Source of the DNA: Gemmatimonadales bacterium
Lineage (GTDB): Bacteria > Gemmatimonadota > Gemmatimonadetes > Gemmatimonadales > GWC2-71-9
Direction: 5' to 3'
Assembly: GCA_019637315.1 (NCBI GenBank)
Contig: JAHBVU010000009.1
Location: forward strand, 1 to 64,000
Length of the DNA: 64,000 bases
Below the pieces are notes generated by a model. The model ran no database searches. It was not told the origin of the DNA and saw only the letters and a program-made list of their open reading frames with translations. Of this stretch, positions 1-64,000 are shown in pieces. The stretch's first letter is position 1. Each line of letters opens with the position of its first letter. The translations under genes were made by a program, and so were the position numbers.

Positions 1-101
1 GACAAGGCAACAACCGCGCCGGTTATCGTACCCAGCAAGAGGCTGAGCCAAGCCGGTGGCAGCCTATCCGGCCCACGGCTCCCCAATGGCGCATCTGTCA
101 T
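1..101 (-). CDS. N-terminus of a membrane protein, cut by the window edge
   Basis: An ATG on the minus strand at 101 opens a frame that stays open to base 1 (33 codons). The first 15 or so residues are polar and proline/glycine-rich (MTDAPLGSRG...). They are followed by a hydrophobic stretch (WLSLLLGTITGAVVAL) that looks like the first transmembrane helix. It diverges from the glycosyltransferase starting at 270, so it may belong to the same polysaccharide locus, for example a polymerase, flippase or exporter component; that is inference. The fragment is too short to assign a family. Confidence 0.5.
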   Translation of the reverse strand, partial: MTDAPLGSRGPDRLPPAWLSLLLGTITGAVVAL

Positions 102-174
102 AGAATGTTGGACTCCCCCGATCAACTGCTCGGCCGAAGGCAAGGTAGAAGCAAAGCCTCACGGTACCTCAGCA

Positions 175-202
175 CTGGCAGCCGAACCAGATTTCGTATA
201 TT
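175..202 (+). promoter_or_regulatory. candidate promoter for the glycosyltransferase
   Basis: A -35-like CTGGCA (175-180) and a -10-like TATATT (197-202) are separated by 16 bp in the divergent gap between the partial membrane protein and the glycosyltransferase. The predicted start of transcription near 209 would leave a leader of about 60 bases before the ATG at 270. The match is moderate. Confidence 0.35.
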
Positions 203-269
203 GTGCGCAACTGAACCACCGCCGACGCTTCCGTCTCCGTTCGATCGAAACTCAGACACCAGAGATCTG

Positions 270-1301
270 ATGCGCATTTGCTTCTTTGCCAAAGTGCCGT
301 CTGCGGACATCCTCGACACCGTGAATTTCTACGCTCAAGACATTCGCGTTCTCAAGGATCTTGGTCATGACGTTGTGACCGCAACCCGGTTCCGCGAGAT
401 CCCCACCGATTGCGATCTGTACTTCGTCTGGTGGTGGTCCTGGGCGTTCCTTCCGTACTTTCGCGCGCGCGTGCGGCGCAAGCCCATGGTCATAACCGGA
501 GTCTATGACTACTCCTCGGAACGTATCCCTGGAATCGGGCGCCCATGGTGGAAGCGCCAGATCCTTCGATCAATGCTACATCGCGCGGATGCCAATGTGT
601 TCGTATCGACCTACGAGATGCAACTTGTAGCTCGGCTCTTTGGAGCCCCGAACGCATGGTACATCCCCTGCACTGTCGACACCGAGCGGTACCGCCCAGG
701 CCTTCAACCCCGGCAACGATTCCTCTTGAACGTCGCGTGGAGCGGCGCGACCAACGGCCGCAGGAAGTGTCTCCGGGAAATCATCGAAGCCATGCCTGCG
801 ATCTTGTCCAAACACCCGGATACAAGACTCCTGATGGCTGGTCGGCAAGGCGAGTACCATCAAACGCTGGTTGACACTGCAAAATCCCTTCACGTCGAAC
901 ACGCGATCGACTTTTTGGGAGTGATCAGCGAAGAGACGAAGGTCCAGTTGATGCAAACGTGCGCCGCCTACCTTCAACCAACTCTGCTCGAGGGTTTCGG
1001 TCTGGCCATCGCGGAAGCGATCGCCTGCGAAGCACCGGTGATCACGAATCCTCAAGGCGCGGTGCCAGAAGTTGTCGGACCTGGGGCCATCCTTCTGGAA
1101 CGCCCTGAACCATCGCTGATTGCGGCCGCAGCAACGCGCCTCCTCGATGACAGAGAGTTCGCTGCCGACATGGGTCGAAAAGGTCGTCAGCACGTCCTTG
1201 AGCATTTCACGTATCCCGTGCGGCGCGACGGCTTGGCAAAGGTCATCGACCATGTAACAAGCGCTCGCGAAACTTCGACCATAGCGCATCAACCTTCCTG
1301 A
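270..1301 (+). CDS. GT4-family glycosyltransferase
   Basis: The 343-residue protein has the two-Rossmann layout of GT-B enzymes. The C-terminal half carries the GT4 signature EGFGLAIAEAI, with the two glutamates of the EX7E motif that bind the donor sugar nucleotide. It is followed by a GAVPEVVG-type loop. No transmembrane helix is seen, so it should act on the cytoplasmic face, adding a sugar to a lipid-linked glycan. The ATG at 270 was chosen because the open frame upstream (from 105) gives a low-complexity, non-family N-terminus while MRICFF begins the first beta strand. Codon use and G+C look lower than in the genes to the right, as is common in surface-polysaccharide loci. The 3' end overlaps hflX tail-to-tail by 13 bases. 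Donor and acceptor cannot be told. Confidence 0.85.
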   Translation: MRICFFAKVPSADILDTVNFYAQDIRVLKDLGHDVVTATRFREIPTDCDLYFVWWWSWAFLPYFRARVRRKPMVITGVYDYSSERIPGIGRPWWKRQILRSMLHRADANVFVSTYEMQLVARLFGAPNAWYIPCTVDTERYRPGLQPRQRFLLNVAWSGATNGRRKCLREIIEAMPAILSKHPDTRLLMAGRQGEYHQTLVDTAKSLHVEHAIDFLGVISEETKVQLMQTCAAYLQPTLLEGFGLAIAEAIACEAPVITNPQGAVPEVVGPGAILLERPEPSLIAAAATRLLDDREFAADMGRKGRQHVLEHFTYPVRRDGLAKVIDHVTSARETSTIAHQPS

Positions 1302-2554
1302 CCCTGAAACCGCTTCGCCATCCACTCGTCCATCCGCACCGTCAACGCCACCCCGTCCGGCGTATCCTCCCGAGCAACCACCTCCCCAGCCCGGTACACC
1401 TCCGCCAACCGCTTCCCATCCGACGCCGGCACGAGCAGCCGCACCGTCGGCCGAAGCCGCCGAGCCCGCTCCGTCAGCGCCGCACGCAATCGATCCAGGC
1501 CATGCGAATCCACGGTGTTGACGACCACCGACCCGGGATACAGCTCCGTTACCCGCGCCTCGAAACTCGCCCGATCCTCCAACCGATCGCTCTTGTTGAA
1601 GACCAGCAAGGTCGGCTGATCCGCCATCTCGAGCTCACTCAAGACCTGCTCCACGACCTGGACGTGCTCCTCCCACTCCGGATGGCTCGCATCCACCACA
1701 TGCAGCAGCACATCCGCCTCCCGCGCCTCCTCGAGCGTGGCCCGAAAGCTCGCCACGAGATGATGCGGCAGCTTGCGGATGAACCCGACCGTGTCGGTCA
1801 CTCGCGTCCGCAGCCCGGGCCCAAGGTCCACCTCGCGCGTCAGCGTATCCAGCGTCGCAAAGAGACGATCCTCGACAAAGATCTCCTTCTCTCCGGTCAG
1901 CCCGCGCAGGATGCTCGACTTGCCCGCATTGGTGTAACCCACCAGCGCCGTGCTGAGCATCCCCTGCCGACCCGCCCGCACCGTTTCACGATGACGCGCC
2001 ACATCCCGCAGCTTGGCCTGATGATGCTGGATCTTCTTCCGAATCATCCGCCGGTCGGTTTCGATCTGCGTTTCACCCGGACCACGCAGACCGATACCAC
2101 CGCGAATTCGTGAAAGGTGGGTCCACATCCGCGCCAGCCGAGGCAGCATGTACTGCAACTGCGCCAGCTCGACCTGCAACCGCGCCTCCGCCGACCGCGC
2201 CCGGGTCGAGAAGATGTCGAGAATCACCTCGGCGCGATCCATCACCCGAACCTCGAGTTGCTTCTCGAGATTGGCGCCCTGCACCGGTGTCAACTCCTCG
2301 TCGAACACCACCAGCGTCGCGCCAAGGTCCGCGACCATGGCCTTGATCTCCGCGACCTTCCCCTCCCCGATCAGGGTCGCCGCACTGGCCGACGCCAGAT
2401 GCTGCCAGGCCTTGCCCACGATCTCTGCACCTGCCGTGTCCACCAGCTCGGCAAGCTCCTCGAGATGCTCAGCCAGCTGCTCGGAATCCCGACTCCCCTT
2501 GCGCGGCGCCCCAACCAGAATGGCCCGCTCGATCGGTGGCGCAACTTCAATCAT
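1289..2554 (-). CDS. hflX: ribosome-associated GTPase HflX
   Basis: This 421-residue protein binds the 50S subunit and in other bacteria splits or rescues stalled or heat-damaged ribosomes. The N-terminal HflX domain (about 1-180) includes the family signature RGGIGLRGPGETQIETDRR at 151-169. The GTPase domain follows, with the P-loop GYTNAGKSS at 206-214, DTVGF as G3 and NKSD as G4. The ATG at 2554 is preferred over an upstream start that would overlap rarA; the protein then begins MIEVAPPIERA, typical of the family. It lies 16 bases after rarA and is the last gene of the alaS-to-hflX block. Length matches the family. Confidence 0.95.
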   Translation of the reverse strand: MIEVAPPIERAILVGAPRKGSRDSEQLAEHLEELAELVDTAGAEIVGKAWQHLASASAATLIGEGKVAEIKAMVADLGATLVVFDEELTPVQGANLEKQLEVRVMDRAEVILDIFSTRARSAEARLQVELAQLQYMLPRLARMWTHLSRIRGGIGLRGPGETQIETDRRMIRKKIQHHQAKLRDVARHRETVRAGRQGMLSTALVGYTNAGKSSILRGLTGEKEIFVEDRLFATLDTLTREVDLGPGLRTRVTDTVGFIRKLPHHLVASFRATLEEAREADVLLHVVDASHPEWEEHVQVVEQVLSELEMADQPTLLVFNKSDRLEDRASFEARVTELYPGSVVVNTVDSHGLDRLRAALTERARRLRPTVRLLVPASDGKRLAEVYRAGEVVAREDTPDGVALTVRMDEWMAKRFQGQEG

Positions 2555-2570
2555 CTGACGACTGATACGA

Positions 2571-3899
2571 CTACCCCTTCCTTTCCTGATCGGACCCGGC
2601 GTTCCCGGCAATCGTACGCCAATGGGCAATCCGCTCGACGACTTTCTTCTCGAACCCCAGATGGCCAGGCTGATACAGGCTCCGGCCCTTCAAGACGTCC
2701 GGAAGGTATGTCTGTGCCACATAATGCTCCGGCGCGTCATGCGCGTACTGATAATCGGCCCCATACCCGAGTTCCTTCATCAGCCTGGTCGGGGCATTCC
2801 GAAGATGCGCGGGCACCGGCGCCGACGGCGTTTCCCGCGCGGCCGCCAGCGCGGCGTGCAGCGCCTTGATCGTGCTGTTCGACTTCGGTGCCGTCGCCAG
2901 GTAGATCGTCATCTCAGCGAGCGGCAGGTAGCCTTCGGGCGGCCCCAGTACCTCGTAGGCGTTCCGCGCGGCAACCGCCAGCAGCAGCGCGTTCGGATCG
3001 GCCAGGCCGATATCCTCCGCCGCCATGGCTGTGGCCCTCCGGAAGATGATCCGCGGGTCCTCGCCCCCCTCGATCATCCGGGCCATCCAGTACAGCGCGC
3101 CGTCCGCGTCACTGCCCCGGAGCGACTTGTGGTACGCCGAGAGATGGTTGAAGTGCTCTTCACCCGTCGCATCGTAGCGGGGCATCCGCCGGGCCAGCGC
3201 GACCTCCAGCGCGTCCCGGGTCAGCTCCCCCTTGAGCCCCACATGCCGCGCTGCCGCCTCCAGAGTGGTAAGCGCCATCCGCGCGTCGCCGTCGGCCTGC
3301 GTGGCAATGACCTCGAGCACCTCGTCCGAGGCCTCCACACCCTGCGCACCGAGGCCGCGTTCGACCTCCTCCAGCGACCGCCGCAACAGCCCGACCAGAT
3401 CCTGCACGGCAAGCGGCTCGAGCACGAAGACCCGACAGCGGCTCAGCAAGGCGCCGTTGAGGCTGAAACTCGGATTCTCGGTGGTCGCCCCGATCAGGGT
3501 GACCGTACCCCGCTCCACGTGCGGCAGAAAGGCATCCTGCTGAGCCCGATTGAACCGATGAATCTCGTCGCAGAAGAGGATGGTGCCGCGTCCCATCATC
3601 AGGCGCTGCTCCGCCTCTCGGATGATCTCGCGCACTCTCGGCACGCCCTCCGTGACCGCGCTGAAGGCGACGAACTCACGCCCGGTATGCCCCGCGATCA
3701 GCCGAGCCAGCGTGGTCTTCCCGACCCCGGGAGGCCCCCAGAATATCGTGCTGCCAAGGTCGCCCCGCCGAATCGCCTCGCCCAACGCCTGGCCGGGGCC
3801 GAGGAGCTGACGCTGGCCAACGAACTCGTCGAGGGTGCGCGGCCGCATCCGCTCAGGCAGCGGCAGGCTCTCCGATTCGAACAGGGAGGGGCCGCTCAT
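2571..3899 (-). CDS. rarA: replication-associated recombination ATPase RarA (MgsA)
   Basis: AAA+ ATPase of 442 residues, the clamp-loader-like RarA/MgsA/WRNIP1 family that acts at stalled replication forks. The sequence shows Walker A GPPGVGKTT at 55-63, Walker B with ILFCDEIHRFN near 105-115, and a sensor-1-like TTENPS. The C-terminal MgsA region that forms the tetramer is present (GALYWMARMIEGGEDPRIIFRR). The start ATG overlaps the stop of cca as TGATG, indicating coupled translation. Length and domain order are ordinary. Confidence 0.95.
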   Translation of the reverse strand: MSGPSLFESESLPLPERMRPRTLDEFVGQRQLLGPGQALGEAIRRGDLGSTIFWGPPGVGKTTLARLIAGHTGREFVAFSAVTEGVPRVREIIREAEQRLMMGRGTILFCDEIHRFNRAQQDAFLPHVERGTVTLIGATTENPSFSLNGALLSRCRVFVLEPLAVQDLVGLLRRSLEEVERGLGAQGVEASDEVLEVIATQADGDARMALTTLEAAARHVGLKGELTRDALEVALARRMPRYDATGEEHFNHLSAYHKSLRGSDADGALYWMARMIEGGEDPRIIFRRATAMAAEDIGLADPNALLLAVAARNAYEVLGPPEGYLPLAEMTIYLATAPKSNSTIKALHAALAAARETPSAPVPAHLRNAPTRLMKELGYGADYQYAHDAPEHYVAQTYLPDVLKGRSLYQPGHLGFEKKVVERIAHWRTIAGNAGSDQERKG

Positions 3900-5113
3900 C
3901 AGAGCTCCAGCGCCCGAGCCAGCAGCCGGTCGCGCTGATTGCGGGCCGGGTCTTCGATCACCTCGTCCATCAGGAGACCGAGAATCCGCCCGAGGTCAGG
4001 CCCGGGAGGGATACCCGCCGAGCGGAGGTCGTCGCCCGTCACCGCAAGCTGCGAACGAACGGTGGCCTCGCCGCGCTCCCGAATGCCCGCAACCACCGGG
4101 GCCCAGGGCGCCTCAGTGCCAGTCCGGAGTCGGTGGGCTGCCAGCAGGTCGTCCGCGGCCGGCTCCACCTGCGCCAACCAGCGCCGCACCCGAACCGGCG
4201 AGGTGTCATGCGGCTCCGCAGGCCCCCGCTCGATTCGCAACGACCGATCGATCTCGGCCCGCGATGCCTTGAGCCGGTCGAGGAGCCGCCCAGCCTGGCG
4301 AACCAGCAGCGTGGTCAGCAGCACCGGATCCCGAGGCGAGGGATCATCCGCGGCAAGCGGGTAGTCGTCCCTGAGCCCGGGCAGGCACACCGCCGCCGCA
4401 CCAACGTCCTGCCACAAGCGCACCGCCCGGCGCACCGACCGGGCCGTTTCCAGCGTCCGGTACCATTCATCCCTGACCCGCTCCGCCGAGAGCCGCCGCA
4501 AGCCGTCGATGCCGTCGATGGCGGCCTGCCAGGTCTCGGGATCGATCCGAAAATCGAACCGGGCCGCAAACCGCAGCGCCCGAAGGATGCGCAGGTAGTC
4601 TTCCTGAAACCGTTCGCGAGCCACGCCGACCGCCCGCACCACACCGGCCGCAATGTCTGCCGCACCGCCGAAGGGATCCCGCCACACCTGCCGCAGCGGA
4701 TGGTAGGCAATGGCGTTCATGGTAAAATCGCGGCGGCCGAGATCCTCGTCGATGGTCCGCGCAAAGACCACCTCGGCGTGACGCCCGTCCGTCGTCACGT
4801 CTCGGCGAAAGGTCGTTACCTCGTGCAGCTGGCGATGGCGATCCAGCACACCAACCGTGCCGAATTTGAGCCCGACCGGCACGGTCCGGGGAAACAGGGC
4901 CTGCACCTGATCCGGCGTGGCCGCGGTCGCAAGATCGATGTCGTCCCGTGGCCCGTCCATCACCGCATCACGCACCGAGCCGCCGACGCACCAGGTCTCG
5001 TGCCCCGCCCCCTCCAGCGCCGCCGCAATCTCGATGATCTCGTCCGGCAGGGCCAATCGCCGCGGCCGAGCGGACGCGCCGTCGGCTGCACCCCCGATGC
5101 TGGCGGGCGTCAT
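3899..5113 (-). CDS. cca: CCA tRNA nucleotidyltransferase / poly(A) polymerase family
   Basis: Class II nucleotidyltransferase of about 404 residues that adds or repairs the 3' CCA of tRNA, or in some members only part of it or a poly(A) tail. Visible motifs are CVGGSVRDA at about 42-50 and DDIDLATAATP at 57-67 (catalytic aspartates). Further signatures are RRDFTMNAIAY and the RILRALRFAARF/ERVRDEW head-neck region. The ATG at 5113 lies just after the stop of the upstream SDR; an in-frame start at 5143 would overlap that gene by 23 bases, so it is less likely. The sequence alone cannot separate full CCA-adding from A- or CC-adding activity. No HD domain is apparent. Confidence 0.92.
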   Translation of the reverse strand: MTPASIGGAADGASARPRRLALPDEIIEIAAALEGAGHETWCVGGSVRDAVMDGPRDDIDLATAATPDQVQALFPRTVPVGLKFGTVGVLDRHRQLHEVTTFRRDVTTDGRHAEVVFARTIDEDLGRRDFTMNAIAYHPLRQVWRDPFGGAADIAAGVVRAVGVARERFQEDYLRILRALRFAARFDFRIDPETWQAAIDGIDGLRRLSAERVRDEWYRTLETARSVRRAVRLWQDVGAAAVCLPGLRDDYPLAADDPSPRDPVLLTTLLVRQAGRLLDRLKASRAEIDRSLRIERGPAEPHDTSPVRVRRWLAQVEPAADDLLAAHRLRTGTEAPWAPVVAGIRERGEATVRSQLAVTGDDLRSAGIPPGPDLGRILGLLMDEVIEDPARNQRDRLLARALEL

Positions 5114-5120
5114 GTCGTCA

Positions 5121-5873
5121 TTATCCGCAGAGAACGCTGCCACCGTTCACGTTGATGACTTCGCCCGTGATGTGACGCGACAGGCCGCTCAGCAGAAACA
5201 GAATTGGCCCGGCAATGTCTTCAGGGGGTGGAATGCGTTTGAGCGGGATCCCCTCGGCAATTCGCTGTTTGCCGCCATCGGCGTACGGCACGGTGCACAT
5301 CTCGGTGTCCACCCACCCCGGCGCGACGCAATTGACCCGAATCTGCGGCGCAACTTCGACGCAGAGCGACTTGGTGAGCGCAATCACGGCGCCCTTGGTC
5401 GCGGCATAGTCCGCATGGTACGCTTCGCCCCGCTGCCCCGCCGTACTCGAGACGATCACGACGGAGCCACCCGGGCGCATCAGGTTGAGCGCCGCGCGCG
5501 TCGTCAGAAAGACCGAGTCGAGATTCTGGGCCATGGTCTCGCGCCACCGGGCATTGACCATCTTCGTAACGGGCGTCTCTTCGACCGGCCACACCCCGGC
5601 ATTGGCGACAAAGCCGTCGATCCCGCCGAAGGCAGCCTTGAGCTCACGAAAGACGCGATCGACGATGGCCGGATCTGCCAGGTCCCCGCCGCCGATAAAG
5701 GCGCGTCGCCCGAGGCTGCGCACCTGCTTGGCAACCGCTTCGGCATCCGCCGCCCGGCGATGGTAGGTGATCCCGACGTCGGCACCGGCCTCGGCCGCCA
5801 TCAATGCTACCGCGCGCCCGATGCCCCGCGAACCCCCGGTGACCAGTACCGCCTTACCTGCCAACGAAATCAT
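5121..5873 (-). CDS. SDR-family oxidoreductase (FabG-like)
   Basis: Classical short-chain dehydrogenase of 250 residues. The NAD(P)-binding TGGSRGIG is at 12-19, NAG occurs in the VANAGVW segment, and the catalytic Ser (IVSSTAG) and Tyr-x3-Lys (DYAATKG) follow in normal spacing. The C-terminus ends in the usual ITGEVINVNGG. The ATG at 5873 overlaps the gmhA stop (ATGA). An upstream in-frame start would read eight extra residues within gmhA and is not favoured. It resembles 3-oxoacyl-ACP reductase, but membership in a gmhA/cpsB block could equally point to a sugar or other alcohol substrate, so no gene symbol is given. Confidence 0.85.
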   Translation of the reverse strand: MISLAGKAVLVTGGSRGIGRAVALMAAEAGADVGITYHRRAADAEAVAKQVRSLGRRAFIGGGDLADPAIVDRVFRELKAAFGGIDGFVANAGVWPVEETPVTKMVNARWRETMAQNLDSVFLTTRAALNLMRPGGSVVIVSSTAGQRGEAYHADYAATKGAVIALTKSLCVEVAPQIRVNCVAPGWVDTEMCTVPYADGGKQRIAEGIPLKRIPPPEDIAGPILFLLSGLSRHITGEVINVNGGSVLCG

Positions 5874-6433
5874 CCGATCAGCTCCTGCTCCACCCATTCG
5901 ACGATCAGATGCTCGATCGCCAGGTGCAGCTCTTGAATTCGACTCGTTTCCTCGGACGGAACGATCAGGGCTTCATCCACCGCCGTGGCCAGGCTTCCGC
6001 CGTCGCGACCGAGCAGCGCGACGGTCTGCGCACCAATCTCTCGGGCCGCCACGGCCGCGGCCAGCAGATTGGCGCTCCGCCCGCTGGTGCTGTGCAGGAC
6101 CAGCAGGTCTCCCGGGCGGGCCAGCGCCTCGACCTGACGGGCAAAGACCCGCTCAAAGCCGAGATCGTTGCCTGCCGCCGTCAGCAGCGACGTGTCGGTC
6201 GTCAGCGCCACGGCCCTGAGTGCCCGCCGATCCTGCTTGAAACGCACCACATACTCCGTCGCGACATGCTGCGCGTCGGCTGCGCTGCCGCCGTTACCGG
6301 CAAAGAAGATCGTTCCGCCACGCCGCAGGGTGTCCGCATATCGGCGGGCAAGCCTCTCGATTCGGTCGGCCTGGGTCGACAGCAAGCGGGCCAGCGCCGC
6401 AAGGTCTCGGAGTCCGGCTTCGAAGAGACTCAT
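5870..6433 (-). CDS. gmhA: sedoheptulose-7-phosphate isomerase (SIS domain)
   Basis: SIS-domain protein of 187 residues. It carries the GmhA hallmark NGGSAADAQH at 47-56 followed by a glutamate in the ATEYVVRF segment. The C-terminal signature has RIQELHLAIEHLI, providing the second metal/catalytic region. GmhA converts sedoheptulose 7-phosphate to D-glycero-D-manno-heptose 7-phosphate, the first step towards ADP-L- or GDP-D-heptose for LPS core or S-layer glycans. No gmhB or hldE/hddA is in this window. The gene overlaps cpsB upstream and the SDR downstream by ATGA junctions. Confidence 0.88.
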   Translation of the reverse strand: MSLFEAGLRDLAALARLLSTQADRIERLARRYADTLRRGGTIFFAGNGGSAADAQHVATEYVVRFKQDRRALRAVALTTDTSLLTAAGNDLGFERVFARQVEALARPGDLLVLHSTSGRSANLLAAAVAAREIGAQTVALLGRDGGSLATAVDEALIVPSEETSRIQELHLAIEHLIVEWVEQELIG

Positions 6434-7191
6434 TCGGATCCTCCGAACCAGCCTCGCACACGATCGAACAGCGGAAGCTTGAGGTCGACCGCACCGGGCT
6501 CCACCATCAGGACATCACGCAGAACGGCGTCAGGATTGCTCTCCATCGTCAGCCTCGCCACCTCCTCGGCTCCGGCGGCCTCGAGCTGCCGGAACGGCTC
6601 GACCAGCGAACGCGAGTCGCCGTGATTGTCGGCCGCCAGCACATCGACCAGGCCCGCCGCCAGCAGCGCACGGGCTTTGCGCCCGCGACCCGACGGCCGA
6701 AACAGCGTATTGGCATCGACCTGGATTCGCGCGCCGAGTGCCCGCCAGTGAGTGACCATCGGCACCGAACACGCTGCGTACCGCTCCGGATGCGCCAGGA
6801 GGGGTACCAGTCCCCCCTTGACCACCTGCTCCAGGGCACTCGTCGCCGCCCGCGCAGCAACCATCCCGGTGAACTCGACCAGCACGTATCGACTTCCCGC
6901 CAGCGTGACCCGGCGCGTTTCGACGGCACGCGGTGTCAGCGCCCGGTCCAGCATGATTTCAGCCCCGCGATGCAGTCTGACCCCGGCCGGCGCGGCCCTG
7001 GTCAGCGCGGCATACGCCTCATCGTGAGCCGGGGGCGGACCCTCCAGCACCCGACTGGCCTCGAGGTGCGGGGTGAGTACGATGTCGGTCACGCCGCCAG
7101 CGGCCATTCGGGTCAGTACCTCGACCGACTGCGCCACCGACCGCGAGCCGTCGTCGACGCCGGGCAGGAGGTGGCAGTGCAGATCGATCAT
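6430..7191 (-). CDS. PHP-type tyrosine-protein phosphatase, CpsB/CapC/YwqE family
   Basis: Manganese-dependent PHP-fold phosphatase of 253 residues. Metal-binding motifs are in order: DLHCHLLPGVDDGS at 3-16, LTPHLEA, the RGAEIMLD segment, LLAHPERYA and VLAADNHGD. In Firmicutes this family dephosphorylates the capsule/EPS tyrosine kinase and so controls polysaccharide chain length. No BY-kinase or Wzz-like gene lies in the window, so the partner must be elsewhere or the substrate different. Start and stop overlap both neighbours by ATGA, tying it to gmhA and a small unknown gene. Alternative: another PHP phosphoesterase. Confidence 0.85.
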   Translation of the reverse strand: MIDLHCHLLPGVDDGSRSVAQSVEVLTRMAAGGVTDIVLTPHLEASRVLEGPPPAHDEAYAALTRAAPAGVRLHRGAEIMLDRALTPRAVETRRVTLAGSRYVLVEFTGMVAARAATSALEQVVKGGLVPLLAHPERYAACSVPMVTHWRALGARIQVDANTLFRPSGRGRKARALLAAGLVDVLAADNHGDSRSLVEPFRQLEAAGAEEVARLTMESNPDAVLRDVLMVEPGAVDLKLPLFDRVRGWFGGSE

Positions 7192-7480
7192 GCTGCCCCC
7201 CCGCCCTGCCTGCGCAGTCGGGCGGCAAAGGCGCGGAGCGTATCGGGATCGGCGTCCGTTTGCGCAGCAAGAGCAAGCGTGACCAGCGCATCCGCCGCCA
7301 GCAGGTCCAGCGCCGCCGTCCGATCGGACGACTCCGCCATGGCCGTTGCCAGCGCGGCGTCTCCCGCCCGGGCCAGCGCCTCGGCGGTCACCGCCCCGCC
7401 CTGACCTCGAATGAACTCGCGCGTCCGGGCCACCAGCTCCTCGGGCGCACCCGCAAGCTGGGCATCCAGCCAGGCCTGAC

Positions 7481-7496
<16 letters not shown>
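7188..7496 (-). CDS. small hypothetical protein between alaS and cpsB
   Basis: A 102-residue, alanine-rich, probably all-helical protein with no signal peptide, transmembrane segment or recognised motif. Its ATG at 7496 lies inside the last 16 bases of alaS and its stop overlaps the cpsB start as ATGA, so it is translationally coupled on both sides. This tight fit and its normal G+C-rich third codon positions support a real gene. I do not recognise a family. Confidence 0.65.
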
Positions 7497-10108
<2,612 letters not shown>

Positions 10109-10114
10109 ACCCGC

Positions 10115-10120
10115 AATATA
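10115..10120 (-). promoter_or_regulatory. -10-like TATATT just before alaS
   Basis: On the minus strand TATATT ends six bases before the alaS ATG (10108), in the 45-base gap after recX. If used as a -10 element, transcription would begin at or next to the A of the ATG, giving a leaderless message. No good -35 hexamer is seen at 16-18 bp. No clear Shine-Dalgarno precedes alaS, which fits the idea but does not prove it. Confidence 0.3.
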
Positions 10121-10153
10121 CGGGGAGGACGAGGCCCGACGGCAGTCGGTTCC

Positions 10154-10795
10154 CTAGCAGGATCGACGAACCAGCTCGCGCGCCAGGGTGCCGGTGTAGC
10201 CCCGTCGCGCCAGCACGGCGAGCAGCCGCCGCCGGGCCTGGTACGGGGGCAGCCCCTCGAGCGCAGGCCGTTTGCGCGCAATGATCGTTTCGATCTGCTC
10301 CCGCTCCCCGGTCGGCTCGCTAGCCGCAAGCTCGGCCAGTGCCGCCTCGATCAGCTCGCGGGCCACGCCGACCTGGGCCAGCTCGCGACGGAGCCGCGCC
10401 GGCCCCCGACCCCGCGCAGATCGGCTGGCAACGTACTGCTGGGCGTACTTCGCGTCGTCCAGGAACCCCGCAGCCTCGGCCCGCTCGACTGCCGCCTCCG
10501 CCAGATCGGGCAAGTGCCCCTTGAGGACCAGGCGGCGCTGCAGATCCCGCCTCGCAAACGGACGCCGCTCCAGCGCCCTGAGCGCCGTCCGATAGGCCGC
10601 CTCGCGGTCGACCGCACCGATCAGGCTGGTCAGCCGCTCGGGGGTGATTTCGGTGCCGACCGCGAGCCGCTCACGGCGCACCAGATCATCCGGCAGCGAG
10701 AGGGCCGTCCGCCCGTCGATGACGATGCGGACGACCCCCTTCTGTCGGCGATCGGGCTCGATAGCCTCGATCGTGCTACTCCTCGTCGGCGTCAT
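10154..10795 (-). CDS. recX: RecA-modulating regulatory protein RecX
   Basis: A 213-residue protein with the three-helix repeats of Rec[37 protein letters not shown] and the [17 protein letters not shown] segment. RecX binds in the groove of RecA filaments and generally inhibits recombinase and coprotease activity. Its ATG lies 20 bases inside the end of recA, the classic recA-recX arrangement with translational coupling. The N-terminal 50 or so residues form the extended leader common in this family. Confidence 0.9.
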
Positions 10796-11828
10796 CCGCC
10801 TCGAGTTCCGGGCCAGTCTTCACACCCAGCCACTCTTTGACCTTCTGCTCCACTTCGACCTGCAAGGCCGGATTGTCCTTGAGGAAGAGCTTGGCGTTTT
10901 CGCGGCCCTGCCCGATCCGCTGCTCGCCGTAGGAGTACCAGGCGCCGGACTTCTGAATGATGTTGGCCTCGGAAGCGAGGTCGACCAGGAGACCGTTGTG
11001 GCTGATGCCCTCGTCGAACAGCACATCGAACTCCGCCTGCTTGAACGGCGGCGCCACCTTGTTCTTCACGATCTTGACCCGAACCCGATTGCCGATGACG
11101 TTCTCGCGCTCTTTGACCGGCCCAATCCGCCGGATGTCGAGCCGGAGCGAGGCGTAGAACTTGAGCGCCTTGCCGCCGGTGGTCGTTTCCGGGTTGCCGA
11201 ACATGACGCCGATCTTTTCACGCAGCTGGTTGATGAAGACCACCGCAGCGTTCGAGCGGTTGATCGCACCCGCCAATTTGCGGAGCGCCTGGCTCATCAG
11301 ACGGGCCTGCAGACCAACATGGCTGTCGCCCATCTCACCTTCGATTTCGGCCTTCGGCACCAGGGCGGCCACCGAGTCGATCACGATCAGGTCCACCGCC
11401 CCGGAACGCACCAGGATCTCGACGATTTCCAGCGCCTGCTCCCCCGTGTCCGGCTGCGACACCAGCAGCGCATCCACGTCGACCCCAAGCTTCCGGGCGT
11501 ACTCGACATCGAGCGCATGCTCGGCGTCGACATACGCCGCCACCCCGCCGCTCCGCTGGATGTTGGCGACGAGGTGAAGACAGAGCGTGGTCTTGCCGGA
11601 CGACTCTGGTCCGTAGATCTCGGTGATCCGCCCCTTCGGCACCCCGCCCACCCCGATGGCGGCGTCGAGATTGACGGCCCCGGTCGAGATGACCCCGATT
11701 TTCTCGCGCGGCGAATCGGTGCCCATCCGCATGATGGACCCCTTGCCGAGCTGCTTTTCGATCTGCGCGATGGCGAGGTTGAGCGCCTTTTTACGCTCGG
11801 CCTCCTGCCGGACTTCGTCGACTGGCAT
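10776..11828 (-). CDS. recA: recombinase RecA
   Basis: RecA of 350 residues: Walker [10 protein letters not shown] near 68-76, Walker [15 protein letters not shown], the L2-loop region [19 protein letters not shown], and an acidic C-terminal tail (EADDADEE). It forms ATP-dependent filaments on single-stranded DNA for strand exchange and stimulates LexA self-cleavage where present. The ATG at 11828 has a GGGGGAG ribosome-binding site about ten bases upstream; an in-frame TTG three codons earlier sits too close to that site. The upstream gap (11829-11973) should hold the promoter, but I see no convincing LexA box of either the E. coli or Bacillus type. Confidence 0.98.
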
Positions 11829-11973
11829 GATCAGCAAACTCCCCCAATGAAGCGTGAAATGATGACCGATCTGGGCGATACAACCGCTGAGTCTCTTTGT
11901 GGAGCAATACGCGCCACAATCTTACTGCATTCAATCTAAGTCCGAAGATTAGCCGAAACAAGTGGGCACTTTT

Positions 11974-12384
11974 TCATTTTTCCACATGCCTCCAGGCGTC
12001 CTCGATGTGGATTATCTGTGGAAAACCACCTCGCGAGAGCTCCACAACCACAAGATCGAACCGGTAGGAATCCTGGGACTGGCCGAATCGGGAGATCCAG
12101 ATCATGGCCCCGACCGCGATGCTCTGCCGCTTCCGCCACCCGACCGCGTTGAGGCCTCCACCAAAGGCGTCAGACTGCCGAGTTTTGACTTCCAGGAAGG
12201 CAACCAGATTGCCCTGACGGGCCACCAGGTCGAGATCGGAATGGCCAAAGCGGAAGCGGTGAGCCAGGACCGTCCACCCCCGCGCTTCGAGATCGCGGGC
12301 GGCGGCAAGCTCCCCGGCGAGACCCCGCCGGTGGCGAGGATCTCGCCACTCGGTAAGCGGACGAACGATGTTGGGCACTGACAT
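11974..12384 (-). CDS. YraN family (UPF0102) endonuclease-like protein
   Basis: A 136-residue single-domain protein of the restriction-endonuclease-like fold. The YraN core is plain: GLAGELAAARDLEARGW, then GHSDLDLVARQGNLVAFLEVKTR, which supplies the acidic D and E-x-K residues of a nuclease-type active site. The biological role of the family is not settled; association with DNA uptake or repair is usual, and here it lies directly upstream of recA. It ends HVEK followed by TGA. Confidence 0.88.
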   Translation of the reverse strand: MSVPNIVRPLTEWRDPRHRRGLAGELAAARDLEARGWTVLAHRFRFGHSDLDLVARQGNLVAFLEVKTRQSDAFGGGLNAVGWRKRQSIAVGAMIWISRFGQSQDSYRFDLVVVELSRGGFPQIIHIEDAWRHVEK

Positions 12385-12408
12385 GGCCCAACGATGGGAC
12401 CGAGAGGG

Positions 12409-12484
12409 CTGCGCCCGATAACCGGAAAGCCGACGATCGGGCGCAGAAAACTGCGAGTCCGACCGGCGCGAATCCCGGTCGGAC
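12409..12484 (-). terminator. tandem hairpins after the ADOP permease
   Basis: Two perfect inverted repeats lie in the 108-base gap between the permease stop and yraN. The first met by the transcript is a 10-bp stem at 457-466/475-484 (offset 12000) with an 8-base loop. After it the minus strand reads four T residues a few bases on. The second is an 11-bp stem at 409-419/436-446 with a 16-base loop. The first resembles a weak intrinsic terminator; the second could be an extra structural element or the 5' hairpin of the yraN leader. Confidence 0.5.
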
Positions 12485-12492
12485 AGGAAGGG

Positions 12493-14910
12493 TCAATCGT
12501 TCCGGATGGCTTCCACGGGATCGATCGCGCCGGCCCGGCGTGCCGGCAGCCAGCAGGCCCCCAGCGCGATCAGGCCAAGCACCAGGGCAACGCCCCCCAG
12601 AGTGAGGGGATCGGACGGCGAGATGCCGAACACCAGCGAGCGCAAGAAGCGGCTCAGCACGACCGAGGCGACCCCGCCGATCAGGAGTGCGGGCAGCACC
12701 ACCCGGGCCCCTTCCCGCACCACCATCCGAACCACCCCGGCGCGATCGGCGCCGAGCGCGAGACGGACACCAATTTCGCGGGTCCGGAGCTGGGTGGCAT
12801 AGGCCATCACGCCGTAGACACCAAGCGCAGCAAGCGCCAGCGCCAGCCCGGCAAACATGGCAAGCGCCAGCGCCGTGAAGCGGGCGCGAGCCACGGCATT
12901 CCCCAGCAGGGTTTCCATGGTGCGCACGTTGAAGAGTGGCAGGACCGGATCGAGCTGCCCGACTTCCGCACGCACGGCGGGAACGACGGCCTCTCCCATC
13001 CGGGTCCGGAGGACTGCCACCATCCGGGCCGGCACGCCCACCTGGCGGTAATCCCAGTACAGCGTGGTCCCCATCTCCGGCTCGTCGGGCGTGTTGAGCG
13101 GCACGTCGGCAACAACGCCGGCGACCTCGGCGACCAGCGTGTCGTTCCAGATCATCGCGATCCGTTTGCCGATTGCCGATTCGCCGGGCCAGGTGCGCTG
13201 TGCCCCCGCTTCGTTGATCAGGACCCGTAGCGGCGCCCCGCGACGATCGCGGCCGTCCAGGTACTCCCCCGCCAGCAGCGGAATCCGCATCGTCTCGTGG
13301 TAGGCATGGTGGACGAAGCGGACGTGGGCTACCGGAGCCTGGCCCGCTTCGGGAACCGGTTCTCCCAGCTTCCAGAAACCGGTCGCCTGGCCGTCGCCGC
13401 TCATTGGAACGATGCTGCCCAGGCTGGCGCCCTCCACCCCCCGGAATAGCGGAGCCTGGCGGCGTTGTTCGTAGAAGAGTTCCCGGGTGTCCTCACTGCC
13501 GTAACGGGAGAGCGGCAGCGACAACTGACCGGTAACGAGATTCGTCGCGTCGAGACCGAGCCGGACATCGAGCCGATTGGCCAGGCTGCGCAACAGCAGC
13601 CCCGCCCCGACCAGCAACGTGAACGAGAGGGCAACCTGCGCGGCAACCAGAACGTCCCGCATCCGGCGGGCCTGGCGCCGCCCGGTCACGTCACCGCGCT
13701 GGGTCAGCCAGCGCCCGGACCCGCTGCCCGACAGCTCGAGTGCGGGTGCGAGACCGACGAGCACGGCAATGACTGCGGCGACCACCAGTCCGAAACCGAT
13801 GACACGGCCATCGAGCCGGACCGCCTCGAGCCGCGGCAGATCGGGCGCCGAGGCCACCAGCGCGCCGATGCCCCACGAGGCCAGCACCAGGCCGACCGCG
13901 GCGCCGGCAGCCACCAGCACGGCGCTTTCCGACAGCAGCTGACGGAAGAGGTCGGCCCGACTTCCCCCGAGCGCCGACCGGACCGCCATCTCCTGCTGTC
14001 GCTCGGCCGCGCGGCCCAGCAGCAGGTTGGCCACATTGGCGCAGGCAATCAGCAGCACGAAGGTCACCGCACCAAAAACGATCCACACCGGCGTCCGAAC
14101 GTCGCCGACCAGTTCATCGTGAAGCCCCGCCACCGTCACATCCCAGCCCGTCTGTCGGTCGGGAACCCGGGTCCGCAGCTCCGCAGCAAGCGCTGTCGCC
14201 TCACGCCGGAGCGATTCGACCGTGGCACCCGGCGTCAGCCGTCCGATCACCTGGAGATACCGGCCGCCCCAGTTCCGGGCGGCGGCCGCAAACCGCGGCG
14301 GCAGCCAGACGTCCCGGCTGCCCACGCTGGCGAACTCATAGCGAGGCGTAAAGTCGTACGCGGCCGGCAGAACGCCAATCACGGTGTTGGGGTTGCCGTT
14401 CAGCTGGATGGTCTGGCCGATGACGCCAGGGTCGGCGCCAAAACGCCGGCGCCAGAGGCCTTCGGAAATCACGACGATGTTGGGGGCGCCTTCGACATCG
14501 TCGGACGGACCATACAGGCGCCCTGCCAGCGGTACGGCGCCGACCAAGGTGAAGTAGTTGCCGCCCGCCATCATCACACCGACCTGCTCTGGTTCACCGT
14601 CGCCGGCCAGGGCACCGCTGGTCTGGAAGACCGTGGTCAGGTGGCTGACCGACCGCAACTCGTCGGACCAGACGTAGTAGTTGGCCGGCGCCACGACGTT
14701 TCGCGGCGCATCCCGAACCAGCGAGCGCTCCCAGAGCACCACCAGCCGCTCCGGCTCGGCATAGGGAAGCGACCGGAGCAGCACACCATTGACGACAGCG
14801 AAGGCGACCGTGGTCGCCGCGAGGGCCCCGCCGATCGTCAGTGCGATGACGGCGGAGAGCACGGGCCGGCGGCGAATGACACGCCAGGCCAGTCGGAGTT
14901 GGTTGCGCAT
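12493..14910 (-). CDS. ABC-transporter-type permease of the ADOP class (MacB/FtsX domains)
   Basis: An 805-residue membrane protein with duplicated MacB-type periplasmic core plus FtsX permease modules. The N-terminal helix is near 18-41 (VLSAVIALTIGGALAAT...). A first periplasmic domain precedes a three- to four-helix bundle near 275-400, containing ANVANLLLGRAAERQQEMA. A second periplasmic domain and a C-terminal bundle follow, ending in LPARRAGAIDPVEAIRND. This layout is that of the 'acidobacterial duplicated orphan permease' group, which lacks a neighbouring ATPase, as here. Likely a mechanotransmission or lipoprotein/efflux-type protein rather than a pore; substrate unknown. It follows ftsK by 48 bases. 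Confidence 0.88.
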   Translation of the reverse strand: MRNQLRLAWRVIRRRPVLSAVIALTIGGALAATTVAFAVVNGVLLRSLPYAEPERLVVLWERSLVRDAPRNVVAPANYYVWSDELRSVSHLTTVFQTSGALAGDGEPEQVGVMMAGGNYFTLVGAVPLAGRLYGPSDDVEGAPNIVVISEGLWRRRFGADPGVIGQTIQLNGNPNTVIGVLPAAYDFTPRYEFASVGSRDVWLPPRFAAAARNWGGRYLQVIGRLTPGATVESLRREATALAAELRTRVPDRQTGWDVTVAGLHDELVGDVRTPVWIVFGAVTFVLLIACANVANLLLGRAAERQQEMAVRSALGGSRADLFRQLLSESAVLVAAGAAVGLVLASWGIGALVASAPDLPRLEAVRLDGRVIGFGLVVAAVIAVLVGLAPALELSGSGSGRWLTQRGDVTGRRQARRMRDVLVAAQVALSFTLLVGAGLLLRSLANRLDVRLGLDATNLVTGQLSLPLSRYGSEDTRELFYEQRRQAPLFRGVEGASLGSIVPMSGDGQATGFWKLGEPVPEAGQAPVAHVRFVHHAYHETMRIPLLAGEYLDGRDRRGAPLRVLINEAGAQRTWPGESAIGKRIAMIWNDTLVAEVAGVVADVPLNTPDEPEMGTTLYWDYRQVGVPARMVAVLRTRMGEAVVPAVRAEVGQLDPVLPLFNVRTMETLLGNAVARARFTALALAMFAGLALALAALGVYGVMAYATQLRTREIGVRLALGADRAGVVRMVVREGARVVLPALLIGGVASVVLSRFLRSLVFGISPSDPLTLGGVALVLGLIALGACWLPARRAGAIDPVEAIRND

Positions 14911-14958
14911 AAGGGTGAGACTCCGGCCGGGCCGGAAACGTTGCCGATCCGAGCGCGA

Positions 14959-17244
14959 CTAGCTCGTGTACTCGTCCAGCTGCCCCAGGCTGATCAGGAC
15001 CTCGCGGGGTTTACTGCCGTCGGGCGGTCCCAGAATGCCGGCGGCATGGAGCTGATCGATGATCCGGGCAGCCCGCCCGTACCCGATCCGCAGCTTGCGC
15101 TGAAGCAGCGAGGTCGACCCGCCCTGGTTCTGCAGGCAGGCTTCGGCCGCCTCGCGGAAGAGTTCGTCCCGATCGCTGGCATCGTCGCCGTCGGGGCCGC
15201 CACTCTCCTCGGCCTCCTGCGCCCGCATCAACTCGATGATGTTCTCCTCACGCCGCTCGGCCAGCTGATCGGCCTCGCGCTTCTCGCGGCGCTTGGTGAA
15301 CCAGTCCATCACCGTTTCGGTTTCTTCCGTCCCGATGAAGGCGCCCTGCAATCGCATCGGTTCACTCCGTCCCGGCGGCAGGAAGAGCATGTCACCGTTG
15401 CCCAGCAGCGATTCGGCGCCGTTCTGGTCGAGAATGGTCCGGCTGTCGACCTTGGAGGCGACCCGGAACGCGATCCGGCTCGGGAAGTTGGCTTTGATGA
15501 GGCCGGTGAGCACGTTCACCGACGGACGCTGGGTGGCGAGGATCAGATGAATCCCGATGGCGCGGGCCTTCTGCGCCAGCATGGCCAGCGGCGTTTCCAC
15601 CTCCGACGCCACCGTCATCATCAGGTCGGCCAGCTCGTCGACGATGATGACGATGTAGGGGAGCGGTCCTTCTGCGTAGATCTCGGGCAACGGTGCTTCG
15701 GGCGCGGTCGTCCCCTCCTGCGCCGCGAGCTCCTTGAGGGTCGGCTGCGGACGGCTCGGGTTCCGCAACGACTTGCCGTCCGTCAGCTTCCGATTGAAGT
15801 CGGCGATGTTCCGCGCGTCATTGGCGCTCAGCAGCTCGTAGCGTCGGTTCATTTCGAACACCGCCCACTTGAGCACCCGGGCGGCGTCGTTGTTGTTGGT
15901 GACCACCTTGTGCCGCAGATGCGGCAACGCGTTGTACATCGAGAGCTCGACCATCTTCGGGTCGACCATCAGGAACCGCAGGTCCTTGGCGGTGTAGCGG
16001 TAAACCAGGCAGCTGATGATGCTGTTGATTCCCACCGACTTGCCGGTACCAGTGGCGCCGGCAATCAGCAGATGCGGCATCTTGGCCAGGTCCGTGATGA
16101 CCGGTTTGCCCTCGAGGTCGAGGCCGAGCGCAATCGGCAGAATCGCTTTGGACTTTTCCCACTCCGGCGTTTCCAGCATTTCCCGGAGGGTGACCATCTT
16201 CGCCTTCGGGTTCGGCACTTCGACGCCCACTGCGCCCCTGCCAGGGATGGGCGCAACCCGGACGCTCGAGGCCCGCATCGCAATCGCCAGGTCGTCTGCC
16301 AGGCCAATGATCCGACCCGCCTTGACGCCCGGCGCCGGCTTGACCTCGAACTGGGTCACCACCGGTCCGCTGGTGTAACCCTCGATACTTCCGTCCACCT
16401 TGAAGGTGCGGAGCGTCTCGAGCAGCGATTGACCGAGCCGGTCGAGCTCTGCCTGATCGGCGACGACATCGCCCTGGACCGGTTCATTCAGCAGGTCCAC
16501 CGGCGGCAGCTCGTTCTCGTCACCGGTGGGCAACGGAGCCGGCTCACTCTTGGCCGGCTTGGCAGGTTTGGCCGGCTTCCCCGCCTTCGCAGCTAGCAAC
16601 TTGGCCGACTTGGCCGCGACCGGCACAGCCGGCTTCGATCCCGCCGTCTCGTCGTTCTCGTCCTCATCGTCGTCATCGTCCGACGCCGGCAGCATCGACT
16701 TCGGCGGCCGCCGGACGACCGCCGCCTTGACCGCAACCGGCTCGGCCACGACCGGTGCCTTCTCGAACCGTCGGAGCGGGTGCCACGCGATGGTAAAGAT
16801 GGTCAGCGCCGAGACGGCAAGAAACGCGAGCAGCAGCCCGCCGGGCTTGGCAATCAGCCCGGTGACCGCGTAGGCGGCAATCCCAGGCACCATCCCGCTC
16901 GCCCGGGCCGAAGCGCTCCACTCCTCGAGCCGAGGGTCGAACGACATCGGGGTCACCCCGGCCAGTACACCGACCGTGAACGGGACGATTACCGCCAGAC
17001 CGCCCACCAGGATCGCGGTCCGCTTCATATCGAGGCGCGGCAGGCGATCGAAGCCGGCCAGGGCCAGCATCCCGCCCAGGAGCGGCAGACCAACAGCACC
17101 GATACCCAGGGTGCGCCAGAGCAGCGTACCGAGGGTATTGCCTAACGCTCCGGTCGGCACGAAGGGCAGCAGGCAAAGGCCGATGAAGACCCCGACCACG
17201 AGCGCCGCAATGGCGCCGAGCTGTCGGCGGGCTTCGGGAGTCAT
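14959..17244 (-). CDS. ftsK: DNA translocase FtsK/SpoIIIE
   Basis: A 761-residue hexameric DNA pump that clears the chromosome from the division septum. Four transmembrane helices span about residues 10-165. A low-complexity linker (about 180-260) has an acidic run of D/E and KPAK repeats. The RecA-like motor has Walker A GATGTGKSVG and Walker B IVIIVDELADLM. A C-terminal winged-helix gamma domain (LQRKLRIGYGRAARIIDQL) reads KOPS-type sites. The ATG at 17244 overlaps the comB stop; a GTG one codon earlier is also possible. The short linker is like SpoIIIE rather than the very long E. coli FtsK. Confidence 0.95.
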   Translation of the reverse strand: MTPEARRQLGAIAALVVGVFIGLCLLPFVPTGALGNTLGTLLWRTLGIGAVGLPLLGGMLALAGFDRLPRLDMKRTAILVGGLAVIVPFTVGVLAGVTPMSFDPRLEEWSASARASGMVPGIAAYAVTGLIAKPGGLLLAFLAVSALTIFTIAWHPLRRFEKAPVVAEPVAVKAAVVRRPPKSMLPASDDDDDEDENDETAGSKPAVPVAAKSAKLLAAKAGKPAKPAKPAKSEPAPLPTGDENELPPVDLLNEPVQGDVVADQAELDRLGQSLLETLRTFKVDGSIEGYTSGPVVTQFEVKPAPGVKAGRIIGLADDLAIAMRASSVRVAPIPGRGAVGVEVPNPKAKMVTLREMLETPEWEKSKAILPIALGLDLEGKPVITDLAKMPHLLIAGATGTGKSVGINSIISCLVYRYTAKDLRFLMVDPKMVELSMYNALPHLRHKVVTNNNDAARVLKWAVFEMNRRYELLSANDARNIADFNRKLTDGKSLRNPSRPQPTLKELAAQEGTTAPEAPLPEIYAEGPLPYIVIIVDELADLMMTVASEVETPLAMLAQKARAIGIHLILATQRPSVNVLTGLIKANFPSRIAFRVASKVDSRTILDQNGAESLLGNGDMLFLPPGRSEPMRLQGAFIGTEETETVMDWFTKRREKREADQLAERREENIIELMRAQEAEESGGPDGDDASDRDELFREAAEACLQNQGGSTSLLQRKLRIGYGRAARIIDQLHAAGILGPPDGSKPREVLISLGQLDEYTS

Positions 17245-17978
17245 CACGTGCCGCTCAGTTGGACTCGCCGGTCGTGAAAGACCGGCAGTACGGGGTAGCG
17301 ATCGGGCAGCGCCGCCTCGGCGACATCCGCGGCCATGTCGATCGAGACCAGGTGCCGGCCGGCGGCGGATCGGGCAAAGGGCCGTTCCCAGCGGCTGCCG
17401 TAGCGCCGGACCAGGTCGAGCGCCGCGATGGCCGCGTCGTTGAGCCCTTCCAGGCGGCGCCGCTCACCGACGATCGGCGCGATCAGCCGTCCTGCCGTAT
17501 AGGCATCGTCGATGCCGAAGCGGCCATCCCGGCCTGCGCAGAGGACCAGTACCGAGCTGCCGTCGGCCACCAGCTGGCGCATCCGGGCGGTGGCCACCGA
17601 CAGATTGACCGCGGCCGCAACGAAGACCTGGGCGGCGCCCGCAGCTGCCAGCAGTGCTCCCGTTCCGTTGGTCGTCGTCATCACCAGCGTCTTGCCGCGC
17701 ACTCTCTCCTCGGTCATTTCGAGCGGACTGTTGCCGAGCGCAAAGCCCTCGATGGGACGGCCATGCCGCTCGCCGATCAGCACGATGTCCGGACCAAGCG
17801 TCTGCGCCATGGCCATCGCATCGGCAATGGCGGCAACGGGCACGATACTCCGGGCGCCGTGGTGGAGCGCGGCGCACATCGTCGTCGTGGCCCTGAGGAC
17901 ATCGATGACGAATACCCCCCGCCCCGCGACCTCGTCTTTCGAGAGGCCCGCGGGTGAAAATGCGACATCGATCCTCAT
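17244..17978 (-). CDS. ComB-family 2-phosphosulfolactate phosphatase-like protein
   Basis: A 244-residue protein of the ComB family. Visible family features are [13 protein letters not shown] near 22-34, [20 protein letters not shown] and [10 protein letters not shown]. In methanogens ComB dephosphorylates 2-phosphosulfolactate for coenzyme M synthesis. In bacteria homologues are common but their role is mostly unproven, and no ComA/ComC-like gene is near. It overlaps accC upstream and ftsK downstream, so it is expressed with acetyl-CoA carboxylase and a cell-division motor. The link is positional only. This is not the competence protein ComB. Confidence 0.8.
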
Positions 17979-19333
17979 GCGTCGGGCCTGAGCAGGTGCT
18001 TTTCGCGTTCGAGGAATCGAGTGTCGATCTTGCCCGCGACGAAATCCGGGTGGCGAATCACGCGCGCCAGGAACGGAATGGTCGTCGTGACGCCCTCGAG
18101 GATGAAGCTGTCCAGCGCCTGCCCCATCCGGGCCAGCGCCTCAGCGCGATCCCGCCCGTGCACGATCACCTTGGCCAGCAGCGAGTCGTAGTGCGGTGGC
18201 ACCCGGTAGCCGGCATAGACGTGAGTGTCGACCCGCACGCCGGGGCCACCCGGGGGATGATACGCCGTAATCAGCCCGGGCGAGGGCTGGAAGTTGCGAT
18301 AGGGATCCTCCGCGTTGACGCGGCACTCGATGGCGTGTCCACGCAAGCCACGCAGATCGACCGGAAAGGTCAGCGGTTCGCCGGCGGCGGCTCGGATCTG
18401 CTCTTTGACGAGATCGAACCCGGTCACCATTTCGGTCACCGGGTGCTCGACCTGAATTCGGGTGTTCATTTCCATGAAGTAGAAGCTGCCGTCCGAATCG
18501 AGCAGAAACTCGATCGTTCCGGCACCGACGTACCCGATGGCCTCGGCCAGCGCCACCGCCGCCGCGCCCATCCGCTCCCGCAACTCGGCCGTCAGGGCAG
18601 GACTGGGGCTCTCCTCGATCAGCTTCTGGTGGCGCCGCTGCACCGAGCAATCGCGCTCGCCGAGGTGCACCACCCGGCCGTGGGTGTCGCCCATGACCTG
18701 GATTTCGACGTGACGGGGATGTTCCAGGTACTTCTCGACATAGACGTCGCCGTTACCAAACGCGGAGAGCGCTTCGTTCTGCGCCAGATTGAAGAGCTGG
18801 GCGAACTGCTCCGCATCCGCCGCGATGCGCATGCCCTTGCCGCCGCCGCCTGCCGTGGCCTTGATGATCACCGGAAAGCCGATTTCCTCGGCCACAGCCA
18901 GCGCTTCCTCCGCATCGGCCAGGATCCCGGGCGACCCCGGCACCGTCGGCACCCCGGCCTCCTTGGCAAGGCGCCGCGCCGAGGCTTTGTCGCCCATCTG
19001 GCGAATCTGCTGGCCGGTCGGTCCGATGAAGGTGATGTTGGACGCCTTGCAGATCTCGGCAAACTCGGCGTTCTCGGCCAGGAAGCCGTAGCCCGGGTGC
19101 AGCGCATCCGCGCCGGTAATCTCCGCCGCCGCGATCAGCCGCGGGATGTTGAGATACGACTGGCGGCTCGGCGCCGGCCCGATGCAGACATCGTCATCGG
19201 CAAAGCGGACATGCAGCGATTCCCGATCGGCCTCGCTGAAGACGGCCACGGTATGGATGCCGAGTTCGCGACAGGCGCGGATGACCCGAAGGGCAATCTC
19301 GCCCCGATTGGCAATGAGGACTTTATTGAACAT
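17975..19333 (-). CDS. accC: acetyl-CoA carboxylase, biotin carboxylase subunit
   Basis: ATP-grasp enzyme of 452 residues that carboxylates biotin on AccB in the first half-reaction of malonyl-CoA synthesis. The N-terminus [20 protein letters not shown] is diagnostic. The ATP-grasp glycine-rich loop [11 protein letters not shown] and the catalytic [15 protein letters not shown] segment are intact. The C-terminal biotin-carboxylase domain ends near residue 450. Its stop overlaps comB by ATGA. It is separated from accB by pilT, which is unusual for this operon; 109 bases lie between pilT and accC. Confidence 0.96.
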
Positions 19334-19442
19334 GCGAGTTGAGCATCAAACCGTTCTGGTTGACGGCACGCGGACGCCCCGAACGGCACCGGAGCGCCGA
19401 GCGGGAGCAGAGCCCGTGCCGGGTGTCGCGCGCGTCGGCCGT

Positions 19443-20633
19443 TTAGGTCGGCGTCACGTCGCGCGTGAGATCGACCGGCTCGTCCTGCGCCGAGGCGATC
19501 TCCGCAAAGGTCCGATCGGAAGCCGCCGTCACACCGGCGGCACGCAACGCGAACTCACTGGGGTTACTGGAATAGAACAGGGCGCTCTCGTAGGTGATCA
19601 TCCCCTTCTTGTACCACATCATCAGGGATTGGTCAAACGACTGCATCCCGTAGCTGATCGAACCGTCCGCAATCAGATCGGGAATGTTGAGCGACTTTTC
19701 GAGACTGCGAATGTTCTCCGCCACCGCCGCCGTATTGATCAGCACCTCGGCCGCTGGCACCCTGCCGCGTCCGTCGGCGCGGGGTACCAGGCGGAGGCAG
19801 ACGATCGCGGCCAGCGCCGTCGACAGCAAGGAACGGATTTCCTGCTGCTGGTGCGGCGGGTAGAACGACAGAATCCGGCTGATCGACTGGGTCGCGTCCG
19901 TGGTGTGCAGGGTCGAGAAGACCAGGTGCCCGGTGTCGGCGGCTTTGAGCGCCGTGTCGAGCGTTTCCTGGTCTCGGATTTCGCCGATCAGAATCACATC
20001 CGGATCCTGCCGCAGCACATGGCGGAGCGCAGCCCCGAACGAGAGCGTGTCGCTGCCCACCTCGCGCTGCGAGATGTTGGACATCTGGTCGCGGTGGAGG
20101 AACTCGATCGGATCCTCGACCGTGATGACGTTGACGCGGCGGTTCCGGTTGATGTGATGGATCATCGCGGCAAGCGCGGTCGATTTCCCGGACCCGGTAA
20201 TCCCCGTCACCAGCACCACGCCACGCGGCTTGAGCGAGACCTGCTCGAGCACCTCGGGCAGCATCAGCTCCTTCAAGGTGCGCACTTCGTACGGGATGGC
20301 CCGGAGCGCAAACGCGAGGGTACCGCGCTGCTGATAGATGTTGGTTCGGAAGCGACCGACCCCGGGCACGCCGATGGCAAAGTCCGCTTCCTTCTTCTCG
20401 GCAAACTCTTTGACTTGCCGCGGCGTCATGATCTGCTCGGCCAGGTGCTTCAGTTCTTCGGGGCGGATCGGTTGCATCGGAAGCGCCTGCAAATCGCCGT
20501 TGACACGCACGGTCGGCGGACGCCCTACTTTGAGCAGCAGGTCTGACGCCTGCCGCTGCACCATCTGCGCGATAGCCTGCTTGAAGTTGAACGGTGGCGG
20601 GCCGCTGATCTCACCGCCTAACGGTTCAGCCAT
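19443..20633 (-). CDS. pilT: type IV pilus retraction ATPase, PilT/PilU type
   Basis: A 396-residue hexameric secretion ATPase that depolymerises type IV pili at the inner membrane. Walker A GITGSGKST is at 134-142, with an Asp box (VITVEDPIEFLH), Walker B ILIGEIRDQET and the His-box GHLVFSTLHT. The C-terminal region lacks the AIRNLIRE motif of classical PilT. It reads SYGMQSFDQSL...ITYESALFYSSNPSEF, which is closer to PilU-like proteins. The ATG at 20633 overlaps the accB stop by eight bases; an upstream start would lie deep in accB. No other pilus gene is present in the window. Confidence 0.9.
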   Translation of the reverse strand: MAEPLGGEISGPPPFNFKQAIAQMVQRQASDLLLKVGRPPTVRVNGDLQALPMQPIRPEELKHLAEQIMTPRQVKEFAEKKEADFAIGVPGVGRFRTNIYQQRGTLAFALRAIPYEVRTLKELMLPEVLEQVSLKPRGVVLVTGITGSGKSTALAAMIHHINRNRRVNVITVEDPIEFLHRDQMSNISQREVGSDTLSFGAALRHVLRQDPDVILIGEIRDQETLDTALKAADTGHLVFSTLHTTDATQSISRILSFYPPHQQQEIRSLLSTALAAIVCLRLVPRADGRGRVPAAEVLINTAAVAENIRSLEKSLNIPDLIADGSISYGMQSFDQSLMMWYKKGMITYESALFYSSNPSEFALRAAGVTAASDRTFAEIASAQDEPVDLTRDVTPT

Positions 20634-21162
20634 TGGGGTCGACTCGGAAGAGGACCTGGCCGAACTCGACCGGCTGCGAATCCTCGACACAGACTTCCTT
20701 GATCACGCCACCGAACTCGGCTTCGATCTCGTTCATGATCTTCATCGCCTCGATGATGCAGACCGTGCGTCCCGGGGTCACCCGTGCGCCGACTTTGACG
20801 TACGCCTCGGCGCCCGGCTCCGGGGACGCATAAAAAGTGCCCACCATCGGCGACTTGATCTCCTTGAGCGCCACCGCCGGTTTGGGCGGCTCCGCAGCCG
20901 GAGCCGCAGGGGCTGCGGGGGCCGGATTTGCGGCCGCCGCCGGCGCCGGCGCCTGATAGTGCGTCACTGCCGCCGCCACCGCGCTGGAGGTCCGGGTCAC
21001 GATCACGCCCGTCCCGAACCAGCCCTTGAGCTCGATCGAGCCGATTTCGGGCGAATCGCGAAGCAGTTCCACCAGACGACGGACGTCCTTCATGTCGATC
21101 GCCTTGGCTCCCGGCACTTTGTCGATGACCTCGGCCAGCGCTTTGATTTTTTCGGGATTCAT
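20626..21162 (-). CDS. accB: acetyl-CoA carboxylase, biotin carboxyl carrier protein
   Basis: BCCP of 178 residues. The N-terminal helical region (about 1-60, MNPEKIKALAEVIDKV) is followed by an alanine/proline-rich mobile linker (about 75-105). A C-terminal biotinyl domain carries the EAMKIMNE motif, whose lysine accepts biotin. The start at 21162 fits the family; an in-frame start at 21207 would overlap pepP. It sits 31 bases after pepP, exactly where efp is normally found between pepP and accB in the aroQ-pepP-efp-accB-accC order of other bacteria. Confidence 0.95.
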   Translation of the reverse strand: MNPEKIKALAEVIDKVPGAKAIDMKDVRRLVELLRDSPEIGSIELKGWFGTGVIVTRTSSAVAAAVTHYQAPAPAAAANPAPAAPAAPAAEPPKPAVALKEIKSPMVGTFYASPEPGAEAYVKVGARVTPGRTVCIIEAMKIMNEIEAEFGGVIKEVCVEDSQPVEFGQVLFRVDPNG

Positions 21163-21193
21163 CTCGTCAATTCCGACGGCGTGAGTGCGTAAG

Positions 21194-22279
21194 TTAGGTA
21201 AGCTCAATCAGTTCGGTCCGACCATCAGAGAGGCATTCCGCCCCCCCGGCCGTCACGGCGACATCGTCCTCGATCCGGACGCCGCCCCAACCCTCAAAAT
21301 AGACTCCCGGTTCGACTGTCACCACCGCGCCCGGGGGTATCACGGTTTCGCTGGTCTTTGCCAGTCGGGGCTCCTCATGGACCTCGAGTCCGACCCCATG
21401 CCCCAGCGAATGCCCGAACGCCTCGCCCATACCCGCCGTCGTGATGGGGTCCCGCGCCAGGGCGTCGATTTCCCGACCGGTCATTCCGGCGCGCATCAAG
21501 CGCCTGGCCCGATGCTGGGCCTGCTCAACGATACTGTACACCTCGCGCTGCCGCCCATCGGCAGCGGCGCCCACCACGAACGTCCGGGTAATGTCCGAGC
21601 AGTAGCCATCGAGCTGGGCCCCGAAGTCGACGACCAGCAGGTCGCCGGCGCCGATGACCCGGCTGGTCGACTGGGCGTGCGGTAACGCACTCCGGGGCCC
21701 CGAGGCGACGATGGTATGAAACGGGTGCCATTCGCTCCCCCGCACCCGCAGCGCGGCCTCGAGCTCAGCGGCCACGTCGATTTCGCGGCGCCCTGGACGA
21801 ATCCCGCCGATCACGGCCGCGAGCGCCTCTGAGGCAAGCCGGGCGGCCTCACGGATCCGGGCCGTTTCGTCCGCGTCCTTGACCATGCGCAGCGCCTCGA
21901 CCCGCCCCGCGCCAGGCACCAGCTCCACGCCCTCGAGCTGCTGCAGCTCGTCCAGATCGGCCAGGGTGACCCGATGGCGGTCGATCCCGACCCGTCGAAG
22001 CCCGCTGCCTCCGACCAGCCCCCGAAGGCCCTTCCAGAGGCTGGCTCGTTCGATTCGGACGGTCACGCCCGGCCCGACCTCCGCCGGCCCCTGGACCGCA
22101 TAGCGGAAGTCGGTCAGGAGCGTGGTACCGCCGGCAGTCACGACCAGATGCCCGGCGCTCCCGGTAAAACCGGTCAGGTACCGGAGATTGGAGGCGCCCG
22201 CGACGATCAGGCCATCGAGTCCCTCCGCCAGCGCTGCAGCGGCAAGCCGGGCCCGACGATCGGCATACCGATCGATCAC
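21194..22279 (-). CDS. pepP: Xaa-Pro aminopeptidase / M24 metallopeptidase
   Basis: A 361-residue creatinase/prolidase-fold peptidase that removes N-terminal residues preceding proline. The N-terminal domain (to about 130) resembles YqhT-type peptidases ([20 protein letters not shown]). The catalytic 'pita-bread' domain shows the metal ligands in [19 protein letters not shown] (two Asp), [14 protein letters not shown] (His), and two glutamates in VTVEPGVYF and GGVRIEDDV. The GTG start overlaps the aroQ stop (GTGA). The aroQ-pepP pairing is the same as Bacillus yqhS-yqhT. Length is family-typical. Confidence 0.92.
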
Positions 22280-22722
22280 AGGGCTGAGCCGGTGCCAGCC
22301 CGGGCGTGGAGCGCCCGCAAACCAAGGAGATAGCTCTGCGGCCCGAAGCCGGCAATGACACCGATGGCCAGGTCGGCCATCAGCGACCGGTGCCGCTCGA
22401 CTTCCCGCGCAAAGACATTGGAAAGATGGACTTCGACAAAGGGCACCCGAACCGCCAGCAGCGCATCCCGAATGGCCAGACTGGTGTGGGTGTAGGCCCC
22501 GGCATTCAGAATCAGACCGTCCGCTGCTCCTGGGAGCGCCTGAATCGCATCGACCAGGGCCCCTTCATGATTGCTCTGCTGCCACTGCAACTCGATGCCG
22601 AGCTGCCCTGCCTCCACTCGAACCAGCGACTCCAGCTCGGCCAAGGTAGCCCGCCCGTAGACCGCAGGTTCCCGCTGGCCCAGCAGATTGAGGTTCGGGC
22701 CGTTGAGGACGGTGACCCGCAT
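22276..22722 (-). CDS. aroQ: 3-dehydroquinate dehydratase, type II
   Basis: A 148-residue dodecameric flavodoxin-like enzyme that converts 3-dehydroquinate to 3-dehydroshikimate in the shikimate pathway. Conserved elements are [17 protein letters not shown] (Asn and the catalytic lid Tyr), [22 protein letters not shown] and the substrate-binding FVEVHLSN with the general-acid His. All active-site residues I would expect are visible. It begins one base after the stop of the upstream TPR gene and overlaps pepP. Confidence 0.95.
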
Positions 22723-24573
22723 CTAGCGCTTGAGCCCCTTGAGCCAGGAGGTGAAATGTTCGAGATCCTCCGAGGCCGCGTCGACCGCCGCTCCTTCATG
22801 GTCGGGCCGCTTGGGCAACTCGGCAGCCGGCTGCTCCTCTGCAAAGAACTCATCGTAGCTGGGGCCACGATCCTCCGCCGGCGCGGCAGCGGTGGGGGCA
22901 GCACGCTCCTCACCGAACACGGCCCCGAGTGACAACCCGGTCGCCTGATGCTCCGGAGCAACCGGGCGTGTGGCCGCCAAGAGGTGCTCGAAGAAGGCGC
23001 GCACCGACTGCCCACCTGTCAGCACCGCCGCGTAGGCCGGGATCCCGACGCTCGACCCGGGGCGCAACTCGGCGTGCAACTGCTCGATCGCACCACGAAT
23101 CCGCGGGTTGTCCGGGTCACGTTCGGAAAGCTGGGTATACACGGCCAGCGCCAGGGTACGGTGGCCCTGACGCAGGAACAGCTCAGCCATTGTTTCGGTC
23201 ACGACCAGGTCAGGCTCCGCCTCGACGCCCGCAACGGCTTCGGCGTCGTCGCGTTCCGGGTCGAGCGCCTCGACATCGAAGGCGGTCTCGTCGGCTTCCG
23301 GGGTCGGCGGCTCGTCGCCAGCTGCGGCAACAATGTCGTCCGACGCCGCGTCCGACGCTTCGAGCTGCCGGGCGGCGGGGGCGCTCTCCCGCTCTGCCTC
23401 GACTGAGCGCGCAACCTCGGCCTCCGCAACTTCGATCTCAGCGGTGTCGATCGCCGAGCCCGCTGCGGCAGCCGCGACCTCCTCGGGTACCTCCGGCGCC
23501 ACCAACGACGCGTCGGGCTCTGACGGGGCCGGCACTGCCAGCTCAGCCACGGCGGGGGCCTCGACCGTCGCCGCGTCGCCAGTCACCTCGACCACCTGGG
23601 GCACCTCGGCCGCCGCGACAGCCTCGGCCACAGGTGACGGGACGAAGGCCGGCGGGTCGACGGCCGTTGGCACCGCAAACTCAGCCGGCTCGGGCTGGGC
23701 AGCCGAAACCGCAGCTCGATCGGCGCCCCTTGCACCGGCATCGATCGGCGCCTCGACCGGGCCCGTCAGGGGCTCGACCAGCTCGAGCGGGTGGCTGACG
23801 GGATCGGCGTCCTGCGCAGCTGCCTGCTCCGCAGCAGCGGGCTCTGCCGCGGAAGCCGTGAGAGACGCCGCATCGTCGGCGAGCTGATACTCCGACTCGG
23901 ACGCGGCCACCAATTCGACCGGCCGGTAGGTAATGACTTCGACCTCGGCGGCACTGAGATCGACCACCGCCGCGCGCACCTCGTCGACTGGCGGCTCCGC
24001 TGCGGCCGGAGCCTCGTCCGGAGCTGGCGTAGCCTCGGCCTCGCTTGAAGTCGCCGCCTCAGCCAGGGCAGCGGCGTCGGGCGCCTCGGCGGCGGATTCA
24101 GCGCCGGGCCCCTCAGCAGCGGCGGAGTCAGCCACGGTCGCCTCCGGCTCGGCTTCGACTGCGGGCACCCGGGCGGCGCGCAGGCGCTCGACCTGGGTAC
24201 GGGCGTCATCGTTGCTCCGATCAAAATCCAGCAAGCGTTCCAGCCGGCCGATCGCGTCGTCGATCCGCCCGCCCTTCTCCGCCAGGTCGGCGAGCCCCTT
24301 CAATGCAATGACGTTTTCGGCGTCTAACTCGGTAACGCGCTGAAAGGCCTCTTCCGCTGCCGTGTCGAGCCCGCTGTCGACATAGCACCGACCACGCACG
24401 ATGTGCGCGGGCACATAGTTGGGATGCTGAGCCAGCCCGATGCTGAGCAGCTCCAGCGCATCCTCGTACATCCCCTCCTTGCGATACGCCTCCGCCAGGG
24501 GGGCGAAGGTGAGCCCCAGGGGGTTTTCTTGCCACCGGCGCTGCAGTTTCTCGATTTCGCGGGACGGCGCCAT
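22723..24573 (-). CDS. TPR protein with a long Ala/Glu/Pro-rich linker
   Basis: A 616-residue protein in three parts. Residues about 1-140 form tetratricopeptide repeats (GLTFAPLAEAYRKEGMYEDAL, then YVPAHIVRGRCYVDSG and VIALKGLADLAEKGGRIDDA). Residues about 140-470 are a low-complexity, acidic, alanine/proline-rich stretch. Residues about 470-616 contain one more TPR-like unit (MAELFLRQGHRTLALAVYTQL) and a short tail that ends with a predicted helix. No signal peptide or transmembrane helix is visible, so it is probably cytosolic or a scaffold. It is the first gene of the aroQ-pepP-accB-pilT-accC block and has a good promoter. Function unknown; the layout recalls FimV-like or polar scaffold proteins only in general outline. 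Confidence 0.8.
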   Translation of the reverse strand: MAPSREIEKLQRRWQENPLGLTFAPLAEAYRKEGMYEDALELLSIGLAQHPNYVPAHIVRGRCYVDSGLDTAAEEAFQRVTELDAENVIALKGLADLAEKGGRIDDAIGRLERLLDFDRSNDDARTQVERLRAARVPAVEAEPEATVADSAAAEGPGAESAAEAPDAAALAEAATSSEAEATPAPDEAPAAAEPPVDEVRAAVVDLSAAEVEVITYRPVELVAASESEYQLADDAASLTASAAEPAAAEQAAAQDADPVSHPLELVEPLTGPVEAPIDAGARGADRAAVSAAQPEPAEFAVPTAVDPPAFVPSPVAEAVAAAEVPQVVEVTGDAATVEAPAVAELAVPAPSEPDASLVAPEVPEEVAAAAAGSAIDTAEIEVAEAEVARSVEAERESAPAARQLEASDAASDDIVAAAGDEPPTPEADETAFDVEALDPERDDAEAVAGVEAEPDLVVTETMAELFLRQGHRTLALAVYTQLSERDPDNPRIRGAIEQLHAELRPGSSVGIPAYAAVLTGGQSVRAFFEHLLAATRPVAPEHQATGLSLGAVFGEERAAPTAAAPAEDRGPSYDEFFAEEQPAAELPKRPDHEGAAVDAASEDLEHFTSWLKGLKR

Positions 24574-24613
24574 GGAATGACCTACGCGCTAAGTTGTTGT
24601 GGCATTTGGGCTA

Positions 24614-24643
24614 AGATTACCAACCGGAAAGCGGCCCTGTCAA
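24614..24643 (-). promoter_or_regulatory. promoter before the TPR-aroQ-pepP-accB block
   Basis: On the minus strand a perfect -35 TTGACA (24643-24638) is followed after 18 bp by TAATCT (24619-24614). The expected transcription start near 24606 gives a leader of about 33 bases before the ATG at 24573. This is the best sigma-70-like -35 hexamer I found in the window; the -10 is weaker. Confidence 0.55.
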
Positions 24644-24664
24644 TCGGCTGCCCCCTGCTGTCGC

Positions 24665-24693
24665 TTGAGCAAGCCCCGTTCCCCCGTTACGTT
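24665..24693 (+). promoter_or_regulatory. candidate promoter for the PpiD-like gene
   Basis: TTGAGC at 24665-24670 and TACGTT at 24688-24693, spaced by 17 bp, lie in the divergent gap with the TPR gene. The start of transcription would fall near 24700, leaving about 40 bases before the ATG at 24739. The hexamer matches are partial. Confidence 0.35.
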
Positions 24694-24738
24694 TCTCCCC
24701 TTCCCCTAGACTGGTCTCTCGGAGCGTATCGCCCGCGT

Positions 24739-26601
24739 ATGATGCAAGCGTTCAGAAATGCGGCAAAGCCGGTCATGATCGTCGTGGCCATCACCTTCTT
24801 CATCTGGCTCGTGTGGGATTTGAGCGGGCTCGGCAGCGGTACCGGGAGCATTTTCGCCTCCCGCTCCGTCGGCAAGGTGAATGGAGAGTCCATCGACATC
24901 CGTGTGTTCGATCAGCAGGTTCAGAATGCCAGCGCAGAATACCAGCAGCGTGGCATTACCCTGGGCCTCGATCAGATGCACAACGTCCGCGATCAGGTCT
25001 GGGATCAGACGGTCCAGAGCATTCTGCTCCGGCGAGAATACGAGAAGCGGGGGCTGCGGGTGTCTGACGCGGAAATCGTCGACGCGATCCGCAATCTCCC
25101 GCTGCCCGATCTACAGCAGGTCCCGACCTTCCAGACCAACGGCCAGTTCGATCTGGAGAAGTACCAGCGCTGGCTCGCCTCTGCCGAGGGTCAGCAGTAC
25201 ATCCCCGTCCTGGAAGCACAGTATCGGGAGCAGTTGCTGCAGGCCAAGCTGTTCCGGTCGGTAGTCGCCGACGTCTTTGTCTCGGATGCCGCGCTCTGGG
25301 AGCGCTACCGGGACGAGCGTGAACGGGTTCGCATCGGCCTGGTCCGGATCGACCCGGGCAGTGCGGTCGCCGCGCCGGCCACGCCGATTTCGGACGCCGA
25401 GGCCACCGAGTACTACAACGCGCACAAGGAACAGTTTCGGCGTTCCAAGGCCGCGTTCCTGAGCTACCTGTATGTGCCCCGCGTGCCAAACGCAGCCGAT
25501 AGCGCGGCGGCCCTGGCCAGGGCCCGATCCGTGCGCACCGAGATTGCTGGTGGCACCAGCTTCGACGAGGTCGCCGCACGCGAGTCGGCCGACAGCGTGA
25601 GCGCTCGCCGCGGCGGCGATCTGGGCGAAATGAACCGGAACTCGGTGGTGCCTGAGTTTGGCAATGCCGCCATGACTCTGCCGCTCAATACCCTGTCAGA
25701 GCCGGTCTTGAGTCCCTTCGGCTACCACATCATTCGAGTCGAGAGCCGCTCCGGCGACACCTTCAAAGCGCGCCATATTCTGGTCCCGGTTGAAATCGTC
25801 GGCGACCACCGTGATCAGCTCGACGCGGTGGCCGATTCACTCGAGAACCTCGCGGCCGAGCAGTTCGAGTTTACCGCACTCGATACGGCCGCGGCGGCGC
25901 TCAAGCTGACCGTGGGACAGACGGGTCCGGTTGCCGAGGGCGCCCGTGTGGTGGTCCCCGAGGCTGGCCAGGTCCCTGACGCCGGCGTCTGGGCTTTCCA
26001 GGCCAAGCCCGGCGAGCACAGCCAGGTCATCGAGGCGCCCTCTGCCTTCTTCCTGTTCCGTCTCGACAGCCTCCGCCGCGAGGGGCTGCCCCCCTTGGCC
26101 GCGGTGCGCGCCGAGGTCGATGCTGCGGTGCGGACGAGCCGTCAGGTGGCCGAGGCCAAACAGATGGCCGAACGGCTGTCACAGCAGGTGGCCGGTGGCG
26201 CCAAGCTGAGCGCCGCAGCCGCGACGCTCGGGCTGCAGTATCAGGAGTTGGGACCCTTTGCGCGGCTCACGGCGCCGATCGGGTCGCCGAGCCTGATCGG
26301 TACCGCGTTCGCTCTCAAGCCGGGGCAGCTGAGCCGTCCGACCCAGGCCGATTCGGCCTCGGGCGACTTCGCCGTCTACCTGCTCGAGGGTCTCGAGCGG
26401 CTTCCGGCCGACTCGGCAGACTTCGTGTCCAACCTGGCCGTGATCCGTCAACAGGCCCTCCAGTCGGCCCAGCGCAGCCGGGTGCAGGCCTACCTCGCCA
26501 CCTTGCGGGCTTCGGCCAAGATCGTCGACCGCCGCAGCGAGGTCTACCGTACTCCTGCCCAGCAGGCGGCCGCGACTGCTGCGCTCCCGACCATCCAGTA
26601 G
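24739..26601 (+). CDS. PpiD/SurA-like periplasmic peptidyl-prolyl isomerase
   Basis: A 620-residue inner-membrane-anchored foldase. A single N-terminal transmembrane helix (about 10-28) leaves the rest in the periplasm. A SurA-N-like helical chaperone region spans about 45-200 (VDAIRNLPLPDLQQVPTFQ). The parvulin domain is at about 240-355, with GGDLGEMNR and the closing FGYHIIRVESR. The remainder resembles the C-terminal chaperone part of PpiD, starting with a second, degenerate parvulin-like KARHILVPVEI. It would help outer-membrane and periplasmic proteins leave the Sec machinery. The start at 24739 (or the ATG one codon later) is preferred because upstream residues are not family-like. It is one of only two plus-strand genes here. 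Confidence 0.88.
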   Translation: MMQAFRNAAKPVMIVVAITFFIWLVWDLSGLGSGTGSIFASRSVGKVNGESIDIRVFDQQVQNASAEYQQRGITLGLDQMHNVRDQVWDQTVQSILLRREYEKRGLRVSDAEIVDAIRNLPLPDLQQVPTFQTNGQFDLEKYQRWLASAEGQQYIPVLEAQYREQLLQAKLFRSVVADVFVSDAALWERYRDERERVRIGLVRIDPGSAVAAPATPISDAEATEYYNAHKEQFRRSKAAFLSYLYVPRVPNAADSAAALARARSVRTEIAGGTSFDEVAARESADSVSARRGGDLGEMNRNSVVPEFGNAAMTLPLNTLSEPVLSPFGYHIIRVESRSGDTFKARHILVPVEIVGDHRDQLDAVADSLENLAAEQFEFTALDTAAAALKLTVGQTGPVAEGARVVVPEAGQVPDAGVWAFQAKPGEHSQVIEAPSAFFLFRLDSLRREGLPPLAAVRAEVDAAVRTSRQVAEAKQMAERLSQQVAGGAKLSAAAATLGLQYQELGPFARLTAPIGSPSLIGTAFALKPGQLSRPTQADSASGDFAVYLLEGLERLPADSADFVSNLAVIRQQALQSAQRSRVQAYLATLRASAKIVDRRSEVYRTPAQQAAATAALPTIQ

Positions 26602-26626
26602 TCGGACGGAAACGGCCTGCAAACAC

Positions 26627-26656
26627 AACAGGGCGACCAGCGATGGTCGCCCTGTT
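26627..26656. terminator. bidirectional intrinsic terminator
   Basis: A perfect 13-bp inverted repeat (26627-26639 with 26644-26656) closes on a GCGA tetraloop. It lies between the convergent ends of the PpiD-like gene (26601) and tatA (26692). T-rich sequence follows on the plus strand (TTCGTTTG) and TGTGTTT follows on the minus strand, so it can serve both genes. Confidence 0.85.
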
Positions 26657-26691
26657 CGTTTGCCTGCCTCCCCGCAAACCGATCGAAAGCG

Positions 26692-26949
26692 TTACTGCGA
26701 CAACCGCTTCGGTTCGCTCGAGGTGGGCGCCTGGGACTGCGTGGCCGCATCGATCTGACGCGCGTTGGACGATGGCGGTTCGTTCAGGCCGCTGGTGACG
26801 TTGTCGCCAATTTCCGAGAAGCTCTTCTTGAACTCCCGAATACCCTTGCCGAGTGACTGGCCGATTTCCGGAAGGCGCTTGGCGCCAAACACCAGCAGTA
26901 CGATGACGGCGAGTACCAGAATCTCGCCAAACCCCAGATTCCCGATCAT
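26692..26949 (-). CDS. tatA: twin-arginine translocase subunit TatA
   Basis: An 85-residue TatA/TatE-type protein. A short N-terminal transmembrane helix (about 5-21) begins [21 protein letters not shown]. It is followed by the conserved hinge [20 protein letters not shown] and an amphipathic helix, then a polar tail. TatA multimers form the protein-conducting pathway for folded, cofactor-bearing Tat substrates. A clear AGGAG lies eight bases before the ATG. The TatC partner of this window is the fusion gene about 4 kb upstream on the same strand. TatB is not seen; in many bacteria a single TatA serves both roles. Confidence 0.92.
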
Positions 26950-26962
26950 ACCACGGCTCCTG

Positions 26963-27241
26963 CTAAAAGAGCGATCTCGCGATCAAGTACGCGATCAGGA
27001 CCCCAAACAAGCTCAGCACGGATACCTCGACGCCAAGCGGTCCCAGAGTAAAGTCTATCACCATGAGATCGACTTTGACAGGCCCAAATTCGCCCCGCCA
27101 GGCGCTGGTAAAGACATCCTTAGCGGGGCTGTCGGGCAGGAACTTCGACAGAAAGCCCTGCAGAAATCCACCCAGCAGGAACCCCGTCGCAAGCACGGCG
27201 GCGTAGAATCTGGGCCGGCGGGGGCCACGTGCACCTGCCAT
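26963..27241 (-). CDS. small membrane protein, DUF4321-like
   Basis: A 92-residue protein with two predicted transmembrane helices, one near 12-30 ([19 protein letters not shown]) and one at the C-terminus ([20 protein letters not shown]). Between them lies a short hydrophilic loop. The arrangement fits the DUF4321 family as I recall it, but I could not test that. A strong GGAGGT ribosome-binding site precedes the ATG, which comes just after the polyprenyl synthase stop. Its place between a polyprenyl synthase and tatA suggests a membrane-related housekeeping role; no function is known. Confidence 0.7.
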
Positions 27242-27243
27242 GA

Positions 27244-28236
27244 CTACCTCCGACGCTCGGTCACAAAGGCCACAGCGGCTTCCAGCCGGTCGCGATCAGC
27301 ACCCGACGGCAGTGAATCGAGCTCCCGGAGCGCGTCAGCCGCAAGCGCCTGAGCCCGGGCCCGGGCGTAGTCGATGCCCCCGGCTGCCGCGATATGCGCC
27401 ACCACGACCGAGACCTGCTCCCCGGTAGGCTCGGGCGTGGCCATCAGCGCGTTGACGTCGCGGCGCTGCTCGGGGGAAAGGCGTGGCAGGGCATAGATCA
27501 GTGGCAAGGTGACTTTGTGCTCCCGAAGGTCGTGCCCTGTCGGCTTGCCGGTGACCGACTCGACCTCCGTGACGTCGATCACGTCGTCGATGATCTGGAA
27601 GGCCATGCCGAGAGCGTTACCGAACCGCGCCATGGCGGATCGCACCTCCGAGGAGGCCCGAAGCGCCCCGCACTCGCACGCGCCCGAAATCAGCGAGGCC
27701 GTCTTGGCGCGAATCAGGAGGTCGTAATCTTCCTCGCTGAAGGTCAGCGGATCGTGCGCCAGCAGCTGGCGCATCTCGCCAATGGTCATCTCGTTGGTGA
27801 CCCGACTCATCACCTCGAGCGGCTTGAGATCGCCCAGGTTGACCAATTCGATCATGGCACGGGAGTAGAGGTAATCTCCCATGATGACGGAGACCTGATG
27901 ACTGAAGATCGAGTTGATCGTCGGCATCCCGCGCCGGAGCACCGAGTGATCGACCGAGTCGTCGTGAATCAGGGTGGCGAGGTGGGTCAGCTCGAGCACT
28001 GCGGCCAGCCGAACCGCCCGTTCATCGGGCGCACCGGAGGCACGATTGACGAGCAGCAGCAAGGTCGGCCGAAACATCTTGCCCTGCATCCGCAGCAAGT
28101 GCGAATTGACATCGGCAATCAGGGCGAAATCCGCGGCAATCGTCTGGCGAATCTGCTCTCGCACCAGCGCGAGCGGTTCTTCGATCCCGGCCTGGAGGTC
28201 GGCCAGCGAAACGGGGGTCGTATCGTAAGTCGTCAT
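27244..28236 (-). CDS. all-trans polyprenyl diphosphate synthase
   Basis: A 330-residue isoprenyl synthase of the IspB/HepT type. It condenses isopentenyl diphosphate onto an allylic primer to make the long chain of a respiratory quinone. The first aspartate-rich motif is DDSVD at 92-96 and the second DDVID near 216-220. The GKRxRP motif is present as GKMFRPTL. Chain length cannot be read safely from the sequence. No partner subunit or menaquinone gene is adjacent. Start overlaps the upstream TPR stop (ATGA) and the stop is two bases from the DUF4321-like start. Confidence 0.9.
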   Translation of the reverse strand: MTTYDTTPVSLADLQAGIEEPLALVREQIRQTIAADFALIADVNSHLLRMQGKMFRPTLLLLVNRASGAPDERAVRLAAVLELTHLATLIHDDSVDHSVLRRGMPTINSIFSHQVSVIMGDYLYSRAMIELVNLGDLKPLEVMSRVTNEMTIGEMRQLLAHDPLTFSEEDYDLLIRAKTASLISGACECGALRASSEVRSAMARFGNALGMAFQIIDDVIDVTEVESVTGKPTGHDLREHKVTLPLIYALPRLSPEQRRDVNALMATPEPTGEQVSVVVAHIAAAGGIDYARARAQALAADALRELDSLPSGADRDRLEAAVAFVTERRR

Positions 28237-30416
28237 GAGGCGCCCGAGGTCAGGCGGTGGACCCGATCGCCGACATCCAGGAAGCGGATATCGACGGCCA
28301 GGGCCCGTTCATAGTATCGGAGCGCTTCTTCGTAGCGCCGCTGCGCTTCGAGCGCACGGGCAAGCCAGTAGATCGAGCCGATCTTCTCTTCGTCCCCGCC
28401 CGGCAGGCTTTCGATGGCTCTGCGCAGCACGGCTTCAGCGATGGCAAAGCGCGATTTGTCGTAGAAGGCAATTCCCAACTGTTCCGAGGTCTTGAGGCGG
28501 CCGTCGGGCGAACGCAGGGCCTTCTGAAACTGTGCAATCGCTTCGTCGAGCAGACCCATTTCCTTGAAGGCAATGCCGAGGTCGTAGTGGGCCTGGAAAT
28601 CCTCGGCGTCGATGTTTTCCTCGATGCCGCGCTTGAACTGGGTCAGTGCCTCGTGAAAAGCCTCGTCCTCATTCTCGATCGGAGCGCCCTGGTCGACCCG
28701 CATCCGGGTATCCCGGACCGCTGGCTCATCGAGGATCAGGCTGCCCAGGTCGACGAACGAGGGCGCTGGCGGGGGCGGAGGAGGCGGCGGCGCCAGCGCG
28801 GCCTCGAGACGGATCAGTGCGCTCCGAGCGGCCCGATTGTCGGGGTCGTGTTCGAGCACTCGACGATAGACGGTCATCGCGTGCTCGACCCCCCCGCTTC
28901 GGGCCAAGGCATCGGCCAGGCCGAGGTAGGAGTCGAGCATGGCACCCCGGTCGCCGGCCCGGTAGGCAATCTCGACCCGCTTCTGGTAGCGGTAAATCGC
29001 ATCCGGCTCGTAGCGAATCAGCTCATCGGCAAGCTGCAGCGCCTCGGCCAGCCGGCCCGAACCCTCGTATTGACGCAGGGCCTCCTCCAGCCCGGCAATT
29101 CCCGCCACACGGTCGCCGGCGGACAGCAGCACACGCGCCCGGTCCTCGGCGTAGCGCGCCAGGTCCGCAGACTCCGGTTCGGCCTCTGCCGCAGCCAGGC
29201 CGCCATCGATCAGCTCAGCCTCACCGCCACCCGGCGCCTGCGCACCTGGGGTACTTACGCTATCATCTTCGGACAGGAAGACCAGATCCGCAGGCGTCTC
29301 TGGAGAGCCATCGGCATCGACCGCCACCTCGCCCTCGAGCACGAAACCCTGCGCCTCGTCGAGTGGCAGCTCGATATCGGGGGTCGTTTCCAAGTCGATG
29401 GGATCGAGGACCTCGAGCCCGGCAGTCGGCGTCAGCGCAATTTCGTCGAGGGACTCGATCTCGGAGTCTCCGCCGACGGCGGCCAGCGCCTCGTCGAGTT
29501 CGACACTCGGATACGAATCGATGTCGAGCGGGTCGGGGTCCTCCTCGCCGAGCTCGAGGGTCTCAGCGATGTCGAAGGCGGACTCGGTCACGAACTCGAC
29601 GGTTGCTCCGATCTCGGTGTCGACCGGATCGAGCCCGGTATACTCGAAACCCTCCACCCGCCCCGTATCCTGCCGCCACGGCTCCTCAGGCTCCGAATCG
29701 TTGTGGATGACTTCGAGTCCCTCGACGGGATTGACGTAAGCTGACTCGCGCCCCTGACCACCGTCCAAGTCGAGAAAGACAAGCCCGGACGCAGCGTCGA
29801 TCCGGCGGGCCGCGTCGCTGTCGACCGAAACCTCGCCTCCGGCCTCTTCCTCCTCGGGCGCATCCTGCTGTTCCAACTCCTGGACCATCTGATCGAACGG
29901 CTCGCGCATCGACGGATCGAATGATCCGCCGCGCAGCAGTTCCACCAGCATCGAACGGATTTCCGGGTTCTCGGCACACTGCGCGATGAAGATCCTGACG
30001 GCCGCCACCGCTTCTCCCGGGTGGTGCAGCGCGGTCATCCGTTCGATGTACTCCGTCAGATTCTTCCGCGCATCGCCGACGAAGTTCTTGCGGGCGTTGA
30101 GCTGCGCCAGGCGAAGATAGGTGGCGGTTCGGCCCGGATTGACGCGGAGAATCTTGCTGCAGAGAGCAATGGCGTTGTTGAAGAAGCCCTGCTCGGTGTA
30201 AAGATCGGCGGCCTGTTCGTAGGCGCGGATCGCGGCACTGGTGTCATTGACGCGCATCTCGAGATCGCCAATGCGATTGTACAACGAGGGGTCCAGGACG
30301 CCCTCGCCGGACTCCTCAAACTCGCGCAGCGCCTTCTTGTAAACGTCAATGGCTTGGCGCCACTGGCCGTTCTGCTCGTACTTCCGCGCGGATTCTTTGA
30401 GCTTGTCGAGATTCAT
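28233..30416 (-). CDS. large TPR protein with acidic low-complexity centre
   Basis: A 727-residue protein. TPR units cover about 1-165 (KYEQNGQWRQAIDVYKKAL, AIRAYEQAADLYTEQGFFNNAIA). An acidic, aspartate/glutamate-rich region of low complexity spans about 180-420. A second TPR block spans about 425-727 (AGDRVAGIAGLEEALRQYEGSG, AMTVYRRVLEHDPDNRAA, AIAQFQKALRSPDG and ALRYYERALAVD) and includes a proline run near residue 545. No signal peptide or membrane helix is visible. It is the first gene before the polyprenyl synthase and has its own promoter. It mirrors the design of the 616-residue TPR protein at 22723-24573. Function unknown; a scaffold for protein complexes is the safest reading. Confidence 0.8.
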   Translation of the reverse strand: MNLDKLKESARKYEQNGQWRQAIDVYKKALREFEESGEGVLDPSLYNRIGDLEMRVNDTSAAIRAYEQAADLYTEQGFFNNAIALCSKILRVNPGRTATYLRLAQLNARKNFVGDARKNLTEYIERMTALHHPGEAVAAVRIFIAQCAENPEIRSMLVELLRGGSFDPSMREPFDQMVQELEQQDAPEEEEAGGEVSVDSDAARRIDAASGLVFLDLDGGQGRESAYVNPVEGLEVIHNDSEPEEPWRQDTGRVEGFEYTGLDPVDTEIGATVEFVTESAFDIAETLELGEEDPDPLDIDSYPSVELDEALAAVGGDSEIESLDEIALTPTAGLEVLDPIDLETTPDIELPLDEAQGFVLEGEVAVDADGSPETPADLVFLSEDDSVSTPGAQAPGGGEAELIDGGLAAAEAEPESADLARYAEDRARVLLSAGDRVAGIAGLEEALRQYEGSGRLAEALQLADELIRYEPDAIYRYQKRVEIAYRAGDRGAMLDSYLGLADALARSGGVEHAMTVYRRVLEHDPDNRAARSALIRLEAALAPPPPPPPPAPSFVDLGSLILDEPAVRDTRMRVDQGAPIENEDEAFHEALTQFKRGIEENIDAEDFQAHYDLGIAFKEMGLLDEAIAQFQKALRSPDGRLKTSEQLGIAFYDKSRFAIAEAVLRRAIESLPGGDEEKIGSIYWLARALEAQRRYEEALRYYERALAVDIRFLDVGDRVHRLTSGAS

Positions 30417-30466
30417 CCGGCTCGCGGGTGAGGGGCACCAAGCGAAGCAACACCTTGCCAGCGCTT

Positions 30467-30496
30467 AAGATAGGCCACCGGGAAGGACAAGGGCAA
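30467..30496 (-). promoter_or_regulatory. candidate promoter for the TPR-polyprenyl synthase-tatA block
   Basis: TTGCCC (30496-30491) and TATCTT (30472-30467) on the minus strand are separated by 18 bp. They lie in the 184-base gap between the tatC-lptD stop and the TPR start. Transcription would begin near 30460, about 44 bases before the ATG. The rest of this gap holds nothing else I can recognise. Confidence 0.4.
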
Positions 30497-30600
30497 GCCG
30501 CCGCCGGCAGGGCCCCTCCGGAACGACCGCCAATCACCATCACGATCGGCATCGGACCGGCCGGACTTGACCACCAGCCAGCCTCCGCCCTGCCCCTCGC

Positions 30601-33600
30601 TCAGGGCTGAATCGAGCTTTGGCGGTAGTCGAACTTGAGGTCCGGCAGGTCGATCAGGGTAATCAGGAACGAAAAGGAGAAGTTGCCGTTGGGTGACCGG
30701 AGGAACGAGAAGGTGGCCCGCCAATCGTGGAGATCGCGGGTGAGATTGACCTGCTGGGCCTCGAAGGTCCGATTGGTAACGTCGTACTGGGTGTTCCAGC
30801 TGACCTGCCAGAACTGGGTCGGCGCAAAACTCGTGTTGAGCGACAGGTTGCTCCGGCTCGGCGGCTGCGCCACCCCTGGAATGGGCCTGGTTCGGCTCAA
30901 AGTGTAGTTGACGCTGGAGTTGAAGCCGCGCTGACCCCGAACGAAGTTCTGGTTGCTGGTGAAGGCGGTGCCACGCCGCATGTCATCCATCATCCCGAAC
31001 TGCTGCTGACCAAGCTGGCCGGGTGCCGTTGGCGCTCCCGGCACGGTCGGTTGCCCCTGCCGAGTCGGCGGATCGTCGTCGTCCGAGACCAGGCCCAGCA
31101 AGCGACCGATCGACCGGAAGGTGCCTTCGGTCAGCGAAAAGCTGGCCGTCACACCCGACAGATAGGGACTGAAACGCGCGGTGCTGCTGTCGAAGGCCCC
31201 GACCCGCCCCGTCGCAGGATCGAACGCGCCGGCAAAGAGATCATGCGTCATCGACAGATTGAGGCCCGGCACCAGGTCGCTCAGAATCGAATTGCTCAGC
31301 GTGGGCGACGACCACCCGGTCCGGCCCGGCAGCTTGGCTTTCTCGAGGTCGTAGGCAAGGCCGCTGGTACTGATGCTCAGCAAGCGTATCTTGCGGACCC
31401 GCGCATCGGTCGTGTCGCCTGCGGGCCGTTTGGTCTTGCCCTCGAAGTTCTGATTCAGCGTCAGACTGATCGACTGGGTCGGAATACTGCGCAGCACCAG
31501 CGGCTGCCCGACCGGCGTAATGGCCCGCGCAAACTCGATCGGAATCTCGGCGGCCGGGCTGTAGCTGTAGCTGATCGACGGCGACACCGTGTGGCGGATC
31601 CGATCCAGCGGTCCGACTCCCGGAAAGAAGCCGTAAAACGTCGGCGCGGCGGACAACCCGAACTGAAAGCGCTTGCCTTGCCGGATGTACTCTCCGCCGG
31701 TGCGTGAGTTACGCACCGCAAACGGCGCCTGCGCCGTCGTGTTGGTGATGCCCACCGAGGGCGTGATCTTCCAGGAGGTCCGGAAGAGAATGGGCAGGTT
31801 GATGCCGGTATTCCAGTCGAACTCGCTGCCATAGCCGCCCGAGCGGACGCGCCGGATCGTGACTGAATCCGTCGGATCTTCGGTGCTTTCATTCGGCAGG
31901 GTGACGAACTCCTCGCGAAGGCCGGTCGAATCGGCGTCGACCAGGCTGACGCTGTTGGTCCACTGAAAGCCGCTGATCCGAAGCGGCGTGTTCATGCTGA
32001 AACGGCTGAGCCGGCTCCCGCCCGTGACTGCCAGCGTATCGACGATGCCGCCCGGACCGCGAGGCACCAGGACCGAGGGCAACGGCTGCTTGAAGGCAAG
32101 ATCGTTGGTGAAGTTGATGTCGGGCGACCAGGTCACCGCCGAGCCGAAGTCGATCGGCTTGGGTGAAAGCGTCAGCGATGGAGCCGTCATTCGACCGCTG
32201 CCATCCGTGACATTCTGGGTGCGGGTGCCACCGACCGCCATGTTGCCCCAGCTGAACTGGCGATTCAGGTTGGCCGAGCTGCGAATCTGCTGCGTCGTCA
32301 GCCGCGGATCGATCGAGTTCCGCCGGATGATCGACGAATTGGTCGAGTAGTCGAGACTGACGTTGAGCTTGGTCGTCACGTTGAAGGTCTGGTTATGGTT
32401 CCAGACCACTCGCGTATTGGTCGAGCCGCCAATTTCCTGCGCGCGTGAAAAGCTCACGGCGCCCCGCATGAACTGATCGATCCAGCGATACTGCCCCTCC
32501 ATCCCGAACTCGATGTAGCGATTCGAGTACCAGTCGAAGCGGGCCAGGACGTCGACCTTTTCGCTTGCTGCCCAGTAGTAGCCGAGATTCTTGACCGTGC
32601 GGTTGTAGTTGCGACTCGGACGCACGATGTCGTTGAAGCCGAGTTCGGGAATCAGGATCCCGGAGCGGCGGCCGCGCTTGGTGTCCTGAAAGAGAAAAGG
32701 CACCCAGGCAATCGGCACGTCCCGGATGTACAGCACCGCCGGGCGCGCCACCATGGTCCCACCGCCGACCCAGCGAAGCTCCTTGGATCGGAAATGGTAG
32801 TGGGAATCGGGCAGATCGCAGCTGGTAATTTCCCGCGCGCTGGCAAAGACCCGCTTGGCAGTCGAGTCCATGGCGATATTGCCGCTGACAATCCAGTTGG
32901 CGCCCTGTTGCGGAAAACTGGTGCGCCCGTCCTGCACCAGTCCGCGCTCGACACAGGTGTTGTAGAGTACCGTCCGGCCTACCACCACGGTGCCCTGCTG
33001 AAAGAGACGCGGTTCGCCCTGCGCTTCGAACCGGCAGTCTCCCTCGCGATAGAAGATCCGGTCGGCCTCGAGCACGGCATCGGTCCGCTCGGTCATCGCG
33101 TTGCCGCCCAGTTGGACGGCCTTGTCGCGCGGGCTGACCTGCGCCGTGTCCGCCCGATACCGGGTGATCTCGTACCCCTCCAGGTCCTGGAGATCGAGCA
33201 GCAGCGAATCAGCAGCCGGAAACGAGCGCTTTGGCGCGGTCGGCAGTCCCAGCCGCCTGGCGCTGGCCGAATCAGCAGCCTGCGGCCGGGTGGTATCCTG
33301 GGCCTGGCGCGGCGGGGGCGGCGGCGGTTGCTGCGCCGCGAGCGGAGCTGGCAGGAGCAGCCAGAGGATCAGCAGGGCCGACGCCGCGGCCGCGGCTGCC
33401 CGGGTCCGCCGTTTGTGAACGATCCAGGCGCCGAAGTAGCCGACTTCGTACAGCACGATCAGCGGCGCGGTCATCAGCACCATCGAGAAGACGTCACCAC
33501 CTGGCGACAGGATGGCCCCGCCGGCAAAGGACAGCACGATGGCAAAGCGCCGAAACCGACCCAGCATCTGCGGCGTGACCACCCCCATGACCGCCAGCAT

Positions 33601-34134
33601 GATGATCAGCAGCGGCAACTCAGCCGAGAGTCCCATCGCCAGCGTGACCTGCATCACAAAGGCGAAGTAGGATCGCCAGGTGATCAGCATTTCGAAGGTG
33701 CCGGGGCCCATGCCCAGCAGCACGCGCAGGGCCTGGGGAACGATATAGATGAAGCTCAGGGTAGCGCCGGTGATGAACAGCAGCACGCCGATGAAGAGGG
33801 CGGGAACGATGGCCTTCTTCTCACGAGCGTAGAGCGCGGGCGACAGGAAGGCCCAGATCTGCCAGATGATGACCGGCGATGCCAGCACCAGCCCGACGAT
33901 GAAGCCGAGCTTGAGCAGGATCATGAACTGCTCGGTGGGGCTCTGAATGACGAGATGACGGCCTTCGAGCAGCGGCAGAATCGGCTGCTGCAGGATATCG
34001 ACGATCTGGAAGTGGTCGACCAGCCATATGCCTATACCGATCGCGACGACCAGGGCGACAACCGCCTTGAGCAATCGCGATCGGAGTTCCTCGAGATGGT
34101 CGAGGAACGGCATTTCTCCACTGGACCGCGCCAT
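30601..34134 (-). CDS. fusion of Tat translocase TatC with LPS-assembly protein LptD
   Basis: One uninterrupted 1177-residue frame. Residues 1 to about 240 are a complete TatC: HLEELRSRLL at 13-22, six transmembrane helices, the conserved TEQF loop and the AILSPGGDVFSM segment. TatC is the Tat signal-peptide receptor of the inner membrane. Residues 241-267 look like a signal peptide: basic KRRTR, a hydrophobic core (ASALLILWLLLP), then APLAA before QQ. Proline-rich residues follow, then an OstA/LptD N-terminal domain (about 310-480; KAVQLGGNAMTERTD, WIVSGNIAMDS). An LptD barrel follows (RRSGILIPELGFND, NLGYYWAASEKVD), running to the C-terminus in alternating beta pattern. No ATG, GTG or TTG exists between TatC helix 6 and the signal-like segment, so a separate lptD start is not obvious. 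It lies 15 bases after cpoB at the end of the Tol-Pal operon. Cleavage by signal peptidase I after about residue 267 would release a normal LptD; that is inference. Confidence 0.9.
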   Translation of the reverse strand: MARSSGEMPFLDHLEELRSRLLKAVVALVVAIGIGIWLVDHFQIVDILQQPILPLLEGRHLVIQSPTEQFMILLKLGFIVGLVLASPVIIWQIWAFLSPALYAREKKAIVPALFIGVLLFITGATLSFIYIVPQALRVLLGMGPGTFEMLITWRSYFAFVMQVTLAMGLSAELPLLIIMLAVMGVVTPQMLGRFRRFAIVLSFAGGAILSPGGDVFSMVLMTAPLIVLYEVGYFGAWIVHKRRTRAAAAAASALLILWLLLPAPLAAQQPPPPPPRQAQDTTRPQAADSASARRLGLPTAPKRSFPAADSLLLDLQDLEGYEITRYRADTAQVSPRDKAVQLGGNAMTERTDAVLEADRIFYREGDCRFEAQGEPRLFQQGTVVVGRTVLYNTCVERGLVQDGRTSFPQQGANWIVSGNIAMDSTAKRVFASAREITSCDLPDSHYHFRSKELRWVGGGTMVARPAVLYIRDVPIAWVPFLFQDTKRGRRSGILIPELGFNDIVRPSRNYNRTVKNLGYYWAASEKVDVLARFDWYSNRYIEFGMEGQYRWIDQFMRGAVSFSRAQEIGGSTNTRVVWNHNQTFNVTTKLNVSLDYSTNSSIIRRNSIDPRLTTQQIRSSANLNRQFSWGNMAVGGTRTQNVTDGSGRMTAPSLTLSPKPIDFGSAVTWSPDINFTNDLAFKQPLPSVLVPRGPGGIVDTLAVTGGSRLSRFSMNTPLRISGFQWTNSVSLVDADSTGLREEFVTLPNESTEDPTDSVTIRRVRSGGYGSEFDWNTGINLPILFRTSWKITPSVGITNTTAQAPFAVRNSRTGGEYIRQGKRFQFGLSAAPTFYGFFPGVGPLDRIRHTVSPSISYSYSPAAEIPIEFARAITPVGQPLVLRSIPTQSISLTLNQNFEGKTKRPAGDTTDARVRKIRLLSISTSGLAYDLEKAKLPGRTGWSSPTLSNSILSDLVPGLNLSMTHDLFAGAFDPATGRVGAFDSSTARFSPYLSGVTASFSLTEGTFRSIGRLLGLVSDDDDPPTRQGQPTVPGAPTAPGQLGQQQFGMMDDMRRGTAFTSNQNFVRGQRGFNSSVNYTLSRTRPIPGVAQPPSRSNLSLNTSFAPTQFWQVSWNTQYDVTNRTFEAQQVNLTRDLHDWRATFSFLRSPNGNFSFSFLITLIDLPDLKFDYRQSSIQP

Positions 34135-34149
34135 CCAACCAACCCGGAC

Positions 34150-34926
34150 CTAGGGTTTGAGGCTCTCGAGTCGCGCCCTGGCCAGGTCGGCATCTTCCGA
34201 ACGAGGATACTCGGTCACCAGCCGCTGGTACGCCGCCCGAGCCTGGGCCGGCGATTTCTTAACTGTCTCGAGCACGTAGCCAATCTTGTACAGCGCGGTC
34301 GGTGCGCGCCGAGACTGCGGGAACTTCGCATGAAGCTCCTGAAACCGCGCGATGGCCGTGTCAGGCAACTCGACCTCGAACGACTCCGCCACCCAATACA
34401 TAGCATCCGGCACATTGGGATGGGTCGGGTACTGCTGCAGGAACTCGAGGAAGGCCCGGCGCGCAACGCCGGGGCTTCCCCGCTGATACTGCTGAAGCGC
34501 GCCGACATACATCTGTTCGGCCGATGCCGCCGGCGGCGGAGCCGCCGGATCGGTCGGACGGGCAGAATCCGCCGGCGGCATCGTCTGCAATTCAGCACGC
34601 GCATCCAGCTGGGCCTTGAGCACCGACAACTGTCGCTGACTCTGGCCCGACAGCTCCTGAATCTGAAGCAACTGACGTTGAACGTCGGTCAGGTCACTGC
34701 CTACCCTGGCTTCCAGCACCCGGAGGGCCTGACGCGACGCGCTGAGCGAGTCGATGGCCTGTTGCTGGAGACGAATGATGCGCGCCAGTTCTGCAGCCCG
34801 CACCGAATCCTGGCGCGCCGTTTCTGACCGGAGCACCAGCACCTGCGTCTCGACCTGGCGCACTGAGCCTTTGGTGGCGCACCCCGCAGTCAGGCCGGCC
34901 GCGAGGGCCACCAGCAACAGTCTCAT
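34150..34926 (-). CDS. cpoB: Tol-Pal accessory protein CpoB (YbgF), lipoprotein form
   Basis: About 258 residues. The N-terminus has a lipoprotein signal with lipobox LTAGC near residue 15, so this version is likely lipid-anchored; E. coli CpoB is soluble in the periplasm. A coiled-coil region (about 25-100) is rich in Leu/Gln/Arg heptads, then a proline/alanine linker. Three C-terminal TPR units follow (YVGALQQYQRGSPGVARRAFLEF style). CpoB coordinates Tol energy state with peptidoglycan synthesis at division. The ATG at 34926 and a GTG one codon upstream both overlap the pal stop. Position after pal is the classical one. Confidence 0.88.
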   Translation of the reverse strand: MRLLLVALAAGLTAGCATKGSVRQVETQVLVLRSETARQDSVRAAELARIIRLQQQAIDSLSASRQALRVLEARVGSDLTDVQRQLLQIQELSGQSQRQLSVLKAQLDARAELQTMPPADSARPTDPAAPPPAASAEQMYVGALQQYQRGSPGVARRAFLEFLQQYPTHPNVPDAMYWVAESFEVELPDTAIARFQELHAKFPQSRRAPTALYKIGYVLETVKKSPAQARAAYQRLVTEYPRSEDADLARARLESLKP

Positions 34927-35477
34927 CACCGCGGTCTCACCAGCCGGGCGCCACCGCTGATGATTTCGAACTCATCGCGACGGTTCTGGGCCCAGGCGGC
35001 CTCGTTCGAGGCCGGGTTTGCCGGCCGCTCCTCGCCGTAGGAGATGATCTCGATCCGGCTGCCATCGATGCCGCGCGTCTCGAGATAGCGCTTGGCCGCC
35101 GTGGCGCGGCGAGTGCCCAGCACCATGTTGTACTCGTCAGAACCGCGCTCGTCGGCGTGTCCGGCAATCCGGATCCGCAGCGACGGATTGGCCTGAAGAA
35201 TCGCCGCCTTCTGATCGAGCACCGGCCGATCCTGAGCACGAATCTCGAACTGATCGAGATCGAAGTAGATCGCCTGCTGGAGCAGCCGCGTCACCTCCGC
35301 GTGCTCGGCTGCAGCGGCCGCATCACCGTTGGTAGCCGGTGGTGGCGGTGGTGGCGCTGGAGCCGGGGCCGGGCTCGCGGGCGGTGGCGTCGGTGTCGGA
35401 ATGACCTCGGGCTCCTTCTTCTTGCAGGAGGCCAGGACAATGACACCGAGCGCCAGAGCGAAAGTCCGAATTCGCAT
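34926..35477 (-). CDS. pal: peptidoglycan-associated lipoprotein Pal
   Basis: A 183-residue outer-membrane lipoprotein. The signal sequence ends in a VLASC lipobox at about 14-18, followed by charged residues (KKKEPE). A long proline/alanine linker (about 25-50) follows, then an OmpA-type peptidoglycan-binding domain. Its key stretch is YFDLDQFEIRAQD, then IAGHADERGSDEYNMVLG and RRATAAKRYL, which carry the diaminopimelate-binding Asp and Arg. Pal tethers the outer membrane to peptidoglycan and is moved by TolB and the TolQRA motor. It is preceded by tolB with a 45-base gap. Confidence 0.95.
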   Translation of the reverse strand: MRIRTFALALGVIVLASCKKKEPEVIPTPTPPPASPAPAPAPPPPPPATNGDAAAAAEHAEVTRLLQQAIYFDLDQFEIRAQDRPVLDQKAAILQANPSLRIRIAGHADERGSDEYNMVLGTRRATAAKRYLETRGIDGSRIEIISYGEERPANPASNEAAWAQNRRDEFEIISGGARLVRPR

Positions 35478-35522
35478 GAGGTGTACCCTCGGAGTAAATG
35501 GTGGTGGTGATGGTGAAACTGG

Positions 35523-36806
35523 TCAGCGCCCGCGACCAAGCGAGTGCGACCACGACGGCAACCGGGCAACGCCTGGGGTCATAATCTGCCGGACCCGCGC
35601 CGTTTCCAGATCGAGGACATGAAGCTGCCCCCGCCCGGTCCGGTTGGAGATAAAGACGACATGACGGCCATCAGGCGCGAAACTCGGATCTTCGTTCCGA
35701 CCAGACGACGTCTGCTGCTTCAACTGACGACTCCCCAGATGATACGTCATGAGCTGGGGAGCTCCCTGAAACTCACGATGGAACACGATCGTCGTCCCAT
35801 CGGCAGACCAGTCCGGCGCAAAACTTCCGCCAGAACCGTAGTCGAACGGAACCAGCAGCTCCTGGTTCGTACCATCCGACGCCATGCCGTATATCTGAGG
35901 CGACCCGGCTCGATTGGAAACGAACGCGACCCGCCGACCGTCGGGAGAATAGACAGGCGAGAGGTTTTCTGCAAACCGAACCGCCGTAATTCGTTCCGCG
36001 CAGCAGAGATCCGCCACGTTGACCGTGTAGAGATTCGCAGCCTGCTCGGTCATCCTCGAGAAGACCAGGCGGCGACCATCCGCCGAGAAGGACGGCGTGA
36101 TGTTCTGGCCGGAGGTCGTCGTCGGCACCACCACCCGGGTACCAGTCGAGGTCGACTGCAGGATCAGCGTTCCCGGGCCCTCGCCGCCAAGCTGGGTATA
36201 CGCAAACCGACTCCCGTCCGGTGACCAGGCCGGCGAAATGGCGAGCACATTGGCCGGGGTCATCGGCGCGAGCCCGTAGCCATCACTATCGATTCGATAG
36301 ATCCGTCTGTCCGCGTTGTTGACGAACAGGATCCGCGTCGCGGCTATGCCGGTCTTGCCCGTGGTAACCTGGACGATGTCGTCGGAAACCCGGTGGACCG
36401 CCATGCGCGCTTCGCCGATACCCGATGCGTCGAGCGGCTGGGTCATTTCGTGCCGAACCGTCTCGGTCGAGAGGTCATGGATCCGAACTGTAACATTTCC
36501 ACTCGAGCCTATGATCTCAACTGCGAGCCCTGCCTTCAACGACCGATACAACGGGTAGTTGATCGTCGCGAGCACCTGTTCCGTCACCGGCCCCACCGCC
36601 GGCAATGTGATCACATCGAACAGGTCACTGTAGTCGAGATCGCGAGCAATGATTGCCCTGATCGAGTCCAGCGCAGGCACCGTAGGGAGGACGACGAGAC
36701 CCGCCCGCGTCCCTGGATCGTACACCCCGCGTACCCGCACGGTGTCCTGAGCCCGGAGCGAGTTCACTCCAAGCGTGGCCATCATCAGTAGCAACCAACC
36801 CCGCAT
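35523..36806 (-). CDS. tolB: Tol-Pal system beta-propeller protein TolB
   Basis: A 427-residue periplasmic protein. The signal peptide is about residues 1-20 (MRGWLLLMMATLGVNSLRAQ). An N-terminal alpha/beta domain (about 25-150) precedes a C-terminal six-bladed propeller made of repeated WSPDGSRFAYT, FSADGRRLVFSR, YSPDGRRVAFVSNR, WSADGTTIVFHR and FAPDGRHVVFISNR blades. TolB shuttles between Pal and TolA. The ATG at 36806 overlaps the stop of the TonB/TolA gene as TGATG. An open reading frame extends 18 codons upstream but would encode a non-signal N-terminus inside the previous gene. Confidence 0.95.
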   Translation of the reverse strand: MRGWLLLMMATLGVNSLRAQDTVRVRGVYDPGTRAGLVVLPTVPALDSIRAIIARDLDYSDLFDVITLPAVGPVTEQVLATINYPLYRSLKAGLAVEIIGSSGNVTVRIHDLSTETVRHEMTQPLDASGIGEARMAVHRVSDDIVQVTTGKTGIAATRILFVNNADRRIYRIDSDGYGLAPMTPANVLAISPAWSPDGSRFAYTQLGGEGPGTLILQSTSTGTRVVVPTTTSGQNITPSFSADGRRLVFSRMTEQAANLYTVNVADLCCAERITAVRFAENLSPVYSPDGRRVAFVSNRAGSPQIYGMASDGTNQELLVPFDYGSGGSFAPDWSADGTTIVFHREFQGAPQLMTYHLGSRQLKQQTSSGRNEDPSFAPDGRHVVFISNRTGRGQLHVLDLETARVRQIMTPGVARLPSWSHSLGRGR

Positions 36807-37498
36807 CACCGCCTCCTCGGCGTGAAGGAAAACGCCACCTGCAGGATGTCCGACCCCCACCCGGCGGGCAGCGGACCAAACGCCCGGTCCTCGGCCGCCT
36901 GTTCGACGGCCCCCTGCGCTTCCAGATCAAAGGTGTAGTTGCGTGACGACCGAATCACCCGGATATCCCGGACCGAGCCGTCCCGCATTACGGTAAAGCT
37001 GATTTCCGCCTCGAGCGCCCCCGCCCCGACCGGTCGAGCCCAACGGCGCAACACCTCGTTGACGATCCGGTTCAGATAGTCCGGATACGGAAATGTGGCG
37101 CCCTGCACCCTGACGTTGTCCACGTCGGTGCCAGTGCTTGGCGTGGCCCCCGGAACCGGTTGATTCTGGGTTCGCGTCGGAGGGGCGGGCGTGGCCTTCG
37201 GATCGACGGTCGGCGGCGGTGTTCGCTGCGGCGTGCGCTGTGGCACCGGCGACGGCGCCGGCGACACCTTGGGCGGCGCCGGAGGTGGCGGCGGCACCGA
37301 CGGCGGTACCACTCGAGCCGTGGAGGTCGTCGGTGCCGGCGCGGCAACGAGATTCACCGAATAGATCATCGGCGACGGTCCACTGGTCCCGCGCGACGTA
37401 AGCAGCAGCACCGCGACCAGCAACGCATGCACGGTAAGCGTCCCCCCGACCCCGGCCAGGACGCCTTCCCGAGATGCGGTCGCGCGCCGAAAGATCAT
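36806..37498 (-). CDS. TolA/TonB-like energy transducer
   Basis: A 230-residue protein. The N-terminal cytoplasmic stub is followed by one transmembrane helix (about 15-35, GTLTVHALLVAVLLLTS). A long proline-rich periplasmic spacer (about 55-130) precedes a TonB/TolA-type C-terminal domain (about 140-230; YLNRIVNEVLRRWARP, SFTVMRDGSVRDIRVIRSS). Between tolR and tolB this is the TolA position, but the domain is closer to the TonB C-terminal class than to E. coli TolA. It passes the proton-motive force from TolQR to TolB/Pal. The ATG at 37498 overlaps the tolR stop (ATGA); a longer upstream frame is only the shadow of tolR. Confidence 0.88.
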   Translation of the reverse strand: MIFRRATASREGVLAGVGGTLTVHALLVAVLLLTSRGTSGPSPMIYSVNLVAAPAPTTSTARVVPPSVPPPPPAPPKVSPAPSPVPQRTPQRTPPPTVDPKATPAPPTRTQNQPVPGATPSTGTDVDNVRVQGATFPYPDYLNRIVNEVLRRWARPVGAGALEAEISFTVMRDGSVRDIRVIRSSRNYTFDLEAQGAVEQAAEDRAFGPLPAGWGSDILQVAFSFTPRRR

Positions 37499-37926
37499 CG
37501 TCGGATATCTTCCGCTTCGGTCACCAGCCCCGCCGAGGTAATCCCCGCCTCGTGCAGCGCGGCAATCACCCGGACCACGTTGCCATACGGCGTTGCGCGA
37601 TCGCCCCGGACAAAGACCCCGGTTGCATTGCGCTGATCCATCAGCCGCCGGACGGTGGCCTGCAGCTCGGCCGCCGACACCGGAATGTCGTCTACGAAAA
37701 CCTGCCCGGCGCGATCGACCGTGATGACGACGCCGTCTTTGGCCGCGAGCGGGGCCGTCGACGCCTGAGGCAACTGGACGTCGACCCCGCCCATCATGAT
37801 CGGCGCCGTAATGATGAAGATGATGAGCAGCACGAGCGCCACGTCGACCAGCGGCGTCATGTTGATCTCGGTATTGACCGCAAGGCGCTTGCGACCGAGG
37901 CTGGCTCCACTGATTCCACCCGCCAT
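37495..37926 (-). CDS. tolR: Tol-Pal proton-channel subunit TolR (ExbD family)
   Basis: A 143-residue protein with a single transmembrane helix (about 25-45). It begins INMTPLVDVALVLLIIFIIT, whose aspartate is the conserved protonatable residue of ExbD/TolR/MotB. The periplasmic domain follows (VDVQLPQASTAPL, VVITVDRAGQVFVDD). With TolQ it forms the proton channel that energises the TolA-like protein. It begins three bases after tolQ and overlaps the next gene by ATGA. Confidence 0.93.
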   Translation of the reverse strand: MAGGISGASLGRKRLAVNTEINMTPLVDVALVLLIIFIITAPIMMGGVDVQLPQASTAPLAAKDGVVITVDRAGQVFVDDIPVSAAELQATVRRLMDQRNATGVFVRGDRATPYGNVVRVIAALHEAGITSAGLVTEAEDIRR

Positions 37927-37929
37927 CGT

Positions 37930-38646
37930 CTACAACCACCCTTCCCGAGCCATCCAGCCGACCAGGCCGTTGGCAAAGCCCTCGAGCTCCGATTCGAGCT
38001 GCGCGATCTTGTTGGCAAAGAAGTTGTACGCCATCAACGCTGGAATCGCGGCGCCGATACCGGCCGCCGTGGCAATCAGGGCGTCGGCAATACCCGGAGC
38101 GACCGCCGCCATGTTGCCGCTTCCCTGCGAACCAAGCCCCACGAAGGTGTGCATCACGCCGAGCACCGTGCCGAGCAGGCCGAGCAAGGGACTCACCGTG
38201 CCAATCGTGGCCAGGAAGGAGACATTCCGGGTCGCCACGTCCCGCTCGACCCCGACCTCCTTGGCCAGCATCATCTTGAAAACGTCGAGCTGGGTCGGCG
38301 TCAGTCCCACCTTCTCGGCAGGTCCTTCTCGCGTAAACCCCGGCACCAGTTCACCATAGAAGTTCATGGCCTCGCGAAACAGGCGGCTGAAGGGCGAGGG
38401 CGGGAGCTTCATCGCGACTCGATACGCATCAGGCAGCTTCGGCGCCCCCTCGATGGCCGTGAAGAACCGGTCGGCCTGACGGCGGACCTTCCGGAACTGC
38501 CACCATTTGACCCCCATCACGAACCAGGAGTAGATCGAGAGGATCGCGATGACGACGAGCACAGCCACGGTAATGGGCGTCGCAATCGCAAGCAGCTCGC
38601 GCACGGAACCCGGAGCGACATCGGACCCTTGGACGACGAAAAGCAT
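37930..38646 (-). CDS. tolQ: Tol-Pal proton-channel subunit TolQ (ExbB family)
   Basis: A 238-residue MotA/TolQ/ExbB protein with three transmembrane helices: one near 20-45, then two after a cytoplasmic loop, in LATIGTVSPLLGLLGTVLGVMHTF and ADALIATAAGIGAAIPALMAYNFF. It pairs with TolR. The ATG at 38646 has a GGAGAG ribosome-binding site four bases upstream; the longer frame to 38682 would pass through that site. It is the first gene of the Tol-Pal operon and lies about 115 bases downstream of the terminator that ends the LysM gene. I see no convincing promoter hexamers in that gap. Confidence 0.93.
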   Translation of the reverse strand: MLFVVQGSDVAPGSVRELLAIATPITVAVLVVIAILSIYSWFVMGVKWWQFRKVRRQADRFFTAIEGAPKLPDAYRVAMKLPPSPFSRLFREAMNFYGELVPGFTREGPAEKVGLTPTQLDVFKMMLAKEVGVERDVATRNVSFLATIGTVSPLLGLLGTVLGVMHTFVGLGSQGSGNMAAVAPGIADALIATAAGIGAAIPALMAYNFFANKIAQLESELEGFANGLVGWMAREGWL

Positions 38647-38760
38647 CCACTCTCCTCGAAATGAAGGCCAAAGCCTCGGCACCCTGCGGTAAACCGAAGC
38701 CGTCCCGAGCCACAGGCGAGGGGAGACGCCCGAAGCCCATCGACGTTGACAGACAACAAG

Positions 38761-38794
38761 ATAAAAGCAAACGGGGCCGTTATGGACGGCCCCG
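38761..38794 (-). terminator. intrinsic terminator after the LysM gene
   Basis: A 9-bp perfect stem (38772-38780 with 38786-38794) with a five-base loop is followed on the minus strand by a T-rich run (GTTTGCTTTTAT) at 38771-38761. It separates the LysM gene from the Tol-Pal operon. Confidence 0.75.
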
Positions 38795-38827
38795 CGCGAT
38801 TCAATTTGACTCTGATTGGTGGAGCGA

Positions 38828-40000
38828 TCAGGTCGGCAGCTTGCCGACCTGCTTGACCGGCGTCCCCGGCGGGATATCGGGTGAGATCACGTTCACGATT
38901 CGGACCGTGGCGGACCGCTCGCGGACGTGAACGACCTGAACGACGGCCATCAGCTCATCGATGGTACCTGCCCCGCCAGCAACCCGCGCCTCCGGAGCAC
39001 GGCGAATCTCGAAGAGATCACCCCGGGCCACTCCGTCCCGGCTGCCGCGATCGATGAAGAGAAACTGCTGCGGCTGTGCCAGCTCACGCAGCTCCCGGCG
39101 GGCCAGAACCGTCCCGGTCACACCGTCGGCCACCGGCAGCGCGCGGCTGGTGCCTCCGTCCGTGAAGGGCTCGACCGGCAGCAACAGCTGTTCGCTCCGA
39201 ATCGGGCCATAAACCGAGACCACTGTCCCAATCAACTGGGCGCCGGTAACCTCCGTCACGCGGATCATCCCCGTCGGGAGGACGATCTGACCATAGCCGG
39301 CAGGCCCCGGATTGAGCTGGACCACGAGCAGCGAGTCGCCAACCCGGTAGGTCGCACCTTCGGGGGCACGAATCGCCACCGTCGTGTGGAGCGTCGCCGA
39401 GGTCCGGTTGCTCAAGTTGCTGATCTGGGGAGGAGTGACCGTACCAAGCAGCACACCAAATGGCAGCGAGGCGTCTTCGGTCAGGAACCCGGCCGAATGG
39501 AACTCACCCGACCGCAAGGCGCGGTACGGCTGGTCCCGATAAGTCCGAAGCGCCGAGGTCGCGTCGACCGCCCGACGTCGCCGGAAGGTCGTGTCCTGCT
39601 GCTCCTCAGTTGGCTCACTCGGGAAGGTCACCACGCCGCGTGCCGGGCGCTGCGGGGTGGGCAACGAGACCTCCGGAGCCGGAGGCGTCGCGACGGCCGG
39701 GGCGGGCTCGGCAGGGCTGACCCGCTCACCATCGAGCGGTACGCGGAGCACCTGTCCCGGCTCGATTCGATTCGGATTGCCGAGCACATCACGGTTCAGC
39801 TCGAAAATACGGCTCCACTGGTGGTGGTCGCCCAGGAGCTGCCTGGCAATCGAGAAGAGAGTATCGCCTGGCCGGACCGTGTAGGTCGCGGCCGGGCGGC
39901 CGGCTGCCTGGGACACCGCGGCCGAAAATGGAACGGCCGCGGCGCCCAGCAGAACCAGGCTCGCGAACAGCTTAGAACGGCAAGTCGTCTTCCTCGGCAT
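38828..40000 (-). CDS. LysM-domain exported protein
   Basis: A 390-residue protein. The N-terminal signal peptide (about 1-33, MPRKTTCRSKLFASLVLLGA) is followed by one LysM peptidoglycan-binding domain at about 38-85 (TYTVRPGDTLFSIARQLLGD, NRIEPGQVLRVP). The rest (about 90-390) is a mixed-beta region of unknown family that includes two similar barrel-like segments with FEIRR and RIVNVISPDIPPG. It probably sits in the periplasm on the cell wall. The ATG at 40000 lies within the 3' end of ssb (29-base overlap); the upstream extension reads the ssb tail in another frame and was rejected. Confidence 0.82.
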   Translation of the reverse strand: MPRKTTCRSKLFASLVLLGAAAVPFSAAVSQAAGRPAATYTVRPGDTLFSIARQLLGDHHQWSRIFELNRDVLGNPNRIEPGQVLRVPLDGERVSPAEPAPAVATPPAPEVSLPTPQRPARGVVTFPSEPTEEQQDTTFRRRRAVDATSALRTYRDQPYRALRSGEFHSAGFLTEDASLPFGVLLGTVTPPQISNLSNRTSATLHTTVAIRAPEGATYRVGDSLLVVQLNPGPAGYGQIVLPTGMIRVTEVTGAQLIGTVVSVYGPIRSEQLLLPVEPFTDGGTSRALPVADGVTGTVLARRELRELAQPQQFLFIDRGSRDGVARGDLFEIRRAPEARVAGGAGTIDELMAVVQVVHVRERSATVRIVNVISPDIPPGTPVKQVGKLPT

Positions 40001-40437
40001 CAAGCGCCTCCGGGAAATCATCGAACGATTCCTTCTTGCCCGCCGCCGGAGCCGCAGCGCTCGCGCGGGCCGGGGAAAAGGACTCGCCGTCAGAACCACC
40101 ACGACCGGACAACAGGATCAGTTCGCGAGCGGTGATCTCGGTGGTGTACCGAGTCTGCCCCTCCTTGTCCTGCCAGCTCCGATACTGATGGACCCTTCGA
40201 CGTAGACCTTGTCGCCCTTACAATACCGCTCGGCGATGTCAGCAAGGTTCGAGCCCTTGTTGTTCCAGAGCACCACCCGATGCCACCTGTCTTTCCTTAC
40301 CCGCCGCTCTGCCCCTTCCAGCGGCGGCCCGTGGCCACCGACAACGTGGCAACCCGCCCCCCGTTTGCGGTGCTCCGGACCTCAGGATCGGAACCAAGGT
40401 TCCCAATCAGGGTGACTTTGTTGAGACTGCGGCTCAT
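39972..40437 (-). pseudogene. ssb: single-stranded DNA-binding protein, broken by two frameshifts
   Basis: The ATG at 40437, with AGGAGAG upstream, opens MSRSLNKVTLIGNLGSDPEV, a perfect SSB start, and runs to GRRWKGQSGG before a TAA at 40299-40297. The protein resumes in the second frame (WHRVVLWNNKGSNLADIAERY...KVYVEGSI). Near 40187 it shifts again to the third frame (YRSWQDKEGQTRYTTEITAREL...). That frame ends with the acidic tip AEEDDLPF and TAA at 39974-39972. Each break is cured by one extra base: near 40298-40306 (making GEVRKDRWH) and between 40187 and 40186 (making SIEYRSW). The repaired protein would be about 155 residues, normal for SSB. Because SSB is essential and everything else is intact, sequencing or assembly error is more likely than true loss. 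Confidence 0.88.
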
Positions 40438-40535
40438 GGCGAACTCTCCTAACGATTCAGGGCAGGAACACCGGGGACGCCACCACGATAGCGACGCCAC
40501 AAGTTGTTGTTGTTACCAAACTTACGCACATTGTA

Positions 40536-41006
40536 TCAAATCAACACCATTTCGAAATCAAGCCGAAGAACCAGGGCGTGTTCACGCGGCTTGCGATAGT
40601 AATCAGCCCGAAATCCCACCGGGCGAAAGCCGAGAGAACCGTACAGCCGCTTGGCGGCCTCGTTCGACTCCCGGACCTCGAGAAACACCGACTGGGCACC
40701 GCCCGAACGCACCGAAACCAGGACTTCTTCGAGCAGGCGGCGACCGAGCCCGGCCTGCCGGTGTTCGGGCACGACCGCAATGTTCAGGATCTCGGCTTCA
40801 CCCGCAACGACCCGCGCAAAGACGTATCCTGCAAGGCGCATTTCCGGCCCGCCCTCAACGACTACGTGGCCAACCACTGTATCGTTTTCAAACAACTCGG
40901 CAATCCCCGCCCTGCTCCAGGGGTCCGAGAACGAGCGCTGCTCTGCCCCGGCCAGGGCCTCGAGGTCAGCCCGCTCGACCCGTCGAATCCGATAGCGATC
41001 GGCCAT
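40536..41006 (-). CDS. rimI: ribosomal-protein alanine N-acetyltransferase RimI-like
   Basis: GNAT acetyltransferase of 156 residues. Core motifs are VVAGEAEILNIAVVPEHRQAG, then GLGRRLLEEVL for acetyl-CoA binding, and SNEAAKRLYGSLGF. In E. coli RimI acetylates the N-terminus of ribosomal protein bS18; homologues can have other protein targets. It directly follows tsaB, as is common, and its ATG at 41006 lies 41 bases inside the tsaB 3' end. The upstream frame extension is low-complexity and was rejected. Confidence 0.85.
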   Translation of the reverse strand: MADRYRIRRVERADLEALAGAEQRSFSDPWSRAGIAELFENDTVVGHVVVEGGPEMRLAGYVFARVVAGEAEILNIAVVPEHRQAGLGRRLLEEVLVSVRSGGAQSVFLEVRESNEAAKRLYGSLGFRPVGFRADYYRKPREHALVLRLDFEMVLI

Positions 41007-41682
41007 GGGTTCGCTCCCACTTTGCCTGTGCCTCGGCGGGCCGCCCGTACTCCGGCTCCCAGGTCGAAGGCGCCTCGATACTCCAGGCCCCGCCCGGGAC
41101 CCCAATGAGGTCGATCAAGGTCCGAGCATCCGGCTTCCCGTCCTCCTCAGACACCACCAGACCCGCAACGCCCCATGCAACCATCTCGGCCTCCGGAAGA
41201 TCGCCCACGAGACGATCCACCGTCAGGTCCTGGAGGTTCCCATGCCCTGGACTGGCCACAGTGGGCGCAAACAGCGTCTCGATCCGGTCGTCCAGGATCC
41301 AGTACCCGGCCGCGTACACCTCGCCACGAAGCGCCGAGCCGACCCCCACGACCCGCGTACCAACCGCCGCATCGCGCGCCGCACGCACCAGCAGCGTCGA
41401 CGCCGTCCAGAACGGCAGCCTGCGCACTTGCCAGACACCCTTGGCCCAGGAGGTCGCAACCCGAAGCCCGGTAAAGCTGCCAGGGCCGTCGCTCACAGCA
41501 AGCGCCTCGACCTCGCTCAGCCCGGCGGCCCCCATCTCGTCGAGCACCTCGTTGACCAAACGGGGCAAGGCACCGGCGTGCCGGCGGGCTCCACTCAGCG
41601 CACGAACCGCCTGGCGCCCCCGAGGCTGACCCAACGCCACCGACAGGCGGTCCGTAGCGGCATCCACGGCAAGTACCATCAT
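40966..41682 (-). CDS. tsaB: tRNA threonylcarbamoyladenosine biosynthesis protein TsaB
   Basis: A 238-residue ASKHA-fold protein, an inactive paralogue of TsaD that scaffolds the TsaB-TsaD-TsaE complex making t6A37 on ANN-decoding tRNAs. The N-terminus MVLAVDAATDRLSVALG and the region SDGPGSFTGLRVATSWAKG are diagnostic. The ATG at 41682 overlaps the tsaE stop (ATGA). TsaD is not in the window. Confidence 0.9.
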   Translation of the reverse strand: MMVLAVDAATDRLSVALGQPRGRQAVRALSGARRHAGALPRLVNEVLDEMGAAGLSEVEALAVSDGPGSFTGLRVATSWAKGVWQVRRLPFWTASTLLVRAARDAAVGTRVVGVGSALRGEVYAAGYWILDDRIETLFAPTVASPGHGNLQDLTVDRLVGDLPEAEMVAWGVAGLVVSEEDGKPDARTLIDLIGVPGGAWSIEAPSTWEPEYGRPAEAQAKWERTHGRSLSDSTGRAG

Positions 41683-42086
41683 GAGAGCGAGATCCAGCGG
41701 CTGTCGGGGTCGTCGGCATACTCGAGCCGAACCCGGTGGGTCGGGTCCGGGACCCATCCGGCAGCTCGCTCAGGCCATTCCACCAGCAGGGCCTGTCCCT
41801 GCACCAGCGAATCCCAGTCGAGGTCGCGGCCTTCCTCTGCACGCGTCAGGCGGTAGCAATCGACATGGTAGACCGGACCAAGCGGGCCGTCGTACCGGTG
41901 CACCAACCCATAGGTGGGACTGGTCACCTCGCCGACCACGCCCAACCCCTGAACGATGCTGCGCACCATCGTGGTCTTGCCGGCCCCCATCTCCCCTTCG
42001 AGCCAGACCACGCCATGGCGCACCAGGTTCCGGCCCATCTGCTCACCCAGCGCGGCGAGCTGCGGCTCGTTCACCAGATGCCGCAT
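41679..42086 (-). CDS. tsaE: tRNA threonylcarbamoyladenosine biosynthesis ATPase TsaE
   Basis: A 135-residue P-loop ATPase. Walker A EGEMGAGKTT is at 30-39. The TSPTYGLVHRY switch and the YHVDCYRL segment are typical of TsaE (YjeE). ATP hydrolysis by TsaE is needed for multi-turnover t6A synthesis. The ATG at 42086 follows the uvrB stop by four bases; the long in-frame extension upstream belongs to uvrB in another frame. Confidence 0.93.
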   Translation of the reverse strand: MRHLVNEPQLAALGEQMGRNLVRHGVVWLEGEMGAGKTTMVRSIVQGLGVVGEVTSPTYGLVHRYDGPLGPVYHVDCYRLTRAEEGRDLDWDSLVQGQALLVEWPERAAGWVPDPTHRVRLEYADDPDSRWISLS

Positions 42087-42090
42087 CGTC

Positions 42091-44163
42091 CTACCGCCGC
42101 CCCCGCCGAGCCATCCGCCGAGGCTGAGCGGACCCGGCGGAGGGCCGAGCGACGTTGCCCGCATCGAGGGCTCGGAGTTCGTTGAGCTGGTCCCTGAGCA
42201 GGGCCGCCAGCTCGAACTCGAGGTTGGCCGCAGCCTCCCGCATCTGATGTTCGAGCGCCTGGATAGCCTTGGCACGCGACGCCGGGTCACGCAAGTCCGG
42301 CGCAGCCGGTTTGTCGCGCTTGTCCTTCCCGGTCGGGCGCTCGGTCCGCGCATCGGCCACGTATGTTGAAAGCCGTACTTCGTCGAACGACTTCGTGATC
42401 GATCGAGGCGTCACCGCGTGCTCGGTGTTATACGCTAACTGCCGGGCACGGCGGCGATCCATTTCGTCGAGGGCGCGCCGCATCGAGCCGGTGACTTTGT
42501 CGGCGTACAGAATGCCCAGGCCGTTGAGATTCCGAGCCGCCCGGCCGACGGTCTGGATCAGGGAACGATCGCTCCGCAGAAAGCCTTCCTGGTCGGCATC
42601 GAGAATGGCCACCAGCGACACCTCCGGCAGGTCGAGCCCTTCGCGCAACAGATTAATGCCCACCAGGACGTCGAAATCGCCCAGCCGAAGCCCGCGCAGA
42701 ATCTCCATCCGCTCGATCGCATCGATGTCGGAGTGCAGATAGCGCACCCGAACCCCGACCTGCTGCAGGTAATCCGAAAGGTCCTCGGCCATCCGCTTGG
42801 TGAGCGTCGTCACGAGGACTCGCTCGCGCAGGCGAACCCGCTCCCGGATTTCTCCCAGCAGATCGTCGACCTGCCCGCGCACCGGACGAATCTCGACCCG
42901 CGGGTCGACCAGAAAGGTCGGTCGAATGATCTGCTCGACGACATGCCCCTCTGACAAGCCCAGCTCGAGGTCGCCGGGGGTGGCGGACACCGACAGCATC
43001 TGCGGAGCCAGCGCCATGAACTCGTCGAAATGGAGCGGTCGATTGTCCAGGGCGGAGGGCAGCCGGAAGCCGTACTCGACCAGCGTCTGCTTGCGGGCCC
43101 GATCGCCGTTGAACATCCCGCCGATTTGCGGCAGACTGACGTGCGACTCGTCGACCACCACCAGGAAATCGGCCGGAAAGTAGTCGATCAGACAAGCCGG
43201 GCGTTCCCCCGCCTGACGCCCCGAGATCAGCCGCGAGTAGTTCTCGATGCCGGGACAGGTGCCGATCTCGAGCAGCATATCGATGTCGAAGTTGGTACGA
43301 GACTCGAGCCGCTGCGCTTCCAGCAGCTTCCCCGCAACCCGCAGCTCCAGCAGACGCTCGGCCAGCTCGGCACGAATCAGCCCGACGGCCCGCTCGATGG
43401 CCGGGCGCTCGGTCACGAAATGCTTGGCCGGGAAGATGGCGCAATGCTCGAGCTGCGCGATCGTCTTGCCGGAGACCGGATGAATCTTGGTGATCCGCTC
43501 GATCACGTCGCCCCAGAGCTCGATTCGTACCGCCTGCTCCGCATACGCGGGGAAGATCTCGACCGTGTCGCCCCGGACTCGGAAGGCCCCAGGCTCGAAC
43601 GAGACGTCGTTCCTGTGATACTGGATCGCCACCAGGTCGGAGAGAATCGCGTCCCGGCCACGCTCCTGACCGACCCGAAGATTGAACATCATGCTCCGGT
43701 ACGTCGCCGGATCTCCCAAGCCGTAGATGGCGCTCACCGTTGCGACGATGACGACATCCTCCCGCTCCATCAGGCTCGAGGTGGCTCGGAGCCGAAGCGA
43801 CTCGATGTCCTCGTTGATCGAGGCGTCCTTCTCGATGTAGAGATCACTCGACGGAACGTAGGCTTCGGGCTGGTAGTAGTCGTAGTACGAGACGAAGTAC
43901 TCGACCGCGTTGTTGGGCAGGAACTGCTTCAGCTCACCGTACAGCTGCGCCGCCAGCGTCTTGTTGTGCGACAGCACCAGCGTCGGCTTGCCGTAATTGG
44001 CGATCGTGTGCGCCAGCGTCAGCGTCTTGCCCGACCCGGTGACGCCGAGCAGCGTCTGATACTTCTGCCCGGCCCGCAGCCCGTTGGTCAGGGCCTCGAT
44101 TGCGGCCGGCTGGTCGCCCGCAGGGAGGAACGGCGCAATGACTTCAAACGGCGGGCTCGACAT
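42091..44163 (-). CDS. uvrB: excinuclease ABC subunit UvrB
   Basis: A 690-residue damage-verifying helicase of nucleotide excision repair. Walker A GVTGSGKT is at 40-47. The damage-probing beta-hairpin [12 protein letters not shown] is near 93-104. Helicase motifs [15 protein letters not shown] and QTVGRAARN follow, with a C-terminal UVR domain ([23 protein letters not shown]) that binds UvrC. Full family length. TATATT ends nine bases before the ATG, so the gene may have its own promoter with almost no leader. Confidence 0.97.
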
Positions 44164-44172
44164 GGGGTACCC

Positions 44173-44178
44173 AATATA
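44173..44178 (-). promoter_or_regulatory. -10-like TATATT just before uvrB
   Basis: On the minus strand TATATT is separated from the uvrB ATG (44163) by nine bases, which include the palindrome GGGTACCC. Used as a -10 element it would give a leader of about two to four bases. No convincing -35 is seen. The same hexamer lies six bases before alaS. Confidence 0.3.
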
Positions 44179-44240
44179 ACACGGGTATCGGCTTTTGTTC
44201 GCCCCCGCGACTTGGGGCGTTCAGCCCTGCCCCACAGCCC

Positions 44241-44660
44241 CTAAGGCGCCTTGATCTTGCTGGCAGATTCGACCCAGCCCCACCGCTCGGCCGCGACCGG
44301 CATGACCGAAAGCCGGGCCTGGCGGACCAGTTCCCAGTCCGCATACCGGGGATCCGCCTTGACCTCGGCAAGCGTCACCGGCCGAGCCAGTTTCCGGACC
44401 GGTTCCAGGTCGATCACGACCATCCGCGGATCGTTCCCTTTCGGGTCGGGATAGGCCGCCTTGGTCACTTTCGCGATGCCGACGATCTGCTTCTCGTCAC
44501 CCGTGTGATAGATGAAGCAGAGGTCTCCCGCCGCCATGGCGCGCATGTTCCTGAGAGCCACCGCATTGGCCACGCCATCCCAGACGGCGCGCCCCTCGCG
44601 TTCGAGGTCCGCATACGAGTATGTCGACGGTTCGGTCTTGAGCAACCAACGATTGGCCAC
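44241..44660 (-). CDS. EVE-domain protein
   Basis: A 139-residue single-domain protein of the EVE/PUA-like fold. The N-terminus RWLLKTEPSTYSYADLEREG and the aromatic-cage segments AVWDGVANAVALRNMRAM and DLCFIYHTGDEKQIVGIA match the family. EVE domains read modified bases in RNA or DNA; stand-alone bacterial members are of uncertain role. The GTG at 44660 has AGGGG six bases upstream; a TTG two codons earlier overlaps that site and is less likely. It stands between rel and uvrB. Confidence 0.88.
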   Translation of the reverse strand: MANRWLLKTEPSTYSYADLEREGRAVWDGVANAVALRNMRAMAAGDLCFIYHTGDEKQIVGIAKVTKAAYPDPKGNDPRMVVIDLEPVRKLARPVTLAEVKADPRYADWELVRQARLSVMPVAAERWGWVESASKIKAP

Positions 44661-44753
44661 TTGCAACCCCTGTGGTTTGGTTCGAGTACACCCGCGTGCG
44701 CCGCTGACGGCGCCGATCTCGCTTTACCGCACCGCCCCCTGCCCGGCAATCGG

Positions 44754-46913
44754 TCAGTGGGTCGTCACTTCGCGCCGGTCGACGGACACGACCCCCTTCA
44801 CACGCCGAATCAGACGCAGCACCTTGGCAAGGTGCGCAAGATTGTCGACTTCGATGAAGATGGTGCCGAATGCCGTACCGTCCTTGGTGTGCAGGTCGGC
44901 ACGGCGAACGTTGGTACCCGACGCACTGACCGCCTGAAGAATATCGGCATAGAGACCCCGCCGATCTTCCGCGCTCAGCACCAACCGCACGGCAAACGAC
45001 TCCCCTTCCTGCTCCTGCCAGTCGATCTCGACCCGGCGGTCGCCTTCCTGAATCGAGAGCAGGTTGGGACAGTCCGCCCGGTGAATCGAGATGCCACGCC
45101 CCTGGGTCACATAGCCGACCACTGTGTCGCCCGGGACCGGCTGACAGCACTGGGCATAACGAACCAGCAGACCGTCGACGCCCTGAATCTTGATGCCGCG
45201 TCCCAGCCGAATCCGGTTGAGCATCCGCCCAAACACCGTCGGCTTTGGTTCGCGCAGATCCTCGTCGGTCAGGTCGGGATAGAGAGCCCGCATCACCGCG
45301 CCGATAGCGAGGTCACCCCGGCCAATCGCGGCTTCGAGCGCACGCGTATCCGCCAGGCTGACGGATTTGGCCGCCCGTTCGAGGGTCGCCGAGTCCGGCG
45401 GATCGAGTCGACGACGCTTGAGTTCGCGGCTGAGAATATCCCGACCAAGCGTGATGCTCATCGTCTCTTCTTCGTGACGGACCCAAGACTTGATCCGCTG
45501 CCGCGCCCGCGCCGTCCGGACGTGGTTGAGCCAGTCACGACTCGGCTTGGCATTCGGTGAGGTCAGAATCTCGACCGTATCGCCGTTTTTGATTTCACGA
45601 TGCAGCGGCGCAATCCGACCGTTGATCTTGGCGCCCTGGCAGTGCAGCCCGACCTCGCTGTGCACATGAAAGGCAAAGTCGATCGCGGTCGCACCCTTGG
45701 GTAGCTGCTTGACGTCTCCCTCAGGAGTAAAGACGAAGATCTCGTCCTGGTAGAGGTCGAGCTTGAGGAACTCGAGAAACTCCTCCTGCCCGTGGGTATC
45801 CTGCTGCAACTCGAGCAGCTGACGAAACCACTCGAAATGCTGATCGAGCTCGTCCCGACCGCCCCGGTCCGCCTTATAGAGCCAGTGCGCCGCAATACCG
45901 AACTCCGCCGTCCGATGCATCTCGGGTGTGCGGATCTGCACCTCGTAGAGCTGGCCGTTCGGTCCGAAGATGGTAGTGTGCAGCGATTGATAGCCGTTCG
46001 ACTTCGGCGAGGCGATGTAGTCCTTGATCCGCTCCTGAATCGGCGTCCAGGTGTGGTGGATGATGCCCAGCACGTGATAGCAGGCCGGCACCGAATCGAC
46101 CAGGATGCGGAGCGCCATCATGTCGTAGACCTGCTCGAACGGCATGTTGCGCTTGCGCATTTTCTGATAGATCGACCAGAGATGCTTCGGTCGACCAGTC
46201 ACCTCGGCCGTCAGCCCGGCACGGGTCAGCTCCTCTTCCAGCGGCTTCCGCAGCGCCTCGATCATCTCTTCCCGCTCGGCGCGCTTCGCAGCAACCTGCC
46301 GGGCCAGCCCGACGTACTCTTCCGGCTCCAGAAACTTGAACGCCAGGTCTTCCAGCTCGGCCTTGACCTTGGCCATCCCGAACCGGTGCGACAGCGGCGC
46401 GTAGATCTCCCGAGTCTCGAGCGCGATCCGCTCCCGCCGCTCCGGGGGCAAATGCTCCAAGGTACGCATGTTGTGGAGCCGGTCGGCCAGCTTGATGATG
46501 ATGACCCGGGCATCCTTGGCAATCGACAGCAGCAGCTTGCGGTAGTTCTCGACCTGTTCCTCCGCGCGGGAGCGAAAGGTCAGGTGGGAAATCTTGGTCA
46601 GCCCATCGACCAGCCCGGCGACTTCCGGACCGAACTCGGTCGCAATGTCTGCCACCGTAACTTCGGAGTCCTCGACCACATCGTGCAGCAGTGCGGCCGC
46701 GATCGACGTGGTGTCGAGCAGCTGGCTGACCAGAATGGTGGCCACCGCAATGCTGTGTGAAACGAAGTCCTCGCCCGACATGCGCTTCTGGCCGCGATGG
46801 GCCGACGCGCTGAACTGCAGGGCACGATCGATCAGCCCGAGATCGAGACGATCCGCGTGGCGCTCGAGCGCTGCCCTGAATTCGGTACTGCTCCCTGCTA
46901 CTGCTTCCGTCAC
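44754..46913 (-). CDS. bifunctional (p)ppGpp synthetase/hydrolase Rel
   Basis: A 719-residue long RSH protein. The N-terminal HD hydrolase domain is intact (HRGQKRMSGEDFVSHS, ALLHDVVEDSEV). The synthetase domain has the YQSLHTTIFGPNG motif. A TGS domain (VFTPEGDVKQLPKGATAIDF), a helical/zinc-finger-like region and a C-terminal ACT domain follow. Both catalytic halves look complete, so it should make and break the stringent alarmone in response to stalled ribosomes. The GTG at 46913 overlaps the radC stop (GTGA) and has AAGGA six bases upstream; an in-frame start at 46943 would overlap radC by 34 bases. It is the only RSH gene in the window. Confidence 0.95.
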   Translation of the reverse strand: MTEAVAGSSTEFRAALERHADRLDLGLIDRALQFSASAHRGQKRMSGEDFVSHSIAVATILVSQLLDTTSIAAALLHDVVEDSEVTVADIATEFGPEVAGLVDGLTKISHLTFRSRAEEQVENYRKLLLSIAKDARVIIIKLADRLHNMRTLEHLPPERRERIALETREIYAPLSHRFGMAKVKAELEDLAFKFLEPEEYVGLARQVAAKRAEREEMIEALRKPLEEELTRAGLTAEVTGRPKHLWSIYQKMRKRNMPFEQVYDMMALRILVDSVPACYHVLGIIHHTWTPIQERIKDYIASPKSNGYQSLHTTIFGPNGQLYEVQIRTPEMHRTAEFGIAAHWLYKADRGGRDELDQHFEWFRQLLELQQDTHGQEEFLEFLKLDLYQDEIFVFTPEGDVKQLPKGATAIDFAFHVHSEVGLHCQGAKINGRIAPLHREIKNGDTVEILTSPNAKPSRDWLNHVRTARARQRIKSWVRHEEETMSITLGRDILSRELKRRRLDPPDSATLERAAKSVSLADTRALEAAIGRGDLAIGAVMRALYPDLTDEDLREPKPTVFGRMLNRIRLGRGIKIQGVDGLLVRYAQCCQPVPGDTVVGYVTQGRGISIHRADCPNLLSIQEGDRRVEIDWQEQEGESFAVRLVLSAEDRRGLYADILQAVSASGTNVRRADLHTKDGTAFGTIFIEVDNLAHLAKVLRLIRRVKGVVSVDRREVTTH

Positions 46914-47587
46914 AACAATCCTTGCGTCGCGAAACTGACCCACCGGTCGCCACCCACGATCACGTGGTCGAGCACCGGAATTCCTACGATGGCCCCCGCA
47001 GCCACCAGCTGGCTGGTGACCGCCCGATCCTCAGGCGACGGGGTCGGATCGCCACTCGGATGGTTGTGCACCACGATGATCCCGGCAGCCGCTTCCGCAA
47101 TCGCCAGGCGAAATACCTCGCGCGGATGCACCAGCGCACCGGTCAATACGCCCCTGGACACCAGGACGTCGCGAAGCACGTCCCGCTGCGCCGATAGCGC
47201 CAGGACATGGAACTCCTCGACCTCCAGGTCCCTCAGACGGTCTCCGATCAGCCTGGCCACATCCTCGGGCGACCGAACCCGCGGCCGGACCGGCCGTTCC
47301 TCCCGAACCAGCCGCCGACCCAGCTCGAGCGCCGCTGATAGCCGAGCCGCCTTGGCCACACCTACCCCCGAAATCCGACGCAACTCCGCGTCAGGGGCCC
47401 GGGCCAGCCGCCGAAGCGAGCCGCCTACGGACCGATGCACGGCCTGAGCTACCGCCAGAACGTCGGCCCCGGCCTGGCCAGTGCCTATCAGAATGGCCAG
47501 CAACTCGACAGTCGTCAATCCGGCCGGTCCGTTTCGGATCAGCCGTTCACGAGGAAGATCGCCAGGTTGGGTCTCAGGGGGCAGCAC
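46910..47587 (-). CDS. radC: RadC/JAB-domain protein
   Basis: About 225 residues. An N-terminal helix-hairpin-helix region (LPRERLIRNGPAGLTTVELL, ISGVGVAKAARLSAAL) precedes a JAB metalloprotease-like domain. The zinc motif is in VVHNHPSGDPTPSPEDRAVT. Originally linked to radiation repair, the family is now of uncertain function. The GTG at 47587 makes the N-terminus align best with known RadC proteins; an ATG at 47647 adds 20 residues but directly abuts a hairpin. It is coupled to rel. Confidence 0.87.
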   Translation of the reverse strand: MLPPETQPGDLPRERLIRNGPAGLTTVELLAILIGTGQAGADVLAVAQAVHRSVGGSLRRLARAPDAELRRISGVGVAKAARLSAALELGRRLVREERPVRPRVRSPEDVARLIGDRLRDLEVEEFHVLALSAQRDVLRDVLVSRGVLTGALVHPREVFRLAIAEAAAGIIVVHNHPSGDPTPSPEDRAVTSQLVAAGAIVGIPVLDHVIVGGDRWVSFATQGLL

Positions 47588-47648
47588 GGATCCAAGATGG
47601 GGCGGCCCGGAGCAACCCCGGTAACCGAAAACAACGCAAGCCGGCATC

Positions 47649-47676
47649 GAGGCGACCCGGAAAGCCGGGTCACCTC
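47649..47676 (-). terminator. hairpin between secA and radC
   Basis: A 12-bp stem with one C/A mismatch and an AAAG loop (read on the plus strand) lies 11 bases after the secA stop. TTTT occurs about 20 bases further on the minus strand, too far for a strong intrinsic terminator. It may attenuate transcription or stabilise the secA 3' end. Confidence 0.4.
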
Positions 47677-47686
47677 AAACCGGCCG

Positions 47687-50600
47687 TCACGCCCCATGGC
47701 ACTTCTTGTACTTCTTACCCGAACCGCAGGGACAAGGGTCGTTGCGCCCCACCACCGGCACACTGCCCGTCGGCCCGCCGATTCGACCGATGTTGCTTTG
47801 CACCACCGGCGCTGCGGCAGGAGGCCGCGGCCCTGACGAGGTCCGCGCCGAGCCCGCAAAGAGGTCGTCGGTCGAGGGCTGGCGTGGTGGCGGGGGCGCC
47901 AGTGGCGCCTGCTGCCGAGGCGGAGGCGGCGCATCCGCCGTAACCTGAACCTTGAGGTACCGGTCCGAGAAGGAAGCCCGGAGGTCCCGAATCAGGTCCT
48001 GGAACATCTCGAACGCTTCCTTCTTGTACTCGACCAGCGGGTCCTTCTGGCCATAGGCCCGGTACTGGATCGCATTGCGAAGCTGATCGAGGTCGTAGAG
48101 ATGGTCCTTCCACTTCTCGTCGATCACACCGAGCATGACCTGCGAGAGCACCTGCTGATCGACATCCGCGATGCCGATTGCGGTTCCGAACTCCTTCAGG
48201 TAGTCGACTTTCCGCTGAAAGCTCGCCTCACCTTCGGCCAGCACCGCAGCAAGCAGAGCCTCACGGGTCGGGGTCGCCGCAGCATCGGTAATCGCATCGA
48301 CCGAGACGAGATACTGCATCGTGAGTGCGCTCTTGAGACCCTCACGGTCCCACTGCTCCGGATTGCCATCGCCTTCGTCGATCACCTTGGTGACCGCATG
48401 CTCGAGCGCACCCGCAATCATCCGACGCGCCTCGGCCTTGAGCTCCTCGCCCTTTTCCAATGCAAACAACCGCAACGAGTAGACCACCTCGCGCTGCTGG
48501 TTCATCACGTCATCGTACTCGAGCAACCGTTTCCGCTGCTGAAAGTTCTGCAGCTCGACCCGTTTCTGGGCCGATTCGATCGCCGCCGTGACCAGCCGCC
48601 CGGTAATGACCTCGCCTTCCTCGGCGCCGGTCTTGTCCATGTACCGCGCAATCCGATCGGTACCGAACAGGCGCATCAGGTCGTCTTCGAGCGACAGGAA
48701 GAACACCGATGCGCCAGGATCGCCCTGCCGCCCGGACCGTCCGCGCAGCTGCCGATCGATCCGGCGCGACTCGTGTCGCTCGGTTCCGACGATCTGGAGG
48801 CCCGCCTCGTCGGCCTCGAGATTGAGGTCCTTGCTCAGCTTGATGTCGGTGCCGCGGCCGGCCATGTTGGTCGCGATCGTGATCGCCCCGGTTTGTCCTG
48901 CCTGCGCGACGATCTCGGCCTCCCGCTCATGGTACTTCGCGTTGAGGACCTCATGCCGCAGGCCCCGGCGTTTGAGCATCTTGCTCAGCGTCTCGGACAC
49001 TTCCACCGTCGTCGTACCGATCAGCACCGGGAGGCCGAGCCCGTGGAGCCGCTCCACCTCGTCGGCTACCGCATTGTACTTCTCGCGGCGCGTCTTGTAG
49101 ATCCGGTCAGGCACATCCTTCCGGCGGATGGGCCGGTTGGTCGGCACCACCAGCACCTCGAGCCCGTAGATGGAGTAGAACTCCGACTCTTCGGTCTCGG
49201 CGGTGCCGGTCATACCCGCCAGCTTGTCGTACATCCGGAAGTAGTTCTGGATCGTGATCGTGGCCAGAGTCTGCGTTTCGCCCTTGACCTGGACCCGTTC
49301 CTTGGCCTCCACCGCCTGGTGCAGTCCGTCCGACCACCGACGCCCCGCCAATACGCGCCCGGTGAACTCGTCGACGATCAGAACCTGATTGTCCTGAACG
49401 ATGTACTCCACGTCCTTTTCGTAGAGCGAGTGCGCCTGCAGCAGCTTGTGGATGATGTGCAGGACCTCGCTCTTCCGCGCATACGCCAGTTCCACTTCCT
49501 GCCGCTGAGCCCTCCGTTCGGCCGGATCCAGCGACGGATCGCGCTCGATCTGGTGAATTTCCTCGGAAATGTCAGGCACCACGAACAGCTCCGGATCGTC
49601 CGGCGACAGGGTCGCGGTGCCCTGATCGGTCAGATGAACCGAGTGCCCCTTCTCATCGAGCACGTAGTAGAGCACGTCATCGATGCCACGCATCGACTGC
49701 TGCTTAGTCGGCAGCTTGCGATCGGCGATGTGCCGCAGCTCAGCCTGCTGCACCAGCTGCTTGACCCCCGGCTCGTTGTAGAGCTTGAGCAGCCGCTTGT
49801 TCTTGGGCATGCCCAGCTGCGCCTGGTAGAGCTTGACCGCCGCATCCTGGCGCGTCTTGTCGTTGGCCAGGAGCGACTCACCCTCCGCAACCAGCTGGTT
49901 GACCACCGTCGTCTGGCGTCGAACCAGGTCGGCCACCCGATCGTTGAAGACGCCGTACTTGTCGTCACCGTCGTTGCCGACCGGCCCGGAAATGATGAGC
50001 GGCGTGCGGGCCTCGTCGATCAGAATCGAGTCGACCTCGTCGACGATGGCAAAGGCATGTTCGCGCTGGACCCGATGATCCAGCGAGAACACCATGTTGT
50101 CACGCAGGTAGTCGAAGCCGAACTCGTTGTTGGTCCCGTAGGTAATGTCCGCGAGGTAGGCTGCCCGGCGCCCCGGCGACTGCGGCTCGGTGTCATCGAG
50201 ACACCCGACCGTGAGGCCGAGGTACGTGAACAGGTGGCCCATCCACTGCGAGTCGCGCCGGGCCAGGTAGTTGTTGACCGTGACGAGGTGGGCGCCACGG
50301 CCGGTCAGCGCGTTCAGGTAGAGTGGCAGCGTGGCCACCAGCGTCTTGCCCTCGCCCGTCGCCATCTCCGCGATCTTGCCGCGATGCAGCGCGACACCAC
50401 CCATCAACTGGACATCGTACGGCACCATGTCCCAGGTCAGCTCGTGGCCTGTCACCATCACTTTGGTGCCGACCAGGCGGCGCGCCGCCTCGCGAACCGT
50501 GGCAAACGCCTCCGGAAGGATCTCATCCAGCACGGCCGCGACGGCCTTCTTGTAGTCGGCTTCGATCCGATAGAACTCGCTTTCCAGGCGCTCCCGCTCG

Positions 50601-50836
50601 ACCGGATCGGCGCAAGCGTGTTTCTCGGCGCGCACCGCTTCGACCTGCTCTCGGAGCTCTCCCGTCTTGGCGGCGAGAACTTCCCGGAAGCGCGCCGTCT
50701 GACCTCGGACCTCCTCTTCCGAGAACGTCGCCAGCCGCGCTTCATGGGCATGAACCTGCGATACCAGCGGCGCCAGCTTCTTGGCATCACGCTGATTGCG
50801 GGTTCCGAACACCTTGGCAAAAACCGTTTTCAACAT
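47687..50836 (-). CDS. secA: preprotein translocase ATPase SecA
   Basis: A 1049-residue motor of the Sec pathway. Walker A MATGEGKT is at 158-165. [20 protein letters not shown] carries Walker B, with the preprotein cross-linking domain after it. The second nucleotide-binding fold has [11 protein letters not shown]. Helical scaffold and wing domains follow, then a proline-rich linker (about 975-1025) and a C-terminal zinc motif [16 protein letters not shown] for SecB or ribosome binding. Length is at the upper end for the family. The ATG lies two bases after nadD. Confidence 0.98.
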
Positions 50837-50838
50837 CG

Positions 50839-51405
50839 TCAGTCCCGATACAAACCGTGCTGCGTGATGTACTCGGCCACCGCATCGGGGACCCAGTAGC
50901 GAATCGACCGCCCGTGCCGCACCCGCTCGCGCACCGCCGTCGATGAAATATCGATCCGCGGCACCGGAATGATCCGGTCCGCTATGCCCGCCGGCGGCAA
51001 CTCACCCGCCCGCGCAAAGACCACGATCTCCGCCATGGTCCGAATCTCCTCCGGCGCCTTCCAGGCCGTAAACGACGCCGCGGCGTCACCCCCGAGCAAG
51101 ACGCTGATCGCCGCGCCAGGATAACGGCCGCGGAGATCCTTCAGCGTGTCGACCGTATACGACGGCCCCGGGCGGTCGATCTCAGCCCGATCGACGGTAA
51201 ACCGCGGCTGCCCCGCCGTGGCCAGCTCCACCATCCTCGCCCGGTGACGACCGGAAGCCAGGTGCTGGCCGACCTTGAGCGGTTGCTGACCGACCGGGAT
51301 CCACCTCACCTCATCCGCCTCGAGCAGCTCGAGCGCCACCTGCGCAATCACGAGGTGACCAGTATGGATCGGATCGAACGAGCCGCCGAGCACAGCAATC
51401 CGCAC
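50839..51405 (-). CDS. nadD: nicotinate-nucleotide adenylyltransferase
   Basis: A 188-residue nucleotidyltransferase that makes deamido-NAD from nicotinate mononucleotide and ATP. The N-terminal [15 protein letters not shown] carries the (H/T)xGH motif. The C-terminal [11 protein letters not shown] is the ISSTxxR signature. The GTG start shares one base with the bamD stop (TAGTG). Length is normal. Confidence 0.94.
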
Positions 51406-52196
51406 TAGAGCTGCCCGGTCGAGTCAGTCGCGGCCGTCGCGGGACAGAGCTTGCGGGGCCCGTCCGGATCCGGGTGGAACTGCACGATGTACTCGCAGGT
51501 TTCCTGAACATCCTCGTCGTACTTGAGGGCGCGATACGCCGAGACGAGACGCTCGAGCGCCGCCGGCACGACCGAAGACCGCGGATACCGGGCAATCAGG
51601 TCGCGCAGCATCAGCACGGCCGAGTCGTACGCCTTGTACTTGAGGTAGAAGACCGCGCTCAGGTAATCCTTGCGGGCAAAGAGATCCTGCAATTCCCGGA
51701 TCTTGGCCTCTGCCCGCTTCGCCGCCGTCGAGTTCGGATACCGGCTCTGCACTTCGAGGTACACCGCCAGCGCGGTTTGACCATAAGTCGGATCGAGCTC
51801 AGGCCGCCTCCAGAGATACGAGTAGGCGTCGCCAGCGCGAAGCAGCGCGTCGGCCGCCAGGGCGTCGTCCGGGTGCTCATCGGCCAGGCGCCGCAGCTGC
51901 CGCACCGCGTCGAGGTGGTTGCCCCGTGCGAGTTCGATCTCACCCCGGTAAAACGCCATCCGGTTGATCCGGGCGTCCGTAACGGGCATGACCCCGTTGA
52001 GCCGCGCAAACAGCTCCGAGGCCTTCCCCCAGCGTCCCTGATTGAATGCCTGCTCGCCTGCCTGCCAGAGCGAATCCACCACCTGGGGCGAGTTGGACAC
52101 GACCGGCACCGCCGGATCGCTTCGTTTCCCCTTGAACGGCCAGCACCCGCTAGACAATACCACGGCCGCCAACAGGCCGATTCGGGTCAGATTCAT
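51405..52196 (-). CDS. bamD: outer-membrane assembly lipoprotein BamD
   Basis: A 263-residue lipoprotein. The signal peptide has lipobox LSSGC at about 14-18. TPR units form the rest (GEQAFNQGRWGKASELFARLN, DDALAADALLRAGDAYSYL, YLSAVFYLKYKAYDSAVLMLRDL, SSVVPAALERLVSAYRAL). The YKAYDSAVLMLRDLIARYP stretch is typical of BamD/ComL. BamD is the essential partner of BamA for inserting outer-membrane barrels, which would include the LptD part of the fusion gene. BamA is not in the window. Confidence 0.9.
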   Translation of the reverse strand: MNLTRIGLLAAVVLSSGCWPFKGKRSDPAVPVVSNSPQVVDSLWQAGEQAFNQGRWGKASELFARLNGVMPVTDARINRMAFYRGEIELARGNHLDAVRQLRRLADEHPDDALAADALLRAGDAYSYLWRRPELDPTYGQTALAVYLEVQSRYPNSTAAKRAEAKIRELQDLFARKDYLSAVFYLKYKAYDSAVLMLRDLIARYPRSSVVPAALERLVSAYRALKYDEDVQETCEYIVQFHPDPDGPRKLCPATAATDSTGQL

Positions 52197-52199
52197 GCG

Positions 52200-53096
52200 T
52201 CACCCATCCGTAGGGGGCGGCGTACCGGCCCCAAGACTATTCAGCTTCGCCGTCGCGACCTGCCGCAGGCTGTCCGATCCGGCCGGCGCCGCGAGCACCG
52301 ACTGGTACGCAACGGCAGCGCCCAGCGCATCACCCTGCAGGACCCGGGCATCTCCAAGACCAATCTGCGCCATCAAGCCGCGCGAGTTGGCTGACTGCGA
52401 GCGCACCACCAGGTCGAACCACCGCTCGGCCTCGAACCCGTCACCCGAAATCAGGGCGTCCTGCCCCAGCAGGAGCGCGCACTCGGCCAGCCCATCCTGC
52501 GCCGCCGTCCGCAGCCGTGCGTCACTCGAACGCCGCAGCAACGTTTGATAGCTCCGCGCCGCCGCTTCACAGGCAACCGTTGTTCGCTGCGCATCCGCAT
52601 ACCGCAGCAGCAGCGCATCGATCCCGCGCGGCCCCGATGCCATCGCCATCGCCGACGGCAGCAGATGCAGGTCCGTCGCCGGATCACCGCCCGATTCGAG
52701 CGGACCGAGCGCCAGCCGGCCAAGCGGGCGGTTCGGCGCCGCCTGGCGCAAGGCCAGCAGCGCCCGCCCCATCGCCGCGCCGTCGCCCTGCCGCTCGGCC
52801 CCGACCGCGGCCCGCGTCAGCCCGACCGCCGCCTCGACCGCCCGGGTCGGGTCATCGCGAACCAGCGCGGTAAACGCGTCGGTGGCCGCCGCAAAGTCGC
52901 CCGCGTTGAGCGCCGCCGATCCTGCCTTGGCCCAGACCCGGCTTCGGGCCCCGCCTCGCTGCGCAGCTGAGTACTCGCTCAATGCCCGCGAATACTGCCC
53001 TTCCCGATAGGCATGATCACCCAGCCGCTCATGGTCGGCGGCTGCGGTCGAACAGCCCACGGTCGCCAGCGCCAGCAACGACCACCCCCGGGTCAC
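52200..53096 (-). CDS. TPR-containing lipoprotein of unknown function
   Basis: A 298-residue protein. A short signal ends in a lipobox-like ATVGC at about 11-15. TPR-like helical pairs follow (LGDHAYREGQYSRALSEYSAAQ, AGSAALNAGDFAAATDAFTAL, AAARSYQTLLRRSSDARLRTA). The family is not recognised. The GTG start overlaps the stop of the upstream TPR gene and the stop lies three bases from bamD. It is therefore likely translated with bamD and may serve the outer membrane. Confidence 0.75.
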   Translation of the reverse strand: MTRGWSLLALATVGCSTAAADHERLGDHAYREGQYSRALSEYSAAQRGGARSRVWAKAGSAALNAGDFAAATDAFTALVRDDPTRAVEAAVGLTRAAVGAERQGDGAAMGRALLALRQAAPNRPLGRLALGPLESGGDPATDLHLLPSAMAMASGPRGIDALLLRYADAQRTTVACEAAARSYQTLLRRSSDARLRTAAQDGLAECALLLGQDALISGDGFEAERWFDLVVRSQSANSRGLMAQIGLGDARVLQGDALGAAVAYQSVLAAPAGSDSLRQVATAKLNSLGAGTPPPTDG

Positions 53097-53806
53097 GAAA
53101 CCAGCCGCCGCGCCATCGCGAGGTAGGCGCCGATCCGGGCGTTGTCGGGCCGCTGCATCAGACAGCGAGCCCAGATCTCCTGCGCACCTGTCGCGTCGCC
53201 CGACAGGTAGTGCGCCAGGCCAAGCGCGGCCTGCGCATCGACGAACTTGGGCTGCACCGCCACGATCCGCTCGAGCTCTTCACGGGCTTCGAGCGGGCGA
53301 CCCCCCTCGAGCAGCAGCCGCGCCAGCCGATACCGCAGGTCGTGAAAATGCGGACCAAGCGCAACCGCGCGCTGGTACTCCCGAATCGCATCCGCCAGCG
53401 CCCCGACCTCGGCGTACGCGTCGCCGACCGTGGCATGGAGGTTGGCCAGCCGCGACGCAACCGGGTTGGAAAAGCCGCTCGGCCCCGTCTGTCCCAGCGC
53501 CGCCGCCCGCTGAAACGAGGCATCGGCCTCACCCGATCGCCCCAACTCCACCAGCACGACACCACGATGCACCAGCGCATCGATGTACCGCGGATTGACA
53601 CCCAGCGCGCGATCGAAGTCCTCGAGGGCTTTTTCCGGCTGCCCCAGCAGCGACAAGCACAGGCCGCGCAGATGATACACATCAGCGAAGCGACGCCCCG
53701 ACTCGAGGATCTCATCGACCAGGTGGACCGCGCCGTAGTAATCCTGCACGGCAAACCGCTCATTGGCCTGCTGCAGGAGATGCTCGGTGCTGACTTGCAT
53801 TGGCAT
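53093..53806 (-). CDS. TPR protein upstream of the lipoprotein and bamD
   Basis: About 237 residues consisting of five or more TPR units (HLLQQANERFAVQDYYGAVHL, DVYHLRGLCLSLLGQPEKAL, YIDALVHRGVVLVELGRSGEA, LHATVGDAYAEVGALADAI, HFHDLRYRLARLLLEGGRPLEA). No signal peptide is visible. The start is uncertain: ATGs at 53800, 53806, 53821 and 53875 are all in frame, and a TATCTT at 53942-53937 might be a -10 element. The roughly 200 bases up to the uxs stop otherwise show nothing. Function unknown. Confidence 0.75.
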   Translation of the reverse strand: MPMQVSTEHLLQQANERFAVQDYYGAVHLVDEILESGRRFADVYHLRGLCLSLLGQPEKALEDFDRALGVNPRYIDALVHRGVVLVELGRSGEADASFQRAAALGQTGPSGFSNPVASRLANLHATVGDAYAEVGALADAIREYQRAVALGPHFHDLRYRLARLLLEGGRPLEAREELERIVAVQPKFVDAQAALGLAHYLSGDATGAQEIWARCLMQRPDNARIGAYLAMARRLVS

Positions 53807-54015
53807 CCGTCCACTCGCCATTCCGAGGGTTCGACCAGGCCGATCCCACCCGTCGACGATCACGATGAACTGCATCGCCCGACCGTCGCGCCGACCCCCG
53901 ATTCGGGAGCCCGGCGGGAATCCGGCACAAGCTTGTAAGATAGCGTGGTCGATTGATTTGCGCGGCTCGCGGAGGCTCGAAGCCGACCGATGGCCGGCCA
54001 CCCGGAGCCCGCCGA

Positions 54016-54951
54016 TCAGCGCTCGAGCGCGGCCCGGAAGTGGGGGATGGTGCGCTCCAGCCCTTCCCGAAGCTGGACCTGAGGGGTCCAGCCCAAGTGC
54101 GTCGTGGCCATCGCAATGTCGGGACAGCGAACCTTGGGGTCATCGACCGGCAGAGGATCGTGGCGCAGGGGCGCCGCCGAGCCGACCAGCTCCTGGACCA
54201 GCCGGGCCAGATCGAGCATGGTGAACTCGTTGGGATTCCCGATGTTGGTCGGCTCGACCCGATCACTCTTGAACAAGCGATAGATCCCGTCGACCAGGTC
54301 CGAGACATAGCAGAACGACCGGGTCTGTCGCCCGTCGCCGTAGACCGTCAGGGGCTCACCCTTCAAGGCCTGCACGATGAAGTTCGACACCACCCGACCA
54401 TCCCGGGGCCGCATGCGGGGACCATAGGTGTTGAAGATCCGAACGATGCGGGTCTCGAGCCCGTGCTGTCGATGGTAGGCCATGGTGAGCGCCTCACTGA
54501 AGCGTTTCGCTTCATCATAGACCGACCGCGGTCCGACCGGATTGACGTTTCCCCAGTAACTCTCCGGCTGCGGATGGACCAGGGGGTCGCCGTACACCTC
54601 GGAGGTCGAAGCCAGCAGAAACCGCGCGGTCGAGGCCTGGGCCAGCCGCAGGGCGTTGCGGGTGCCCAGCGAGCCCACCTCGAGGGTGGCCAGGGGATGC
54701 TCGAGATAGTCGATCGGACTCGCCGGCGAGGCAAAGTGAAGCACCCCGTCGAGCGCGCCGGCCACTTGGAGCCCGTTCGAGACGTCCTGCTCGAGAAACT
54801 CGAATTCGGGACGCGCGAACAGATGCCGCAGGTTGTCCCGCGACCCGGTCAGGAAGTTGTCGACTCCGACGACCCGATATCCTTCCGCCAGAAACCGATC
54901 CGCCAGGTGCGAACCCAGAAAGCCCGCCGCACCGGTGATCACGACTCTCAT
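54016..54951 (-). CDS. UDP-glucuronate decarboxylase (UDP-xylose synthase) family
   Basis: A 311-residue extended SDR enzyme. The NAD site is [14 protein letters not shown] at 7-20. The UXS-specific stretches are [51 protein letters not shown] (Tyr-x3-Lys catalytic pair) and [20 protein letters not shown]. The enzyme oxidises and decarboxylates UDP-glucuronate to UDP-xylose. The neighbour ugd, whose stop overlaps this start (ATGA), makes the substrate. A dTDP-glucose 4,6-dehydratase reading is less likely given the UXS motifs. Confidence 0.88.
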
Positions 54952-56255
54952 ACGGTGACCCGCCCGATACTCGCGTAGCGGAAACCGGCCCGACCCATCC
55001 GAGCCGGGTCGAACAAGTTGCGCCCGTCGATGATGAGCGGCGTGCTGAGCAACGACTTGACCCGATCGAAATCAGGATTGCGATACACCAGCCACTCCGT
55101 CACGATGACCAGAGCATCCGCACCAGCCAGCGCGTCGTACGGTTCACGGGCATACCGGATCCGGTCGGCAAAAACCTGGCGAGCCGAGTCCATCGCCTTC
55201 GGATCGTGTGCAGCAACCGATCCGCCCGCGGCCAGGACCCCCTCGATCAGCGGGATGGAGGGGCTCTCCCGCATATCATCAGTCTCGGGCTTGAAGGACA
55301 ACCCCCAGACCGCAATCCGGCGGCCGGACAGGTCGCCGCCGAGCGCGTACTCGAGCTTGGCCAGCAGCACATGCTTCTGGCGCTGATTGACGGCCTCGAC
55401 CGCCCGCCACAAATCGGCGTCCATGCCGATCTCGTCCGCCGACCGAATCAGCGCCTTGACGTCCTTCGGAAAGCAGGAGCCGCCGTATCCCGGCCCGGGA
55501 AACAGGAAGGCCGGGCCGATCCGCCGATCGGTGCCAATGCCCTTCCGAACCATCCCGACATCAGCGCCGACCTGCTCGCAGAACAGTGCAATCTGATTCA
55601 TGAACGAAATGCGCGTGGCCAGCATCGCGTTGGCAGCGTACTTGGTGACCTCCGCCGAGGGAATGTCCATGAAGAGGATCGGATTCCCGGTGCGCACGAA
55701 CGGCGAATACAGCTCGCTCAGGCGTTCGCGCGCGTGCTCGGAATCCACCCCGATCACGACCCGATCCGGCTTCATGAAATCGTCGATTGCCGCGCCCTCT
55801 TTGAGGAACTCCGGGTTCGATGCCATGAAAAACGGCTGCGACGACTCGGCCGCAATGGCCTGCCGCACGCTCTCGGCCGTGCCAACCGGCACGGTCGATT
55901 TGGTCACCACGACTTTGGGCTCGTTGAGATTCCGGCCGACCACCTGGGCGACATCGAGCACATGCCGCAGGTCGGCCGAGCCGTCTTCTCCGGGCGGAGT
56001 GCCCACCGCGATGAAGACGACCTCGCCGTGGCGGACCGCCTGATCCAGGTCGGTCGTGAAGGCCAGGCGACCTTCGGTCTGATTGCGAATGACCAGCGGC
56101 TTGAGGCCGGGTTCGTAGATCGGAATCCAGTTTTCCCGAAGCCGGGCGACCTTGGCCTCGTCCACGTCGGCGCAGACAACATCGTTGCCCGTCTCCGCCA
56201 GGCACGCACCCGCGACCAGCCCGACGTAGCCCGTGCCGATGACCGTCACCCGCAT
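54948..56255 (-). CDS. ugd: UDP-glucose 6-dehydrogenase
   Basis: A 435-residue NAD-dependent enzyme that oxidises UDP-glucose to UDP-glucuronate. The N-terminal Rossmann motif is [17 protein letters not shown] at 7-23. The central region [20 protein letters not shown] is typical of Ugd. The catalytic Cys lies in [18 protein letters not shown], and the C-terminal domain has [16 protein letters not shown]. It follows wbpA by three bases and overlaps the UXS gene, so the pair converts UDP-Glc to UDP-Xyl through UDP-GlcA. Confidence 0.95.
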
Positions 56256-56258
56256 CGG

Positions 56259-57545
56259 TTACGCCGTCTTGCCTTTGCGGAGAGCGTTCCGGGTATCGAC
56301 GACGCGACGCGCCTCTCGGCGTACCAGGTCATAGTCGATGTTGCTGTGGTCCGTGACGATGACCACGCAATCGGCGGCTGCCAGCGACTCCTTGGTCAGC
56401 GGCACCGACACCGCCTCATGCCCGTCTTCGCTGAACGACGGCACATACGGATCATGGTAGCTGACCTTGGCGCCGCGGCCTTCCAGCAAGCGGATGATGT
56501 CGAGCGCCGGGCTCTCCCGGATGTCCTCTATGTCGCGCTTGTAGGCCACGCCGACGATCAGGATCGAGGAGCCCTTGAACGCTTTACCCGCGTCGTTGAG
56601 CGCCTCGTTGATCTTGCGCACCCAGAAGAGCGGCATCTCGGTATTGAGCTCACCGGCCAGGTCGATGAAGCGGGTCTTGTAGTTGAGCCCGCGCATCTTC
56701 CACGCGAGGTAGTGCGGATCGATCGGGATGCAGTGACCACCAAGCCCGGGGCCCGGCAGGAACTTCATGAAGCCGAACGGCTTGGTCGCCGCCGCCTCGA
56801 TCACTTCCCAGACGTCGACGCCGAGCATGTCGCAGACAATGGCCATTTCGTTGGCCAGGCCGATGTTGACGCTCCGGAAAGTATTCTCGAGCAGTTTGAC
56901 GAGCTCGGCAGCCTCCGTGGTCGAGACCTGCACCAGGGTGTCGATGGCCGGCTGATAGAGTTCCATCACCACCCGGCGACAGTCCTCGGTAATGCCGCCC
57001 ACGACCTTGGGGGTGTTGCGGGTCTGATAGGTCGGATTACCCGGGTCGACCCGCTCGGGACTGAACGCCAGGAAGAAGTCCTTCCCCGCCTTGAGGCCGG
57101 TCGCCTCCAGCGCGGGAAGCATGATTTCCCGAGTCGTCCCGGGATAGGTCGTGCTCTCGAGGATGATCGCCTGCCCGGGACGCAAGACGGCTTTGACCGT
57201 CTCGGTCGCCGCAACGATGTAGCTCACGTCCGGATCTTTGAACTTGGACAAGGGGGTTGGCACGCAAATCGAGATCGCGTCGCACGCACCCAGGGCGCTG
57301 CCGTCGGTCGTCGCCGTGAAGCGGCCCTTGATCTCCGCCAAGTCCGCATCGCTGATGTCTTTGACGTGCGACTTGCCCGCATTCAGCGTGTCCACCACCC
57401 GCTGGCTGACGTCGAAGCCCACCACCCGAAAGCCCACTTTGGCCAGTTCCACGGCCAGCGGGAGCCCGACATACCCCAAGCCGACGATGCCAAACAGCGC
57501 CTCTCGGCTGCGAGCCTTCTCGACCAGCGTATCCGCCAACGACAT
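56259..57545 (-). CDS. wbpA: UDP-N-acetylhexosamine 6-dehydrogenase (WbpA-like)
   Basis: A 428-residue nucleotide-sugar dehydrogenase distinct from Ugd. The NAD site is GIVGLGYVGLPLAVELA near 19-35. Family hallmarks are SICVPTPLSKFKDPDVSYI, ESTTYPGTTREIM, FSPERVDPGNP and the catalytic Cys in GPGLGGHCIPIDPHYLAW. The WbpB, WbpE and WbpD homologues just upstream make oxidation of UDP-GlcNAc to UDP-GlcNAcA the best assignment; a ManNAc enzyme (WecC type) is the alternative. The ATG at 57545 has GGAGG nine bases upstream; longer upstream frames run through the oxidoreductase gene. Confidence 0.87.
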   Translation of the reverse strand: MSLADTLVEKARSREALFGIVGLGYVGLPLAVELAKVGFRVVGFDVSQRVVDTLNAGKSHVKDISDADLAEIKGRFTATTDGSALGACDAISICVPTPLSKFKDPDVSYIVAATETVKAVLRPGQAIILESTTYPGTTREIMLPALEATGLKAGKDFFLAFSPERVDPGNPTYQTRNTPKVVGGITEDCRRVVMELYQPAIDTLVQVSTTEAAELVKLLENTFRSVNIGLANEMAIVCDMLGVDVWEVIEAAATKPFGFMKFLPGPGLGGHCIPIDPHYLAWKMRGLNYKTRFIDLAGELNTEMPLFWVRKINEALNDAGKAFKGSSILIVGVAYKRDIEDIRESPALDIIRLLEGRGAKVSYHDPYVPSFSEDGHEAVSVPLTKESLAAADCVVIVTDHSNIDYDLVRREARRVVDTRNALRKGKTA

Positions 57546-57549
57546 CAGT

Positions 57550-58560
57550 TCATTCCTCCACAGAAACCGGTGCGCCCCCGCTCCCAAGCGAGCGAGTGGC
57601 CGCTTCCAACACCTGCACGACCCGAAGACCGTCGCGCGCATCTGCCCGCGTGGGCGCCTCGCCCCGGGCCACCTGCACGAAATGCGCGAGCTCGAGTGCC
57701 AGAGGTTCTGCCGTGGGAATCTTGGGAATCCAAATGTCCCCTTCCCGAACGGCCAGACTCTCCCCGTACGAGCCGTACTCCGGAGGTCGGTCGATTCCTT
57801 TGTCGTACAACCGAAGCTTTTCCCGCGGGGCCATGTCATCGAACACAGCCATCTGCTTCGAGCCGACGACCGTCAGCTTGCGTTCTTTGTGCGGATCGAG
57901 CCACGACAGGTGCGCGTGCGCAACCACCCCGGACCGGAACCGCATCACCATGAACACCACGTCCTCGATGCCCTGCTGCAGGTACGAGTGACCCTGCGCC
58001 GACACGGTCACGGGGGCCTCGCCCATCAGATAGAGCGCCACCGAGATGTCATGGGGCCCAAAGCTCCAGAGCGCGTTCTCGTCGGGCCGCACCTGGCCAA
58101 GATTGACCCGCTGCGAGTAGAGGTAGAAGACCTCACCAAGCGAGCCATCCTGCACCATCAGCTTGAGCCGGTCGATGACCGGGTGGAACTCGAGCAGGTG
58201 CCCGACCAGCGCCGGAACCCCCGCTCGCTCGCTCTCCGCGACGATGGCGGCGGCATCAGCCCCTGACAGCGCAAACGGCTTCTCGATCAAGACCGGCTTG
58301 CCGGCCCGAATCGCAGCGATCCCGAGTTCGGCGTGGGTACGCGCCGTCGACGCCACGACGACCGCATCGACCCGGTCGAGCAGCTCGGTCGCCGATGCCG
58401 TCACCAGCGCCCCGGGATACGTCTTGGCCATCCGAGCCCGAACCGCCTCAGACGTATCGCAGACAGCCGCGAGTTCGACCCCGGCCATCGTCGCCAGCGT
58501 TCGGACGTGGTTCCGACCCCAGGTCCCGGCCCCAATGACCCCGACTTTGAGGCGGCTCAC
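57550..58560 (-). CDS. wbpB: Gfo/Idh/MocA oxidoreductase (WbpB-like 3-dehydrogenase)
   Basis: A 336-residue enzyme. The N-terminal Rossmann domain begins KVGVIGAGTWGRNHVRTLA. The EKP motif is present in GKPVLIEKPFALS, and the C-terminal substrate domain has SFGPHDISVALYLMG. In the P. aeruginosa O5 pathway WbpB oxidises C3 of UDP-GlcNAcA and recycles NADH with 2-oxoglutarate. The GTG start overlaps the stop of the aminotransferase gene (GTGA). The assignment rests on motifs plus the wbpA/E/D neighbours. Confidence 0.83.
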   Translation of the reverse strand: MSRLKVGVIGAGTWGRNHVRTLATMAGVELAAVCDTSEAVRARMAKTYPGALVTASATELLDRVDAVVVASTARTHAELGIAAIRAGKPVLIEKPFALSGADAAAIVAESERAGVPALVGHLLEFHPVIDRLKLMVQDGSLGEVFYLYSQRVNLGQVRPDENALWSFGPHDISVALYLMGEAPVTVSAQGHSYLQQGIEDVVFMVMRFRSGVVAHAHLSWLDPHKERKLTVVGSKQMAVFDDMAPREKLRLYDKGIDRPPEYGSYGESLAVREGDIWIPKIPTAEPLALELAHFVQVARGEAPTRADARDGLRVVQVLEAATRSLGSGGAPVSVEE

Positions 58561-59672
58561 CCGAAGTACTCCCGCACCGCCGTCACGACCCGATCCAGAG
58601 CCTCGTCACTCAGTTCGGGATAGACCGGCAGCGAGATAACCTCCCGCATGGCGGCTTCCGTATGCGGCAAGCTGCCCGCCTGGTATCCCAGGTGCGCGAA
58701 GCACGGCTGCAGATGCAATCCCACCGGGTAGTACACCGCACATCCGATGCCGCGCTCTTTCAGATGGGCCAGCAGCCCGTCCCGCCGGGGCACCCGAAGC
58801 GTGTACTGGTGGAAAATATGCTCGTTGGCCCCGTCGACCACGGGCGTCGCGATGGCCGGGTGCCCGGCAAACGCCGCCGAGTACCGGGCCGCCCGCCCCC
58901 GACGCCCCTCGCTCCAGGAAGCCAGGTGGGGCAGCTTGGCCAGCAGAACCGCGGCCTGGAGGGTGTCGAGCCGGCTATTGGTGCCGACCTCCTCATGGTG
59001 GTACTGCTTGGCCCCGCCGTGCAACCTGAGCTTCCGCAACCGGTCCGCCAAGGCATCGTCCTGGGTCACCATCAGACCGCCGTCGCCGTACCCGCCCAGA
59101 TTCTTGCTCGGAAAGAAGGAAAAGGTCCCGCACCAGCCCAGCTCACCGGCCAGTCGCCAGGTGCCGTCGACGTTGCGACGGGCGCCAATGGCTTGCGCAC
59201 CGTCCTCGAGCACCGGCAGATCATGTCGCGCGGCAACCGCCAGAATGCGTTCCATCGCGGCCATCTGACCGAACAGGTGCACCACGACGATGGCCCGAGT
59301 CCTGGGCGTAATGGCCGCCTCGATCGCCTCAGGATCGACGCAGTAGGTCACCGGGTCGATATCGACGAAGACCGGCGTTCCACCGGCGTTGTGAATCGCC
59401 CCGGCAGTAGCAAAGAACGTGAAGCTCGGCGCGATGACCTCGTCGCCAGGCTCGAGGCCAAGGCTCTTGAGCGGCAGCAGAATGGCATCGGTGCCGCTGG
59501 CGCACCCGATCCCGTGCCTGGCAGCCGACAGCGCGGCAACGGCCCGCTCGAGTTCACCAACTTCGCGGCCCATGATGAACTCCTGCCGCTCGATCACCGA
59601 AGCGACCGCGCGGTCGACCTCGTCCTTGATCGAGTGGTACTGCGCCTTCAGATCCAGCATCGGAACGGTCAC
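58557..59672 (-). CDS. wbpE: DegT/DnrJ/EryC1 sugar aminotransferase (WbpE-like)
   Basis: A 371-residue PLP enzyme. The start MLDLKAQYHSIKDEVDRAV follows the GTG at 59672 after four codons. Other family stretches are GCASGTDAILLPLKSL, PSFTFFATAGAIHNAGGTP and the PLP-binding lysine in FFPSKNLGGYGDGG. WbpE transaminates the 3-keto sugar made by WbpB to a 3-amino sugar. A GAGGA lies about nine bases before the GTG. A 129-base gap separates it from wbpD and may hold a promoter, but none is clear. Confidence 0.88.
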   Translation of the reverse strand: MTVPMLDLKAQYHSIKDEVDRAVASVIERQEFIMGREVGELERAVAALSAARHGIGCASGTDAILLPLKSLGLEPGDEVIAPSFTFFATAGAIHNAGGTPVFVDIDPVTYCVDPEAIEAAITPRTRAIVVVHLFGQMAAMERILAVAARHDLPVLEDGAQAIGARRNVDGTWRLAGELGWCGTFSFFPSKNLGGYGDGGLMVTQDDALADRLRKLRLHGGAKQYHHEEVGTNSRLDTLQAAVLLAKLPHLASWSEGRRGRAARYSAAFAGHPAIATPVVDGANEHIFHQYTLRVPRRDGLLAHLKERGIGCAVYYPVGLHLQPCFAHLGYQAGSLPHTEAAMREVISLPVYPELSDEALDRVVTAVREYFG

Positions 59673-59801
59673 GACGGCATCCTCACGAAAACGAAACGAC
59701 CGGCACCGCCCTGGAGGGCAGCCCGCGGTCGTGAAGTGGCAATTCGAGCAAGCACCCTGCTCTGGGACGTATCAGGCATCCGGACCCGTAGCGTAGGGGG
59801 G

Positions 59802-60383
59802 CTAGACGGACGCGTCAACCGGGGCAAGGCAGCCGTCCTGCTCCCGGTAGCTCGTCCCGCACGACGGACAATCGGCCTTGCCGTCGACGACGGTAAGGCG
59901 AACACCGCACCGGCACATCCAGCCGACCCGGCGGGCCGGCACCCCGACCATCAGCGCATACGCCGGCACATCCCCCCGAACCACCGCCCCCGCACCGATG
60001 AACGCGTACTCACCAATCGTGTTGCCGCACACCACGGTCGCGTTGGCTCCGATGGTCGCCCCGCGGCGCACCAGCGTGCGACGGTACTCGTCCTTCCGGG
60101 ATACATGGCTGCGCGGGTTGAGCACGTTGGTAAACACGCAACTCGGTCCGCAGAACACGTCGTCCTCGAGCTCGACGCCCTGGTAGATCGAAACGTTGTT
60201 CTGCACCTTGACGTTGTTACCCAGCCGGGTGCCGGGCATCACCACCACATTCTGGCCCAGATTGCAGCGCTCCCCGATGACCGCCCCCGGCATCACATGA
60301 CTGAAATGCCAGACCTTGGTTCCGGCGCCGATGGTCGCTCCGTCATCGACGTAACTCGATTCATGCACGAAAACATCAGCCAT
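59802..60383 (-). CDS. wbpD: left-handed beta-helix N-acetyltransferase (WbpD-like) with a four-Cys tail
   Basis: A 193-residue hexapeptide-repeat acetyltransferase. Repeats run from about 10 to 140 ([59 protein letters not shown]). The conserved [14 protein letters not shown] insertion is that of the WbpD/WlbB group. They acetylate the 3-amino group of UDP-GlcNAc3NA to give UDP-2,3-diacetamido-glucuronic acid. The C-terminal tail has CRCG and CPSCG, a zinc-ribbon-like arrangement. The ATG at 60383 overlaps the end of murB by eight bases. Confidence 0.87.
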
Positions 60384-61359
60384 GCGCACCTGCCGTGTCG
60401 AGCGGAAGATAATTCCCCGCTCTCCCAATCAATTTGACTTCCGGTTCGAGCCGAACCCCAAAGCGCTCGGCCACGGTATCCCGCGCCCGCCGTATCAAGG
60501 TGCGGACCTCCACCGCCGTGGCCCCGCCGGTGTTGACGAAATAGTTCGCGTGCATCGGCGACACTTCCGCGCCACCCTCACGGGCTCCCTTGAGCCCCGC
60601 GGCCTCGATCAGCTGCCCCGCCGTACGCAGCGGCGTACCGTCGGCGCCGGTTATCGAGGACCCGTCGGGATTCTTGAAGACGCTGCCGCAACAGGGCTGA
60701 TTGAACGGAGTGCCCTTCTGGCGCCAGGCAAACAGGTCGGCGACCTGCTCGGACAGCAGCGCTGCGTCCGTCGGCACCAGGCGCACCGTGGTCTCCAGCA
60801 CGACCCACCCTTCGAGACCGCTCCGACGGTAGGCAAAGGGAACCTCGCCCGCTGCAAAGACCCGGGTCGCACCCGTGCCGTCGACGGCCACGACCGTCTC
60901 GACCACATCGGACCACTGCCCGCCGTGACACCCGGCGTTCATGTACACCCCTCCACCTACCGTCCCCGGAACTCCCACCATCACGTGCAGGCCGCCGAAG
61001 CCAGCCTGCGCCGTTTTCCTGGCGGCCAGCGGAGCCGGGAGCCCGGCACCGAAGCGCCACCGCTCGCCCTCGCCCTCGGCGCGGTCGATGCCTTTGCCGA
61101 GACGGATGACGAGCGCATCCAGCCCCTCATCTGGAAAGAGCAGGTTGGAGCCGAGCCCCACGACGAACCAGGGTACCCCCTCACGATGCGCCACCCCGAG
61201 CGCAGCAACCACGTCCTCCGGATCGCTCGGCAGCAGCACGGTGGCCGGCCCGCCGATCCGATAGGTGGAGTACCGCGCCAACGACTCGTCCGATCGTACC
61301 TCGCCCCGCACCGCCTGACGCAGCGCCGCAACGAAGCCGGGGTCCCGCGCACCGATCAC
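60376..61359 (-). CDS. murB: UDP-N-acetylenolpyruvoylglucosamine reductase
   Basis: A 327-residue FAD enzyme that reduces UDP-GlcNAc-enolpyruvate to UDP-MurNAc in peptidoglycan synthesis. Motifs are [43 protein letters not shown] and the active-site serine in [11 protein letters not shown]; the C-terminal catalytic Glu lies in the [11 protein letters not shown] segment. The GTG at 61359 overlaps the carB stop (GTGA) with GGAG upstream; an in-frame start at 61401 lies inside carB. Placement of murB after carB, not in a dcw cluster, is unusual but real. Confidence 0.92.
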
Positions 61360-64000
61360 GCCTTGAGCTCCGCCGTGAAGCTCTGAGCCAACTCGTGCCA
61401 CTCCTGCAGCGCCCGCACCTGACCGGTGCGGCTCCGCAGCGCGATGATCGCGTCCGACGCGGCCGCGGCCGCGGTCATCGTTGTGGTGTACGGCACCTTG
61501 TGCTGCAACGCCGTGCGGCGGAGCACGAGATCATCCCGATGGGTCAGCTTGCCGAGCGGGGTGTTGATCAGCAGCTGGACCTGCCCCGAGACAATCAGAT
61601 CGACGGCGTTCGGCCGGCCTTCATGCACCTTCAGGGTTCGCTCGGCCGAGATCCCTCGCGCGCGCAGGTAGCGCGAGGTCCCTTCCGTCGCCAGGATCCG
61701 GAATCCCATCTCATGGAACCGCCGCGCAATCGGCACCACCGCCGGTTTATCGGGATCGTTGACCGTGATGAAGATCGCGCCACCCAGCGGCAGCCCGCCG
61801 TCAGCGCTGACCTGCGCCTTTGCAAAAGCCATCCCGAAAGAGTCGGCAATTCCCATGACCTCACCCGTCGACCGCATCTCCGGTCCGAGCACCAGGTCGA
61901 CGCCTGCAAACTTGCTGAACGGAAAGACCGCCTCTTTGACCGAGACGTAGGGATGGAGCACGTCGTCCGTCACACCGAGGTCCTCGAGCGATCGCCCGGT
62001 CATGACCTGCGCAGCAAGACTTGCCAGCTGAACGCCCGTGGTCTTGGAGACGAAGGGTATCGTCCGCGAGGCCCGCGGGTTGACTTCCAGCACGTAGACG
62101 CGGTCGCCCTTGATGGCGTACTGCACGTTCATCAGCCCAACCACCCCCAGCTTGAGGGCAAACTGACGGGAGTACTCGCGCATCTGCTCGACCTGCGCCT
62201 CGGTAATCAGATACGGCGGCATCACACATGCCGAGTCGCCGGAGTGGACCCCGGCATCCTCGATGTGCTGCATCACGCCGCCGATGATGCACCGCTGCCC
62301 GTCGGACAAGGCATCGACGTCTGCCTCGAAGGCATCTTCCAGGAACTTGTCGATCAGCACCGGATGCCCCGGCGCCACCCGAATCGCCGCCGCAAAGAAC
62401 TCCTCGAGCGATTGCGGATCATAGACGACCTGCATGGCCCGCCCACCCAGCACGTACGACGGACGCAGCAGGACCGGATACCCGACCCGCTCCGCTTCGA
62501 TCAGCGCCTGGTCGAGCGAGAGAGCCGTCCCGTTCGGGGGCTGCTCCACCCCGAGTTCCCGCGCCAGCGCCTCGAAACGGCCGCGGTCCTCCGCCGCGTC
62601 GATCGCCTCCGGAGAGGTCCCCAGAATCGGAACGTTCTCAGCTTCGAGCCCGCGCGCCAGCCTGAGCGGCGTCTGTCCGCCGAACTGAACCACCACACCG
62701 AGCGGCTGCTCGAGGTGCACGATCTCGAGCACGTCTTCGAGCGTCAGCGGCTCGAAGTAGAGCGCATCCGACATGTCGAAGTCGGTCGAGACTGTTTCCG
62801 GGTTCGAGTTGACCATCACCGTCCGATAGCCCAGCTGCCGCAGCGCCATGACCGCGCGAACGCAGCAATAGTCGAACTCGACCCCCTGCCCGATCCGGTT
62901 GGGACCGCTGCCCAGGATGATGATGGTTTTGTCGCCGACGGCGCCCGCCTCGGTCTCCTCGTCATAGCACGAGTAGAGATAGGGCGTGGCCGACGGAAAC
63001 TCACCTGCGCAGGTATCGACCATCTTGTAGACGGGCCTGACCCCCAGCGCCCAGCGGCGGTGGCGCATCTCGGTTTCGGACAGGCCGACCAGATCGGCCA
63101 GCTGACGATCGGAAAAGCCCATCCGTTTCATCCGCCGCACCAGGGCGCGGGCAGCCGGATCGGAGCCGCTCACCCCAGGCCACTCCGCGGCAAAACGCTG
63201 CTCCGCCTCGACCAGCTCACGGAACTGGTTGAGGAACCAGGGATCCATCCGCGAACACTCGGCAATCGTTTCCACCGACTCGCCCGTCAGGAACGCATGC
63301 TTGATCTGGAAGAAGCGCTCGGGCGTCGGCTTGCGCAGACCGGCCAGAATCGACTCACGACTGAGGTCGGCGAGCCGATCATCGGCCAGGGTCTCGCCGA
63401 TGACCCAGCCTGACCGCCCGATCTCGAGGCCGCGGAAACCCTTCTGGAATGCCTCCTTGAAAGTGCGGCCGATCGCCATGACCTCGCCCACCGACTTCAT
63501 CTGCGTCGTGAGCCCGGGGTCCGCCGCCGGGAACTTCTCGAACGCAAACCGCGGAATCTTGACGACCACGTAGTCGAGCACCGGCTCGAAGCTCGCCGGG
63601 GTCGTCTTGGTGATGTCGTTCGGCAGTTCATCGAGGGTATAGCCGACAGCCACCTTCGCACCGATCCGGGCAATCGGAAATCCGGTTGCCTTCGAAGCCA
63701 GCGCCGAGCTCCGGGACACCCGCGGGTTCATCTCGATCACCAGCTGCTCGCCGGTCGCCGGATCGACGGCAAACTGGACGTTGCAGCCGCCCGCCTCGAC
63801 CCCGATTTCCCGGATGATGGCGCAGGCAGCATCGCGCATCACCTGGTACTCGCGATCCGAGAGCGTCATCGCTGGCGCCACCGTCACCGAGTCGCCCGTA
63901 TGCACACCCATCGGATCGATATTCTCGATCGAGCAGACGATCACCACGTTATCGGCGCCGTCACGCATCACTTCGAGCTCGTACTCCTTCCAGCCGATGA
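61356..64000 (-). CDS. carB: carbamoyl-phosphate synthase large subunit, 5' end beyond the window
   Basis: The open frame runs off the right edge: just beyond the first internal ATG the sequence reads [16 protein letters not shown], a central part of the first ATP-grasp domain. The rest contains the end of that domain ([20 protein letters not shown]), the oligomerisation domain, the second ATP-grasp domain ([18 protein letters not shown]) and the C-terminal MGS-like allosteric domain ([12 protein letters not shown]). CarB makes carbamoyl phosphate from bicarbonate, glutamine-derived ammonia and two ATP for arginine and pyrimidines. About 880 residues are visible, so roughly 200 are missing. 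Confidence 0.97.

Follow-up and report, generated by a model that had tools for sequence, protein, structure and literature searches.

An in-frame tatC::lptD fusion with an internal signal peptide in the Gemmatimonadales, a predicted polyprotein

In a 64,000-nucleotide stretch of Gemmatimonadales DNA (the window, meaning here the whole stretch that was analysed), the coding sequence of TatC – the Tat receptor of the inner membrane – runs without a stop into that of the outer-membrane barrel protein LptD. This raises the questions of whether the join is genuine and, if so, whether its product spans the periplasm as one chain or is separated into two proteins. The open reading frame starts with ATG and translates into 1177 aa with zero internal stops, and the original prediction of a genuine in-frame fusion holds, with both domains complete and the frame clean at exactly 30601..34134 on the reverse strand. 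The parts of the frame are these:

30601..34134 (-): tatC::lptD, one 1177-codon frame, stop at 30601-30603 (ORF, translation, Pfam TatC and LptD_2)
33415..34134 (-): TatC moiety, residues 1-240, six helices (Pfam, NCBIfam and PDB matches)
33334..33414 (-): predicted internal signal peptide, residues 241-267, with n-region KRRTR, core at about 246-262 and cleavage-like site LAA267^Q268
30604..33333 (-): mature LptD moiety, residues 268-1177, with Pro-rich linker, beta-jellyroll and barrel (Pfam, profile, model)

The front part matches the Pfam TatC family (PF00902) at residues 12-224, covering profile positions 1-208 of 208 (E 4e-59), scores 189 bits against a cut-off of 132.7 with the equivalog-level NCBIfam TatC model TIGR00945, and matches the PDB TatC entries 4b4a/4hts at 1e-43 or better. 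Its HLEELR motif and E105 are invariant in alignment A1. The back part matches PF19838 (LptD_2) from residue 462 (E 7.5e-38) and the LptD structures 7omm and 8h1r by profile, and scores far under the cut-offs of the NCBIfam LptD models; no Pfam domains besides these two were found in the 1177-aa frame. An AlphaFold model of the fused chain, of moderate confidence (mean pLDDT 73.5, pTM 0.48, from a 28-sequence alignment), contains the TatC helices, a helix reaching residue 259, and then jellyroll and barrel strands, with pLDDT <50 across residues 258-288. Foldseek searches with the model returned LptD chains (best 6e-25) and TatC chains (best 1.8e-12, TMt 0.79-0.83). The TatC helices are predicted and the fold is that of TatC, yet a seventh hydrophobic stretch, also of predicted topology, comes after them.

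The assembly contains one TatC, one LptD, one TatA, two LptF/LptG and two signal peptidase I genes. Both LptF_LptG genes lie on contig 16, so that the Lpt pathway is represented, and no second TatC or LptD copy was found elsewhere in this 95%-complete assembly, within which the fused frame is thus the sole source of both proteins. Its neighbours on the same strand include:

34150..34929 (-): TPR/YfiO-type periplasmic protein (CpoB/YbgF-like), the gene directly upstream of tatC::lptD (Pfam)
34926..38682 (-): tolQ-tolR-tolA-tolB-pal, upstream (MotA_ExbB, ExbD, TonB_2, PD40, OmpA)
26809..26937 (-): tatA, downstream, the sole TatA/B match in the assembly

TatC therefore has its TatA partner, in the one tatA at 26809-26937. 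From 26809 to 38682 (-), Tol-Pal, tatC::lptD, a 727-aa TPR protein, a polyprenyl synthetase and tatA form a single-strand row, which is a mixed envelope-biogenesis cluster.

The simplest doubt about such a frame is that faulty sequencing or assembly, or gene decay, has joined two separate genes. The doubt is prompted by ssb in the same window (40178-40425, reverse strand), which is the sole SSB match in the assembly and is broken into two frames, although 13 of the 15 relatives in which it was sought, all five congeners among them, have an intact single-frame ssb; the split ssb reflects either local sequence errors or a decayed copy. The same worry does not extend to tatC::lptD. TatC is present in 89 of the 102 genomes of the window's family (f1), and frame-length classes, tallied by hand from the genome list, give at least 1140 codons in 67 of these 89 TatC-bearing genomes and 1071 codons in one further genome, making 68/89, a recurrence far above what chance would give; the remainder comprise 14 with intermediate or short frames and 7 with a short TatC. 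Three of those 14 frames were read, and all three are truncated by a contig end. The 68 long-frame genomes fall under 31 genus codes; the named records are metagenome assemblies of Gemmatimonadetes/Gemmatimonadales that come from numerous unrelated projects, one record (CP070716) being a chromosome of 2.87 Mb in a single contig. Direct reading of 92 loci identified 60 as fused (57 in f1 and three in a neighbouring family, f2) and 32 as unfused. TatC frames elsewhere in the order and in the phylum sample are of ordinary length with few exceptions, among the families listed. Because 60 fused loci were read, we reject an artefactual or decayed origin, which is refuted for the family and retains only a vanishingly small probability for the window; the long frame shared by 68/89 genomes likewise bears out the earlier argument that a single indel is not the cause, and the frameshift concern stands for ssb only.

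The frame also behaves as coding sequence throughout. Third-position GC is 0.80-0.95 along its whole length, and dN/dS pooled over 14 near pairs, which are partly non-independent, is 0.14 in TatC, 0.34 in the junction, 0.39 in the first 40 codons past the cleavage-like site and 0.16 in LptD. These near pairs show purifying selection across the junction, and the values of 0.14-0.34 over TatC, junction and LptD are a second argument against artefact or decay.

What lies at the join is more than a loss of punctuation. The window junction reads VHKRRTR-AAAAAASALLILWLLLPAPLAA^QQPP, and the fused loci share its order of a short basic TatC tail, a hydrophobic stretch, a small residue and Gln. A simple signal-peptide rule is satisfied in frame at 56/60 fused loci, as compared with 1/60 and 0/60 in the other two frames and 0/3000 LptD stretches. 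A small residue followed by Gln is present in 60/60 fused loci, in a search that itself required Gln; in an alignment with no such requirement (A2), Gln268 is invariant in 28 aligned fused proteins. Position -1 is Ala in 53/60 loci and position -3 is Leu, Ala or Val in 54/60. That -3 is often Leu counts somewhat against cleavage, since signal peptidase I sites classically have Ala or Val there, although Leu is tolerated. In unfused relatives, pre-LptD begins at this same position, with its own start and the same kind of signal peptide. The junction thus resembles a signal peptidase I site of Ala-Gln type, and two complete proteins lie in one frame with a predicted signal peptide between them, which is the layout of a polyprotein. 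The in-frame join proposed in the original prediction is real, but it is not a bare one, the LptD signal peptide at residues 241-267 having been missed. A similar-looking site, LRA^Q, occurs in TolB of the window.

We regard it as likely, from the sequence pattern, that tatC::lptD encodes a polyprotein that signal peptidase I cleaves to give a seven-helix TatC and a normal mature LptD. In the proposed sequence of events, the ribosome would make TatC first, which would insert with its C-terminal tail in the cytoplasm, and that tail (VHKRRTR) would double as the n-region of the LptD signal peptide. The hydrophobic stretch would then form a seventh helix whose C-terminal end faces the periplasm, the remaining LptD would be passed through the Sec channel, and signal peptidase I – of which the genome has two supporting genes – would cut after Ala267 (LAA^Q). 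Ordinary mature LptD would be released to the Bam machinery, and the former signal peptide would stay on TatC as an additional helix at its C-terminus, which might be trimmed afterwards.

The fate first envisaged for the product, that its parts must separate or span the periplasm, can be narrowed to the former branch, with signal peptidase I as the agent to which the sequence points. Conservation of a continuous frame across a family, and a region past the seventh helix that is disordered and Pro-rich in the window, are what would be expected if the chain stayed uncut and TatC of the inner membrane were tethered through the periplasm to LptD in the outer membrane. However, the linker, measured from the cleavage-like site as far as the first conserved LptD motif, has a median of 47 in fused f1 proteins versus 49 in unfused f1/f3 relatives (p=0.89), so that no lengthening was found in this comparison and a permanent tether is unlikely. 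The signal-peptidase-like site is also retained with its invariant Gln, which together with the equal linker length favours cutting, and the fusion has apparently split repeatedly, as a working tether would be expected to resist. A periplasm-spanning chain is therefore unsupported as the probable end state, with a signal peptide at the join and a linker of ordinary length, and we give it very little credence.

A different route to two proteins is that LptD is made separately, or also separately, by internal initiation at the end of tatC, the fused product being minor and the frame mostly an open overlap. In-frame ATG/GTG/TTG codons do occur between the YE motif and the hydrophobic core in 50/60 fused loci, so some separate synthesis of LptD is possible in those genomes, and in two of the three f2 fusions a candidate start (ATG in L044, GTG in L087) stands just ahead of the signal peptide, possibly an intermediate stage. 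Against this, the start-like codons of the 50 loci mostly encode Val where the last TatC helix ends, and GTG is not enriched among Val codons at the junction (70/133) relative to elsewhere (2333/4478, p=0.93). Shine-Dalgarno-like motifs near the junction of the fused loci are rare and not conserved, dN/dS is below 1 across the junction, and ten of the 60 loci – the window and nine others – have no ATG, GTG or TTG between the YE motif and the core; in the window these are absent from codon 228 to the cleavage site. A selected internal start for LptD is not supported by these patterns and we consider internal initiation as the main source of LptD improbable, occasional use being possible, especially in L044 and L087.

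Translation of LptD as the continuation of TatC thus remains the preferred reading, and the arrangement in unfused relatives suggests how it could have arisen. In most unfused genomes the start of lptD overlaps the tatC stop by 4 bases (ATGA or GTGA) or lies near it, and in two f3 loci (L046, L057) lptD starts directly after TAG in the same frame as tatC (TAG-GTG), one stop codon short of fusion. The fusion may have originated from such a tatC-lptD pair, already overlapping or abutting, in which the stop and the separate lptD start disappeared; with both lost, LptD translation would obligatorily follow that of TatC, at 1:1. The genuine fused frame supports the earlier suggestion that one ribosome would make both proteins, at a fixed ratio.

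On a tree built from TatC and LptD with the junction omitted, the fused or separate label changes 8 times, compared with about 26 when labels are shuffled. The history that fits best has the fusion gained once at the base of f1, later split at least four times (in L040, a congener of the window; in L072; in L061 with L091; and in L089 with L090), and gained three separate times in f2 (L044, L087, L088), although the directions of gain and loss are provisional because this is a quick tree rooted by midpoint. Relatives with a stop codon and a separate lptD start, which had been named as evidence that would tell against a fusion, do therefore exist in some lineages, including the congener L040; most of f1 is nonetheless fused, and the L040 split looks secondary on the tree. 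Having seemingly split at least four times, the fusion does not appear indispensable. Three loci need separate comment. L088 was not counted as a full fusion, its LptD frame being short (630 aa) and perhaps broken. In L089 (genome G087) TatC reads into a final tail that looks unrelated, LptD is encoded in a different frame in which no start is evident, and this may be a frameshifted fusion instead of a true split. In L054 (G009), an f1 genome, TatC clusters with f2 on the tree and no lptD lies within the stretch read, which points to transfer or contamination.

A stronger form of the proposal is that the polyprotein is obligate, synthesis of an essential part of the outer-membrane LPS translocon being strictly tied to that of the Tat receptor, and TatC permanently carrying a seventh helix. 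We view this as a tentative possibility that is rather less probable than not; were it true, a seventh helix derived from the LptD signal peptide might alter how Tat works or link Tat assembly with the export of LptD. If the polyprotein reading is correct, the family as a whole would provide an example of a single chain containing both an inner-membrane protein and an outer-membrane barrel, in which the tail of one protein would serve as the signal-peptide n-region of another. Such a chain would lend itself naturally to asking whether signal peptidase is able to free an outer-membrane protein from a polytopic membrane protein, and to what extent cells tolerate the coupling of synthesis between two unrelated envelope pathways. 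The fusion is also a warning for annotation, since one long 'TatC' call conceals the genome's only LptD. No paper on a TatC-LptD fusion was found in a search that covered mainly non-subscription literature, and as far as we could find TatC and LptD are new as polyprotein partners.

To our knowledge, the nearest precedent for this layout is FbcH, the cytochrome b/c1 precursor of Bradyrhizobium japonicum, in which a polytopic inner-membrane protein is reportedly followed by the in-frame signal peptide of a second exported protein, and which is said to be cut by signal peptidase. The two parts of FbcH reportedly belong to one complex and remain at one membrane. The layout of tatC::lptD is the same, with cleavage predicted, whereas its partners are functionally unrelated and destined for different membranes, the second being an outer-membrane barrel. 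With canonical TatC (Escherichia coli, Aquifex aeolicus; 4hts, 4b4a, 9dzz) the TatC of the window has in common the whole profile, the invariant motifs and the fold, but its C-terminal tail leads on to a signal peptide and then an LptD of 910 residues. Similarly, the LptD moiety has the N-terminal jellyroll and C-terminal barrel of canonical LptD (E. coli 4q35, 8h1r; Neisseria gonorrhoeae 7omm), but in the window it has no initiator of its own, and the signal peptide that precedes it lies within the TatC chain. A Tat component is also made as a precursor in Providencia stuartii, where TatA has an eight-residue N-terminal extension removed by the rhomboid AarA (PMC3712462). Both would then be Tat components made as pre-proteins for proteolytic processing, which for tatC::lptD is a prediction; processing of tatC::lptD would differ from that of TatA in releasing a second protein, in place of the rhomboid trimming of an extension (PMC3712462).
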